A stretch of 64,000 nucleotides of DNA from Choricystis sp. odSpoLacu1 (lineage: Eukaryota > Chlorophyta > Trebouxiophyceae), in the NCBI GenBank assembly GCA_958009055.1, contig OY253652.1, positions 868,001 to 932,000 of the forward strand. Reading direction: 5' to 3'. Every line of letters starts with the position of its first letter. Within the stretch, counting starts at the first letter, position 1. Made by a program: the position numbers and the translations under genes. Below the pieces are notes generated by a model. The model worked only from the letters and a program-made list of their open reading frames with translations. It had not been told where the DNA came from and did no database searches. This document shows positions 1 to 64,000 of this stretch, one piece after another.

Positions 1-1174
1 GCAAACCAGTGAAATTTTGTTGTTTGGGGGGGGGGGTAGGGTGCGATCGGGAGCGAAAACGATGAGGAAAGGCAAAGGAGGGGGGGCGAGTGTGTTTGTT
101 CAGCGGGAGCAGAGTGCGGGCACGGCCAGGCGACGGTGGCGGCGCCGTTGCCCGTCCGCGCGCCCACGCTCCCGCAACACCCTCTCCTCCTCTCCTCCTC
201 CTGCCCGCGTGTTTCACCGGCCCGCGCGCAGCGACCATTCCCCCACCACGGAAAAGAAAAAAGGCGCCAATCCCCCAACCAAACAACCGCCAGCCGGGTG
301 TCGAAAAAACTCTTCACCAAAAACCGCGCGCCCCGACCCGCCCCCCCCCACTCGCCAAAGAAGTAAGTAAAAGAAAAAAACCGCGCCACCAGGGAAAAGG
401 ATGGTGTTTTTCGTACGTACGTAAAAAGCCCTAGAATGTGTGGATTTTTTCAGCAGGGTGGCCAACACGCAAAGAGTGCGGGAAAGAATGGAGTCGAACC
501 GTGTGAAAAAGGGGGCGCCCGGCGCAGGCGACGCACCGCCCGGCCAACAGCGCCCCCCCAGAGGCCGAGTCGAGTGTCTTTTGGAAATTTCCCCCGCGCG
601 CACAGCGATGCGAACACACACTCAGAAAAGAAGAGAGGAAAAACAAACGGAGGGCACAACGGAAACCAACGAAAATAAAGGAAGAAAAAAAAAGGGAAGG
701 AGCAAAAAAGGAAAGGGGGGGGGGGGGGGCGGAGTGCCGAGGCAGCCCCCCCCCCCGACGCCAAACGCACACGCACGCCACCCCACACGCACAGAAGGAA
801 AAAAACAGGTATACTATAAAAAGAGGAGGCCGGAAAATGTGTGCAGTGTCGGAGAATAAGCGTGTGGGGGGGAAAGGCGTGGGTGTGCACGGCGCGCCAT
901 CGTGTGTGTGCGAGGGAAGCCCCCGTCGCAGCAACACAGACCCTCTCAAAAAGACCCCCTCCCTTATGTTTTTCATCAAATGAAGAGTGTGTTGTTTTTT
1001 CCCACGGTGTCCCCCACGGCGCCTCAGGCGTCCGCGGGGAGGGCACAGAAAAAAAAGAAAAGGAAAAAAGGTGGGCGTTGTGTTGTCGTGTGGATCCGAA
1101 GATTTTTTCAAATGAATACGCATAATTCCGAGAGGGGAGGGGCAACCAGGGCCCCCCGCAGCACACAACCACAT
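1..1174. other. No gene recognised; low-complexity flank
   Basis: I see no convincing gene here. The stretch is strongly purine/pyrimidine biased, with a G run at about 26-36 and another at about 714-729. The open frames are low complexity and match nothing I know. The right end is the 3' flank of the minus-strand CslA-like gene, whose stop is at 1175-1177. A TATAAAAAG string lies at 815-823 on the plus strand, but no coding region follows it before the CslA-like stop. Confidence 0.6.
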
Positions 1175-3718
1175 TCACATGGTGAACGTGCGCTTGGCCA
1201 GAGGCGCCCCCGCCTTGGGCTTGGGCTTGGGGGGGCGGTCCTTGCCGAGGCGCTGGCCGAGCGGGGCGCCCGCGTCGATCATGTTGAGGCCAAACGCGAG
1301 GAACACCAGCCCCTGGAACGTCAGGAAGACGGCGAACGACATCTTGTGCGCCATGAAGATGGCGTACAGGGCGGACGTCAGCACAAAGACGGCCATGGCG
1401 GTCTCCTGGGGCCAAATTTGGCAGTTGCGCGCGGGCGCGGCGGCCTGCGTCCCCGGGCGTTTGTCCGAGGAGCCCAGCTTGGTCGTCACCACCCACTCGT
1501 TGGCGTGTTTCAGGTCGAACACGCCGGCCACGACGGCCCCCATCTTGACGATGCCCATGGCGTTCTCAAAGAGGACGTACAGGATGGAGTGGAGCCAGCC
1601 GCCGGGCGTGAACATGGAGGTCGTGACCGTCACCACCACGGGCAGGTGCACCAACGCCCACAGCGGGATGTTGACTTCCGGCGTGAACACGGACAGCGGC
1701 ACCAGGGTACAAAAGAAGCCAAGGGACACGCAGTGCGTGGCAAACTTGCGGATGCCAAAGTAGATGGCGACCAGGTTGATCTTGGAGGAGAGCGGCAGGC
1801 TCGACGCCCACACATCCTTGGACGCCTTGGTCCACAGCTGGATGGGCCCGCACGTCCACCGGTGCTGCTGCTTGCGGTAGGCCGCAAACTGGGCGGGCAG
1901 CTCGTTGATGCAGGTGACGTCGGTCAGGTAGATCGCCTTCCACCCGTTGACGTAGGTGCGGAGCGACAGGTCCATGTCTTCCACGGTCGTGCGCGACTGC
2001 CACCCGCCCACTGTCACGATCGTCTTGCGGCGCCACACGCCGGCGGTGCCGTTGAAGTTGAAGAAGGAGCCGTCCGCGAAGTTGACAAACTGTGTGGTGT
2101 GGGTGGGATGAGGGTTGGTTGGTGGTGGGTTGGGGGGGGGGGGGGGGGGGTAGTAAAAAAAAACACTCACCCACCCACTCTCCCTCCCCCCTTCTCCTCC
2201 ACACACACACACACACAGACTCCCTCCAACACACACACACAGAGACTCCCTCCAACACACACACACAGAGACTCCCTCCAACACACACACACAGAGACTC
2301 CCTCCAACACACACACACAGAGACTCCCTCCAACACACACACACAGAGACTCCCTCCAACACGCACACACAGAGACTCCCTCCAACACACACACACAGAG
2401 ACTCCCTCCAACACACACACACAGAGACTCCCTCCAACACACACACACAGAGACTCCCTCCAACTCACCTGCTCGCACTTGACGTGGTAGTTGAGCGAGA
2501 TCTCCTGCGCTTTCGTCAGGTAGGATTCATTCGGGTTGGCAAACGTCCAGCGCGCCTGCACGTACCCCACCTCCGGGTTGTCGATCAGGTAGGGCACAGT
2601 GGCGGTCAGGAAGTCGGGCTCGGGCTTGAAGTCGGCGTCAAAGATGGCGACAAAGTCGTAGTCGGCCAGTTCGTCCAGCCCCTCCTTCATCGCGCCCGCC
2701 TTGTACCCGCTGCGGTTGGTGCGGCGCAGGGCGTAGCAGTTGACGCCCCGCTCCCGCCACTCCGCCACCTTGTCGTCCACCAGGTCGCGCGTCGCCTTGT
2801 CGGTAGAGTCGTCCAGGACTTGGATGCACAGGCGCTCACGCGGCCACGCGAGCTCGCAGCACGAGTCGATGATGGACTGGCACACCGCGCGCTCGTTGAA
2901 CATGGGGAGCTGGATGGCGACCTGTGGAGTGGTGGTGGGGTGGGGGGTTGGGGTGGGGAGAGGGAGGGAGGGTGAGTGTTTGAGGAAAGGAAAAAAGGGA
3001 GGTTGGCGCCCCCGCCGCGCGCGCAACCAGCCCACCTCCCTCCTCAGCCGCACCCCCCCGCCGCCCCAATGCCGGCCTGCTGCCCCCACACACCGACACA
3101 GCATGGTGTCAGCGTGCGTGTGGGCGGGCAGTGGGGAGCAGAGGCGCGCCAACCGCCACCCGTGTGGAGTGGTGGAGGGTGGGGGCGCCCCCAAACGTGT
3201 GCGTGTGCGTTTGCGTGCGCGCGCGCAGGGGGCCAGCTTAGCATCGTGTGTGCTTCGCATCGCCGCCGCCTGCGAAAGCACCAAGCCTCCACCCTCCCCT
3301 CGTCCGATGCGATGCAGCTCGCACGTCCGTTGCAGGGGGCAGGCGGGCCGGCGGGTCGCGCAGGTTGCAGTCCGCACCGTCCCGCGTGCGTCCCGCCCGA
3401 CTGGCCAGAGCAACACCGCATATGGAAACACATTCGAGCGCTCCCTCCCTTCCCCCCACCACACCCCACCACCCTCGCCACACTCACCTTGGGGTACACC
3501 AGCGAGTAGCTGGACGGGTCGGGCAGTGGCCTGGCAGTGAACGCGTCCAGCGGCGTGCGCCCCAGCACGCGCTCCTTGCCCTTGTAAAAGAAATATTTGA
3601 ACGTCTTGTACGTTTTGTCGGCCGACACCGCCACCGACAGGAAGATGGCCACCGAGATGGCGGCCCGCAGGAGGACGATGTAGGCGCCGTAGGCCGCGCC
3701 CAGGGCGGCGACCGGCAT
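1175..3718 (-). CDS. Cellulose synthase-like CslA/CslC-type glycosyltransferase (GT2)
   Basis: Exons 3718-3488, 2921-2469 and 2089-1175 splice in phase 0 to a 532-residue protein. A membrane segment lies near the N-terminus (about residues 5-32), followed by a GT2 catalytic domain. The processive-glycosyltransferase signature is complete: DD at 114-115 (VLDDSTD), DAD at 172-174, ED at 265-266 (TVEDMDL) and QQHRW at 303-307. Several hydrophobic segments follow. Plant CslA makes mannan or glucomannan from GDP-sugars and CslC makes xyloglucan backbone, in the Golgi; chlorophytes have an ancestral CslA/C-like protein, so the exact product cannot be assigned. The second intron is mostly a 26-bp minisatellite. 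The C-terminus ends in a basic, Pro/Lys-rich tail. The ATG is the first in frame with the hydrophobic N-terminus. Confidence 0.93.
2132..2150. repeat. G19 homopolymer in intron
   Basis: A run of 19 G lies near the 3' end of intron 2 of the CslA-like gene, so the transcript carries a C-only tract about 40 bases before the acceptor. Similar tracts occur in other introns of the window. Confidence 0.9.
2200..2466. repeat. 26-bp minisatellite inside a CslA-like intron
   Basis: Ten copies of a 26-bp unit start every 26 bases from 2221 to 2455. Each is a TCCCTCCAA block followed by a CA run and AGAGAC. Copies are nearly identical; one has a CG in place of CA. The array fills most of intron 2 of the CslA-like gene (2090-2468). 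The minus-strand 5' splice site (GTGAGTTG, 2461-2468) lies inside the last, diverged unit. Because 26 is not a multiple of three and the unit lacks stops, frames on both strands stay open through it. Confidence 0.97.
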
Positions 3719-4993
3719 GGTTGTGTGTGGGAGTGGTGAACGCTTGGGGGGGGTGAAAGCAACAATGGCCAGCCTGGGGGGAAAGGAGCAAGGAGGGGGA
3801 ACGCAACCAATGTGAGGGCGGTGTCGTGCGATGAGGGAGGATGGAGGGGGGGTGGCCGGCGGCCGGGCGGCGCCCGCGCGGGCCCCACCCAGGCAGCAAT
3901 GCGCAAGGCGCAACGTTTGCAAGCGCGCGCGAGCGCTGACGCCCGCGCTCACACGCCCCGATGCGACCACAAACATCGCCTTCCCACCCCTCGCCCGTTG
4001 GCAGGGCCATAGTCACACTATGTGTGGTTCATGGCGGCGGCGGCGGGCGTGGGGGGGGGAGGCGGTCGTCAGTTGGGGCGGCGGACGCGTGACACCCTGT
4101 TAGCCTTATGGCTTACAGCGGCTTGCACGCCAGCCACCCCACCGCCGGTCGCGCCCATCCCCCCGCCCCATGCAGCGCGCCACACGAGTCCCAGGCGAGG
4201 ACATGGGTGGCGGCGCACGAAAATGGGGCGCCAACCGCCGGTCGCGGAGGGCGCGCAAGCATAGCCCGACGTGCGTCTGGGTTTGGGCAAAGGGGGACCT
4301 TTCCACCCCCATTCCCTCTCTTGCTGCCTCACCTAACACCAGCAGAACAGACACGGCGCGCCTCAGGGAGGGGGGCGCAGCGTCGGCGGCCGCGGAAGGC
4401 AGGAAGGCAGGGAGGGAGGGCGAAAAATGCAAACGCGAGAGTGGAGCAAGAGGCGCGCCCTGCGCGGGCTGGCTCTCTGTCGCTCTCCCGCAAAGGAGCT
4501 GACCCGCGCTTTTCCTCGTTGTGCCACCACCCCGGCACGCGCGCCCACCACACCGATGAATGAGAATTGGGTGTGCGTCAACACGCCTCGCAAAAATGGA
4601 TATTACAAGAAAAAGAAAGGGGGGGAATCCAGAGGGGTGGCGGAGCGACGCCAGGGTGCCACTGCCCTCCCCCTGGGTCCCCCTTTCCTCGTCGTCGGCT
4701 GGGGCGGCCGCGCCCTCACTGGGCGTGCGCGCACATGTTTGTTCCAGCCTGGTTAAAGAAAGAGTGTTTGTTGTTAAGTGAAAGGGGGCGTTCCGTTGTA
4801 ACGAAGTGGGGGCGGGGGGAAGGGATGTTTTTGTGTCGTTTCGTTTTTTTCGATGGGAAAAAAATAAAGGCAAGCAGGAGGTTGGCGGTCAACGAAAAGA
4901 ATGGGGTGTGCAGAAAAGGCCGGGCAAGTGTGTGGTGTCGGAAAAACAAAGAAAAGGAAAAGGGGTCAAAAACAAACAAAAGTACAAAAAAAC
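3719..4993. other. Intergenic; no gene recognised
   Basis: This 1.3 kb lies between the start of the CslA-like gene and the stop of the zinc-finger gene, both on the minus strand. The CslA-like promoter and 5' leader must be in the left part. The right part (about 4790-4990) is A-rich on the plus strand, as expected for a 3' flank of a minus-strand gene. I find no ORF with a recognisable domain, no splice-supported exon and no RNA gene. Confidence 0.55.
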
Positions 4994-7361
4994 TCACTCG
5001 CCCGACCGCCGCCGGTGCGCCCGCCCGCGCACGTGGGCGGCATGCGCGTCCAGGCCGGTGCTTTGCACCCCACACGGCTCGCACGCGTACGTGTGGGCAG
5101 CCGCGACGGCGGCGCGCTGGCGGTGGGCGGCGGCGGCAGCGGCAGCAGCAGCAGCAGCAGCAGCGTGCGGGTGGGGCTGCCAGTGGCCATAGTAGCCGTG
5201 TGCCACGGGGGCGCCCCCGCCATAGTAGAAGGGAGGGGGTGCAGGCGCCGCGTAGAAGGCGGGGGCGCCGTAGCCCGCGGCAGCAGCGGCGGCCGCAGCG
5301 TGAGCCGCCGCGACAGCGGCCGCGCTGGCGCCACCACCACCCCCACGCGCCCCACGCCTGCGAGGGCGCCTGTCCCCCGGCTCCCCAGGGGACCGGGGGG
5401 CCAGGTCGGGGGAGGGTGGGGGGGAGGAGGCGCCAGGCGCAGACGCGGCCGCGCTCTCAGCCGCCGCCGCAACCCGCGCCAGCTGCGCAGCGTGCGCCTT
5501 GCCCGCCATGTGGGCGGCGTGCGACTTGGGGCAGTCGGTGCGCACGGAGCAGTTGGTGCACTCGTAGAGGGTGGGTTCTTCTTCGGAGGCAGCGCCAGAG
5601 GCAGCGTCGTCGTCGTCGGCCGCCGCCGCATCGTCGCCATCCCCATCCACCGCCGCCGCCGCCACCGCCGCCGCCCGCCTGGCGTGGCTCTTGCCTGCCA
5701 TGTGCATGGCCAGGTGGTCGGCCGACGTGGTGGCCACGTCGCACAGGGGGCAGTGGTGGGGCGAGGCAGCGTCGGCGGGTGGGGCGTGCACGCCCGCCGC
5801 CGCGGCCGCGGCCGCCCGCGCATCCGCGCGCCGCCTGTGCTTGCGCCCCGCCAGGTGGGCCTCCAGGTGGGGGCCCGACGTGGCGGTGACGCCGCACACC
5901 AGGCACTCGTGCAGGCCGCCGCCGCCAACGTGGCCGTCGGCGGCGGCGGCGGCATCGCCCCCTCCCTCCGCGGACGCGCGGGCGGACCCTGCTTCCTGGA
6001 TCCCATCCAAATATTCGCGCAGGTCCATGGAGGAAGGCAGCGCGATGGAGCCCAGGCGGACGCAGGGGAAGGAGGCGTCCGCGGGGAAGAGGGATCCGGT
6101 GGCGCCGCCAGACGCTGTGCGCGCGAGCTCTGCGGCCGCCGCATCGCGCGGCGCTGATTTCAGCCACGCCAGCCGGCGCGCGTGGCGCCGGCCGCGCACG
6201 TGGTCTTCTAAGTTGGCAGAAGACGTGGCGACGACGCCGCAGGCGGCGCAAAAGTGGGCGGCAGCGAGGGAGAGGGAGCCGCCAGCGGGAGCGAGCGTGC
6301 GCTGCGGTGGGGGCCGCGGCACAGCCTCACCCCCCGCCTCCTCCCGATCGTGCGCCGAATCATCGTCATCGTCGAAGCGCACCGATTTGGCGGATTTGAC
6401 CGCGTCGGCCAGCGTGCCCGCCCGCGCAGACAGCGCGGAGCGCAGCGGCGCGCGCGCGACGGGGGGCGGCGCCCTTGCCGCGGCAGCCTCTGCCTCCTCC
6501 GCCCCATCCGCAAACGGGGATCTGGGGGTGGAGGGCAGGCGGCGCACACTGGAGGCGACGCTGCCGTCATCGGACGGGCGCAGGGCGGAACCATCAGAGG
6601 AGGCAAGCACCGCTTCCGCCGCGCGCGCGGCCGCGCGCGCGGCAGACGCGTCCGCCGCCACCCGCCTCTCCGACCGAGCATGTTTGGCTGACGCCACATG
6701 AGCAGCAGCGTGGTCCAGGGTGGGGGCGGTCACGCCACAGTCGGCGCAGTGGACGTCCAGGGGGGGGGGGCAGGGCGGGGCGGCCGCGCGCGCGTGGCGC
6801 GCACCGCGCGCGTGCTGGGCCAGGGAGGCGGCCGAGGTGGCGGTGACGCCGCAGTCGAAGCAGCTGGGGATTGTGTGTGGTGTGGAGGGGAGAGGGAGGT
6901 GAGTGTGGGTGGGGAGGGAGGTGGGGTGTCTCGCCCTCGTCTGTGTCCTGCGGTGCGAGACGACGAAACAACGCGACGGCCCGAGGGGCCGTGCGCGCAG
7001 CGCGGCGTGCGCCAGCGCGAACAAGAACGACGCCAACCACCTTCCCACCCCTCACACTGCACGCTTCAGAGTGTCGTGCGTGGCTTGGGAGCTGCCATCG
7101 CGGGTGCGAAGGCACGGGGCGCGGTCGGTGCGGGCTCAAAGTCTCTGTTTCTCACCTATGCGGCGTTTTGCCATCAGCCTCGCCTCGCGGCGTGAACTCG
7201 CCGCCGTCGCCTCGCTCCTCCTCCGACGCGACCGACGGCCGCGCCGCGTCCACACACGCTGTCGCGTTGGCCGCCACGTCCAGGGAGGGCGTGGAGGAGG
7301 GGGACTTGGCGAGCGGGGGCGGGGGCGCGGAGGGCGACGCCGCGGGTGCGGCGTCCGTCAT
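4994..7361 (-). CDS. Seven-finger C2H2 protein of dsRNA-binding/U1 type
   Basis: Exons 7361-7156 and 6863-4994 (phase-2 intron) encode 691 residues. Seven zinc fingers have the spacing C-x2-C-x12-H-x5-H, typical of U1/matrin and ZNF346/JAZ-type fingers that bind double-stranded RNA rather than DNA. Examples begin CFDCGVTATS, HCADCGVTAP, FCAACGVVAT, ECLVCGVTAT, HCPLCDVATT, ECTNCSVRTD and ACEPCGVQST. The first two are adjacent; the rest are separated by long Ala/Ser/Pro- or acidic linkers. Near the C-terminus is a poly-Ala tract encoded by a GCT repeat (about 5137-5163). An ATG at 7391 would add ten residues; 7361 was chosen as the simpler start. Role inferred: RNA binding, perhaps nuclear. The finger class is clear, the exact orthologue is not. 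Confidence 0.85.
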
Positions 7362-7693
7362 TGTGGTGTGGTGTGCGGCGCGATGGCACACGCAGCAGGG
7401 CAGGGGTGCGGTGTGGCGATCGAGAAGGGGTACAGGGCGAAGCGCTGGAAGTGCTCGGTGACTAGAGAGCGGGGTGACAGAGCCGCGGCTTGGCCAGAGG
7501 ACGGAGAAAAGAGTGGAGGCTTCGTGCGTTCACTCAGTCTTTCGAGAGAGTTTCTTGCTCCCAATCAACCGGGGGCCCAGGCGCCCCCGCAACACGTGCA
7601 CACGCACTCTCTCCCACACCCGTCAGCCGTGAGAGCTTGTGCCTGCCTCTCCCCCGTCGCCGTGAGTGGGGAGCCCAGGGAGCTGCGTCCAAG
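7362..7693. other. Divergent promoter region
   Basis: A 332-bp gap separates the starts of the zinc-finger gene (-) and the SYP81-like gene (+). It must hold both promoters and leaders. I see no TATA box or other clear element. Confidence 0.5.
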
Positions 7694-7888
7694 ATGGCTG
7701 TCGCCACCGACCGCGGCGACGACTTTTGGGCGGCCGTCGCCGCTGCAACCGAGGCACGAGGCATCAGCAAGGTGCGTTAGTGTGGAGATGTGTGGGGTGT
7801 TGGAGACGGGGGAAGACGCGGAGGGGAAAGGCCCACTCATGCGGTTGGAAGGGGAGGCTGTGCGGGGCCGTCCCTCCCCGCTTTCTGT

Positions 7889-7935
<47 letters not shown>

Positions 7936-8882
7936 ATCCACAGGACTCTGTCACGCGCGCCCGCCACGCCCGCCTGCTGCGGTCCGCGTCGGAGGGCGAC
8001 ACATTCGCGTCCACTGCGGCGCGCGCGGCGGCCAGCGTGGCGGCGCTGGCCGACTACGTGCGAGCTCACAGGGTGGACTACAGCACACCAGGTGAGAGAG
8101 AGAGAGAGGTTGGCGGGGAGAGCGATGGATGGAAAGAACCCCCCCCCCCCCATCGCGCGCGCTTCGCCCGCTGTCCCCCCACCCACCTCCCTGCCACTCA
8201 CCCACACCACCCCATCCACACCCCAGGCCCCTGCAGCGAGACCGAGCGAGACCGCATAGAAGCCGCCGTCGGCGCCGCCGTGCGGTCCGCCAGCGCGGCG
8301 GTGGCCGCGGTCCACGCTGCCGCGGCTGCGTCCCCCACCCCCGCGGTCACCGCGCACCGAGCCGGCGTCGCCCTCATCCTGGCCGACCGCCTGAATGCGG
8401 CGGCGGGCGTGTTTGATCGAGCCAGGGGGGCGCGGTACGCGGCGGCGGCGGCTGCGCGCGCCGCAAAAGCGCGCGGCGGCAGCGGACGACCGGCCGCCCG
8501 CGCCCCGCTCTCACCACACGACGCGCCCGCTCCATCCGCCCCGCCTGCCGCCTCCTTCGCCACCCAGGACGCCGTCCTGGCGGCCGAGCACGCCGCCCTG
8601 CTGGCCGAACTCACAGGCACGGCGGCCGACGCGCGCGCGGTGGAAGCCTCCGCGCGAGAGCTGGCCACCCTCAACGCCCTCTTCTCCACCCACGTGGCTG
8701 CTCAATCCGAAGCCATTGAATCGCTGTACGATGTGGCGGTGGAGGCAGCGTCTCACGTGACCGCGGGCAACGTGCAGTTGAGGAAGGCAAACGCGTCCAG
8801 CGAAGGCCCGCGCGCATGGGTGCTGTACGCCCTGCTAGCGGCGGCGGCGGCGGTGCTGCTGGCGGACTGGTTGAGCAGTTGA
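7694..8882 (+). CDS. SYP81: Qa-SNARE, syntaxin-18/SYP81 (Ufe1) type
   Basis: Exons 7694-7771, 7944-8091 and 8227-8882 give a 293-residue, Ala-rich protein. The C-terminal third carries the syntaxin-18/SYP81 SNARE core (LNALFSTHVAAQSEAIESLY and onward, with VTAGN), followed by a short linker and one C-terminal membrane anchor ending LLADWLSS, like the DW-ending anchor of plant SYP81. This family acts in retrograde Golgi-to-ER fusion. The N-terminal region corresponds to the helical regulatory domain but is poorly conserved. Intron 1 contains a long CA repeat. Intron 2 (8092-8226) is 135 bases and stop-free in frame, so retention would add 45 residues. The ATG begins a short exon (MAVATDRGDDFW). 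A TGTAA motif lies 55 bases after the stop. Confidence 0.88.
7891..7934. repeat. (CA)n microsatellite
   Basis: About 21 CA units sit in intron 1 of the SYP81-like gene, just upstream of the acceptor at 7941-7943, where they serve as part of the pre-acceptor region. Confidence 0.95.
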
Positions 8883-8936
8883 TGGCGTAAGTCTGTTTTT
8901 TGATCTGTGTTTCCATCAGTTCGTGTTTTTTGTGTG

Positions 8937-8941
8937 TGTAA
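8937..8941 (+). promoter_or_regulatory. TGTAA polyadenylation-type motif
   Basis: TGTAA lies 55 bases after the SYP81-like stop. Chlorophyte nuclear genes typically use TGTAA as a poly(A) signal. Confidence 0.5.
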
Positions 8942-9033
8942 AAGTGACATCCTCTGCCCCACCCAACTCTCTCATTTTCCGCCCAATTTCAAACAAAAAA
9001 AGCATGCGCCAGCTACAGAGGAGTGTCGTGTTG

Positions 9034-9038
9034 TTACA
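9034..9038 (-). promoter_or_regulatory. TGTAA polyadenylation-type motif
   Basis: On the minus strand TGTAA lies about 42 bases after the IMP3 stop, in the short convergent gap with the SYP81-like gene. Confidence 0.5.
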
Positions 9039-9079
9039 CAGCACAAAAACAAAGGCTAAAAAACAAAACACAAAACATG

Positions 9080-9877
9080 TCAGTTCAACAAATCAAAATC
9101 ATCCAGTGCATCATTGTACTTGGTCACCTTCCTCTTGACCGCGGATGCACCCACCCACGTCACATAGTCTTCGTCAGAGCGAGACACGTGGTAGGCGGGG
9201 TCGGTGATGGTGGATGGGCCCACGCGCACGTGGCCTTGCTCGACAAACGTCGCGGCCTCGCGCACGGACTCCGCCATGCGCAGCCGCACCATCACCACCG
9301 CCAGCCGCCGCCTCGCGAACGAGGCGGTGGACAGCTTGTCCACCGCGGCCAACGAGGACTTGACGGGGACGACGCCCGCGTCATACAGGCGGTCGAGGAG
9401 GGCGTCCGTCACGTCGATGCGTGTTTCATCAGATGGAGGCAGCTTGGTCAACACCGCCGCCAGCTTGGTGGCCAGGCCGGCGGCCCGGTTGTAGGCGACG
9501 TAGTCGTCGCGCCCCTGGATGTGGTAGCGGCGCATGACCTGGATGGTTGGGGGGTGGGGGTGGGGGGTGGGTGAGAGAGGGTCGGAAGGCGGCGGCGGCT
9601 AGTGCCGAATTGGGGGAGCGCCCGGCGGCATGCCACGCCTGTTCTGCCCCCTTGCCCGCACGTCCAGTCACGTGTAGACGCCGTTGATTATGTGCGCTGG
9701 CCGCGGGGCAAGAGGGCGTACCCCGCACACCCCCACCCGGCCACGCATTTTTCATTTTTCCCGACGCTCTCCTCTCACTCTCACCTGCAGCTCCCTCAAG
9801 TTGTGCTCCGACTTCCACTTCAGAAAGTCGACCTTCTTGAGCAGCTTGCGCTCGTGATGCTTGAGCTGGCGCACCAT
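9080..9877 (-). CDS. IMP3: U3 snoRNP protein IMP3
   Basis: Exons 9877-9785 and 9538-9080 splice in phase 0 to 183 residues, the usual IMP3 length. Exon 1 encodes the highly conserved start [20 protein letters not shown] and onward. Exon 2 continues [17 protein letters not shown] and holds the S4-like RNA-binding region (about residues 108-165). IMP3 belongs to the small-subunit processome in the nucleolus and helps U3 snoRNA pair with pre-18S rRNA. Without exon 1 the model would start at an internal Met, so the intron is needed. It lies tail-to-tail with the SYP81-like gene and downstream of chorismate mutase on the same strand. Confidence 0.96.
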
Positions 9878-9959
9878 CGTGGGAGATGGGAGAAAACGCG
9901 GGAAAACAAAAAAAGGAGAGTGTTTTTTTTCTTTTCTTTGACGTTGATTTCAGCTCTCA

Positions 9960-11023
9960 TCACTCAAACCCCGGCCGCTGCAACAGGTACGCCACCTGCA
10001 CCTCCTTTGTCAACGGCAGCACCCAGTCCCGGTACACAGCTGCGACTGCATCGGGATCCACTTTGAGGGTGGGGGCCGCGTTTTCAGTGCCGTTGCCGCC
10101 GCTCACGACGTCGGCGCCAAACGCGGCCGCCTTGGCGCGCACACGCGCGACGACCATATCCTCCACTGCTGCGTCCGTCAACGCGGCCATGATGCCGGCG
10201 TCATCTCTCGCTGCCGCCAGGGACGCGTAGGACGAGGGAGAGGCACGATACTTGGCTTCAGCCACAAACTTGCCGTAGTGAATGCGTTTGGACAGCGCTT
10301 GCAGGGCAGCAACATCGGCAACAGCAGCAGACCCCAGGTTGCCGTCGTCTCCCTCCTCCCCCGCCAGGGCGGGCAGGACGGCGTCCACATACATGGTGAG
10401 GATGGCGGGGTTGACATTGATGGCGTCAGCGACGGGGGCGCAGAGCGGGTTGGAGGTGTAGTCGAGGGGGGGGAGGGTCGAAGGTGTCGCGGCCGCGTCG
10501 GGGAAGAAAGCGTGCTCATCGGGGGACGTGTAGCGACGCACCGCGCCGTGGGCGGCCTCCGTGGCGCGCAGGAGCCACTCCAGGAGGGAGGGTGGGGCGG
10601 GTGGGGAGCCTGCCGCGGGGGGGAGGGGCAGCGCGCCCGGCGCGTACACGCACGCGTTCCTCGCCCACTGCGCCCTCTCGATCAACGCAAACACGATGGT
10701 GTCCTCCAGCCGCACCAGGGTGGACCGCACATTGGCCAGGGAAAGGGAGGTGGAGGCGTCGACGTTGGGGGAGGAGGGTGGGGAGGAGGTGGCAGCGGCG
10801 GCCTGGTGTGGGGAAGGGAGGGCGAGAGTGTGAGGTTGCGAATTCACTTGCCTCGCGCGCGCATTCCAGCCGGCCGCCCCCACTCGGCACCTCTGCCAAC
10901 CCATACACTCGCCTTGTCCATGGCGTGGCACCGGCGGCGGGGGGGCGAGCGCGGCAGCGCGCGCGGCAGCGAGCGCAGCGGCGGCGGCGCCGTCAGGGGG
11001 CCGCGCAGCAGCGCGGCGCGCAT
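9960..11023 (-). CDS. Chorismate mutase, plant/yeast AroQ type, plastid-targeted
   Basis: Exons 11023-10913 and 10802-9960 give 317 residues. The first 37 residues (MRAALLRGPLTAPPPLRSLP and onward) are rich in Arg, Ala, Leu and Pro with almost no acids, as in a plastid transit peptide. The rest matches eukaryotic chorismate mutase: NVRSTLVRLEDTIVFALIER, YTSPDEHAFFP, GDDGNLGSAAV, ALSKRIHYGKFVAEAK and a C-terminal DWVLPLTKEVQVAYLL. It converts chorismate to prephenate, the first step toward Phe and Tyr, normally in plastids. The only splice pair that keeps frame uses a GC donor (AAG|GCGAGT) with a CAG acceptor. Whether it keeps aromatic amino-acid regulation cannot be told. Confidence 0.94.
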
Positions 11024-11198
11024 TCGACGTGGCAGGGGAGAGGGAGGGCACGCAGCAAACTGGGTCACGGCTTGGTGCGAGAGAGCCGCCCGAAGGCGCG
11101 CATGTGTTTGTGCACAAAAACGCCGGCGTAGTGGCAGCCAGCGCGTCGGGCCGAAAACTCCCAGCCCTCTTTCTTTCTCGTCACACACCGAACCACTG

Positions 11199-11203
11199 TT
11201 ACA
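11199..11203 (-). promoter_or_regulatory. TGTAA polyadenylation-type motif
   Basis: Minus-strand TGTAA about 44 bases after the FGAM synthase stop, just past the CA repeat. Confidence 0.45.
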
Positions 11204-11209
11204 CGAAAA

Positions 11210-11210
<1 letters not shown>

Positions 11211-11241
<31 letters not shown>
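11211..11241. repeat. (CA)n microsatellite
   Basis: About 15 CA units lie directly downstream of the FGAM synthase stop, so the mRNA 3' UTR carries a GT run. Confidence 0.95.
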
Positions 11242-11243
<2 letters not shown>

Positions 11244-11246
11244 CTC

Positions 11247-14200
11247 TCACTTGTCCACCGCCGCACAAAATGCGGCCGCGTTCTGAAACAGCGTGATCCA
11301 CGGCCCCGCGCCGCGCGTGTCGACCACCCCGGCCGGCGCCCACGGCACCTGCCACCCCAGGAAGCAGCGCTCCGGGTGGGGCATCAGCGCCAGGTGGCGC
11401 CCGCACGGCGACGTCAGGGCGGCGATGCCGTCGGGGGAGCCGTTGGGGTTGGCGGGGTAGGAGGTCGCCACCGACCCGTCGGCGTTTGCGTACCGGACTG
11501 GCGCGAGGTGCTTCGCCAACACCTCCCGCCTCACCCCATCATCCGGGAACGTGGCCTTTCCCTCCCCGTGAGCCACCCACACCCCCATGGTGGCGCCCGC
11601 CATGCCGGCCAGCAGGACGGAGGGCGAGTCCAGCACGGTGACGTGCGCCCACCGCGACTCAAAGCGCCCCGACGCGTTGTGCGTGAACCGTGGCTGCGCG
11701 GCGTCAGCCGGCACGGGCACGCCGCCCCCCCCGTCGCCAGCGGGCACCCACCCCAGCAACGCCATCAGTTGGCACCCGTTGCACACGCCCAGGGAGAAGG
11801 TGTCGGGGCGCGCGCGGAAGGCGGCAAAGGCGGCCGCCAGGTCGGCGTTGCCGCGGATCGCGCCCGCCCACCCCTTGGCCGAGTCCAGGACGTCGGCGTA
11901 GGAGAAGCCGCCCACGAACACGATGCCGCGGAAGGTGGCCAGGTCGGCGCGGCCTGCGATGAGGTCGGACATGGTGACGTCCCACGGTTCGCAGCCGCCC
12001 TCCCACAGCGCGGCCGCCATTTCACGGTCCCCGTTGGAGCCTTCCTCGCGCAGGACAGCCACCCGGGGGCGAGGGGTGGAGGCGGGAGGAGGGGCGCGGC
12101 GGGACGGGGTGTGAGGCAGGCGCCAGACGGGGGGGGTGCGGGACGCGAGGCCCGCTTGCTCCGCCGCGACGCACTCGCGCGCCGCCTGCAGCCGCTCCAG
12201 GTCAAAGGCCGTCGCCTCCCACACGTCGCGCAGGGCAGGCGTGGTGCCGGTGATGCACGGGGGGGCGCCCCCCACGGACAGGGCCACGGCGCCGGCGGCC
12301 GTGCCGGTCGCGCCGATGACGGCAGCGGGGACGGACGCCGACGCGTAGGCCGCCAACACAGCCTCCACGTTCCCCGGCGCCACCTCCAGCACCAGCCCCG
12401 GCTCCTCCGCAAATAGGGCGGCCAGGGTGGGGTCGGCGGACCCCGCGGCGGGGGGGGGGGGGGGGCAGGTCGGCGGTCACGCCCAGGTTGCCGGCAAACG
12501 CCATCTCCAGCAGCGTGGTCGCGGCGCCGCCGTCCGACACGTCGTGCCCCGCGCTCACGCGCCCGCCCACAATCAGGGCCTGCGTCACATCGAACGCGGA
12601 GGCCAGGGCGGCGACGTCCACATCCGGGCAGTCCGCCCCCAGCTGGCGGTAGGCGTGGGCCAGGGCGGAGCCGCCGAGGCGGCGCGCGCCGCGCGTGGAC
12701 GCGAGGTCGACGTGGATCAACACACCCTCCCCCGCCAGCTTCAGGTCGGGCGTCACCACGGCCGCCACATCCGTGCAGGCCGCATACGCCGAGATGACCA
12801 GGTTGCCGGGCGCCATGACGGTCTCGCCGTCGGGGGCGGTGGCCGCCATCGAGAGCGAGTCTTTGCCGCCGTCGCACGCGACGCGCGTGCGCAGCATCGC
12901 GTCGCGCAGCGACCGCGCGGCCGTCAGCATGTCCGCCCCCTCCGCCCCCATCTTGGCGGCATACATCCAGTTGACGGACGCCTTGATGTCGCCCCGCGCC
13001 GTGATGGGGGCCCAGACCAGGTTGGTGAGGGCCTCGGCGAGGGCGAGGCGCGCCATGGCCGCCGGAATCGATCAACCCTTTGATCGGTTGCTCCCCGATC
13101 GACGTCGCTGCGCCCGCCACGCCCTCAAAGTCGCGCGCCGTGACAGCCACGTCAGCCAACGGCAGCTGCAGCGGCCCCACACACTGTTGGCGGGCCACCA
13201 GCCCCGTGACGGAGCGGTCCACTTTGGTGGTGAGGAAGCGTTTGGAGCAGACAGACGGCAGGCGCAGCACGCGGTCGAGCGCTGAGAAAGGCGTCTCCCC
13301 CGCCGGCAGCACGACCGGCGTCAACCCCTGCCCCCGCCTTGACGTGGACGTGTCAAACTCAAACGTCTTGGGCGGCATGTCCCCCAGCACCAGCTCCAGG
13401 TCCAGGTCGACGGGAGGCGGGGAGGAGGGAGGGGCAGCGCTGTCGTGCACGACGATCTTGCCACTCCCGTCGATCGCACCCAGCACCTGCATCAAGCACC
13501 GCTCCCGGTCGCAGATGGACTGCAGCAACGGCGCGTCCTCGGGTTTGATGAGGATGCAGTCGTTCTCCTGGTATTCGGCGCCCCAGATCTCCAGGACCGA
13601 CATGGAGGCGTCGCCGAGGGCCACGTTGCGAATGTCGACGCGCCCGCCGAGCGGGTAGGCGATCTCCTTGACCACGTTGCAGTTGCCGCCCGCGCCCTGG
13701 TCGTGGATCTGTTGGATGGGGTTGGCGTCCCCCATTTCCACGCAGGCGCGGACCACGCGCCACAGTTTTTGGGCCATTTCAGCGTCGCCGCGCTGCACCG
13801 CGTCAAAATCCAGGTCAGCGCCGCGCGCGCCGCGGTCGCCCGACGGCACTGAGGAAGCAGCGCCACCACCCATGCCGATGCGGTAGGCAGGGCCCCCGAT
13901 TTTCACGATCAGCATGCCAATCCCGGGCGGCTTCTTGGCGGTGTGGGCGGCATCGATTTGGCCCAGGCCCGCGGAAAACATGATGGGTTTGACCCACTCG
14001 CGCCGCTCGCCAGAGGGAAGGCGCGCGCCATAAGCACGCGTGAACCCCGCCACCAGGGGCTCCCCAAACTTGTTGCCATAGTCGGAGGCGCCGTTGGAGG
14101 CGTCGATCAGGATTTGGAGGGGGGGGGCCAGAGTCGGGGGGTAGGTGAAAGACTCGTCGTCCCAGGGGGAGGCGGGCGCGTCGGGGCCAACCAGTCCCAA

Positions 14201-15816
14201 CGCCCCGACACAATACCCCGCCGTCGCCGCCCCCATCAACGATCCAATGCCCGTGGCGTGCGTGTCCCGGATGCGCCCTCCCGTCCCCGTCTCGGCGCCC
14301 GGGTAGGGCGCCACCGCGCACGGAAAGTTGTGGGTTTCGGCGGTTAAAAGAACGTCGCGCTCGCGCCGCGTCGGCGCGAGCCGGGACGGCGCGCCGGGCG
14401 TCGCCGGCAGCAGCGGCGTCGCCGGCCCCCCCCGAATCGCACTGGAGTTGTCCTTGAACCCGATGACCGAGTTGTGAGGGTTGGCGGCCAGCGTGGACTT
14501 GACGATGGACATGAGGGTCTCGTCAGCTGGTTTTCCATCGACCACTAATTTCGCACCGAAAAACCAGTGCCTCGAGTGTTCGGAGTTGGACTGCGCCATG
14601 TCGAACAGTTCGACGTCGGTGGGGTCGCGGCCCAGCTTGTTGACAAAGAGGTCGATGTAGAAGTCGAGGTCTTGTTCATCAAAGGCGAGCCCCAGTTCCG
14701 CGTCCACCGCACGCAGCGCGTCTTTGCCCTTCGCCAACAGCGGCACGCGGCGCGGGGGGGCGGGCGGCGGCGCCCCCGCGTCAAACGTGGCCAGGGGCGA
14801 CGCATACACCTGCTCCGTCATGCGGTCGTGCACCAGGGCGGCGAAGGCGGTGGCCTGGGACGGGGTGAGGGGGGCGCCACCTTTGGTCGACACCCCATAC
14901 CGACGCGACGGCTCCAGCCGCGTCACGCCGCCCAGCCCACAGGACGCACACACCGACACCGCGTTGGTGGACCACGCCGACTGGAAGGAGAGGCGGGGGC
15001 CGACCTCGATGATGGTGGGGTGGGCGAGGGTGGAGGCGGGGGTCAGTTGCTCCGGTTCGAACGTCTCCCGCAGTAGCCAGGCCAGCGTGGCCGCGCCCTC
15101 GGCCGGCAGAGGGGCGGCCAGCCCCACATTGTAGCAGGTTTCCACAGAGACGGCGGTGATGTCGGCGCAGACGGCCGCGCGCGCGCGGTCGGCCAGGGCA
15201 GCTGCAGCCGCGGCGGACGCGCCCGGCGACCGGTACAGCTGCACCACGCCGGCCGACGAGGTCAGGGCCAGCTCGGGGGAGGAGGCGGGTGGCGCGGAGG
15301 TGGCAGGGGCGGCGCGCGGAGGGTGGGCTGGTGGGGAAGGGAGAGGTCGGGGCGCGTCGTTTTTCAATCGCGCGCGCACAGGGGGGGGGGGGGGGGCAAC
15401 TCTCCCTCCCTCTCCCACGCACGCACACGCACGCTCACCTCCACGCGACGAGGAGCGATCACCAGCAGCCACGACGACGGTGCGCCGCGCCAGGCTGGGG
15501 GAGAGGGAAGGAGAGGGAAGGGGGTTGGCTGCCGTGATACACATTGTGACGGCTCGCCCGTTTTGCGTGTGGACCCGCGCCCAACGCCCACCCTCACGCC
15601 GTCTGCAGTGTGTGCGTGAATCCTGGCGACCACGCCCAGCGGACCGGGGAGCAAAACACGGCGCCACCCGCCGCCAACTCGCCCGGCGCGGCTGCCGTTT
15701 TTTTTATCGGCGCACACGCATCACTCCCTCACGCACCTGCGTCGCGGCGCGCGCGGAGCCACCCGCAGAGGCGCCACGCCCGGCAGCGTGGGCAGCACGC
15801 GCGCGGGGGCAGGCAT
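11247..15816 (-). CDS. Phosphoribosylformylglycinamidine synthase (FGAM synthase), two apparent frameshifts
   Basis: Exons 15816-15737, 15494-15439 and 15327-11247. The two small exons encode an Arg/Ala/Pro-rich presequence suggesting organelle import; phases (2, then 1) fit. The long exon encodes the whole large-type PurL: N-terminal domain (IIEVGPRLSFQSAWSTNAVS), ATP/FGAR-binding halves (LLTAETHNFPCAVAPYPGAE, QIHDQGAGGNCNVVKEI, GGKDSLSMAAT, GHDVSDGG) and a class I glutamine amidotransferase with nucleophile Cys in GVCNGCQL and PHPER near the end. It makes FGAM from FGAR, glutamine and ATP in purine synthesis. The frame changes at about 13057 (one extra base at GGCGGCC|ATG) and again in a 16-base G/C homopolymer (12450-12465). 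Both sides match the family, so consensus errors are likelier than a dead gene. The full product would be about 1,404 residues. Confidence 0.93.
12450..12465. other. Homopolymer at frameshift in FGAM synthase
   Basis: A 16-base G run (C in the mRNA) sits exactly where the FGAM synthase frame must move by one base. Upstream the frame reads LEMAFAGNLGVTADLP, and downstream another frame reads DPTLAALFAEEPGLVLEV; both belong to the same protein. Confidence 0.85.
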
Positions 15817-15997
15817 CGTGGCGGGAGTGGGGGTGAGAGAGGGGCGATGGGAAAACCACGCGCGTCCGAAGAAAAAACGCGCGTTCGTTGTGTTGCTTCT
15901 CGCTTCCTCTCTGTCTCTGCTCCCACCCCGCACCATGATCTCCCAAACGCTTCGTTCAAATCATGAAGAAAAAAGTCTACAGACTCTCGCACTCACC

Positions 15998-18190
15998 TCA
16001 CCACGCCACCTTGCCCTCCACCATCGCGCGCCGCGCCGCGTGCTCCGCCACCTTTTCCGCCACCACCTCCTCCCACTTGGCCCGCGTCAGAGTGGCGGTC
16101 GGGCTGCCATAGGCGGCCGCCTGGGCGGCTGCCACCAGCTTGGCCAGCTCGCGCCCCGAGAAGCCGGTCGTCGCAGCGGCGGCCGCGGCAATCGCGCCAT
16201 CGTCCACCCCGTCCAGCGTGATGGCGTCGGTGGCGCCTCCCCGCCCACGCAGCTTGGCGGCAATCCGCACCGCCAGCGAGCGGCGGGGGCCGGACGCAGC
16301 GTCGGGCAGGGTCAGAGAGCGTTTGAGGTATGAATCGACATAGACACTCAAAATCTTGGACCGTTCTTCCTCCCCTGGCAGCGGGAACAGCAACGCTTCA
16401 TCCATGCGGTCCAGGACGGCGGGGTCCAAGTCCTCGGGGCGGTTGGTGGCCAGGACGAGGCAAAAGTCGGGGGACTGGTCGCCAGTGCGAGCCAGCGCAG
16501 CGTTGAGGGCGCCACGCGTCGCCTCCCCCATGGCCGGCCCCCGCCGCCCCAAAAAGGCGTCAGCTTCATCCACAAACAGGAGCAGGCCGCGCGGGGAGCG
16601 TTCAGCCCAGTCGAACAGGGAGTGGAGGGCGGGCGCGGCGGCCGCGCCGAGGGGGGCGACGTCGCCCCCCGTCAGGATGGCGTAGTCGAGGCCGGCGGTG
16701 CGGGCGAGGCGTTTGGCGGCCATGGATTTGCCGGTGCCTAGGGTAAAGAAGGGGGTGGGGAGGTGGGGGAAGGGTGGGTTGGCAAGCGCAGTCGTTTTTT
16801 TTCCGTCTCTTCATCCATTTTCAACCCGCCACCTCCCCTCTCTCACCTGGCGGCCCATAAAACAGCATGTGCCTGAACGGCGCCCCATGCCCCCGCGTCG
16901 CCGTCGTGGCGGCCGCCAGGCCGCGCACGGAGTCGGACAGGCCGCGCGGCAGGATGACATCGGAAAAGTTTTTGGACACATCCTTGGCCCCCGCCGCGGG
17001 CGCCGCCCGCCCCGACCCCGGCCTCCACCACCGCGCCAGGCTCGTCTCCCGCACCAGGGCGGGCGTGCCCAGCCACCTGTCAAAGGCGCGGGCTGCGACG
17101 CGGGCGCCTTCGCGGGCGCCGTAGACGCCTAGTGCCAACGCAGACGCGCCCGCCACGGCGGCCGACAACCGCTGCCGGTCCGCCAGCAGGGATGAAGCCG
17201 CCGTGCCCAAATTCGAAAACACGGCATTGATGGAGTCCAGGGCGCGGCGCCTGTCCTCCTCGAATTTCAGGACCATGGCACGCCGAGACACGTCCTCGTT
17301 TTCGCGCGCCTCCTTGGCCCGCCCCTCCGCCTCGGCCAGCGCGCGCTCCCGCGCGATGCCCTTGTCCAGCTCCGCCTGGTACTGCGCCGTCGCCCGCCGC
17401 TCCGCCTCCACCGCGGCCGCCGACCGCACCCGCTCCGCCTCCTGGCGCTTGACGCCATCTTCCTGGAGAGCGACCAGCTCCGCGTTGCGCGCGCGCGCGG
17501 CTTCGTGTTCCTTGTCCGCCCGCTTGCGGGCCAGGTCGTCATTGTACTGCGCCAGTTGAGCCTTGGCCTGGGCGTCCGCCTGCATCGTCTTGCGCTGCTC
17601 CTCCCAGCGCACACGCTCGGTCTCCACTTGGTGCCGCGCGGCCGCGGCGGCGGACTCCGCCTCCTTGGACTTGGCTTCCTGTTGCTTGGTCAGCTCTTGT
17701 TGGCGGGCGAGTTCGATGACCTGGGAGGGTGGGGAGGAGGGCGGGGAGGGGGCGAGTTTTCGCGGGTGAGGCGTTGACGTGTTGTCGCCCTGCCGCCCGG
17801 CGCCTATCCTCCCGCTGTGTGCGACCACCTCTTCCCTCACACCCCGTGACCACGTTGCCACACAGCTCTATCCACTCAAAAGGGGGTGGTTGCCAGCCAC
17901 ACACGGCGGCGCCAGAGGACACACGCGCCGCGCTGGCCAGCAGTCGGCAAATGCACCGGAGCTCACCCCTCTCCCCTCCTGCCTCCCCTCCCCATTCCAC
18001 CCCACAAACGCACCTGCTTGGCGTTGGCCGACTTGTTGATCTCGCGCAACGCTTTGGCGCCCCGCTCCAGGGCTTCAGGGTCAAAGCCGGGCGCGACGGG
18101 CGAGTCGCACAGCGCGGCGCCCGAGGCGGCGGCCACCGCGGCCGCGCCGACGGTGGCGGTGCGCCACCGGTGGACGGCGTGGCGTAGCAT
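15998..18190 (-). CDS. ATAD3: ATAD3-type mitochondrial AAA+ ATPase
   Basis: Exons 18190-18014, 17720-16847 and 16737-15998 give 596 residues. The N-terminal part has a hydrophobic/Ala stretch, then a long charged coiled coil (about residues 60-230; heavy in Glu, Lys, Arg and Ala), then a hydrophobic span (about 245-260) and a C-terminal AAA+ domain. Walker A (GPPGTGKS) is split after GPPG by a phase-1 intron; Walker B is LLLFVDEAD; sensor and arginine regions follow (VLATNRPEDLDPAVLDRMDE). ATAD3 spans the inner mitochondrial membrane and supports nucleoid and membrane organisation in animals and plants. Order of coiled coil, membrane span and AAA+ domain matches the family. It precedes the FGAM synthase gene on the same strand, 181 bp away. 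Confidence 0.94.
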
Positions 18191-18388
18191 GATGGGTGCG
18201 GGGAGAGGGGGAAGCGGGGGGAATGTGTGCGGGGCTCCCCCACTAAAAAAGGAGGGGAGTTGTGAGATGCAGATCAGTCAGCTCCTTCGTCTGCTCACAC
18301 CACCACCCCCGAGCACCGACCGAGGCCTACACAGACTGATTGCGTTCACAAGAGAAAGAATAGGAGCGCTCCCCCAGAACTAAAATAG

Positions 18389-19806
18389 CTACCGCGGCGG
18401 GCGCCGCCTCCCCGCCAACTCTCTCTCCACCATCTGCCGCCCCTCCTCCCGCCGGCCATCGATGTCCTTCATGCTGAGCGTGCCCAGCCCATCGAACGCC
18501 GTCTTCATGAGGCCGTCCCGATCGTGCTCGCCCGCGGCGGCGGCGCGCACGACCTGGACGACGGCGCCCGCGGCGAGCGGGGAGGACGCACGCGTGGCGA
18601 GCAGGGGGCGTTGGGCGCGCTTGAGCAGGGCCAGGGCGACGCGGAACAGGATTTTGGGGCCTTCCACAAAGAGGGAGTCCCAGACGCGGGCAGTGGTCTG
18701 GTTTTGGTGGGTTGGGGATGGAGGGAGAGGGTTGGAAGAAAGAAACACCGTCTCTCCCACAACACAAACTCTCTCCCTCCCTCTCTCTCACCTCGGCCGG
18801 CAGCGCCGTGGCAAACAGGCACAGAAACCAGTCGGTGGCCAGCATGGAGGCGTCGACGCCGGCTGCCGCCAGCGTCGCTGCGACTTTGGGCACCTTTTTT
18901 TGGACGAGCCCCGAGAGACAGCGCAGCTCGACGTGGCAGCCCGCGAGCTCGGCGCCATACAGGCCGTCGTACAGGATGCCGCCGTCGTCAGCCAGGGCGA
19001 CGAGCAGCCAGAAGGCGGCCTCCTCGTCTTCAGGGTTGGGGGGGCCCGGGTGGGGGGGGCGGCGGCCGCGCGCGCCGCCACCGCCGCGCGCGACCGAGAC
19101 CAACAGCAGGGCCGCCACAAAGTTCATGGATTGACAGTACCCGGTGGAGGGCGCGTGCGCCGCAAACGCCAGCAGGATGCGGCGCAGGGAGGGCAGGGCG
19201 GACGCGACGAGGGGGTTGCCGGGGTAGGTGCGCGGCAGGTCCTGAGGGAAGAGGGGAAAAGTGTCGATCGAACCCTCTCAAACCGAACGCACTCTCTCTC
19301 TATCTCCCCGTGCTGTGTGCGTGAGGGAACTGTGAACAACCACGACGCACCAAATCCACTTGGCGCGAACACTCGCCCAGCGTCGTCCCCATCTCCAACT
19401 TGGCGCGATAGTAGTCGGGCCCGTGGTCGGCGGCTCTGGTGGCGGCACCTGATGCCACCGCCCAGACGCGGGGGCGCAGGGAGGGCGGGATGCCCTGTGT
19501 GGGTGGGGGTGGGTGGTTGATTGACGCGATAAATGAATGGTCGCCCATTTTCTGCTCCCAAAGAAACCTCGCCTCCCACACACACACCCCAGGGGGGGGG
19601 GGGGGGGGGGGGGGTTGGTGTGGTGCGGTTTCTCTCACCTTGCGCGCCAACACTTTCAGCTCGTCCGGGGGGGGCAGGTCGCCCCCGGCTGCGACGCTCT
19701 CCCAGCGCGGCGCGCGGCGCGCGGCGGCCTCGTCGCACGCGCGCCGGGACGCGGCCGCGCCAGCGTCCGCTGGGTCGAGTGCGAAGCCGTACAGGTCTGT
19801 GGCCAT
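18389..19806 (-). CDS. TBC-domain Rab GTPase-activating protein
   Basis: Exons 19806-19639, 19494-19351, 19241-18792 and 18697-18389 give 356 residues. The TBC domain begins GIPPSLRPRVWAVASGA. The catalytic Arg finger lies in VDLDLPRTYPGNP, reassembled across an intron (VDL|DLPRT), which supports the exon 2/3 junction. The Gln finger is in YCQSMNFVA, where most TBC proteins have YCQGMN. Downstream DWFLCLFATALPAE and VWDSLFVEGPKILFRVALAL match later TBC motifs. Function: stimulates GTP hydrolysis on a Rab in membrane traffic; the target is unknown. Intron 1 contains a 23-base homopolymer and is 144 bases and stop-free in frame. It shares a 163-bp divergent promoter region with the giant repeat-protein gene. 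Confidence 0.92.
19592..19614. repeat. G23 homopolymer in TBC-gene intron
   Basis: A 23-base G run, read as C in the TBC gene transcript, lies close to the 5' splice site of intron 1. It is the longest homopolymer in the window and could form G-quadruplexes; its length may not be reliable. Confidence 0.9.
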
Positions 19807-19969
19807 TGGGGGTGTGGTGTGGGGCCACACACACGGAGACGGCCGCGCCGTTTTGTTTTGCCAGATGAGAGTGTCGAAAAAGGCCGACCTTCTCACTCTT
19901 CGCGTTGTTACCGGGAGCACAGCGACCTCTCCCCCTCTCCCAACCCCCTTCCCCTTCGTCCTCTACACA
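19807..19969. promoter_or_regulatory. Divergent promoter region, TBC gene and giant repeat protein
   Basis: Only 163 bp separate the two start codons, so both promoters and leaders overlap here. The plus-strand leader is pyrimidine-rich just before the ATG. No TATA box is seen. Confidence 0.45.
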
Positions 19970-22900
19970 ATGATGCTGGTAGGCGTTCCTACGCACGCGG
20001 CGCCGAGCCGTGGGCCCCGCCTGCCGCCCCGCCGCGTTCGGCCTAGCGCGGCCGTGCGGGCGCCGACTCGCATGCGCGCTGCGGCGGGCGACGTGGAGGC
20101 CGCGCCCGACACACCGGTCCCTCAGGTGAGATTAAGAACTCAAATCAAGCAGCCCGGGGCAGTGGGGGAGTGAGAAGAGGTGGCTGTGGGTTGGGGCGGC
20201 ACACAACAGACACATGCAGCGAGTCCGCGAGACCGACGAGCGAAAGCACAAGCTCGCCGCCCGCTCACTCGCCGCCCGCTCGCCTTCCTCTCCCCCACCC
20301 CACCAGCCCGCCTTCCCCCCTCCCTGCCCTCCATCCCTGCGGGCCGCCCTGCTGGCCCCCATCCTGCTGGGCGCCACCCTGCTGGCTCCCAAGACCGCGA
20401 CCGCGGCGGGGCTGTGGTGGCCGGTGTCTGAGCCGGGAACGCGCACCGGGGGCGCCAGCCACGCCGCGGCCTGGCGCGGTCCCCGTGGCGGTGCGGCGTC
20501 CGTGCGCAATGGAAGCGACGGCGGCGTGGCCGACGCCGCCGGCCACACCGCGCTGTGGTGGCCGGTGTCGCCCGCTGCCTCCGCCTCCACCCGCACGCGC
20601 ATCCCCCTCGTCGACACCGCCCTGTCCGCCGTCGACACCGTCGTCCCCGCCACCGCAACCGCCGTCACCAGCACCCTGGACGCGGTGGGTGGCGCGGCGA
20701 CTGGCCTGGCGAAAACGGCGACGACCGTCGTCGACGCGGCGGTCGACGTCGCCGCCATCATGCTGGACGGCGCCTTCGAGGCGGGCGCCACCAGTGTCAC
20801 CTCTGTCGCGCGCGGCGTGCGCGCGGGCGCGGGCGTCGCCGGCGGCGTGGTGGACGCGGTGGTGAGCGGCGCGCTGCCGGCGCGGCCGGCGGCGCGCGCG
20901 GCGCCCGGCGCCGCCGACAACCGCCTGTGGTGGCCGGTGGCCGGCGTGGCCGTGCCTGGCAGCGCTTCTGGTGGGGGCGGCGGCTGGCGTGCGGGCGGCG
21001 GTGGCGGCGGCGCCCGCTCCTCCTCTGCGCGTGGCGCGTCCGCCGCCTCGGCGCGCACCGCGGCCGCCCCGGGCGCCGACGCCTCCAGCGGCATCATCTC
21101 TGACGTCGCGGGCGGCGTGCGCGGCGCGGTCGGCGGTGTTGCCGGTGCCGCGCGCGGCGCGGTCGGCGGCGTCACCGGCGCCGCCCGCAGCGCTGTTGGT
21201 AGCGTCACCGGGGCTGCCACCAACGCGGCGGGCGCCGTGCTGGGCGCGGCGGCGGACGCTGCGGGCGCGGTTCCTCACGCACTGCTGGGCTCCAACGCCG
21301 CCGCCACCGCGCCCGAAGGCGCGGCCGACCACCGCTTGTGGTGGCCTGTGTCAGGTGGTGGCAAAGCGGCGTCCGGCGGCAGCGCTGCCCCCACCCGCGG
21401 GTGGGCCTTTGGCAGCAGGTCCAACGCCGCCGCACGCGGCGCCTCCTCTGCCGCCAAGCCTGCCGCCTCTGTGCGCAACGCGGCCGCCACGGCTACTGAC
21501 GCCTCCAACGGCATCATCTCAGACGTCGCGGGCGGCGTGCGCGGCGCGGTCAATGGCGTCACTGGCGCCGCGCGTGGCGCGGTTGGCAGCGTCGCGGGCG
21601 CTGCGCGTGACGCGGTCGGCGGCGTCGCTGGCGCCACCCGTAGCGCGGTCGGTGGCGTCACCGGGGCCACCCGCAGCGCGGTTGGTGGCGTCACCGGGGC
21701 CGCCACCAACGCGTTGGGCAGTGTGCTGGGCGCCGCGGCCGAGGCGGCGGGCGCCCTGCCTCACGCACTGCTGGGCTCCAACGCCGCTGCCACGGCGCCC
21801 GATGGCGCCGCCGACCACCGCCTGTGGTGGCCCGTGTCGGGCGGTGGCAAGGAAGCGTCGTCTGGCGGCGCCACCGCGGCCGGCTGCGGGTGGGGCTTTG
21901 GTGGTGGGTCGAGCGCGCCCGCCGGCAAAGCGTCCGCCGGCAAAGCATCTACCAGCTCTGCAGGCGGCAGCTGGGGCGCCAAGGCCAACACTGGCGCGGG
22001 CGCCAGCTCCAAAGCTGGTGGCGGCGGCAGCGGCGGCGGCGGCGGCTTGACCAGCGGCGTCCGGTCCGCCGTCTCTGGCGTCACCGACGCCGCCAAGACC
22101 GCCGTCGGCACCATTCTGAGCGCACCGGTCAACGCGGCCGGCACCGTGCTGGGCGCCGCGGCCGACGCGGCGGGCACCATCGTGGGTGTCCCGGTCAACG
22201 CGGCGGGCAGCGTGCTGGGCGCCGCGGCCGACGTCACTGGCGCCGCCAAGTCGGCGGTCGGCACCATCCTGGGTGTCCCCGTCAACACGGTCGGCTCTGT
22301 ACTGGGCGCTGCCGCCGACGCGGCGGGCGCTGTGCCGCACGTTTTGGTTGGGTCGTCCGCCACCGCGCCCGCCGCGCCGGGCGCGGCCGACCACCGCCTG
22401 TGGTGGCATGTGTCGGGTGCCGGTGCGACCGCGGCCGGCTCTGCGGCCGGCTCCACCGCCAGCAAAGGCGGCTTCAACTTTGGCGGCGGGTCGACCGCCA
22501 AGGCAGCCGCGCCGGCGACCGCGTCGACGGGCGGCATCCTCAAATCCGCCGTGTCTGGCGTCACCAACGCCACCAAGTCGGCTGTTGGCACGCTTGTGGG
22601 CGTCCCCACTAACGCGGCCGGCACCGTGCTGGGCAAAGCGGCCGACGCGGCGGGCGCGGTCCCTCACATGCTGCTCGGATCGTCGGCGGCCGCGACCGCA
22701 GCCCCCGGCGCGGCCGACCACCGCCTGTGGTGGCCCGTGTCGGGCGACCGCGCGACCGCGACCGGCTCTGTGACCAGTTCTCCGGCCGGCAAAGGCTTTA
22801 GCTTTGGCGGCGGGTCGGCTGGCAAGAGCGTCGCGTCTGCCCCTGCGTCGACGGGCGGTGTCTTGAGATCCGCCGTCTCGGGCGTCACTGGCGCCGCCAA

Positions 22901-25900
22901 GTCGGCTGTCGGTACCATTTTGGGTGTCCCTGTGAATGCGGCTGGCACCGTGCTGGGCAAAACGGCCGACGCGGCGGGCGCCGTGCCTCACTTCTTGGTC
23001 GGATCGTCGGCTGCCGCACCCGCGGCCCCTGGCGCCGCCGACCACCGCCTCTGGTGGCCCGTGTCGGGCGGCGCCGCCACCGGCTCTGGGTCCACCCCCG
23101 CCTCCACGGGCGGCGTGCTCAAGTCCGCCGTGTCCGGCGTGACGGGGGCCGCCAAGTCGGCTGTTGGCACCATCCTGGGTGTCCCCGCCAACGCGGCGGG
23201 CGGCGTGCTCGGCAGGGCGGCCGACGCGGCGGGCGCGATTCCACACGCGCTGTTGGGCTCCAACGCCGCCCCTGCCGCCGCACCGGGGGCGGCCGACAAC
23301 CGCCTGTGGTGGCCCGTGTCGAGCGGCGGCGCTGGTGGTGGTGGCGGCGCCGCGCGCGGCGCTAGCCGGAACGTCGGCTCTGCCACCCGTGGCGCCGCCT
23401 CTGCCACCCGTGGCGCTGCTCGCGACGCGGGCCTGCGCGGCGCCGTGTCCAAGAGCGGCGCGGGCGGCCTGCGCGGCGCGGCCTCCAAAGCCGCCCCCTC
23501 CGCGCGCAGCGGCGGAGTGGGCGGCGTGGGCGCCAGCCTGCGCGGCGCGGTGGACGATGCGCGCGACACGCTGTCCAACCTGGTCAACTCGGTGCTGCCG
23601 TCGGGCGGCAGCGGCACGGTTGATGCCAAGAAGGCCGCCCGCGGCGCCAAGGCCGCCGCCACCGGCTTCTCAGCTGTGCCGATCGCCGACGCCTTCCTCG
23701 ACGGCGCCGGCCGCGCCGCCGCGAACGTGGGCACCTTCGCCGCCGACGCCGCCCACCACACCAAGGAGGATGCCGGCGTGCTGGCACGCGCGCTGGGGCG
23801 CGCGCCGCGCGCCGCAGTCGACGCGGTCGAGGACGGCGTCGCGGCCACGGTCGTCGGGTACGAGCGCCTGGTGCGCGCGTGGCTGCTACGCGGCCCCCTG
23901 GACGCGCGTGACACGCGGGCCATTGTGACGGGCGCGTACTGGCTGTTCCTGATCGCGGCCGCCGCGCTGGCGGGTGGGGAGCCGCGGTTCGATGATGGTG
24001 AGCCCGCGTTTTTGTTCGGCTGGAGCGACGCCAAGGGCAGGCGCGGCGCGCCGTCCGGATCCACCGGTGCCTGGCCGTCCGACGACGGCAAGGACGCGTT
24101 CATGTATGGCGACAGCACCGACCGCGGCCTGCTGGGCGGGTTCAGCGGCAGCGGTGGTGTCGCCACCGCGCCGCGCGGTTCCGTTACCAACACGCCGCCC
24201 CGCTCCCTGGCCCCCTCGTTTGCTGCCACCACCACGCCCACCCCCCCCACCAAAGCCTCGGGTGTGGTCGTCGACCCGGAGGGCGGCTGGATGGTGGCGG
24301 ACGGTGGCGCGGGCGGCGGCAACGCCGCGCGGTCGGGCGGGTGGACCGCGACCACCGCGTCGGCTGATGAAGTCCTGCCCGGCGGCGCCACGCCCGGCGG
24401 CGGCCTGGTCAACAAAGTCACCAACTGGTGGGCGGGGGGTGTCGCCCCCGCCAAGGCTGCCCCCGACGCGGCCGCCGCCGACGGCCCCGCCCTGGCCGAC
24501 CGCGCGCGCGCGGCGCTGGACGGTGGCTCTGCGGCCGCAGTCGACACCGCGCGCGCAGCTGCCAAACAAGCCGCCGACACCGCCGGCTCCGCCGCCCGCG
24601 AGACTCAGGACGCGGTGCGCGCCGAGCTGGCCGCCCTGCGCGCCACCGCCAACGCGGCCGCCGACGCGGCCGCGCGGCGCGGGCGCGGCGTCGCGACCGG
24701 CGACATCAAGGCCGCGCGGTCCGCGGCCGACGCGGTCGACAAAGCGGCCGCCAGCCTGGACGCCGCCCTGGACCGGCTGACACGCGCGGGTGACCGTGCG
24801 ACCGCGAGGGACACGGCGGCGGTGGAGGCCGCGCTGGCCGAGGTGACGGCCGCCCGCGCGCGCGCAGAGGCTGCGACGACAGCCGCCGCGCGCGCTGTCG
24901 CCGACGCCACCAAGACAGCCGCCAACGCCGCCACCGAGGCCGCCCGCAATGATGCCGCCACCGCGCGCGGCGCCATCGACGCCGCCGTTGCGGCCGCCGC
25001 CGACGCGGCGACCGCCGTCAAGCGTGCGCTCGCCGGGTCGCGCGCCGCCGCGCCCGCCGCCGCCGCGCGCAACGCGGCCGACGTCGCCCTCGCCACCGCT
25101 CGCGCCGCCGCGGACGAGGTTGACGCCGCGGTTAGCGCCCTGGACGCCGCCCTGGCCCGTGGCGCGGACGCGGCCACCGTGGAGGCTGCACTGGCGACGG
25201 TCGACGCGAAACGCGCTGCCGCACGTGAAGCCGGCGCCAAAGCCGCCGCCGCCGCGGACGCCGCCCGCGCTGCGGCGGCCAACGTGGCCGCGGAAGCCGC
25301 CCAGGCGGCGGCCGCCGCCATGCGCGTGGCGAGGGACGCTCAACGCGCGGGCGCCGCCGAGCTGACTGCAGCCCGCCGCGCAGTGCATGGCGCCCAAGCC
25401 GCGTTTGACCGCGCGGCAGCGGAAGCCGCTGCCGCCATGGGTGGCGACGGCCCCGCCGCCGCGGCTGCAGTGGCAGTCCGCGACGTGGCCGCTGCCCAGC
25501 TGACCACCGCCAAGGACGCGGCGGCCGCGGTGGAGGCGGCGCTGGCCAAGCTGGAGACCGCCCTGGCCGACGGCGGCAGCAGCGACGGCGGTGCCGCCCT
25601 CCAAGCCGCCACCTCGGCTGTCGACGCTGCTCGGTCCACCGCCAAGGATGCTGCCACCCGCGCTGCGGCGGCGGCCGACGACGCGCGCCGCGCCGCGGCC
25701 GCGGCTGCCGCTGAGCTGCGGTCGGCCGCTGCCGACGCGGCGCACGCAGCCAAGAATGCTCGCAGCGCTGCCACCGGTGAACTCACCACTGCCAAACGCG
25801 CCGTCGCATCCGCGGAAGCCGCCCTGCAGCGTGCGGCGGCGGACGCGGCGGACGCGGTGGGCGACTCGCCCGCCGCGCGCGCCGCGCGCGTCGCCAAGGA

Positions 25901-28900
25901 AGCCGCCGCGACCGAGCTGGCCCGCGCCAAGGGAGCGGCCGCCGCCGTGGAGGCGGGCGTCTCCGACCTGGAGCGTGCCTTGGCTGAGGGGGGTGGCGCC
26001 CTGACTGCGGCGGGCACCGCCGCGGTTCGCGGCGCGGTCGCGAACGTCGACGCCGCGCGCTCGACCGTGCGCGCTTCTCTTGAAGCCCTCACCACCGCCG
26101 CCGACGGCGCCCGCGCCGCGGTGGCGGCTGCCGTGGATGAAGGCCGGGCCGCCATCGATGCCGCCGCGTCGGGCGGGCGGGCGGCCCAGAAGAGGGCAGC
26201 CCTCGACCTCGGCACCGCGTCGCGCGCGGTCAGCACGGCCGAGCGCGCTGTCGCGGCTGCCTCTGCCGACGTGGACGCGTCCGACCCGGGCTCGGCCGCA
26301 GGGCGGGCGGCGAGGGCCGCCCTGGAGACGGCGCGGTCCGATCTGGCGTCCGCCCAGGCGGCTGCCAACGCGCTGGAGGCGGGCGTGGGAAAACTGGTGG
26401 CCGCGTTGGCGGCGAGTGGGGACGGCGCCTCTGCAGACGCGGCCGCCACCCTGACCACCCTGTCGCGCGAGGTGGAGGCTGCCGCCGACGCGGCTCGGGC
26501 TGCTGGGTCCAAAGCGGCTGGCGCGGCGGCCGACCTGTCGCGCGCTGCCAGTGTGGCGGGCGATGAAGCGCGCGCGGCTGCCGCCACGGCCGACGCGCGC
26601 CGTGCTGCAGACGCCGCCCGCGAAGCCGCCACTGCGGGCGTCCACGATGCTCGCAAGGCGCTGATGGACGCTCGCACCGCTGCAGCCGATGTCGCGGCGG
26701 TCAAGGGCGACTCGCCCGCCGCGCGCGCCGCGCGTGCTGCGAGTGAGCGTGCGGATGCTGCCGTCCAGGCCGCTGAAGCCGCCCTGGCGGCCGCCACCGA
26801 GGGTGCCGCCCGCCTGGATGTTGTTCTGCAGAATGGTTCCACTGACGCGGTGGCGGCCGCCACGGCGGCGTTGGAGGGGGCGGTGCGGGACACAAAAGCG
26901 GCGGCTGGCCGCGCGGCCGACACGGGCGCAGTCCTCAAGCAAGCGATTGCCGTCGTCGCCACCGAAGCTGCGGCCGCGCTGGAGGCGGCTGCGGCCAAGG
27001 GGGTCGCCCTGCGCACCGAGGCAGCCCGCGACGTCGACACCACGAAGCGTGCCGTCGCCGACGCGGGAGCATCCGCGCGCGCGGCGCTTGAGCGCGCGGC
27101 GGGCGCCGACGTGTCGCGCGCCAAGCAGGCCGCTGAGACCGACCTAGCGGCCGCCACGCAAGCCAGCGCTGCCCTGGACGCCGCCCTGCGTGCCCTGGAT
27201 GACGCCCTGGCGTCGCGCGGCTCGCCCTCGGCGGTGGAGGCCGCGACGCGCGCGGTCGCCGACGCGCGGGCGTCCACCCGCGCTGCCGCCGACCGCGCCG
27301 CCACTTCGACCGCCATCCTGGTGTCCGAAGCCGACCGCGCCGCATCTGCCGCGGCTGCCGCCATCGAGGCAGCCGTACGCAACGCGTCCGCCGCGCGCGG
27401 CGCGGGCGCGGCCGAACTGGCGTCCGCGCGCAAAGCGTTGGCCGACCTCGAGGCCGAAGCCAAGAGTGCTCTCTCCGCCGGCATCACCGGCGACGGCCCT
27501 GCCGCCGCCGCCGCGCGGTCCGCCAAGGCCAAAGCCGACGCCGAGCTCGCGACCGCCTGGCAGGCGTTGGGGGCGGCGGAAGCCGCGCTGGCGAGGCTGG
27601 AGGCGGCTGTGGCGACTGCGTTTAACGGTGGCAGTGGTGACGTCGCGTCCGCGCTGGCGACCGCCGCGAAAGAAGCGGACGCCGCGCGCGCCGCCACCCG
27701 GTCGGCGGGCGACCGCGCCAAGGCGGCAGCGTCCACTTTGGCGTCCGACGTGGCGGCCGCAGTGCGCGAGGCGGCGGCGTCCGCCGCTGCAAAGACGCGT
27801 GAAGCGGCGTCGACTGCTGCTGCCACAGCGTCCGGCGTCGCAGCACGCGCGGCCGACGCGGCCGACGCGGCGCGCGCCAAGCTGGAGGCCGCCCGTGAGT
27901 CGGGTGACGAGCGCGCCATCTCGGCCGCTGAAGCGGGGTTGGAGGCGGCCCTCAAAGCAGCCACCGACGCGGTCGCCGCAGCCGAGGCGTCTGCGGCCAG
28001 TGCGCGCGCCGCGGGCGCAGCTGGGCTCGACGCCGCCCTGCGCGACCTGGCAAAAGCGCGAGACACAGCGCGTAAGGCGGGCCTCGCCAAGGCACGCGGC
28101 GCTGCGGACGGGGGCGGTGTGTCGTCCGCGCTGGACAAGCTGGCCGCGGCGCGTGATTCAGTCAAGCGCGCGCTGTCGCCGACCGCGGCCAAAGCAGCCG
28201 CAGACGCGGAAGCAGCCGCCGCGGCCGCCGCCCAACAAGCGGCCACAGACGCGGCTGACGCGGCTGTGGCTGCAGCGGAGCGCAAGAAGGCGGCCGCTGC
28301 CGACCGCGCGCGCGCAGAGGCGGACGCGGCGGCCGCGGCCGCCGCGCGTACGCGTTCGTCGTCCCCGGCCGCGATCGCGGCCATCACTGCGCGCGCTGAG
28401 CGCGCCAAAGAAGGCGACTTGGCGGCCCTGCTGGCTGAAAAGGGGGAGGGGTCGCCTGCGATGCTGCTGGTGTCGCTGGTGAGTCTGGTTGTGGACATCC
28501 TGTCCGGCCGCAAACCGCGTGGCCCGATGCCGATCGCGGGCCCGCCCGCGCCGTCTCCTGTGAAGGCGTTGGCTGATGTTGTGGGCTCGAGCCGGCGCAG
28601 CGGCGCCGCTGCGGCCGCGGCCTCGTTTGAGGGGCCGTCCCCCCCGCGCGTCAAGTCGGGCCTCGACCCCCTCGCCCAGCTGGACCGCATCCAGCCTCCT
28701 GGTCGCGCTGGCTCGGGCGGCCCGGGCGCCGACTTTGTGCGTTCGATCGTGCGCGGGCTGGCCGACGCGGCCGACGCGCGCGCGGCCGCGCGCCGCGCGC
28801 GCGCGAGCGGGGGTGGTGGCGCCGACGCCTCGGTCGCCCGCTTCACCGGCAAGGCCAAGTTTGACCCGCTGGCCAACCTGGACGCTGTGACGCCGCCCGG

Positions 28901-29309
28901 GTACTCCCCATCCGCGGGTGGCATCCGCCTGGCGTCGTCGGCCAAATCAAAATACGACCCCGTGCAAAACATCCTGTCCGCGTCCGCGCCGCGCGGCACG
29001 CCGGACGGGCTGGAAGGCGCCGTCCTGGGCGCCCTCCGCTGGCTGCGGTCGGGTGGGCGCGGTGGTGGCTCCTCCTTCATGCCGTCATCGTCGTCTTCCT
29101 CCTCTGCCTCCTCTGGCCGTGGGCGCGAGTACTGGGAAGGCTACCGCGCCGGCAGCGGCGCCTGCTCCTACGGCTCCGCCGCCGAGCCGGAGGCTGTGCG
29201 TGGCCGGCGGTACCCGCAGGGGGCGCGCTACCGGGCGCCGCGGCGCATGTTTGCGCCCGCCGCGCCGCCGCCGGTTGACGTGGAGGGGGTGGCGCCGCCG
29301 CAGGGGTGA
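19970..29309 (+). CDS. Giant plastid-targeted Ala/Gly-rich repeat protein, unknown family
   Basis: Exons 19970-20125 and 20307-29309 (phase 0) encode 3,052 residues; exon 2 is 9 kb and uninterrupted. Residues 1-52 are Arg/Ala/Pro-rich, like a plastid transit peptide. Residues 63-80 are hydrophobic and precede KTATAAG, as in thylakoid-transfer signals. Nine LWWPV motifs (Leu at 88, 135, 259, 396, 558, 750, 859, 967, 1052; one WWHV), mostly as DHRLWWPVSG, close modules of Val/Ala/Gly 11-mers. Gly-rich linkers hold GWAFG- or FNFGGG-type aromatic motifs. A membrane span lies at about 1257-1276. About 1450-2750 is Ala-rich helix with roughly eight repeats of 112-142 residues, landmark GDSPAARAAR. 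The tail has DPLAQLD (2839), DPLANLD (2905) and DPVQNIL (2936). I recognise no family; a plastid scaffold or membrane-shaping role is inference. The start is the first Met of the spliced presequence. Confidence 0.85.
20409..23330 (+). repeat. Nine-module LWWPV repeat region
   Basis: This coding repeat holds nine LWWPV motifs spaced 47-192 residues apart. A typical module has a Gly-rich linker, a hendecad helix (GAVGGVTGAAR-like units), a PHALLGSNAA-like end and GAADHRLWWPVSG. Copies are similar at the DNA level but not identical, so they are old or under protein-level constraint. Confidence 0.9.
24702..27890 (+). repeat. Coding tandem repeats of about 112-142 residues, Ala-rich coiled coil
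   Basis: Aligned landmarks (GDIKAAR, GSRAAAP, GDGPAAA, GDSPAARAAR, DPGSAAGRAAR, GDSPAARAAR, GADVSRAK, GDGPAAAAAR) fall at residues 1518, 1630, 1766, 1905, 2045, 2187, 2320 and 2448. Each unit has an ELxxAxRAV helix before the landmark and an LExALA-like segment after it. Confidence 0.75.
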
Positions 29310-29627
29310 AACAAACAACAACGGGGGGCGAGTGAGAGAGTGAGAAAGAGAGAGAAGCCCGCCATACTACTTGAGGCTTAAAAGGCGCGGCGCTGGTGTT
29401 TTCTTTTTTTGTTGGATCGTTGAGAGTGAGGGGGTGGTGGGAGAGGGCGAAAGGAAAACGGGCCGACGGGGCTGGGGTCGGCGATGGTTTTTTTGTTTTC
29501 CAATTCCCTTCCCCCACTTATTTAGGCGCGTGTAAGATGGTACAAAAAGAAGGAGCGTGTGCGAGCGACGCGCCGCGGGCTTTGAGCCCGTGGACGCGGC
29601 TCCAACGTGATCTTTTAAACAATTTTC
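29310..29627. other. Convergent 3' flank
   Basis: This 318-bp gap lies between the giant gene (+) and the GNAT gene (-). It holds T-rich and purine-rich runs and a plus-strand TGTAA at 29531-29535, 222 bases after the stop. No gene seen. Confidence 0.5.
29531..29535 (+). promoter_or_regulatory. TGTAA polyadenylation-type motif
   Basis: TGTAA in the 3' flank of the giant repeat-protein gene, the only plus-strand copy noted before the next gene. Confidence 0.4.
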
Positions 29628-30335
29628 TCAGGTCTCTCTAAGCAACCCCCCCACCGCCCCCCTGTACAACACCCTGCCCTCCTCGTCCGCGCTCGCCACC
29701 ACGGAGAACCCTGCTCCCTCGTACAGACTCGCCGCGGCGCCATCTCCCGCCGCCGCATGCACAAACAGTGTGTCTGCGCCCCACCCCGCTGCCCGCCGCG
29801 CGGCCTCCACCAGCAGGGCCCGCCCCACCCCCTGTCGCCGGGCAGAGGGAGCGGTGCACACGTTGGCCAGGTAGGCGGCTCCACCACACGTGTCCAGGGC
29901 GGCGGCGACGTCGAGAGTGCCTAGGATGACCGGTGGGTCATTCAACCCTCCTCCCTCCGCCACCGCCACCACGCACGCAAACCGGTCGCCCGGCCCCTCG
30001 ATCGCAGACAGAGCGGTCACCAGGGCGGCGTGCTCGGCGTCCGCTTTGGCGGGTGTGCACGCAGCGTCTGTGTCGCCGTCGCAGAAAACAGTAGCGCGCA
30101 GCTGGGCTGCCGCCCGCAGCTGGGCATCCGTGTCAGCCGGCATCACTCTGATGTGCAGTGAAGGTGACTCGCATGCTGTTGTGGGTGCGTCGGACGGGGT
30201 GCTGCTGCTGTGGGCGGCGGCACGCAGCGGCAGGGGTGCGGGCGGGGGGCGGGGGTGGGCTGCGGACGGCGCGCCGACGCGGGCAGGCGTGGATGGGGGT
30301 GACAGAGGTCTGTGTTGTGGCGCGAGTCGTCGCAT
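29628..30335 (-). CDS. GNAT-family N-acetyltransferase, probable organelle protein
   Basis: A single exon of 235 residues. Residues 1 to about 50 (MRRLAPQHRPLSPPSTPARV and onward) are rich in Arg, Pro, Ser and Ala and resemble a transit peptide. The GNAT fold follows: an N-terminal region LHIRVMPADTDAQLRAAAQL, then motif A, AYLANVCTAPSARRQGVGRA, with the acetyl-CoA-binding RRQGVG, then LFVHAAAGDGAAASLYEGAGF of motif B. This resembles plant plastid GNATs that acetylate protein N-termini or lysines; the substrate cannot be told from sequence. The frame extends upstream to 30518 but with low-complexity sequence, so the Met at 30335, 112 bp below the next gene's stop, was chosen. Confidence 0.88.
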   Translation of the reverse strand: MRRLAPQHRPLSPPSTPARVGAPSAAHPRPPPAPLPLRAAAHSSSTPSDAPTTACESPSLHIRVMPADTDAQLRAAAQLRATVFCDGDTDAACTPAKADAEHAALVTALSAIEGPGDRFACVVAVAEGGGLNDPPVILGTLDVAAALDTCGGAAYLANVCTAPSARRQGVGRALLVEAARRAAGWGADTLFVHAAAGDGAAASLYEGAGFSVVASADEEGRVLYRGAVGGLLRET

Positions 30336-30447
30336 TGGGGCAGAAGGGAGGGCGGGCGCCCAGATTTGCTTTAACATTTTTTCGCTCGTTTTCGCTTGTT
30401 TTTCATCTACTCGCGTATTTTTTACTCGCTCACTCTCTCTCTCCTCC

Positions 30448-31459
30448 TCACCACCCCGCCACCGTCGCGCTGTACGCTGCCAACCCCACCGCCACCGCCG
30501 CCACCGCCACCGCCACATACCGGTTGGGCAGCAGCTGTGGAGGCTTCCACTCCTCCGCCCACCTCTCCTCCAGCGTGCGCGGCCGCGCCGGCCGCGGCGC
30601 CACGCTCCGCGGCGGCAGCGCCGGCCGCCGCCGCTCCTTGTCGCCCTTGGTCACAAACCTCCCCCCCTCCAACGCGGGCAGCGTCGGCTTCTCATCCGCC
30701 CCCAGCGCCAGGCGGGGCGCCTCCAGGATGTAGCGCAGCTCGCCCGCCTGCTTTCGAAGCCGGGGGGATGGGTGAGACGTTTCGATTTGTTTGTACAGTG
30801 CCACAGCCCCCGCTTCGTCGCCGGTGGCCGACTTGGCCAGGGCCAGCCAGATGGTGATGTCGCCGCCCAGCTGGGAGAAGGGGCCTTCGGCGTCGAGGGC
30901 GGCGGCGAGCGTGGTGACCGACTGTGGGGGGGAGGAGAGACGTGTGTGTGCGTGAGGGCGCGACGTCGAGACCCTGCGTGTTTCTCCCCCACTCCACTTC
31001 CACTCTTACCTCCCTATACGCCCCCCTCGCGTACAACGCTTTGCCCAGCTCAAACTTCTTGGCTTTGGCTGCCACGGCAGCCGCGTCCGCGTCTGCGCGC
31101 GCGCGCAGCGCGGCCGCGACGCGCGGCAGGTACTCTGCCGCCACGTCGTCCGGCAGGTCCACCCCCAGCTCGGCTGCAGCAGCGTCGAGCTCGTCTGCAC
31201 CCTCGCGCACGCGGCGGGCGAACGACTTGGCGGCGGCGGGCAGGCGGCGCGCGAGGGGAGCGTCGCGCAGCGCGGCGGGCAGGGTGCGCGGCAACCGCGT
31301 GGCGTCCAGGTCGACGGCGGCATCATCGTCTCCTGACCCAGTGGCTTGTGCAACGTCGCGGTCGGAGGGGGTGGCGCGTGGGGTGGGGCAGGCGCGGCGA
31401 TTTGCCGATGCGCGGCGCGCGTGCGCCGGGCGCGTGGCGACGGGGCGGGGAGCCAGCAT
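30448..31459 (-). CDS. Conserved plastid membrane protein, one C-terminal TM
   Basis: Exons 31459-31010 and 30921-30448 (phase 0) give 307 residues. The first 40 residues (MLAPRPVATRPAHARRASAN and onward) look like a transit peptide. A helical middle part follows (KKFELGKALYARGAYREV, then SVTTLAAALDAEGPFSQLGG), which resembles a TPR-like pair, then IETSHPSPRLRKQAGELRYI, LEAPRLALGADEKPTLP and one C-terminal hydrophobic span (YVAVAVAAVAVGLAAYSAT). The HPS...RKQA...LRYILEAP block resembles a plant chloroplast protein of unknown function, but I cannot name it with confidence. It is divergent from the PsbP-domain gene, about 210 bp away, so both plastid genes may share control. Confidence 0.82.
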
Positions 31460-31668
31460 GACTGGGCAAACCAGACAGCTTCAGAGAGGTTGGAGGACTG
31501 ACACGGGGGCGCGAGAAGCGCGGACTCCACCCCCAACCGAAGTGTTTTTTATCGAGCGAAAACACGTCGCTTGTGTTGGTTTCAGACCGACAATCTCTTG
31601 CCAATCGAAACTCCTCCCTCCGCCCCCGCCCAGTTCCGCGCAGCCACAAGACACACGCACACACTACT

Positions 31669-32499
31669 ATGCTCCTGCGCGCCCGCACAACACGCACCCT
31701 CCCTCGCGCGGAAGCGGCCGACCGCGCGCCAACCGCCGCGCCCGCGCGCCGCACCGCGCCCGGCGCTGCGTCGCCCACTCACGACACCCACCCCGCCCCA
31801 CTCCTCCTCTCCCGCCGCACCCTGCTGGCTGCCGCCCCCACCCTGGCGGTCTTGGCGCGCCCCCCTGCCGCGTCCGCGGGCGCGGCCGCGTCCGTGGAGT
31901 CGTACCTTCCCGCCTCGTCGCGCGGCGACGGCTACGTCACCTACACCGCGCCCAAGACGTCCACCCCCTCCCTGCGCGCGGGCGTGTTGGATGCAGCCTC
32001 CCCCTACACGTTTGACTTGCCAGCGTCCGGCGGCTGGCGGGCGCAGACTTTTTCGAATGTGCTCTCCGGTCAGTTCTGCATGCCGCGCTGCGACGAACCG
32101 TTCACCGAAGTCATTTTTTCATCAGAGGACGGCGCGACCGCCCGCCTCGTCGTCTCCCCCCTGCGCCGCGTGTCGCGGCGCGCAGCAGCGGCCAGTGCGA
32201 CTGAAGTCGGCACATCCGACGGCCTGCTGGGGGCGTTGGGGCCGTTTATCACCAACAACATCGCGCCCGACGAGTCAGAAGTCGTGGCGGTGACGACCCT
32301 CCGCGCAGGCGGAGACAGGGTGGGCGACGCCTACCTGTTCGAAACCAACACGCCCTACGGGCTGACGCCACCCCGCGCGTACGCCACGGTGGCGGCCAAG
32401 GGGGCCCACGTGTACCTGTTTGTGGTGGCGGCGCCGGAGAAAGCGTGGGGCAAGCTGAAGGGGACGCTGCGGACGGTGGCGGAGAATTTCCGGCCTTGA
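31669..32499 (+). CDS. PsbP-domain thylakoid lumen protein (PPD6-like)
   Basis: A single exon of 276 residues. The bipartite presequence has an Arg/Ala-rich plastid part and a twin-Arg segment, SRRTLLAAAPTLAVLARPPA, ending ASAGA, typical of Tat import into the thylakoid lumen. The mature part is a PsbP fold: YTFDLPASGGWRAQTFSNVL, SGQFCMPRCDEPFTEVIF, LLGALGPFITNNIAPDESEV, LTPPRAYATVAAKGAHVYLF and AWGKLKGTLRTVAENF. The CxxxC pair and the order of blocks resemble plant PPD6 more than the oxygen-evolving PsbP. Its role in plants is poorly known. The ATG at 31669 starts the presequence. A TGTAA lies 45 bases after the stop. Confidence 0.9.
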   Translation: MLLRARTTRTLPRAEAADRAPTAAPARRTAPGAASPTHDTHPAPLLLSRRTLLAAAPTLAVLARPPAASAGAAASVESYLPASSRGDGYVTYTAPKTSTPSLRAGVLDAASPYTFDLPASGGWRAQTFSNVLSGQFCMPRCDEPFTEVIFSSEDGATARLVVSPLRRVSRRAAAASATEVGTSDGLLGALGPFITNNIAPDESEVVAVTTLRAGGDRVGDAYLFETNTPYGLTPPRAYATVAAKGAHVYLFVVAAPEKAWGKLKGTLRTVAENFRP

Positions 32500-32543
32500 T
32501 TTGTTTCTCTTTTCGTGCGCAAAAACTTAACAACAGGCGGCTG

Positions 32544-32548
32544 TGTAA
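32544..32548 (+). promoter_or_regulatory. TGTAA polyadenylation-type motif
   Basis: TGTAA 45 bases after the PsbP-domain gene stop, within the 92-bp convergent gap with RAD17. Confidence 0.5.
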
Positions 32549-32591
32549 CACCCCAGAACAAACAAAAGCAAAACACACCAAACAGAAAAAC

Positions 32592-34651
32592 TCAGTCGTC
32601 CTCGATCGGGTCGTCCGGACCGTCGTCATCGTCACCACCCTCCACCCCCACCACCCGCCCCACCACGCCCGCCGGCCGGGGCCACTCATCCTTCACATCC
32701 TCCCCCACGACGCGCGCCCACACGGGGGGCAGGCAGCCTCCATAGGTGGACGGGTCCAGGGCAGCGAGTGCCCGCAGCGCGGGGAGCAGCGTGGTGGCCG
32801 CGTCGCGCGCACCCGTGAGTGGCGCCAGCTCCCGCAGCCCGGCCGCGTTGGACGCAACCCCGCGAGCGACAGCAAAGCAGAGAGGTCCCTTGATGGACAG
32901 CCAGCCGCGCGGGGCGGGGCGGGCGCGCGCAAATAGGACGCCCCGCACCGCGACGCAGCGCGCAGCAGCGTCCGCCATCGGACCTGCACGCGGCTGAGCC
33001 CCCGCGTCGGCGGCAGAAACATACTGAGCCGCCAGGGCGGCATCCGTGAGGGCGGCGTCCCCGGACACGAAGGTGGGCAGGTTGTCAAAGAGCCACGCGG
33101 CCGCGCCACGGGCGTCCAAGCCGGCTGCATCGGCTGCAGCGTCGGCATCCACTGTGGGCGTCGGCCGCACCAACGACGGGTGCAGGCCGCTGAAATCGGG
33201 GGCAGCCTCCCGCAGAGCGGCCGCCATGATGGCCGCTGCCGTGGTGGCGGCGGGGCGGTCGGGTGGGGTGGGGGCGGCGTCCACCTGCGACGTGCCTTCC
33301 TCTTCTCCTTCCCCCGCCCAGTCGCGCTTGTTGTGCAGGATGCGGCCCAACGCGTGCAGCACGTTCATGCCTGCGTCTCGGCCCGCCAGGCTGGCGGCGG
33401 CCGCCGCGGCGGCGGGATCGGGGGCAGGCGCGGGCGCCACCGCCCCCGCGCCACCACGTCGCTTGCGCGTCGGGGGCGGAGCTGCCGCCACCGCACGCTC
33501 CTCCCCTGCTGTAGCCAGCTGGGCGGCCAGCAGGGCAGACCGCACATCCCCCCCCGCCGCCGCCGCGATGGCGGCGGCGCGGCCTGTCCCCAGCGGCGCG
33601 CGCGCGCGTGCGGCAGCAGCAAGCACCGCCTTGCTGACCAGTCGGTCCGTCACCTTGTTGAACGCCATAAACACGGCGCCCGTGCCCATGGCGGCAGCTT
33701 CAAGGTCGCGGTGCAGCCCCCCGCCCGGCCCCGCGGCGGCGTCCGCGCCACGCGCGTCGCGCGCGGCGCGCGCGTCGCGCCCTGACGCTGCTGTGACGCA
33801 CAGCGCGACGGGGGCGCCCGCGGTGGCCGCCAAGGATGCCAGGCAGGCTGCCAGGGTGGTGCGGGCGGCCGCGTCGACGGCGTGGGGCAGGTCGCGCACC
33901 AGCAGGACGCGGGAGGAAGGGGAGGAGGTGGAGGAGGGCACGGCACCGTCGCTCAGCGGAAGCCCGCCGAGGGCCGCCCCCGCGACAAACGCTTGGAACG
34001 CGGCCAGCCTCGACTCGTAGGCGCCGGCTCCACCACCTCCACCCTCAATATAACGTGCCTCGTCCCACGTGGCGGCCGCGGGGGGCTCCCACTCGACGAC
34101 GCGCGCGTGGTGTGCGGCCGCGACGGCCCTCACCGTGGCCGCCTTGCCGCACCCGGGCGGCCCCACCACCACCAGCAGGCGGGGCCCTGTGCCTGCCTGT
34201 GCGTCCTTCAGCCAGGCTGCCACGGCATCTACCTTGGCGCGGTGGACGACAAGGTCAGAGGGAGTGATGGGCGCAAACGCGTCGGGCCACGGCAGCGCGG
34301 TGGTGGTGATGGTGCGAGGAGGAGGAGGCGGTGGTCCAGCCGGCTGAGACATTGGCACGGCCGCTACCGGCGCGGCCAGGGTCAGGCCGCCGGCGCGGGC
34401 GGCGGGCGGCGCCTGTGGTGGGTGGGAAGAAGGCGGTCGGCTAATAAGATGGTTGGCGGGCCACGCCGCCCCTCGGCACCACCCCCTTGCCCCTCGGCAC
34501 CACCAACACAGCCTCCACACCGTCTCACCTTCCACTTGGCGGTGGCGGCCGCCCGCCCGGGCCGCAGCCGGGGTGGGGGCGGCGGCGCATCGTCGTCATC
34601 GTTGGACGAAGGCCACACCGCGCGCTCGCCCTCGGCAGCGGGGCGGCGCAT
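32592..34651 (-). CDS. RAD17: RAD17-like checkpoint clamp loader
   Basis: Exons 34651-34529 and 34412-32592 (phase 0) give 647 residues. The conserved entry reads WPDAFAPITPSDLVVHRAKV, then the AAA+ P-loop LLVVVGPPGCGKAATVRAVA. A Walker B-like stretch is RVLLVRDLPHA. Later blocks GAVFMAFNKVTDRLVSKAVL and GGDVRSALLAAQL match the clamp-loader lid, and RILHNKRDW plus WLFDNLPTFVSG match the RAD17 C-terminal part. RAD17 with RFC2-5 loads the 9-1-1 clamp on damaged DNA. Two departures: GKA where most P-loops have GKT/S, and RD where Walker B has an acidic pair. The N-terminus is acidic and Pro-rich. It shares a 184-bp divergent promoter with the CFIm68-like gene. Confidence 0.88.
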
Positions 34652-34835
34652 GGTGTGCCTGGAGCCGCTCCCCACACGCACCGCGGGGGGGCGCGGTGGG
34701 TGTGGGGCGGGGAGGAAGGGAAGCGTGTGGGATGGAAACACAATTGCGAGAGTGAAACACAAACGTTTTCTCTTTTCGTGGAGAGCGCTTGAGCGGGTGC
34801 GCTTTCTGCACGCACACACAGCAGCCCGTGCGGCC

Positions 34836-35789
34836 ATGACACCCGACGGCGACAACGATCCGCCGGGCGCGGCCGCCACTGCCCACGACGACGATGACGA
34901 CGACGACCTGTACGGCGACATCGCAGGTGGGTGGGTGGGTGGGTGCTGGACGCCAGCGCCGGTAGCAGGCGCGCGTGTATGCGTTTGTCTGTGTGCTGTG
35001 ACGTGCAGGACGGGCGGAATCGCGCGCTCAGGAAGCGTGGGGCGACGCGCACAACGCCCAATTTCGACGCCGACCTTCCCCTCCCCGCCCCCTCTCCCCC
35101 ACACACAACCCACAGGCGACGTCTCCAACCTGGCCGCCACCCGGCCAGGCGCGCCCACCACCGTGGCCGCGCCCGCCCCCATCGCGGCCCCCGCCCCCGT
35201 CGCGCCGCGCCCGGCCGCCCCCCCGCCGCCCGCCCTGCCCGCCGCCGCGCCCGGCCAGTCCGTGCTCGTGGGCAATCTGGAGTGGTGGACCACGGACGCA
35301 GACCTGGAGGCGGCGGCCTCGGCGTACGGGCGGTTGGCGGCCCCCCCCCACTTTTACACCGACCGCCCGACCGGCCGCTCGAAAGGGGCCGCCGTGCTGC
35401 GCTTTGTGGACACCGCCGCCGCGGCAGCCGCCGTGGCTGGCCTGAATGGGCGTGTGTTTGACGGCAAGGTGGCGGTGGCCACGCTGGCGGCGGGCGCGGG
35501 CGCGCTGCCGCCGCCGTCCGCGCCGCTGGCACAACCGCGCCCAGGGTCGGCGCCGCCACGGCCAGCGGCCGCGGCGCCGCCTGGGCACGCGCGGCCATGG
35601 GCGGGGTACGTGCCACGCGCCCAGTTTCAGTATCGGCAGCACCACCACGCGCCACACCACCACCACCACCCTGTGCAGCAGCAGCCGCCGCCGCCTGGGT
35701 GGAGTGCCCCCACCCAGCATCAGCCCCCGCCGCCCGGGGCGGGGCCGCCGCCGGGTGTGGCGGGGTTTAAGCGGCCGAGGCAGGGGTGA
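34836..35789 (+). CDS. CPSF6/CFIm68-like RRM protein
   Basis: Exons 34836-34926 and 35116-35789 (phase 1) give 254 residues. An acidic start (AHDDDDDDDLYGDIAG) resembles the CPSF6 N-terminus. After a Pro/Ala linker comes one RRM with SVLVGNLEWWTTDADLEAAA as RNP2 and GRSKGAAVLRFVD as RNP1; the NL-WWTTD sequence is a hallmark of the CFIm68/CPSF6 and CPSF7 RRM. A His/Pro/Gln-rich tail follows, ending FKRPRQG. The family binds CFIm25 and helps choose poly(A) sites in the nucleus. It lacks the long RS-like tail of animal CPSF6. The intron (34927-35115) is 189 bases and stop-free in frame. Confidence 0.88.
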   Translation: MTPDGDNDPPGAAATAHDDDDDDDLYGDIAGGWVGGCWTPAPVAGARVCVCLCAVTCRTGGIARSGSVGRRAQRPISTPTFPSPPPLPHTQPTGDVSNLAATRPGAPTTVAAPAPIAAPAPVAPRPAAPPPPALPAAAPGQSVLVGNLEWWTTDADLEAAASAYGRLAAPPHFYTDRPTGRSKGAAVLRFVDTAAAAAAVAGLNGRVFDGKVAVATLAAGAGALPPPSAPLAQPRPGSAPPRPAAAAPPGHARPWAGYVPRAQFQYRQHHHAPHHHHHPVQQQPPPPGWSAPTQHQPPPPGAGPPPGVAGFKRPRQG

Positions 35790-35958
35790 GAGAAAGAGAG
35801 AGAGAGTTATTTTTTCTGTGTGTGTTTTTGTCGGCGCGCCCCTCCCCCGCCTCTCTGCCCCCCGAGTCCTGATTTTCGCCATCTTTTTTTTTATTTGCAA
35901 TACACTCGTCATCACGATGTGCCAGTCTCTTTTGGTGTGATACCTTGCTTCTCTCCCT

Positions 35959-36650
35959 CTACCCGCCGCGCACCCACCGACTCTTGCCCCCCTCCCGCCG
36001 ACTGCCCCGCCCCCCGCACACCTTGCAGTGCGCCACCCCATGCTCGCACAACGCAGCGGCCGCAGCCTTGTCCGCGTGGGCGGTCTTGCGGGCAGCGCCC
36101 CGCTCGTCCGCGCGCTCTCTCGCAGTGCCAGTGTGCGCGGCCGCGCGTTCGGCCTTGTGCAGCGATTTCGCGTATTTGGCGGCCGCCGCTTTGGCGGCTT
36201 TGGCGGCGGCTAGCTCGGCTTTGTGGGCGTCCTTGCGCTCGCGCTTGGCGCGCTTGGTTTCGGCGAGTTTGTCTGAGTGGGGGAGAAACGTCTCGTGGTT
36301 GGACCAGACCGTCGGCATCATCACGGCAGGAAAGGGGGCTGAGGTCAGCGCGCGAGCGAGCGAGAGCGGGCTCGGCTTCTGACCACGTGCCGCGGAGGAC
36401 GCCACGCGGCAACGCGCGCGCGCGCGACCCCATTCCCGCCCGCGCGTCCGCTCTGTCACACTGACAGCGTGTGTCGAAGCCGGATGGGGGCAGAGTCGGG
36501 GGCGGCAGCAAAGGAGGGGGGGGGCGTCGGAAAAAAGGGGTATGAATGGGGAGGGCATCGACCCAAAAACTCACCCTTGTGCCCGGCGGGCGGCGGTTTG
36601 GCCACCTTGTCGTCGGCCACGCCCAGCATGCGGCGCACGAGGGCCGCCAT
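35959..36650 (-). CDS. Small basic helical protein with C-terminal CEHG motif
   Basis: Exons 36650-36575 and 36272-35959 (phase 1) give 129 residues. The start is MAALVRRMLGVADDKVAKPP. The middle is Lys/Ala/Arg-rich and predicted helical (LAETKRAKRERKDAHKAELA and onward). Near the C-terminus is CEHGVAHCKVCGG, a possible metal site similar to the CEHG-type repeats frequent in algal and oomycete proteins. The 302-bp intron is placed by a GTGAGT donor and CAG acceptor that restore the frame (HKG to HKDKLAET). I do not recognise a family; basic charge suggests nucleic acid binding or a mitochondrial protein. It is tail-to-tail with the CFIm68-like gene. Confidence 0.65.
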
Positions 36651-37018
36651 GATTGTGTGGGTGTGAGTGTGTTGAAAAAAGGGGGGGAAGGATGAAAGTT
36701 CTTGGGTGTGGGGGGAGAAAAGCAACGAGAGACGCGCTCACTCTCGACGCCGCGCGCCGAAACGGAGTGCGCACGTGAGAGAGAGACCCCCCCGTTTCCC
36801 TGCCGTGCTCTGCGCCTGCCCAGCGTGTGACTTGGGTGCAGTCTGACAAAGACCGCAACCCACGGCGGCGTCGCCAAACAAAGAAACAAACGATCACCCC
36901 GCGCGCTCTCGCGTGCCCCGTCGCGACATAAATAAAATAGACACCTCCCCTCTCTCTGTGTGTTGACTCCCTCTCTGTGTCGACTCGCCCCCCCCCTCCT
37001 TCCTCCCTCCCACACACC
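36651..37018. other. Divergent promoter region
   Basis: A 368-bp gap between the small basic protein (-) and the kinase (+). It has a pyrimidine-rich leader before the kinase ATG, and ATAAATAAAATAG at about 36928-36940, the only AT-rich block, which may position transcription of the kinase. Confidence 0.45.
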
Positions 37019-38740
37019 ATGCCCGCCCCCACCCTGCTGCCCCCCGTCGACGCTGGCAGCGACCACCTGGTGCCCGCCCTGCGCTCCAAGTCTGCTTTTT
37101 TTGGGCCCGACGGCGCGCGCCCGGGGGCCGCGACTGTGAAAGGTCGTGCGGGGGCTGCTGCTGTCACGCCTCACCCCGCCCACCGCATCCCCGACTTCAC
37201 CCCCGCCAGGGGTGGGGGTGGTGGAAGTGACGATGGTGGCGTCAACAACGCGGCCGCTGCCGCGGCCGCGGCTGCCGCGGCGACCGCCGTCCCATACTCA
37301 CCCTCCACCCCCTTCACCCAACGCACCGAACTCTACCGTGGCGCCGTCTCCACCATCTTCTCCGCCCGCTGCCCGGTGACAGGGCGGTCGGTCATTCTCA
37401 AAGAGTACGACAGAGGGCGCATGAAGCCAAAGCACGCGGCCCGCGTGGAGCGCGAGTGTGCGGCGATGGCCGCGCTGGCAGACTTACCCTCCGTCGTCCG
37501 CCTGCACGGCCGCTTCGATGACGCCCCCTCCAACCGCACCACCCTTGTCGTGGAACACTGCACGGGGGGGGACCTGTTCCGCGCCCTCGTCCTCGCGCAC
37601 GGGCGGGGGCTGGGGTGTGAATACACGGCGCGAGCCGTCATTGCTCCCCTGCTGGCCACTCTGGCCGCCGCCCACGCGCGCGGCATCATTCATCGTGACA
37701 TCAAGCCCGAAAACCTGTTTGTGACGGCGGAGGAGGAAGGGGTGTGGGGGGGGGGGGGGGCGGGTGGCGGCACAGACGCCCGCCCCCCCGGCCTCCGCCC
37801 CCCGCCTCCCTCCTCCCCACCCGGCACCGTCAAGCTCGGCGACTTTGGCCTGGCCATCGACACCCGCCGCGAGCTCCCCTTCTCCCGGTCGGGCACCCTG
37901 GACTACATGGCGCCCGAGGTGCTTGCCAACCCCGCGCTGCCCGACCTCGATGAAGCCCCGCCCATCACGCGCTCGCAGCTGGCCGCCCGCGGCGCCCGCC
38001 CCTACGGCCCCGCCGTGGATGTGTGGGCGGTGGGCGTGCTGGCGTATGAGTGCGTGGTCGGGCGGCCCCCGTTTGATGCGGGGGGGGATGACGCCGCCAC
38101 GGCGGCCCGCGTGCTGTACAGTGACGCGGTGGCCCTGCCCCCCACCCACGGCCCCGAGTGGGCGGCCTTTGTGGCGGCCGCCCTGGCCAAGCGGCCCACG
38201 GAGCGGCCGAGTGCGGCTGCCCTTTTGGCCCACCCGTGGCTGGCCATGCATGGGGTGGGGACGGCGGCGCCGCCGAGCGTGGCGGTGGCGGCGGGGCGCG
38301 CGGCGACGGGGGCGCGTGCTGCCGCCGCCGCACGCGCCACCCCCTCCTCCTCGGACGGCGCGTCCACCGCGTCCACCTGCTCGACCGGGTCGTCGTCACC
38401 CTGCTCCTCCGTGGATGGGGATGTGGTGGGGTGGCCGGCGCGTGGTGGTGTGCGGGGCGCGGCTGGTGCACCACCGCCGCAGCCGCCGCCGAAGCGCCAC
38501 CCGCTCGCCGGCCTGCGCGCGCTCGCGACGTCGGCCCGCGTGCCAGCGGCCTCCCCTGCCGCGCTTGTGCCTCGGTCGGGGGCGTCGTTTGTCGACCTTC
38601 TGCGCCGCGCGCCCCCCGGCGGTGCCGCCCCCCTAGACGGAGGGTCGGGCGACGGCGCCGCCGCGGCCGAGGGGCGGGGCGGGCTGAGGGTGCGGGTGGC
38701 GCACTACTTCCACAGGCAGCGGCACGCGGGGGCGGCGTGA
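37019..38740 (+). CDS. Ser/Thr protein kinase with Gly/Pro insert in the catalytic domain
   Basis: A single exon of 573 residues. The N-terminal 90 residues are Ala/Gly-rich. The kinase domain (about residues 100-420) has the invariant Lys in VILKEYDRG, an αC Glu region RVERECAAM, catalytic loop HRDIKPENL, DFGLA and an APE motif in DYMAPEVLA. A Gly/Pro-rich insert of about 40 residues separates HRDIKPENLFVTAEE from VKLGDFG. The C-terminal tail is Ser/Ala/Pro-rich with a final basic stretch (RVAHYFHRQRHAG). The Gly loop is weak (YRGAVSTIFSA). Overall it resembles aurora/CAMK-like kinases, without a firm subfamily. It is tail-to-tail with the cyclophilin gene. Confidence 0.9.
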   Translation: MPAPTLLPPVDAGSDHLVPALRSKSAFFGPDGARPGAATVKGRAGAAAVTPHPAHRIPDFTPARGGGGGSDDGGVNNAAAAAAAAAAATAVPYSPSTPFTQRTELYRGAVSTIFSARCPVTGRSVILKEYDRGRMKPKHAARVERECAAMAALADLPSVVRLHGRFDDAPSNRTTLVVEHCTGGDLFRALVLAHGRGLGCEYTARAVIAPLLATLAAAHARGIIHRDIKPENLFVTAEEEGVWGGGGAGGGTDARPPGLRPPPPSSPPGTVKLGDFGLAIDTRRELPFSRSGTLDYMAPEVLANPALPDLDEAPPITRSQLAARGARPYGPAVDVWAVGVLAYECVVGRPPFDAGGDDAATAARVLYSDAVALPPTHGPEWAAFVAAALAKRPTERPSAAALLAHPWLAMHGVGTAAPPSVAVAAGRAATGARAAAAARATPSSSDGASTASTCSTGSSSPCSSVDGDVVGWPARGGVRGAAGAPPPQPPPKRHPLAGLRALATSARVPAASPAALVPRSGASFVDLLRRAPPGGAAPLDGGSGDGAAAAEGRGGLRVRVAHYFHRQRHAGAA

Positions 38741-38840
38741 GCGAAAGAGAGAGTGGTGTGTGTTTTGGGGGGGGTTATTTTTTTCTTTCTTCTTCTTTTC
38801 AACTGATTAAAAACAAAAAAAGAGACCGCAACAGAAACAA

Positions 38841-39701
38841 CTACTTTTTCCTGTCCACCACGCCCGCCCCCGTGATGACGACCAGTTTGAGAGGGCGCCC
38901 ATACTTGGACGCGACACGCGCGGCGCGTTCGTCGCCAAGCAGCCGTGCAACTGCAGTCCACGGCCCGGGTGGCGCGCGCAGCGTGGGGACACGTGTCACC
39001 GCCGTCACCACGTCCAGGCCATCCAGCACGCGCCCAAACACGATGTTGGCGCCATCCAGGCGGGGTACGGGGCCGGGGCCCGTGGTTATGAGAAACTGGG
39101 CGGCGCGATACCCGGGGGCCAGGCGCAGACTGTCATCATCATCCGACTCGCCCAGGGCCAGGGACAGGGTGCCGGGGCGGGTGTGGCGCCCGGTGAAGGC
39201 GGTGGGAGACAGGATGTCGGGGTTGGAGGGGAGAGGGGGGGTGGGGGACAGTTCCCCCATGCGGCGAGCACCCGTGCGTCCGCCTGCGATGTACTCTCCT
39301 GGCACCACTTTGTGGAACAGAGTCGAGTTCAGGTCGCCCTGCTTGACCAACGCCAGAAACTGGGCAGTCGTTCCTGGCGCGGTGTCGCCGTAGAGCCCGA
39401 GCGTGATGCGGCCGAGCGGCGCGGGGGAGGTGCAGAGGGCGGTGGCATCCCCCAGCGCACGATCATTGCGGTAGCCTTCGGAGCAGAGGCCGACGTCCAA
39501 ATAAACTAGATCTGAGGGGTTGGGGTCGGCTGCGTGCGCGGGGCGGGTCACGAGAAGCGCCGATGCAGCTGCGAGCGCGGCGCGCCGGCTGGGGGGGGGT
39601 GCGGGGGCGTCCGACGCTGTTGCGCGCACCACGACACCACACCGTGGCGTGCGTGGTGCGCGCGCGGGGCAGACGGGAGGGGAGGGCTGTTTGAGGAGCA
39701 T
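38841..39701 (-). CDS. Thylakoid lumen cyclophilin-type peptidyl-prolyl isomerase
   Basis: A single exon of 286 residues. The presequence combines a plastid part with a twin-Arg segment (PSRRAALAAASALLVTRPAH ending AHAAD), so Tat transport to the lumen is likely. The cyclophilin-like domain includes GRITLGLYGDTAPGTTAQFL, STLFHKVVPGEYIAGG, AQFLITTGPGPVPRLDGANI and VFGRVLDGLDVV. It resembles the divergent plant lumenal cyclophilins (CYP26-2/CYP28 type). The usual catalytic Arg of the FHRxI block is replaced: here it is FHKVVPG, so isomerase activity may be low. Reaction if active: cis-trans isomerisation of X-Pro bonds. Confidence 0.88.
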   Translation of the reverse strand: MLLKQPSPPVCPARAPRTPRCGVVVRATASDAPAPPPSRRAALAAASALLVTRPAHAADPNPSDLVYLDVGLCSEGYRNDRALGDATALCTSPAPLGRITLGLYGDTAPGTTAQFLALVKQGDLNSTLFHKVVPGEYIAGGRTGARRMGELSPTPPLPSNPDILSPTAFTGRHTRPGTLSLALGESDDDDSLRLAPGYRAAQFLITTGPGPVPRLDGANIVFGRVLDGLDVVTAVTRVPTLRAPPGPWTAVARLLGDERAARVASKYGRPLKLVVITGAGVVDRKK

Positions 39702-40690
39702 TGGAAAAAAAAAAAAAAGGCCGCGCGTGCGTGATTGGGGGGGTCGGGCCGACGTGGTGAACTCTCAAACACACCGCCCCCCGAGTCCAGTCGAATCAAG
39801 GCGCCACAATGCATCCCAGCCCCAAAAAACTGATCAACCCTGGTCACCAGCAGGCGTGTGGAATGGGAAGGTGGAGGGACTGGGGGCGGTGGCAGGGTCT
39901 TGGGCGGTGTTTTGGTGAGTGTGGGTACCAGGAAGCGCAAGGCAGCCCGTATCTTTCTCCACCCTCCTCTCACAAAACTGACCCAGTTTCATTTTCGCTC
40001 CTCACACCATCACCGTGTCCGGCTCAGGCCCTTGCAACAGCGTCGGCCGTCGCAAGGGACAAGCTGCGCTTTTTGCTGCCGGGAGATCTGAGCCGAGAAG
40101 AGAAAGAGCGTCCAAAGAGCGGCGACGTCGCTCACACTCCCTTTTTTGTTCGGCTGTTGCACGCTGCCCCCCCCAAAGCCAGCGCGCACGCCGCTGTCTT
40201 TCCTCCTCCCGTGCATCGTTTGAATCACACTGTAGTGCCCTTGGTGCGTGTTGTGTGGCTTTGGGCCGCCTGGGGGTGTTGGACGCCTCCCTTTTTTTTT
40301 TCCAATGGGGACGCGTCGCAGCGACGCGGCACCCCCGCGCACCGACGCCCACCTCCTCCCTCTCAACGCCATCCTGGCGTCTCGTTCTAACGTGTCTGTG
40401 CCTGTCTGTGCGACCCATCCATCCAGTTGGCTGGGCGCCTGTGGCAGACGGGGACGGGAAGAGCCCCGCATGGTGCGGTGTACGCGCGTTCCCTGCAGCC
40501 TCTCCCGGGCGCGACCCCCCCCTTTTTTGACACCTAGCGCGGTCTAGACGGGTGCAGGTTGCCCCAGAGCTCACGTTTGTGGTCTGGGTGCCTCGCCTTG
40601 AAAAGTCGGGCGGGAGGCCGCCCCTTCCGCCGCCATTCCCACCAACCGCCTCGCGCATCCCCCCTTTTCCCCTCCCCCCAGCCCACCGCC
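39702..40690. other. Long divergent intergenic stretch; no gene recognised
   Basis: A 989-bp region between the cyclophilin start (-) and the secreted protein start (+). It is less GC-rich than coding DNA and contains an A14-type run near 39705-39718 and T runs. Open frames here match nothing and lack codon bias. It should hold two promoters; an unseen 5' non-coding exon or RNA is possible. Confidence 0.5.
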
Positions 40691-42534
40691 ATGCGCCTCC
40701 CCACCGCCACCACAACGCTCGTGATCGTGCTGAATCTGTTTGTGGCTGGTACGTGGGCCCGCTCCCTGGCCACAGTGGACCAAGACGACGGCACCCCCAA
40801 CGCCCCGGGCGTCGCGGCCCTCGACGGCAAGCTCCCCTTCCTGCATGACGCCGGCATCAAATCGCGCCAGCTGGACCTGTTGAACAAGACGGCGTCCCTG
40901 CGCCACTGGGACCCGCCGACGGCGGGGTGTGCCGCGCTGTTGGCGGGCCACCCCGTCGGCGCCCCGGACACCGTCCCTAACTCCGTCACCCTGCCCAACG
41001 GCGACATCACGCTGTACAATCCGTGGACGACGTGGACGTGCATGAATGTGAGGAGGCTTGTGGGAGGGGTGGGAAAGGAGAGAGGGCGCGGTGTGCGGTT
41101 TTTGGTTTTTCTTTTCTGTGTTTCGCCTCACCCCCTCCGCTCCCACCCCACCCCACCAAACAACAGGGCGTCCAAGTTCGCACCCTGCTGACGGTGCGCC
41201 CCATCTCCCCCGACAACTGCAAGACGGTGGATTCAGGGTTTGAAATCAACACGTCCACCTTCACAACAACCACGCTGCCCGACTCGGCGCAAGCCAACAC
41301 CTGCCGCCCCCCCTTCTGCGCCTCGTTTGGCGGCCCCGGCACAAAGAAGCCGGCCACCACGGCGTGCCAGCAACCCTTCATCCCCAACTACTTTGATCTC
41401 CCCGGGCAGGGCACCCCTTTCCAACCGTTTGGCACGGCTCAATTAGACTGGGAACCCACCGGCCACGCCCCCGCCGGCATCTATGACGACCCCCACTTTG
41501 ACTTTCACCTTTACTACACGGATGCGGCGGCCGTGGAGGCCATTGGGGTGGGGTCGTGCTCCAACGTGGGCTTTCTGTCGACGGAAGCGTGGCGCAAGTC
41601 GCTCAAACCGATGCCGGCGCAGTGCTTCCCCACGGGCGCCTTCACCAACACCGCGCTGGCGGTGTCGGGCATGGGAACGCACCTGGTCAACGTGCTGTCG
41701 CCCGAGTTCAAGGTATGGAAGGAAGAGAGAAAGGTGTGTGTGTGTGTGTGGTTGGCGAAAGCAGCACATCCTGACCCTCCCTCCTCCCCTTTCCCAACTC
41801 AGATGCCCTTCCACGGCTTTGACCAGACCTTTATCTTTGGCGCGTACGATGGCAAGATCAACTTTGTGGAGTTGATGGCGTCCCTGCACTGGTTGAAGGC
41901 CAACGCGGAGGCAGGGAAAACGTTGTGCTACAGAATCATTGGGGGGCCCAAAGAGTATTACTACCCTGGGTGAGTAGAGTGCTGTGTGTGTGTGTGTGGA
42001 AAGTGGAGTGAGGGAGATAGAGAGAGAAGAGAACAAAAAACACAACAAAACACACACGCACAATCAACCCTTCCCCCCTTTCTTTTCCCTCACAGCTACA
42101 AACCCCACCGCTACTGCTTTGAACCCACCCCCACCGTCACCACCGTCCGCTTCACCGACATGCTCTGGTTTGACGCGGGGTGCGTGGAGGACAAGTTCAC
42201 TGTCTATGCTGCTGAATCCTACGCCCCCGGCATCCAGGAGGCGCTCCTGCTCAACCCCAACTGCACGTACGACATGAAGCCACCGTTCAGCATCCTCAAG
42301 ACGCCGGTGGACGCGGTGGTGAACAAGGTCAAGGGGAACCCCATTCCCGCGGCCGCGGCCGCGGTTGCGCAGGCGCGCGCCGTGGAGCGGGGCGCGTCCG
42401 CCGCCTACGTGGCGGGGTATGGCGCCACCAAGGCGCCCGACTCGTTGAGCCAGAGCAATGGCAAGCCCGTCAACTGGACGGAGCAGAAAGTGGCGGTGGA
42501 GGGCATGCTGACCGCGACGCTGGGCAAGAAATGA
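40691..42534 (+). CDS. Secreted protein with DUF5602/TTHB210-like domain
   Basis: Exons 40691-41047, 41167-41712, 41803-41969 and 42096-42534 give 502 residues. A signal peptide is clear (MRLPTATTTLVIVLNLFVAG, cleavage near TWA-RS). The central part has AGIYDDPHFDFHLYYTD, the hallmark of the DUF5602/TTHB210-like family, with GSCSNVGFLSTEAW nearby and MPFHGFDQTFIFGAYDGKIN after it. There are many Cys residues and potential N-glycosylation sites (NKT, NTS, NCT, NWT), fitting an extracellular or cell-surface protein. Function of the domain is unknown. Intron 2 (90 bases) is stop-free in frame. Introns have clear GT-AG ends and matching phases. Confidence 0.82.
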
Positions 42535-43147
42535 ACGTTTTTTTTTTTTTCCGCTGCTTCCAGCGCCCCCCTCTGTGCCCTCCGCTCATTCGCCCTCCCG
42601 AGCAATCTACAGAAGTTGCCGTCTTGAGAAGAAAATCAACATTTTGGAGAGAGAGAGAGAGAGACTTCTCTTTTTTTTTTTTAACCTGTTTTTTTTGTTT
42701 TTTGTTTTTTATGGGCCCTGCGGACCACCCCCCCACAAACACCCGCCCTCTGTTTTTCCTGTTGTTCGACGATTACCACCATCCGATGCGAGTGATTTTG
42801 TGCGACAGACCGGAGGCGACCATTCGCGCCCCCGTGCTTTTGTTCCTCGCTAGTTTTTTTTTTTTCTGGGGCTGATTTTTGCTCTACCCCCCTCGGCCCC
42901 CACACACCCTCGCTACTTCAACACGTGTCCCCCCCGCCCCCGCAAGTACTTCTCGGCCCACCCGCCCTGGTCCCCACGGTTCGGTGGACAAGGGTGAGCC
43001 GCTCGGGCAAGTGCCTTTTTTTTTCCCAGTTTGTGTGAACACCAACCTCCCACCGTGCAAAAACGAAACAGAGCTGGCCTCGCTCTGCACTCTCATTGCT
43101 CTCTCTGCGCGTTCTACCGCCTCCGTCAGGTGCCGCGCGTGACGTGT
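42535..43147. other. Intergenic, T-rich; no gene recognised
   Basis: A 613-bp tandem gap between the secreted protein and the BPG2-like gene. It has T10-T12 runs, a GA repeat (about 42645-42663) and ordinary sequence before the BPG2-like ATG. A CAG at about 43127-43129 could be a leader-intron acceptor. No coding region seen. Confidence 0.5.
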
Positions 43148-45347
43148 ATGCGTCGTGCTGCCACCACAGCCTTGCGCAGCCTCACAATGCGCGCCCTCCC
43201 GCCCTCGCTGCGCCCGCCACCGTCGTCGGCCGCGCTGACAGCATGCGTGCCTCCCGCCCGCTTGCGCCCCCTCCCGCTCCCGCGCGCGCTGTCCGCGCGC
43301 GCCACGCGCTATGCGTCACCAACGGCTGCCGCTCTGCCGGCAGTCGACGGTGCCGGCGTGGGCGGCCGCGGCGGCGGCGGGGACGGGCCGACGCCGGCGG
43401 CCGTCGCGCCGCCGACGCACTGCGCCGGGTGCGGAGTGGCGCTGCAGGCGGCCAACCCAGATGGACCAGGGTCAGTTTTTATGTTGGTTGGTGGGCGCGT
43501 GGTGGCGTGTGCGCCGTTTGACGACGGAGGGAGAGGAACGCGTTGCACAACACCCCCATGCACCGAACAACCAACGCTGGCCCACACACACTCCCCACAA
43601 CAGCTTCTTCCAAACGCCCAAGGCCAAGTCCAAGCCCGCCGCCGTCCTGGCAGCCGGCACGCTGGACGCGGTGGACGACGTGCTGGAAGAGGCAGACGCC
43701 CTTGACGATGGCGACGACGATGATTTCTCGGCCGCGGCCGCGGTGGCTGCCGCCTTCGACGCGGCGGATGGCGCCCTGGCGGATGGAGAGGATGGCATCG
43801 ACTTTGATGATGATGAACTGGACCTGGATGCGGCTACGTTGGGGCTGGAGCTGGCGAGCGATGACGATGCTGACGACGCCGACGACGCCGACGACGCCGC
43901 GACTCGCTCCCCCCTCGAACCGTCCAGCGACCCCGACACCGATGCCGCCCTGGCCGCGTTTGACGAAATGGTGGACGCCTGGCTGGCGGAGGCGGACGCT
44001 GGTGAGGCAGGCCCCGTGCTGGCCCCCGTCGAAGACGACCCCGAGGGTGGAGGCGCCGCCATCGGCACCGCCGACCGGCCCCTGTGCGCGCGCTGCTACT
44101 CGCTCACCCACTACGGCCGCGTCAAGAGCGAGGCCGCGGAAGCCGCGCTGCCCGAGTTTGATGTGGGGGCGGTGGTCGGGCGCAAGCTGGCGTTGACAAA
44201 GTTTCGCCGCCGCGTCGTGCTGGCGGTCGTCGACGTCGCCGACTTTGATGGCAGCCTGCCGCGCGACACATTGGCAACCCTGATGGCGGCGGCGGGTGGT
44301 GGGGAGGACGACAGAGGCGCGCGCTTTCGCCCGGGCGCCCCCCCCTCCACCTCCTCCCCATCCACGCCGTCCCCATCCCTCATCCTGGCCATCAACAAGG
44401 CAGACCTGCTGCCTGCTGCCGCGACTGGCACCCGGGTGGCGGCGTGGGCCAGGCGCCGCCTGCGCGCGGCGGGGCTGCCTGCGCCCGCGTCGGTGCACCT
44501 AGTGTCCGCCGCCTCAGGCGACGGCGTCGCTGCCCTGCTGGCCGACGTGCACGCTGCCCTGGGGGATAGGGGGGATGCCTGGGTGGTGGGCGCCCAGAAT
44601 GCAGGCAAGTCGTCGCTATTGAACGCGTTTCGTGTGGCGGTCGGCAAAGACGGCCCCGCCGCCACAGCCGCCCCCCTCCCCGGCACCACCCTCGGCGTCA
44701 TCCGGGTGCGCGGCCTCACACCGCCCGGGTGCCGCATGCTGGACACGCCGGGCGTGGCGCACGGGTGGTTGGTGGGGGCCAAGCTGCCGCCCGCCGCTGC
44801 GGCCGCGTTGGCGCCGCGCCGGCCGCTCGCGCCACGTACCTACCGCGCTGCCGCTGGCCAGACCCTCCTCGTCGGCGGTGCAGCCCGCCTGGACGTCCTC
44901 TCCTGCCCTGGCGCCACCCTGTACTTGACAGCATGGGTGGCGCCCGACGTTGTCACACACTTGGGGCGGTCCGACACAGCGGCCGCCACGCGCGCGTGCG
45001 CGCTGGGCACCGACCTCTCCCCCCCCGCCGGCGACGCCGCCGACGTGGATGCCGCCCTGGGGGAGCTGCGACCCGTGGACGTCACCGTGACGGGGCGGTC
45101 GTGGCGGTCCTCCAGCGTGGACGTTGCTATTGCGGGCCTTGGGTGGGTCGCGGTCGCGGTCGATGGCGATGCACAACTCCGTGTCCACGCCCCCGCCGGC
45201 GTCGCCGTCACCGTGCGGGACGCCCTGCTGCCCGACTATGCGCGCGACCTGGCGAGGCCGGGCTTTGCGGGGGGCGGCAAGAAGGCGGTGGCTGGGGTGA
45301 GGAAGGGGGGCGGCGGCAAGAAGGGCGGCGGCAAGAGGAGGAAGTGA
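43148..45347 (+). CDS. BPG2: Circularly permuted GTPase, BPG2/YqeH type, plastid
   Basis: Exons 43148-43470 and 43604-45347 (phase 2, GTCAGT donor) give 688 residues. The first 60 residues are an Arg/Leu/Pro-rich transit peptide. A zinc site is split: HCAGCGVAL, then about 150 acidic residues, then LCARCYSLTHYGRVKSE; plant BPG2 has the same split. GTPase motifs come in permuted order: G4 NKAD, then G5-like VSAASG, then G1 VVGAQNAGKSSLLNAF, G2 PGTTLG and G3 DTPG. The end is basic and Gly-rich (GGKKGGGKRRK). BPG2/YqeH helps small ribosomal subunit and rRNA maturation in plastids. An internal Met at 43187 is an alternative start. Confidence 0.93.
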
Positions 45348-45365
45348 AAAGAGAGAGAGATGTTT

Positions 45366-45370
45366 TGTAA
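45366..45370 (+). promoter_or_regulatory. TGTAA polyadenylation-type motif
   Basis: TGTAA 19 bases after the BPG2-like stop, in the 113-bp convergent gap with bL32m. Confidence 0.5.
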
Positions 45371-45460
45371 TGTTTTGTCCTTGAAAAACACTTGTTAAAA
45401 ATAAAACAGCCTGAGGAAACAACACGCGGACGGCAGCCCCCCCCCACCCCACATGAAAAA

Positions 45461-45988
45461 TCAGTCGGCCTTGGCCACCGCCTCGCTTGGCGCCGCGGCA
45501 ACGGTTGCCTCCGGCTCCAGCAGGGAGGGACACGACGCATCGTCGCACTGCGGCACTTGCCACACGTGCATGATGGCGCCGCACCGGCTGTAGGGAGGGT
45601 GAAAACGGGGGGGGGTTAAAAAAACACACACACGCACCTCTGACCAGCCTCTCTCCCCACCACCACCCCACACTCTCTCTCACCTGCACTTGGCCATCGT
45701 ATGCACGCGCGGTATGTGCTTGCGCCCGTTGCGGATGCCCCGCCTCGAGGGCGACACCTTCTTTTTGGGGACCGCCATCCACCTCCGCGCCGCCCACCCC
45801 ACGCCCGCCAGTGCGGAGCCCGACGGCGGGGCCAGCGTGGGCGTGGTGGTGCGACCGCCCAGTGTGTGGTGACTGTCCGCGTCGGCCGTCCACCAGGAGG
45901 AGGAGGAGGACGCGGACGAGGAGAGCGCGCGGCGGGACGCGGTCGCCGCGTCGCGCGCGGCGCGCAGGGCCAGGGTGAGGGCACGCAT
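45461..45988 (-). CDS. Mitochondrial ribosomal protein bL32
   Basis: Exons 45988-45684 and 45587-45461 (phase 2) give 143 residues. A presequence rich in Arg, Ala and Ser (MRALTLALRAARDAATASRR and onward) precedes the bL32 core, MAVPKKKVSPSRRGIRNGRK, HIPRVHTMAKC|SRCGAIMHVW. The zinc site is C-x2-C plus VPQCDDASCPS. The presequence is nuclear and mitochondrial in character; plastid L32 is normally plastid-encoded. The C-terminus extends with an Ala/Glu tail. It shares a 224-bp divergent promoter with the EDR1-like kinase. Confidence 0.93.
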
Positions 45989-46212
45989 TGTGTGTGTGCG
46001 GGTGTGTGGAGAGGTGTGCGAGTTGTGTATGGTCGCGACGGCGCACAACACACGGGGGCGGTCCGCGAAATCGGCGCAGAGTCGGCTCTCTTCTCCGCGA
46101 GAGTGTGTTCGCGTCGGCACCGTCCCCCACGTCAAATTTGTCGCCCTTTTTCCTCACGCCCTCCGCGGCTCTCGCGCCGCGTCCGGCAGCATACGGGTGC
46201 GCCCGACCCGCC

Positions 46213-48944
46213 ATGCGGCTCGACTGGTTCAGGCGCCGCCCGCGAGCCTCCGACGACGCCCCCCCCCCCGACGCGCCCTGGCGCGGCGCGACGTCCCCCC
46301 CGCCCCGCCCGTACGCGCCGTCGTCGACCTCCTTCTCCTCTGACACCGACCTGGCGGTCGCCCTGGCCGCGTCCGCCGCCTTGGCGGCTGCAGACGCGCG
46401 TGAAGCGGCCACCGCTGGCGATGACGACGCGGAGGCGGCGGCTGTGGCGACTGCGAAACGACTGTCCCTCGCTGCAGCGGCTGGCCCGGCCGCGCGTGCC
46501 GACGCTCTGTCGTTCAAGCTGTTCGACTCCGACTCCTTGGATTATTGCGATGGTGTGTGTGACGGCGTGTACGATGTGCACGGCGATTTTGGGCCCGAAC
46601 TCGCGCCGACGCACGTGGGGGGTGCGAGCGCCACCGCCCCCCCCGTTACCTTCTTTCCATCATTGGCCGACCTCAAAAAGCTGCGCCTTCCGCCCACCGA
46701 CCGGAGAGCCGCCGTCGTCGTCGACTTTGCGCAGGACACAGCGCTCGCAGCGGTTGATGCAGCAGCCGCTGCCGCCCTCGCCGCCGCGGCCGCCGACGGT
46801 CCCGCCGCCTGCGTGCGCGCCCTGGCCCGGGTCGTGTGCGAAGCCATGGGCGGGCCCGGCACCCACGCCGAGCTGGCGGCCGCTGAAGCGGCCGCCTGGG
46901 CGGGCGCGCTCGCCCCCGCCCGCGTCGGGGCAGCGTTGCCACTCGGTGCTCTCGTCACCGCCCGCGTCGGGTCGTCCCGCCATCGCGGCCTGCTGTTCAA
47001 AGCGTTGGCGGACGCGTGCGATTTACCCTGCCGCTTGTTGAGAGGGTCGTTCTACGCGGGCAAGAGTGGCGCAGGCGCAGAAGCGGGCGACTGTGCTGTC
47101 GTGCACGTCGCGCTCGGCGGAGAAGAAGTTCTGGTGGACCTCGCCTCCTGCCCCGCGTCCACGTGGGCGGCGGGGGGGGCACCGCCTGATGATGCAACAG
47201 CAGCAGTAGGCGGCGTGAGCGACTGCGCCGAGTGTGGCGGGCCGGCTGTTGCTGCGGCGGTGGCCGCTGAAGCAGCCGCGACAGCCCCCTCCGCCCGCCT
47301 CCCCGGCGCGCCATCATCCGGCGCGCTCATCGATCTGCACGACTCGGGCGGCACGAGGCCGGCCACGCCGCCCTCGCTGAAGGCGGGGCCGGTGGGGGGT
47401 GGCGCCACGGGCGCGGCCGCTGGCGCGGCTGGCAGCGACGCGCAGCCGCTCGGCTTTGAAACGCGCGCGTTTCCGCCCGCGCCGGTCACGGTGGCACCAC
47501 CGGCCGCCCTGCTGCCTGCGACCGACCCGCCCGTCGTGCCGTCCCCGTTTGCGGCTGCTCAGGCGCCGCCGCGCGAGTCGCCGCCCGCGCCGCGCGCGCA
47601 GCCGCCCGCGGTCGCCACCGCGCGCGCGCGCGCGCTGAAGCAGCCGGCATCGCGTCCCCCGACCCGTCTGTGGGGCTGAGTCCGTTTGCGGCAGCAGCGG
47701 TGGGCACGGCCACCAGCAGCGGCGCGCGCCCCGCGTCTGCCGACTCGCTGCCCTCCCTCGCCGACCTGGCGGCCCGCACCCGGGTGGCCACCCCCTCCCG
47801 AACGGCGGCCGCGTCCGCGTTCTACGAGTTTGACGGCAGCAGTGTGAGTGGCGGCGGCGACGGGAGCAGCGTGAGCGGGAGCAGGCCCGGGACGGCTGGC
47901 ATGTCCGCGTCCGTCCCCGACCCTCTGCCCCCGCTGCGCAACGAGCCGCCCCGGTCCAGACTGGCGGGAGCGCCGCCCGCGGTGTCGGGGGCGGGAGGTG
48001 TCACAGCGTCGTCAGCGGCGTCCGCGCCCGCGGCAGCTGCTGCCGCCGCGTCTCCGCCCCCGCCCCCGCCGGTCGATGAGGACGACCCCTATGAGATCGA
48101 CCCCTCCGACCTCGTCGTCGGCCCCCGCATCGGCATCGGCTCCTTTGGCGAAGTGTACCGCGCCCAGTGGCGGCGCACCGATGTGGCCGTCAAACGGTTG
48201 CTGGATGGAGAGATGGGGGACGCCGCGGTCGCCGATTTCAAGCGTGAAATTTCTATTCTGCGCCGCATCAAGCACCCCAACATCATCCAGTTCCTGGGCG
48301 CCTGCACCCGCCCCCCCGACCTGTTCATCTGCACCCAGCTGGCGCCGAGGGGGTCGCTGTTTCGGTTACTGCACCGGCCGCCCCCGCCGGGTGCCCCCCC
48401 CGCGCCGCGCTGGACGCACCGGCTGCGCGCGCGCATGGCGCTCGACGTGGCGCGCGGTGTCCACTACCTGCACTCGTGCAGACCCCCGATTCTGCACCGC
48501 GACTTGAAAACGCAGAACGTGCTCGTCGGATCAGACTGGTCGGTGCGGTTGTGTGACTTTGGGCTGGCCCGCGTGCGCGCGCACGCGGGCGCGGTCGCCC
48601 CCTCCCGCCCCACCACCGCCGAGTATGCGGCCCCGGAGACGATCAGGGGGGATGCCGGCTTCTCTGAAGCGTCTGATGCATGGGCGTTTGGTGTGGTGTT
48701 GTGGGAACTGTTCACGGGCGCAGAGCCCTGGTGCGACACGCCGCCTGCGCAAGTCATAGCAGCCGTCGGCTTTCGCGGCGAAACCCTGCCCATCGACCGG
48801 GGGGGCGAGGGAGCTCTCCCTTCAGCCATCGCGGACATGGTGGAGGCGTGCTGGGCCAAGGAGCCGGCCGAGAGGCCCGACTTTGGGGCGCTGTGCGACT
48901 CGCTGACCGCGTTTTTGAAGAGCGACGAGAGTAAAGAGGCGTAG
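46213..48944 (+). CDS. EDR1/CTR1-type Raf-like MAPKKK with apparent frameshift
   Basis: Read as one gene of about 910 residues. The N-terminal frame (46213-47679) holds an EDR1/CTR1-type domain: YCDGVCDGVYDVHGDFG, FPSLADLKKLRLPPTDR, LPLGALVTARVGSSRHRGLL and FKALADACDLPCRLLRGSFY. The downstream frame (to 48944) holds a Raf-like kinase domain: GIGSFGEVYRAQW, VAVKRLLDG, HPNIIQFLGACTRPPDLFI, HRDLKTQNVLV, DFGLARV and WAFGVVLWELFTG. The frames meet in a (CG)8 tract (47619-47635); removing one CG unit joins them without a stop. EDR1/CTR1 kinases act in stress and hormone signalling in plants. Two separate genes are possible, but no start, leader or intergenic signal lies between them. Confidence 0.85.
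47619..47635. other. (CG)8 tract at frameshift in kinase gene
   Basis: Eight CG units plus C. The EDR1-domain frame and the kinase frame differ by exactly one dinucleotide here, so a single-unit length error or variant accounts for the break. Confidence 0.75.
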
Positions 48945-49056
48945 AGTGAAGAGGGTGTGTGATCTGACCTTCCCCCTTTTGTTCGCGTGTTTTATGTACA
49001 GAGACTGCCTTTGTGAAAGAGACAAGAAAGAGAGAAGAAGGCGGCAGGTGTCTCTC

Positions 49057-49061
49057 TTACA
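49057..49061 (-). promoter_or_regulatory. TGTAA polyadenylation-type motif
   Basis: Minus-strand TGTAA 10 bases after the NDUFB7 stop. Confidence 0.45.
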
Positions 49062-49070
49062 CGATCACAC

Positions 49071-49362
49071 TCACTCCGCCTCCTTCTTCGCGACGCGGCG
49101 TTTGTAGTCTTGATACAAACACTTTTCGTACGCGTGCCGCACGTCGCCACACTTCCACGGCATGTAGAGGCTCTTGCGCCGGCACTCGTTCAGGGGGAGG
49201 AGCAGGTGGGCGCAGTGGTCGCGGGACGCGAGGTCGACGCGGGCGGCTTTGAGGTCGGCCTGGGTTGAGAGGGAAAGCGGGGGGGGCGTCGGCATCGGGG
49301 GTGCCGTTTTTTGTTTCCCTCGCGCTCCACTCCGTCCTCCCTCCCTTGACACACACACGCCC

Positions 49363-49393
<31 letters not shown>

Positions 49394-49439
49394 TGCTCAC
49401 CTTGGACGCCACCATGGGCGGCGGCGCGTGGTCAGCCAT
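49071..49439 (-). CDS. NDUFB7: Complex I subunit NDUFB7/B18
   Basis: Exons 49439-49401 and 49259-49071 (phase 0) give 75 residues. The twin C-x9-C motif is intact (CAHLLLPLNEC and CGDVRHAYEKC), in the context RDHCAHLLLPLNECRR and LYMPWKCGDVRHAYEKCLY. This is the B18 subunit of mitochondrial NADH dehydrogenase, imported to the intermembrane space through the disulfide relay. It is shorter than animal NDUFB7 because the N-terminal part is only 13 residues. The intron (49260-49400, 141 bases) is stop-free in frame and holds a TC repeat near the donor. Confidence 0.95.
49366..49392. repeat. (TC)n microsatellite
   Basis: About 13 TC units in the NDUFB7 intron, close to its donor site. The mRNA precursor carries a GA run. 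Confidence 0.9.
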
Positions 49440-49656
49440 GCGCGCGCAGCAGAAAAACAGGGGGCGCCGATTCGCGAGTGTGCGGGGCAAACGTTCCCAC
49501 TGAGTCACCACGCACGCGTGCGCGAGTTGGGGCGGACTCGAGAGAGTTCAGGCGATGGCGCGAACAACGCGCGAACGGCCGCGAAAAAAGAAGAGAGAGT
49601 GAAACGCTGGCGCACGACACACTCTGTGCCTGACCCCCCACCCGCTGTCTTGACCG

Positions 49657-50506
49657 ATGCGGCTCCCCCTTGCCTCCCCGCGCGCGTCGGCGGCGCCTCC
49701 GCCGTCAGACGCCACATGCCACACCGCACCCTCCCCTCCCGTCGCCCCCCGCCGCGCCGCGCTGCTGGCTGCCGCGGCGGCCGCGCTCGCGCGACCCCGC
49801 CCCGCAGCCGCAGTGCAAGGCCTCACCGCTGGCCGCATCCCTGGCTTATCACCCGATTCAGACGGGTTCAACCTGTACACTCGCCCCGTCGGCAAGTCAG
49901 GCGGCCACGGCGTCGGGTGGTCTGAGATCCCGCGCTACTCGTTCCGCGTGCCCGCCGGCTGGGACGAGACGCCTGTCTCCATCGCCGACCTGGGCGGCAC
50001 CGAGATCGACCTCCGGTTTGCGTCCCCCGGCGAGACGGACGGCACGCTGGCGGTTGTCGTGGCGCCCGTGCTGCGGTTTGTGGACCTGCCGTTCAACTCT
50101 GATGTTCGGATTAAAGATATCGGCGATTCAGACACCATCATCGCCGGGTTTGCGCCGGAGTTGTTTGGGGCGCCGTTGGAGCAGGGGGACGTGGTGAGTG
50201 GAGTGTGTGTGTGGGGTGGGTGGGATGAAAAACAAAGGCAAGCCTTCACACTCCCCACTCATCCACCCCCCCCCCCCTTTCCCCTTCCCTCAGACTGAGA
50301 CCGTCGTCTCCAAAAAGGGAGGCCTCACCTACTACACGTGGGCCATCCGCCCTCTGACAGGGACGACGACGTATCATCTTGCTTCCGCCACCGCGGTCCG
50401 CAACCGCGTGTTCATCATTGCCGTGGCCGCCAAGGCGAGGGCCATGCGGAGGATGGGGCCGCAGTTGAGGACGATTGTGGACTCGTTCCGCGTGGCCGGA
50501 GCGTGA
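49657..50506 (+). CDS. PsbP-domain thylakoid lumen protein (PPD4-like)
   Basis: Exons 49657-50193 and 50294-50506 (phase 0) give 249 residues. The presequence has Ser/Ala/Pro-rich plastid sequence, then APRRAALLAAAAAALARPRP and AAAVQG, a Tat-type lumen signal. The mature part is a PsbP fold: GFNLYTRPVGKSGGHGVGWS, IPRYSFRVPAGWDETPVSIA, GTEIDLRFASPGETDGTLAV, APVLRFVDLPFNSDVRIKDI, then TETVVSKKGGLTYYTWAI and RRMGPQLRTIVDSFRV. The GWSEIPRYSF and PVLRF blocks resemble plant PPD4. Its function is not established. It is divergent from NDUFB7 and tail-to-tail with the DEAD-box gene. Confidence 0.9.
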
Positions 50507-50574
50507 GAGAGTTGGGTGTGTGTGTGTGGGGGAAACGAAGTTGCAACATCAATGAAAAAAAAACACAACAATCA

Positions 50575-52439
50575 TCACCCACCCTCCTTTCTCGGCCCCG
50601 CCTCGCCGCGCGGCACAAACTCGCCATACCGCTTCAGCTTGGCCCGGAATGAGCGCTTGCGCGAGAACGCGCCATCGACGGCACCCCCGCCATCCACTGA
50701 AGAACGCAGCGCGTCGGCGAGTGGGCGCGACGCGGGCGGCACGAGGCACGTCACTTGTCCACTTCCACCCGCCCGCCCTGTCCGCCCCACGCGGTGCAGC
50801 CAGTCGACCGCGTTGGGCGCAAAGTCGGCTTGCACGACGTGGGCGACGCCCTGGATGTCGAGGCCGCGGGCGGCGGCGTCGGTGGCAACCAGTACGGAAA
50901 GGTTTGTGTTCAAGTCGCTGCCGCCGCTGCCGTCAACCTCCCCCTTGAACGCGGCCAGCGCGGCCGCCCGGGCAGCAGGATGTTCAGACGAGCTGTAGGG
51001 GGCGGCAGTGATGCCGGCGGCCGCGAGGGCGGCCACAGCGTCCCGCACGGCGGCTGCCGTGGCGGCAAACACAAGCGTGCGCGCGCCACGCCGACCCACA
51101 GCACTCGCCAGGGCGGTCGCCCACTCGTCGCCGTGGCCGTCCTGTGCCAACTCCACCCAGTCCAAACGCACGGTCACCGGTGGCGCGTGCAAGGTGTCGG
51201 CCGCGACCCACTGCGCGCGCGGCCAGCGCGCGCGCAGCCACGCGCCCGCGGGCGCGTCGCGCGCGGCGCGGCGCGACGTGCGGGGTGGACCATAAGGTCC
51301 GTCCACCATGCGCGGGTCTTCAGGCAACGTGGCTCCACAAAACACGTACTGGCGCACGGGGGGGCGGGGCGGCGGCGGTGGGAGGCTGCGCGCTGCGACT
51401 CCCTCTGCCCCCCACTCCCGCGCCAGCGCGGCCGCGCCGCCGCCGCGGGCGGCACGACGCTCGCGCAGGGGAAGGGAGGCGATAACGTCCTCCCCCAGCC
51501 CCGCCCATGAGGCTGCGTCGGCGGCGGCCGCGTCGGCGTCGGCGGCTGTGAGGGCGTCCAGCACGCGCCGCGTGTCCCTCGCAAAGCCACCCCCCAGCAG
51601 GGCGTCCGCTTCATCCACCACGACCGCGGTGGTGCGCGCGATGACGGTGTCGGGGGACCAGGCGTCGGGGGCGCCGGGGCCGGTGGCGGAGAGGAGGCCG
51701 GCGGGCGTCGCGACGCTCACATCAGGCGGACTCTTGGGCGTGCCTCCGTCGGGGCCGCCTCCCCCCACGCGGGCAGCAGTAACGATGCCGGGCAGGCAGG
51801 TGGAGATGGTGGCGACCACTTGGTTGCATAACGCGGCGTTGGGGGTGAGGATGAGCAGGCCCAGAGGCGGAGGAGGGTCTGCCGCCGCTGTGTCGCCACC
51901 ACTGCCCTGCCCCCGCCCCTCCAGCAACCGCGTCACCAAGGGCGCCAAGTAGGCCAGCGTCTTGCCAGACCCTGTTTGAGCCGCGACGACGGTGTCCCGG
52001 CCAGCCAGGATGGGGCGCGCAGCGGCAGCCTGGGGGGAGGGAAACACGGGGTCGATTTTTGTTGTCGCCACCTCTCTCCAAAGACAGAACCAACTCATCA
52101 CGTCACTACCCCTCTCTCTCTTCTCACCTGCACCACTGACGGCCGGTCCAACCCTGCCGCCCTCAACCCTGCCGCCACGGCGGGCGAGTAGCCGACACTC
52201 TCAAAGTCTTGTGTGGCGAGGAAGCCGTCGTCGGGCACGGCTGCTGCGCTCGCAGCATGCCTGCTGGACACTGCTACGTGTGTGGTCAAGGTGCGGGCAA
52301 ATGCGGCGGCCAGCGGGCGGTCGGCGGGAGACGCATGCCGGCCGCCGCTTGGGCTGCTCACTGCAGCGCGACTAGTGGGCGTCAGCGGGCGGCCAGCAGG
52401 CGTTGGTGCTAAGCACCAACGCACCAGCGTATGTGCCAT
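50575..52439 (-). CDS. Organellar DEAD-box RNA helicase (RH22-like)
   Basis: Exons 52439-52128 and 52029-50575 (phase 0) give 588 residues. The first 50 residues resemble an organelle presequence. The Q-motif region is [20 protein letters not shown] with RPSVVQ, then helicase motifs: [10 protein letters not shown], Ia [30 protein letters not shown] (usually SAT), then [32 protein letters not shown] and [12 protein letters not shown]. The Q motif and [20 protein letters not shown] resemble plant RH22, a chloroplast helicase for ribosomal RNA processing; DDX28 is a mitochondrial relative. Plastid or mitochondrion cannot be decided. The 5' region contains a perfect 11-bp inverted repeat. Confidence 0.9.
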
Positions 52440-52614
52440 GCGCGCGACTGGTGGCGGGCGGCGCATACGGCGCGCCCGTGGGACAGAGAAGCGTCGAAGG
52501 CGGAGTGTGTTTCCCAAACTCACATTGCTCGTTTTCTTTTGTTTGCTGGGGGACTGCGCCCCCTTTCCCTCCCCCCAGCCCCGTGGCGCGGACACGCACC
52601 CACGATTCAACACC

Positions 52615-55600
52615 ATGGTACGGCCACAAACTGGCGGTGGCGCGTCAGTGAGCGGCAAGGCGCGGCGGGGGCGCAACGTGTTTTTCTCATCCCTCTTCTT
52701 TCCTTTTTTTTTTCAGGGCTACGCTTCACGCTACCAAGAGCTGCTGGCCGCGGCTCACGGGTCACCTCGGTACGTGTGGGGTTGTTGAAGCACAGCGTGG
52801 GGAAGGAGGGGACGCGGGCTGCGCGCGTGTTTTTGGGTGGCCGCGTATTCGGTTCGCATGCGCGCATTCCCTCAACCACACCCCGCGCCCCCACCCCGCC
52901 CTCCTCACCCACCCTCACTCACCTCGTCACACTCAACGCACCCCCAGCTCGTCGCCCGCCAAGTCGGTTGCATCCACCGGTCACCCTGGCGCGCCTCGCA
53001 GCACCGCATCGCCCGCACGCGCGCCGCGCGCGGCGCCGCGCGCGGCGCCGACGGCGCCCAAGCACGCGTCCCCGCAGCACCGGGTGCCGGTAAGTTTTTT
53101 GGGCAATTGAGGCTGTGTTCTGGGTGCAAAGAAGCGAGCAGCCTTTTTTGCCGTCGCTCACCCCCCCCGCCCTTGTCTCCTCTCTCCAGGCGCCCCCTGC
53201 CACCACCAACACCTCGGCCGGCCTCGTTCGCGCCATCGTAGAAGCCACCGGAACCGGGGCAGCCTCTGCCCTCGGCCTGGAGCCGCCACGCGGTGGCCGC
53301 GTCCCACGCGCGTGGACGACCCACTCGTTCCGCGCGCGCGCAGAGGCGACCGCCACCCTGGAACTCACCGCCCGCGACACGCCCGGCCTCGTCCTGCGCC
53401 TGGCGTTTGCGGATGCAGGGTCCACGCCCGCCGTGGTGCGGCTGGCGCACGCGCGGTCGCCGGCCAAGCCGTTTGAACCGCTGGGAGACGTGACGCTGCG
53501 GGCCGCGACGACGGCTGCTGGCGACGCCGCCCACCAACCCTGGCACGTGCTGCGCGTGGGGGCGCACGTCACGGTGCGCCGGTTTGTGCGGGTGACGCTG
53601 CGCGGCTTCTTGACGCCGCCGGGGGGCGGCGCGCACCGGGTTGCGCGGTTGAGGCTGCTGCCTCTGGAGAGTGGTGCCGCAACCGCAGCCCCTGCCGCCC
53701 CTGCCATCGCGTGCGCCGCCAAACCCAGCGACGTAGGTGGCCCTGCGTTCGCCATGTCGGCGCGCGCTGTGGCGTCGGCGCAGCCGCCCGCGCCGCCGCC
53801 GCCGCCGCCGCAGGAGCCGCAGCAGCAACCACTGCCATCCTCCCGCCGCCCGCCGTCCGCGCACCAGCCCTCCATGTCGGCTGATGCAGCTGCTGTGGCC
53901 ACGGCTGCGGCTGCCATGATGGATGGCGGGGCCGGGGACGCCGCGTCAACTGTGCCCCCGCTCGTCTCGCTGCCCCGCTCCCCGCCGCGGTCGCCACGAC
54001 ACGCCGCGTCGACGCCGATCCCCACGTCGCCTCCATCCCCTGCTCGCTCCATGGTTCATGCCAAATCGACCATGTCTCCCGCACGCTCGGCGCCGCTGTC
54101 GCCACCCGCGTCGCCCTCGCGCACCACGCTGCCGCCGCGGTCGCCGCACGCGCGCTCGCACGCGCCCCCCTCCACCACCGCCCTCGTCGACTTTTGGCAG
54201 CCCCTGCCCGCCACCGCGCTGGTGGGCAGCGTGTGGGAGGCGGCGTCCGCGGCAGAGGCGGCGCCGTCCATTGATCCGGCAGCGTTGGCTGCTCTCGCCG
54301 CGGCGTTTGACGCGCCCCGCCGCGCGGGCGCGCCGCCCCCGCCCTCCATCGACGGAGCCTGCCTGCCCCCCGCCCTGGCTACACGGGCAGGAAACCTGCT
54401 GGCCCGCCTGGAGACGACGCCGGCCGCCCTGGCGGCCGCGGTGGCCGCGCTGCCGGGGGCGCCCCCGCGCGGCACGCCAGCGCTGTCCGAGGCCGACCTG
54501 GACGACTTGGCAACCCTGTTGCCGTCCCCAGGGGATGATGATGGCTTGCACACGCTGGCAGCCATGCTGGATGGGTCCAATCACCCGGCCGATGCGGCTC
54601 TGGCGGCGCTTGCAGCGGATCGCGCGTCTGCCGCGCGCGTCACGGTCACGCGCGGCGTGCGCGCGTTTGACGACGCGGCGGCCGCGGTGGAGGCGGCGGC
54701 GGCCGACTTGACGGCCGCGTGCAGCGCGGTGAGGTCGGCGGCTGGCCTGCCGGCCGCCCTGGCGGCCGCGCTGGCAGCGGGCAACGCGCTGGCGGGGGGG
54801 GCGGGCGGCGCGGCGCCGAGCGGCGTCGCAGTCGACACGCTGCCGCGCTTGCTGGCTCTGACGCCGAGGCGGGATGCTCACGCGCGGCGGCGGGCTCGTC
54901 CCTCGGCCCGCGTGGCTGCGTTTGTGGCGGCGGTGCTGGCGGCGCGTGATCCTTCCGCGCCGGCCGCACTTGCGTCTTCCCTCGTCGATGCGTGCCGCTC
55001 AGGCGCCACCGTCGACGTGCGCGCCCTGCAGACTGATGCCGCCGACCTGGGAGCCGCGGTGGATGGCGTCCTGGCTGCCGCTGAGTCGGCGGGCGGGGCG
55101 ACTGCCGCCGCTGCGCGCGAGTGGGCGCCAGCTGCGTCTGCGCGCGCTGCGGCCGCAGCCGCCGCAGCCGCCACAGCCGCCGCCGACTATGAAGCCGCGG
55201 CCGCCTACCTGGGCACCCACCGCGCCCGCTGCGCGGCGTCCCTGTTTGGGTCGGTGGCCGAGTTCGCGGACGCGGTGGTGCGTGCGGCGCCGCGGTCGGC
55301 GCGGCCGCGCGCACACGCACCGCCGCGCTCCCGCCGCGCCGCACACCCTTCCTGCGACGGTGACGACGAGCGGGACGCTGTGACCGCGGCTGCCGTCGCG
55401 TCCGCGACCGCGGCTGGCGCGCCGTCGGCCGACGTGGACGCGGCGGCCGCCGTGACTGCAGCGGCCGACCCGTCGTTCGCGCCACTGCGCGCGTCGCTGG
55501 GTGGTGACGCCGACGCGCCCGCTGCCCGCGTGCCCCGCAGGCGCCGGGCTTTGCCTTCCGTGCGTGCCTCGCTGCCTGCTCCATCGCCGTCCCCTTTGAT

Positions 55601-56978
55601 CGATCTGGCCACGCCAGCGGCGGGCGCGTCACCGCTCAAACGACGGCGTGCTGCTTCTTCGGACGACCTCCCCCCCCCCCGCGGGGGCGGCCCCCTGGCC
55701 ATCGGAGCCAGCCTGTCGGGCTCTATCTCCGGCCTGCTGGCCGACGACGCGGACGCTGCAGCGGCCGCCCTGGATGCGGAGGCAGACAGTGCGCTGGTGG
55801 CGGCCGCGACGGCTGCGGTCGCCGACTCGCCGCCGCGGCAGCGCACGGGCGGCGTGTCCCGCCCGCCCCGCCCGCCCGCCAGCCTGCGTGCCAGCGTGGC
55901 AGCTCGAGCAGCGGCTGCCGCGGTGGCGTTTGGGTCCCCCCTGCCCGGCGGGGACGCGATGGTGGTGGGGGCCTTCATCTCCGAAGACGGCGCTGCCGCC
56001 GCGGCCGCGGCGGCGGCAGACACGCGGCCGCCGCCGCCCCTGCTGCCGGCGGAGGCGGCGTCCCCGCCCGGACGCCGCCTGCATGGCGCCAGTGCAGCGG
56101 GGGATGATGGTGGTGTGACGCCGGTGGCTAGGGCGGGCATCCTTCGCGCTTCAGCCCCCGCCGTGCCGCCCTCCTCCGGTGGCCCTGCCGCCCTGGTCGC
56201 CCGCCAGCGCGCCGCCCTGGCTAGGTTCAGGGCCGCCCTGGATGCGCACGAACTCACGCCCGCCGGCCAGCGCGTGAGCGTGAGCGGGGATGATGGTGGT
56301 GGTGGTGGTGGTGGCGGGTCGCCGCCCGCCGCTTCCGTCGCCACCCCCTCCGTCGACGACTCGGCCGCCGTGGCGGCCGCCGCGGCCGCCCTCTCCCCCG
56401 ACCGGGACGAAGAAGGCAGCAGCGTGTCCCCGCCCAGCGCGCCCCCGGTCGCTTGGGCGGACGCTGATGACAATGACGACGACTCGGCCGCGTGCCCCCC
56501 GCGCCGCGCTCACAGGCCGCCCTCCGCCGCGCCGCAGTCGGCGTGGCCGCGCGCCGCGTCCCCGCCCCCCATGCACCCGGCCGCCTCGCCCTCGCCGCCT
56601 CGGTCGCGCCCTCGTGGGCGGGCGAGGCCGGGTGAATCGTCGGCGTCCCCCAGTGGTGGTGGCGGCCGCCCCTCGCTCGACGGGTTCTCCACCCTCGGCT
56701 GGACCGCGGCCGACGCGGTGCCCCCGCCGCCTCCCCCGCCCGAGCCTACGCCCCCGCCGCCGCCTCCCGCCATGCGGGCGGCCCGGTGGACGCCTCGCCG
56801 GGTGGCTCGCCGGGCCAGGCGGGAGGTGGACGCGGGGCCGGGGCCTCTCGAAGACACGCTGCGGCGGTCGATGGAGGGGTTGCCGTTGCCGCCGGACGAT
56901 GGTGGCGCGGGGGGAAGCGCGCCTGCACCGCGACGCAAGGGGCTGGCCAAGCTGTTCAAGTGGCGGGACAGCAAGTGA
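52615..56978 (+). CDS. Large Ala/Pro/Ser-rich protein of unknown function
   Basis: Exons 52615-52647, 52717-52769, 52948-53089 and 53190-56978 give 1,338 residues; phases fit at each junction. The start MVRPQTGGGAS joins GYASRYQELLAAAHGSPR. Residues of about 80-260 have a more ordered composition, with ARDTPGLVLRLAFADAG, RLAHARSPAKPFEPLGDVTL, HVLRVGAHVTVRRFVRVTLR and VARLRLLPLES; the pattern of short β-like strands could be a jelly-roll domain, but this is a guess. The rest is Ala/Pro/Ser-rich, with predicted helical stretches near the middle. The end RRKGLAKLFKWRDSK is a conserved-looking basic amphipathic tail. I do not recognise a family. It shares a 175-bp divergent promoter with the DEAD-box gene. 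Confidence 0.72.
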
Positions 56979-57300
56979 TGAGGGAGGCGGAGAGGTGTGT
57001 GTGTATGTGTGTGTGTGTGTGTGTGTTTCTGAGGGGGTGAGGAGAGAGGGTTTTTTGTTCAGGGGTGGTGGGAGTGCGCGATCGAAAATAGACATCTCTT
57101 GTTGCAATGAAAAGAAAAAAAAGCTCCCGCGTGTGAAAGGAAAAAGACCCCGACCTTGACGTGTGGCGTTGGTGGGGGGGAAGGATGGGAGGGGCGAGGC
57201 GAGACGAGCGGTGGGGGGAGGAGGGTCGGGGGGCGGGGCGCGGGGCGATCGTTGCCCCCCCCCCCGGTCCCCTCTTTCCCCCACTCTTCACGCGCACGCT
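56979..57300. other. Convergent 3' flank with GT repeat
   Basis: A 322-bp gap between the 1,338-residue protein (+) and S-adenosylhomocysteinase (-). A GT run spans about 56995-57027. Otherwise purine-rich; no gene seen. Confidence 0.55.
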
Positions 57301-59450
<2,150 letters not shown>

Positions 59451-59546
59451 TGTGGTTTGAGTGTGTCTTTGTAGAGAAACGGAAAGGGAAAAGGGACGAG
59501 AGTTGTGTTGACAGAGAAAAAACAAAACAACAAACCAGCACCTTTC

Positions 59547-61938
59547 TCACACAGCGCGCCGCCGCGCCTGCAGCAGCCGCAGCGCAGCCGCTTCCGCCGC
59601 CTCCACGTCCACATCATCCCGCCTGGAAGCCATGCCAAGGCACGCGAAATCGGGGTGGGCGACCCCGGTCGGCAGGGAAGGCGGCGGTGGAGAGGGTGGC
59701 GGCGAGCTGTCGTCACTCTCACCCCCCAGCCGCACACCACCCTCCTCCTCCTCCCCGCCCCGCGCCCGCGCCCGCGCTTTGACCTTCTTCTCCATGCGCT
59801 TGCGCTTGCGTTGGGCCGCGTAGGCGGCCTTGTCGGCAGCATCCCGGGCGGCCAGGGTGGCGGCAGCGGCGTCGAGGCGCAAGGACGGGTCGTCATCGTT
59901 CGCACCACACCCCCACGCCGCCGCCCTCTCCGCCGCCAGGGCGGCCAACGGAGGCAGGGCGTCTCCCTCGTCTGTGAACACGACACGGGCGCCAGTCACG
60001 CCGCGGGCGGGGCCGCCGCCGGCCGGGATGCGCAGCTTTTTGCGCTTGCGGCTTGTGGAGCCGTCGAGTGCCGCGGGCGTCGCCGGCACGCCGTCCGCGG
60101 GCGGTGGAGCGGCCCGCGTCTTGACGACGAGCAGGTCGTCGTCATCGTCGCCAGAGTCGACCGCGGGTGGCGGGGAGGCAGAGGGCGTGGCAGCGGGCGG
60201 CGCGTCGTCGTCGTCGTCGTCGTCGTCGCCACTGCTGCTGTCGTCGCCGCCTGCCACCACCCCTTTCCTCCGCACCACCCGCACCCGCGGCGCCGCCGCC
60301 AACCCCAGGGACGCCGCATACTCGGCGATGGGCAGGGTGGAGGCGTCGACCACGCCGGCTGCGGTGGCGGGGCGGAGGGCGACTGATCGAACGTACGCGC
60401 TCACCGCGCGCTGCGCCATCGCCTTCAACTCCCCATCCTTGGACAGCAGGGCTGCCAAAGCAGGCGATACGGGGGCCGCGCGCGCCGCGTTGACCTTGGT
60501 CTCGGTCAGGGGGATGCCCCCCGCGTCGCGCAGGGCGGCGAGGGCGGTGTCTTTCTCTTCCGGCGTCAACAACAACAGCGCGCGCCCGGACGCCGCGTAG
60601 CGAGCCGTCCGCCCCACGCGGTGCACGTACGTGGCCGCATCGTCGGGCGCGTCAGCTTGCAGCACCCAGTCGACGGACGGAAAATCCAGGCCGCGGGCGG
60701 CGACGTCGGTGGCGACGAGGACGGCGCCGCCCGTTGCGGCTGAAAACGCAGTAAACGCGGCCTCCCGCGCACCGTGCTTCATCTTGCCGTGCAGCGCGCG
60801 CAGCGGCACGCCCGGCCTCAACCGCCGAAAGGCTTCGTAGACGAAGCGCACCTGCTTGCAGGTGGAGAAGAAGATCAGGGTGCGGGAGCGGGTGTGCGTT
60901 TTGATGAATGCCCACACGACATCCAACTTTGCAGGCAGCGGCACGATCGCGCAAGCCTGCGCCAACCGCGCAGGGGTCGGCGCCGCCGCAGCTTCATGCA
61001 CCGCCACACGTTCAGGATCGGTCAACGAGAGGCGGGCCAGGTCGGCCACGCGCCGCGTCTGGGTGGCGGAGAAGAGGAGGGTTTGGCGCGTTTTCGGGAC
61101 GCCTGCGAGAATGGCGTCCAACGCAGCAGCAAAGCCAGCATCCAACAAACGATCAGCTTCGTCCAGCACCAGCAGCTTGAGGGCGTCCAGGCCAAAGCCC
61201 GGGGTTTCGTCCATGTGCTGGAGGAGGCGGCCGGGGGTGGCGATGAGGATGTTGAGGCCTGAGCGAGAGTGGGTGGAATGGGTGGGTGGGTGGTGAGGGA
61301 AAGAAGAAAAGGAGGGTGATTGTTAGTTTCCTCCAGCCTCCTTTTCCCTCCCTCTCTCTGTCTTCCTTTCTCTTCTCACCTGCCACCCTGGCCGCCTCCA
61401 CGGCCAGGTCGTGCCCCCCCGTCACCAGCCCCGCCGAAAAATCGTGCCGCGCGCCGACTTTGGCCAACACGCCAAATATCTGAGTCGCCAGCTCCCGCGT
61501 TGGCGTCAGCACCAGGGCGCCCGTGCCGTCCAGGTGGCACCACCTGTCTCTGTGCAAGCACTCGAGCAGGGGGATGAGGAAGGCCAGGGTTTTGCCGGAC
61601 CCTGTTTTGGCGGTGGCTAGAACGTCCCGTCCCACCAGTGCGTGGGGCAGGGCGGCCCGCTGGACGGCCGTCATGCGAGTGAAGGAAGCATCTGACAAGC
61701 CACGCAGCGTGGGCGTCGACAAAGGGAGCTCGTCGAAGCGCGCGCGGCCGCACATGGGGGGCCAGGGAGCCGTCGGCGCGCCGCGCGGGGGGGGAGGGGG
61801 TGCCGCCCCCGCATCCACGCCACGCGGGGGGGCGGTCTCAGCCAGGCGAGCCTCCAGCTCTGCAATCTCGGCGGCGTCCGCGTCGGAGCGGCGGGAGCGG
61901 GGCGGGCGTGACGGCTTGGCGGCCCGTCGAGGCGGCAT
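59547..61938 (-). CDS. DDX10: DEAD-box RNA helicase DDX10/Dbp4 type
   Basis: Exons 61938-61380 and 61258-59547 (phase 1) give 756 residues. The N-terminus is basic. Helicase motifs: Q region [34 protein letters not shown], Ia PTRELATQ, ATPGRLLQHMDETPGF across the intron, II LLVLDEADRLLD, III SATQTRRVADLARLS, V ATDVAARGLDFPSVDWV and VI HRVGRTARY. After the core come SAYVRSVALRP-type sequence, acidic runs and a C-terminal Lys/Arg-rich stretch (QRKRKRMEKKVKARARARGG). The layout matches DDX10/Dbp4, which frees U14 snoRNA from pre-ribosomes. Nucleolar location is inferred. IMP3, another processome gene, lies elsewhere in the window. Confidence 0.95.
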
Positions 61939-62143
61939 TGTGGGTTTTTTGGAGGTCGCCCGCGTGTGTGTGTCGCCCTAGTTGGGGAAGGAGGCGTGCA
62001 GGCGACGCGTGTGATGGCCACACAAGTCGCTGCGTGCCCCGGGCGGGCGAGAGGCAGAGTGTGAAAGAAAAAGACAGTCGTTCCAATTTCAGTCTCCGTC
62101 GAAACGAAAAGAAAACGGCGCTGCCCGGCATTTCCCGCACACC
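61939..62143. promoter_or_regulatory. Divergent promoter region, DDX10 and PHF5A
   Basis: A 205-bp gap between start codons. No clear TATA box; the PHF5A leader has short A-rich and GC-rich blocks. Confidence 0.45.
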
Positions 62144-62846
62144 ATGGCGCGCCACCAAGCCGACCTCGTCATGTGCCGCAAGCAGCCAGGCATATGTACG
62201 CGTGTTTGTGGTGTGTGTGCGCGGTATGGGGCGCTGAGACGCGGGGCTGCGAAATTTCGACGACGTCCCCTTCCGACTAACACTCCCCCCCCCCCCCCCT
62301 CCTCCTCCTCTTTCAGCCATCGGCCGCCTGTGCGAACGATGTACGTGTGGACACGAGTGTGCTGGCGTCGGAGCCGCCAGCCAGGGAGTGTGTGTGTGCG
62401 TGGGAGCGCGCGCCGCCTGCGGGGACGATACACACTCACCCTCCCTCCCTCCCCCACCACCCACCCACTCCTCTCCACAGGCGACGGCAAGTGCGTTATC
62501 TGCGACTCCTACGTCCGCCCCGCCACCCTGGTGCGCGTGTGCGATGAATGCAACTATGGCAGCCTCGCCGGCAAGTGCGTCGTGTGCGGCGGGGTGGGCG
62601 TCGCGGACGCGTACTACTGCAAGGAGTGCACGCTGACCGAGAAGGACGTGAGTTGATGGGGTGTTGTGTGTGGTGAGAGGGGAGAGTGGGACGGAGGATC
62701 CAAAGAAACCACGGTCAAAAAAGGCTCACCCTTTCCCTCCCCTTCCTTTTCAGCGAGACGGCTGCCCCAAGATCATAAACCTGGGCGTCGCCCGCATAGA
62801 CGCCTTCTACAAGCGAAAGGCAGAGGGCGGGCGAACAGCGGACTAG
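62144..62846 (+). CDS. PHF5A: SF3b splicing factor PHF5A/Rds3
   Basis: Exons 62144-62195, 62317-62340, 62481-62647 and 62754-62846 give 111 residues. The start is [17 protein letters not shown]; exon 2 supplies IGRLCER; exon 3 the zinc-knot core [38 protein letters not shown] and [14 protein letters not shown]; exon 4 [20 protein letters not shown]. Cys positions match the family. PHF5A is a subunit of SF3b in the U2 snRNP and recognises the branch site. Exon 2 is only 24 bases, with donors GTACGC and GTACGT on either side. The third intron acceptor is TTTTCAG. The intron before exon 2 ends in a C15 tract plus CCTCCTCCTCTTTCAG. Confidence 0.97.
62285..62299. repeat. C15 homopolymer before PHF5A micro-exon
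   Basis: A 15-base C run starts 17 bases upstream of the AG of the acceptor for the 24-base exon, forming a C-rich polypyrimidine tract. Confidence 0.9.
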
Positions 62847-62915
62847 AGAGTGGTTTTGTGTTTCTAGTGTTTTTTTTGTCTGTCTGTCTGTTTTGCAAAT
62901 CACTTTCGTGTCTCT

Positions 62916-64000
62916 CTACCCACCCTCCTCCACCGCCGCCAACCCCAGCAACCGCGCCGCCAGCACGGACGCAGGCAGCGACAACGCAAACAGTTCGCAC
63001 CGAAACACGGGGGGGCCGGTGGGCCGCGGCGGCGGCGCCAGCGCTGCGGCAAGAGCGGCAACAACACTCTTCACTCCTCCGCCCCCGCCGCCTCCACCGT
63101 CGGGCACATCCGCCGACGGCAACGAGGGCAGCTTGATGACCGCCACGTCTGCCACGCCGTCTCCACCCGGGCCCCGCATGCGGACGTGGGTGTTGGGCGG
63201 GGCGTCGCCCGATGCCCCGCGCCCGCCGCGCGCGGACGGCGGCGGGGCGGGGGGGGCGTCGCTCAGCGAGCCCGCCAGTTGTTCGTACGACACAAAGCCG
63301 GAGAACATGTCGACAAAGTGGGTAGTGGACGGCTGGGGTTGTGCCGGGTTGTCGCCTGCTGCTGCCTCTGCTGCCTCTGCCGAAGACGCGCGCAGCGCCG
63401 CGCCGCCCGTCGCCACCAGGAACACGGCAAACACGTCCCCCGGGGACGCCAGGTCCAGGGCGTTGTCTGCGGCGCCACCACCTCCCACATCGCCTGCGGG
63501 GTCCACCGCAAAACAGACGTCTGGGTAACAGGGCGTGGGGGCAGCAGGGGGGTCCTCACTGCGCGCGCGCTGCCGCCGCCCCCCATCCCGCGCGCCGGGT
63601 GCATCCACCGCCGTGCGCAACGGACTCGCGTACACCGCGTGCGCCACCCCCCGCCCCGCGGGCGGCGCGTAGGCGGGGCGGCGGCGGCCTCCTGCAGCGA
63701 CTGCCACGCGCGCGGCGGCCGCCAGGGCGGCCGGCACCCCTGCATCCCGCAGTGCCGCCCGCCGGCACGCCACCACGGCCAGCGCGTACGGCGTCTGCAC
63801 CGCCAGGTTGAGCAGGACGGACGCCCGCCAGTCGATGGAGGGGGCGCCGGGTTCGGACAGACCAAGGCCGGGGGGTGGGCGCCCCGCGGCGTTGCGGCGC
63901 ACGAGCAGGCGATCCTCAGGCGCCGCCGCCGCCGCCGCAGCATCAGTCAGCACGAAGAAGAGGAGGTCGTCGGCGTGGTCGCCGCCGCCGTGGGCGCCGG
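62916..64000 (-). CDS. KIAA0930-like conserved protein, 5' part missing
   Basis: An open frame of about 360 residues, stop at 62916-62918, running to the right edge. It begins inside GAHGGGDHADDLLFFVLTD. Then come SIDWRASVLLNLAVQTPYAL, VAHAVYASPLRTAVDAPG, CYPDVCFAVDPAGD, DVFAVFLVATGGAALR, VDMFSGFVSYEQLAG, NTHVRMRGPGGDGVADVAVI. The string of a DDxLFFV start, YASPSR-like and F-A-V-D blocks, V-F-x-G-x-x-x-Y-E and RMRGPxGxGxAxVAV matches the uncharacterised KIAA0930 family of animals, plants and algae. No activity is known. The start codon is not in the window. It is tail-to-tail with PHF5A, 69 bp apart. Confidence 0.75.
   Translation of the reverse strand, partial: GAHGGGDHADDLLFFVLTDAAAAAAAPEDRLLVRRNAAGRPPPGLGLSEPGAPSIDWRASVLLNLAVQTPYALAVVACRRAALRDAGVPAALAAAARVAVAAGGRRRPAYAPPAGRGVAHAVYASPLRTAVDAPGARDGGRRQRARSEDPPAAPTPCYPDVCFAVDPAGDVGGGGAADNALDLASPGDVFAVFLVATGGAALRASSAEAAEAAAGDNPAQPQPSTTHFVDMFSGFVSYEQLAGSLSDAPPAPPPSARGGRGASGDAPPNTHVRMRGPGGDGVADVAVIKLPSLPSADVPDGGGGGGGGVKSVVAALAAALAPPPRPTGPPVFRCELFALSLPASVLAARLLGLAAVEEGG

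Follow-up and report, generated by a model that had tools for sequence, protein, structure and literature searches.

We tentatively suggest that a single-copy nuclear gene of the small green alga Choricystis sp. odSpoLacu1 encodes a giant membrane-surface scaffold, in which 11-residue repeats would lie on lipid and LWWPV peptides would dock a partner, probably in the plastid. The gene is located on the forward strand of the window, the 64,000-nucleotide stretch of contig OY253652.1 that was analysed (assembly GCA_958009055.1, positions 868,001 to 932,000), where the open frame extends from an ATG at 20214 to 29309 (3031 codons) and contains all nine LWW[P/H]V copies. The preliminary description had confined the protein to 20409–23330, a span that the true frame, running to 29309, exceeds roughly threefold. 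In the spliced model of 3052 residues, a tentative first exon (19970–20125, 52 codons), drawn from the splice model and composition, is separated by a tentative GT-AG intron (20126–20306, 181 nt, phase 0), placed by inspection of the sequence, from the main exon (20307–29309, including the stop codon). The main-exon frame has a codon score of 771.7 and is the only one of the six frames with a positive score. The product of exon 1 is rich in Arg, Ala and Pro and carries no Asp or Glu within residues 1–40, resembling a transit peptide. Plastid targeting is plausible on this basis, depending on an exon whose own codon score is negative (−0.219 per codon). The score at ATG 20214, a possible alternative start, is also negative (−0.129).

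The motif set consists of eight LWWPV copies and one LWWHV, as initially reported, with spacings of 47, 124, 137, 162, 192, 109, 108 and 85 residues that agree with the 47–192 range given before. All lie on the forward strand, at residues 88 (20412–20426), 135 (20553–20567), 259 (20925–20939), 396 (21336–21350), 558 (21822–21836), 750 (22398–22412, the LWWHV copy), 859 (22725–22739), 967 (23049–23063) and 1052 (23304–23318). Copies 1 and 2 lack the DHR element and read AGLWWPV and TALWWPV, whereas the remaining seven carry D[HN]RLWW (DNR in copies 3 and 9, DHR in copies 4 to 8) within an invariant GAAD[H/N]RLWW that varies at the H/N position alone. The scarcity of Trp elsewhere and the four aromatic-FG elements were likewise borne out: residues 87–1075 hold 31 aromatics, 18 of which come from the WW pairs, with no Tyr in this region, and the FG elements are found at residues 418, 581, 775 and 883. 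Composition shuffles of residues 87–1075 (2000 in total) yielded a mean of 0.0005 motif copies and a maximum of 1. Because the copies arose by duplication, a test on codons is preferable to such shuffles.

Among modules 4–9 of the nine, the 13 motif codons exhibit a pN/pS of 0.12, compared with 0.45 for the remaining 44. When the columns were permuted 20,000 times, 0.9% of the trials reached a value as low, with columns and pairs that are not independent of one another. Synonymous divergence in these modules is 0.30 within the motif and 0.48 elsewhere, such that the identity of the motif may stem in part from recent copying. The protein sequence nevertheless appears to have been kept while synonymous sites changed, as would suit the conserved, repeated Trp motif for multivalent binding that had been proposed at the outset. 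Specific recognition fits this pattern, given the difference in pN/pS and the absence of any Trp to Phe or Tyr change in the nine copies. These values also bear on whether the product is an ordinary lineage-specific low-complexity protein that grew through GC-rich tandem duplications, serves a structural role or none in particular, and keeps its motif mainly because the copies are young. Tandem repeats in the DNA, 324 and 255 bases in length, and the lack of a Pfam family or detectable relative speak for such an origin, but constraint is uneven within a single repeat unit, and the synonymous divergence of 0.30–0.48 and a 9-kb frame that is alone in scoring positively also count against it; we consider it quite improbable.

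The spacers between the motifs had been described as soft linkers. Rather, 507 of the 968 residues between the first and the last motif belong to 11-residue amphipathic repeats, with a periodicity of approximately 98 degrees as in lipid-binding 3-11 helices. We set the borders of an amphipathic segment at 20601–20888, followed by 11-mer segments at 21084–21290, 21507–21773, 22047–22355, 22530–22679, 22854–23003 and 23112–23261 (all forward strand). In each of the seven, the moment peaks at 96–100 degrees, with z values of 3.9–9.0 relative to 20 shuffles at the peak, and the mean moment of 12 33-mers is 0.305, compared with 0.109 ± 0.016 (maximum 0.154) for 500 shuffles. Whole-segment moments of 0.215–0.318, which are biased upwards by borders set after inspection, are matched by 0 to 0.52% of windows in 37 further segments of the window that look coding. 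This control set stems from the segmentation behind the first codon-training set, which held one wrong-frame segment with 10 stops. Against lipid binding, Pro, Asn and many Gly break up the amphipathic segments, and amphipathic 11-mers are known in water-soluble bundles too. Moments published on a similar measure are 0.257 for Plin4, 0.30 for alpha-synuclein and 0.35 for Plin3 (PMC5889406, Table 1).

The spacers share with Plin4 and alpha-synuclein the 11-mers with 3-11 helix periodicity, a composition rich in Ala, Gly, Val and Thr, a weak moment and a scarcity of aromatics (0.4% here, 0.2% in Plin4), and the perilipin-type trait of 11-mers that can fold as a 3-11 amphipathic helix is present at the level of sequence. 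They differ in being 50–103 residues long instead of one unbroken 968-residue helix, in being interrupted by LWWPV peptides, and in containing 9% charged residues versus 15%; moreover, the protein adds a rod and a tail. In a Pfam scan of the entire frame, the Perilipin family (PF03036) gives no match with E of 1 or less, and it reaches 10 bits against a cut-off of 33 (E 0.42) in one of the seven gene pieces. An 83-residue module was modelled as mostly unstructured (pLDDT 43.7), with low-confidence helices at 3–24 and 32–41 and a motif that is nearly all coil; this model was too poor to support a fold search. Even should our reading prove wrong, the case argues for checking spacers for amphipathic helices before a sticker-and-spacer architecture is claimed.

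Since the motifs come straight after amphipathic repeats, the Trp pair could act as a lipid staple, anchoring helix ends in the membrane interface with no protein partner, in a protein that coats plastoglobules, thylakoid margins or, if it is not plastid-targeted, lipid droplets in the manner of Plin4. The properties of the 11-mers, which fall within the Plin4–synuclein range, agree with this, as does the fact that the sequence matches no known partner-type element. However, a generic anchor should tolerate substitutions, and the strict context, with D-x-R and Pro-Val in seven of nine copies and Trp never replaced by Phe or Tyr, is therefore opposed to a staple; Plin4 helices, moreover, operate with no such Trp residues (0.2% aromatic; PMC5889406). 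On balance we regard the staple as rather unlikely.

Directly ahead of the first LWWPV, a hydrophobic leader (20328–20405, residues 60–85, Kyte-Doolittle 1.61) with the character of a thylakoid-transfer or signal sequence terminates in ATATAA. Two more hydrophobic segments follow on the forward strand, a possible membrane span at residues 1255–1276 (23913–23978, 1.91) and a third at residues 2765–2788 (28443–28514, 1.86). Between them, an alanine-rich helical rod of 1,334 residues (24441–28442, residues 1431–2764) is composed of repeats of approximately 140 residues, one of which is predicted by AlphaFold2 as three helices (pLDDT 86.2, pTM 0.71) whose fold matches are generic helical bundles. 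For a spectrin-like rod, which is defined by three-helix units in tandem, this model covers a single unit. The tail contains three motifs, LDPLAQ, FDPLAN and YDPVQN, at residues 2838, 2904 and 2935 (28662–28970). Lumenal cleavage of the leader would, given the second hydrophobic segment, leave the topology uncertain.

The repeated Trp motif invites comparison with EPYC1, CsLinker and PYCO1, which would make the protein a linker of the pyrenoid matrix whose LWWPV peptides cross-link Rubisco. The genome contains two RbcS matches and one LCIB-family gene, and a CO2-concentrating mechanism is thus possible. Its assignment to the green algae is based on RbcS, on LHC and on an S-adenosylhomocysteine hydrolase whose closest structure is 3ond, from lupin. 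The preliminary description had already noted that the leader counts against a plain stromal linker, which we support and extend to the two additional hydrophobic segments. It had also drawn a parallel with the stickers of EPYC1 and PYCO1, which our analysis did not support. The Chlamydomonas Rubisco-binding pattern is [DN]W[RK]xx[LIVA]. The PYCO1 motifs given in PMC10288592 are KWSP and GTGYNP, with a Trp essential to the sticker. A pattern search found none of the three in the protein. According to PMC11570498, green linkers have little sequence in common, so this absence eliminates known stickers only. The DHR-type motif is also private to this gene, in contrast to the Chlamydomonas motif, which occurs on several pyrenoid proteins (PMC13167743). 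CsLinker was found, as PMC11570498 has it, with the FLIPPer criterion of repeat spacings of 20–120 residues; four of the eight spacings here (47, 109, 108 and 85) fit and four are too long. Repeated short motifs are thus shared with EPYC1, CsLinker and PYCO1, whereas the leader, the helical spacers, the rod and some long spacings are not, and we judge a Rubisco linker very improbable. The overall design looks more like a membrane-surface scaffold.

Other large plastid proteins, namely MITH1, SAGA1/2 and RBMP2, tie membranes or starch to other structures. By analogy with Chlamydomonas MITH1, which contains a long coiled coil, the protein could form a plastid membrane brush, its N-terminal half on a tubule or thylakoid membrane, its rod pointing outward and its DP[L/V] tail on the matrix. 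The Rubisco-binding motif was not found, however, and we consider this arrangement improbable. SAGA1 and SAGA2 differ in that both this motif and a CBM20 are absent here; Pfam scans matched neither CBM20 nor rhodanese, be it in the entire frame with hits admitted to E 1 or in the seven gene pieces.

For the membrane-surface scaffold, we envisage that the putative transit peptide and hydrophobic leader direct the protein into the plastid, where it would reach or cross the thylakoid membrane. By analogy with Plin4 and alpha-synuclein, the 11-mers would be unfolded in water and become helical on lipid, laying the chain along the membrane, and the LWWPV peptides, placed where helices end and the chain is unstructured, could dock a candidate partner protein at regular intervals. 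Rod and tail would extend away from the membrane, the net outcome being a multivalent array on its surface. A bolder version, which we hold to be unlikely, is a new chloroplast membrane organiser: a lipid-zippered chain whose nine identical Trp-pair docking peptides line the surface of a thylakoid or tubule, with rod and motif tail in the opposite space, such that one molecule joins a membrane to a condensed or crystalline protein array. If true, two known devices, lipid-folded 11-mers and a strictly kept Trp recognition peptide, would be united in one chain and offer a peptide-sized handle on plastid-membrane organisation in very small algae.

The preliminary description held that a lack of relatives with conserved LWWPV would refute it, and none was found within the lengths and databases searched. 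Residues 60–1150 of the frame had no relative at E 0.01 among 2787 candidates of ~1667–5304 residues, nor did a 452-residue piece at E 0.1 among 8000 candidates of ~249–791 residues, searches in which low-complexity words may have displaced a relative. A 435-residue query found no solved structure at E 1, and Pfam returned no family for the entire frame at an E limit of 1 and none over the cut-off for seven gene pieces. In viral and prokaryote contigs, collections not aimed at algae, 90 and 139 pattern stretches respectively yielded no confirmed case, and the literature searched contained neither LWWPV nor DHRLWW. Because pyrenoid and thylakoid scaffolds are not conserved, sequence searches miss such proteins. 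As a control, the PsbP-like neighbour gene finds three proteins, the best being 85% identical and on a 59.8-kb contig, and a sister genome is therefore at least partly in the database.

Within the genome, the C-terminal 289 residues and the 452-residue piece match this gene alone, and all seven exact matches to D[HN]RLWW coding in the 14.6 Mb of its 19 contigs fall within it. LWWPV has 10 matches genome-wide (2 for a backwards-motif control), eight of them in this gene and the others on contigs C13 and C7, the latter read by no listed frame of at least 150 aa. The match on C13 reads WLWWPVGG (frame L010, 2608–3210) and is the only other coding-looking LWWPV found. Its frame encodes what we take to be an HVA22/TB2-like protein, with a single LWWPV that lacks DHR and lies in a hydrophobic, hairpin-like context.

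The predicted giant protein that carries the LWWPV motifs (the repeat protein) is encoded by an open frame of 3031 codons running from an ATG at 20214 to 29309, of which 20409–23330 is only a part. A codon model trained anew on four reliably coding stretches gives 20307–29306 (+) a score of 771.7, the sole positive value among the six frames (others −270 to −2673). Removal of a putative GT-AG intron at 20126–20306 (+) would link this frame, with the phase kept, to an exon of 52 codons at 19970; the spliced model then has 3052 residues. The exon is transit-peptide-like, with eight Arg and no Asp or Glu within the first 40 residues. Its codon score (−0.219 per codon) and the one for the alternative start at ATG 20214 (−0.129) both fall below zero; for this reason we grade plastid targeting of the repeat protein as plausible. 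Leaders are, indeed, poor material for the codon test, since that of the neighbouring PsbP-like protein scores only near zero (−0.023). The sequence TGTAA, the usual polyadenylation signal in green algae, is located at 29531–29535, 222 bases past the stop.

The repetition of LWWPV reported in the preliminary description stands, with nine LWW[P/H]V copies, seven of them as GAAD[H/N]RLWW. Genome-wide, degenerate DNA for D[H/N]RLWW yields seven matches, all within the repeat gene, and none when the pattern is reversed; a looser LWWPV pattern yields ten, eight of them in this gene. Among modules 4–9, differences per site in the 13-codon motif amount to 0.036 (nonsynonymous) and 0.298 (synonymous), a ratio of 0.12 that is the minimum among 45 windows of 13 codons; the remaining 44 codons give 0.217 and 0.478 (ratio 0.45). 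Ratios as low as that of the motif occur in 0.9% of 20,000 random column sets, a test that takes columns as exchangeable and draws on fifteen mutually dependent pairs of six modules. An aromatic residue or pair follows the motif by 20–25 residues in six of the nine copies. LWWPV may be a plain lipid anchor, but the strict conservation of D-x-R-L-W-W-P-V, with Trp never changed to Phe or Tyr in nine copies, speaks for recognition by a partner. Elsewhere in the genome, a putative membrane protein frame on contig C13 (L010, 2608–3210), presumably HVA22/TB2-like, reads WLWWPVGGATGA; the match may be coincidental, or may indicate that LWWPV is suited to membrane interfaces.

The sticker reading proposed previously is supported in part: for the conserved motif, but not for its soft linkers and likeness to Rubisco linkers. 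Rather than soft, the spacers are built of 11-residue units (for example SAVSGVTGAAK, SAVGTILGVPA, NAAGGVLGRAA and DAAGAIPHALL), with a hydrophobicity peak at 96–100 degrees in all seven segments examined. Twelve spacer 33-mers have a mean hydrophobic moment of 0.305 at 98.2 degrees, compared with 0.109 ± 0.016 (maximum 0.154) over 500 shuffles. Whole segments of 50–103 residues, whose limits were set after inspection and are thereby biased toward high moments, reach 0.215–0.318, values attained by 0 to 0.52% of equal-length control windows (1507–1879, from 37 other coding-like segments). Because 2.5% of 319 control 33-mers also reach 0.305, the spacers are distinguished by how far the periodicity stays coherent rather than by how strong the moment is. 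On a like scale, one study gives 0.257 for Plin4, 0.30 for alpha-synuclein and 0.35 for Plin3, and describes Plin4-type 11-mer helices as unfolded in water and folding on lipid (PMC5889406). AlphaFold2, given six aligned modules, models one module as largely without structure (pLDDT 43.7): helices of low confidence span 3–24 and 32–41, besides a short turn at 49–52 and three residues of the motif area. Two DDGxxAFxxG elements (residues 1281 and 1311; 23991–24110, +) lie directly past the second hydrophobic segment (23913–23978).

The best-supported picture is that of a lipid-held chain with displayed peptides: the 11-mer helices would hold the repeat protein on a lipid surface, the invariant LWWPV peptides would be displayed at helix ends, and the long alanine-rich rod and C-terminal tail would extend beyond the membrane-held modules. 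If the hydrophobic leader before the first motif delivers the modules to the lumen, Rubisco becomes an improbable partner; moreover, known Rubisco stickers are absent, and half of the motif spacings lie above the range with which CsLinker was found. In its order of parts the repeat protein resembles MITH1, which a preprint describes as an extended coiled coil whose N-terminus sits on pyrenoid tubules (PMC13345187); the resemblance is confined to the plan.

The repeat protein is real and unusual. The algal relatives with LWWPV that had been envisaged were found neither in Pfam (sub-threshold weak matches only), nor among solved structures (435 residues searched), nor in the protein database, searched at lengths of about 249–791 and 1667–5304 residues. 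A control query, the PsbP-like gene 2.4 kb downstream, retrieves a database protein that matches at 85% identity over 99% and lies on a contig of 59.8 kb, and DNA of a close relative is thus at least partly present there. The missing relative reflects fast evolution, absence from that relative, a position off the 59.8-kb contig, or a length between the two searched bands (~792–1666 residues); the lack of relatives is a limit of the search rather than proof of orphan status.

The assembly (14.59 Mb, 19 contigs) contains 26 light-harvesting family matches, some weak or single exons, two for the Rubisco small subunit and one for the LCIB family, and its S-adenosylhomocysteine hydrolase is nearest to PDB 3ond, a plant protein; from these we infer a photosynthetic green alga. 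The neighbours of the repeat gene are ordinary, with ATAD3- and RabGAP-type genes upstream on the opposite strand, and an acetyltransferase and the PsbP-like gene downstream. The latter (31666–32496, +) carries a lumen leader of the typical Arg-Arg kind and scores 20.3 bits against Pfam PsbP, slightly short of the 23.5 cut-off, and a second PsbP-like frame (49657–50298, +) combines a lumen-type leader with a weak Pfam match (13.3 bits). Frame segmentation also yields a long frame of low complexity, in which SLCVCV units recur, at 1178–2404 (−), probably a simple DNA repeat, and a frame at 5030–6871 (−) contains repeated, zinc-finger-like Cys-x2-Cys units (CFDCGVTA..., CADCGVTA..., CEPCGVQS).
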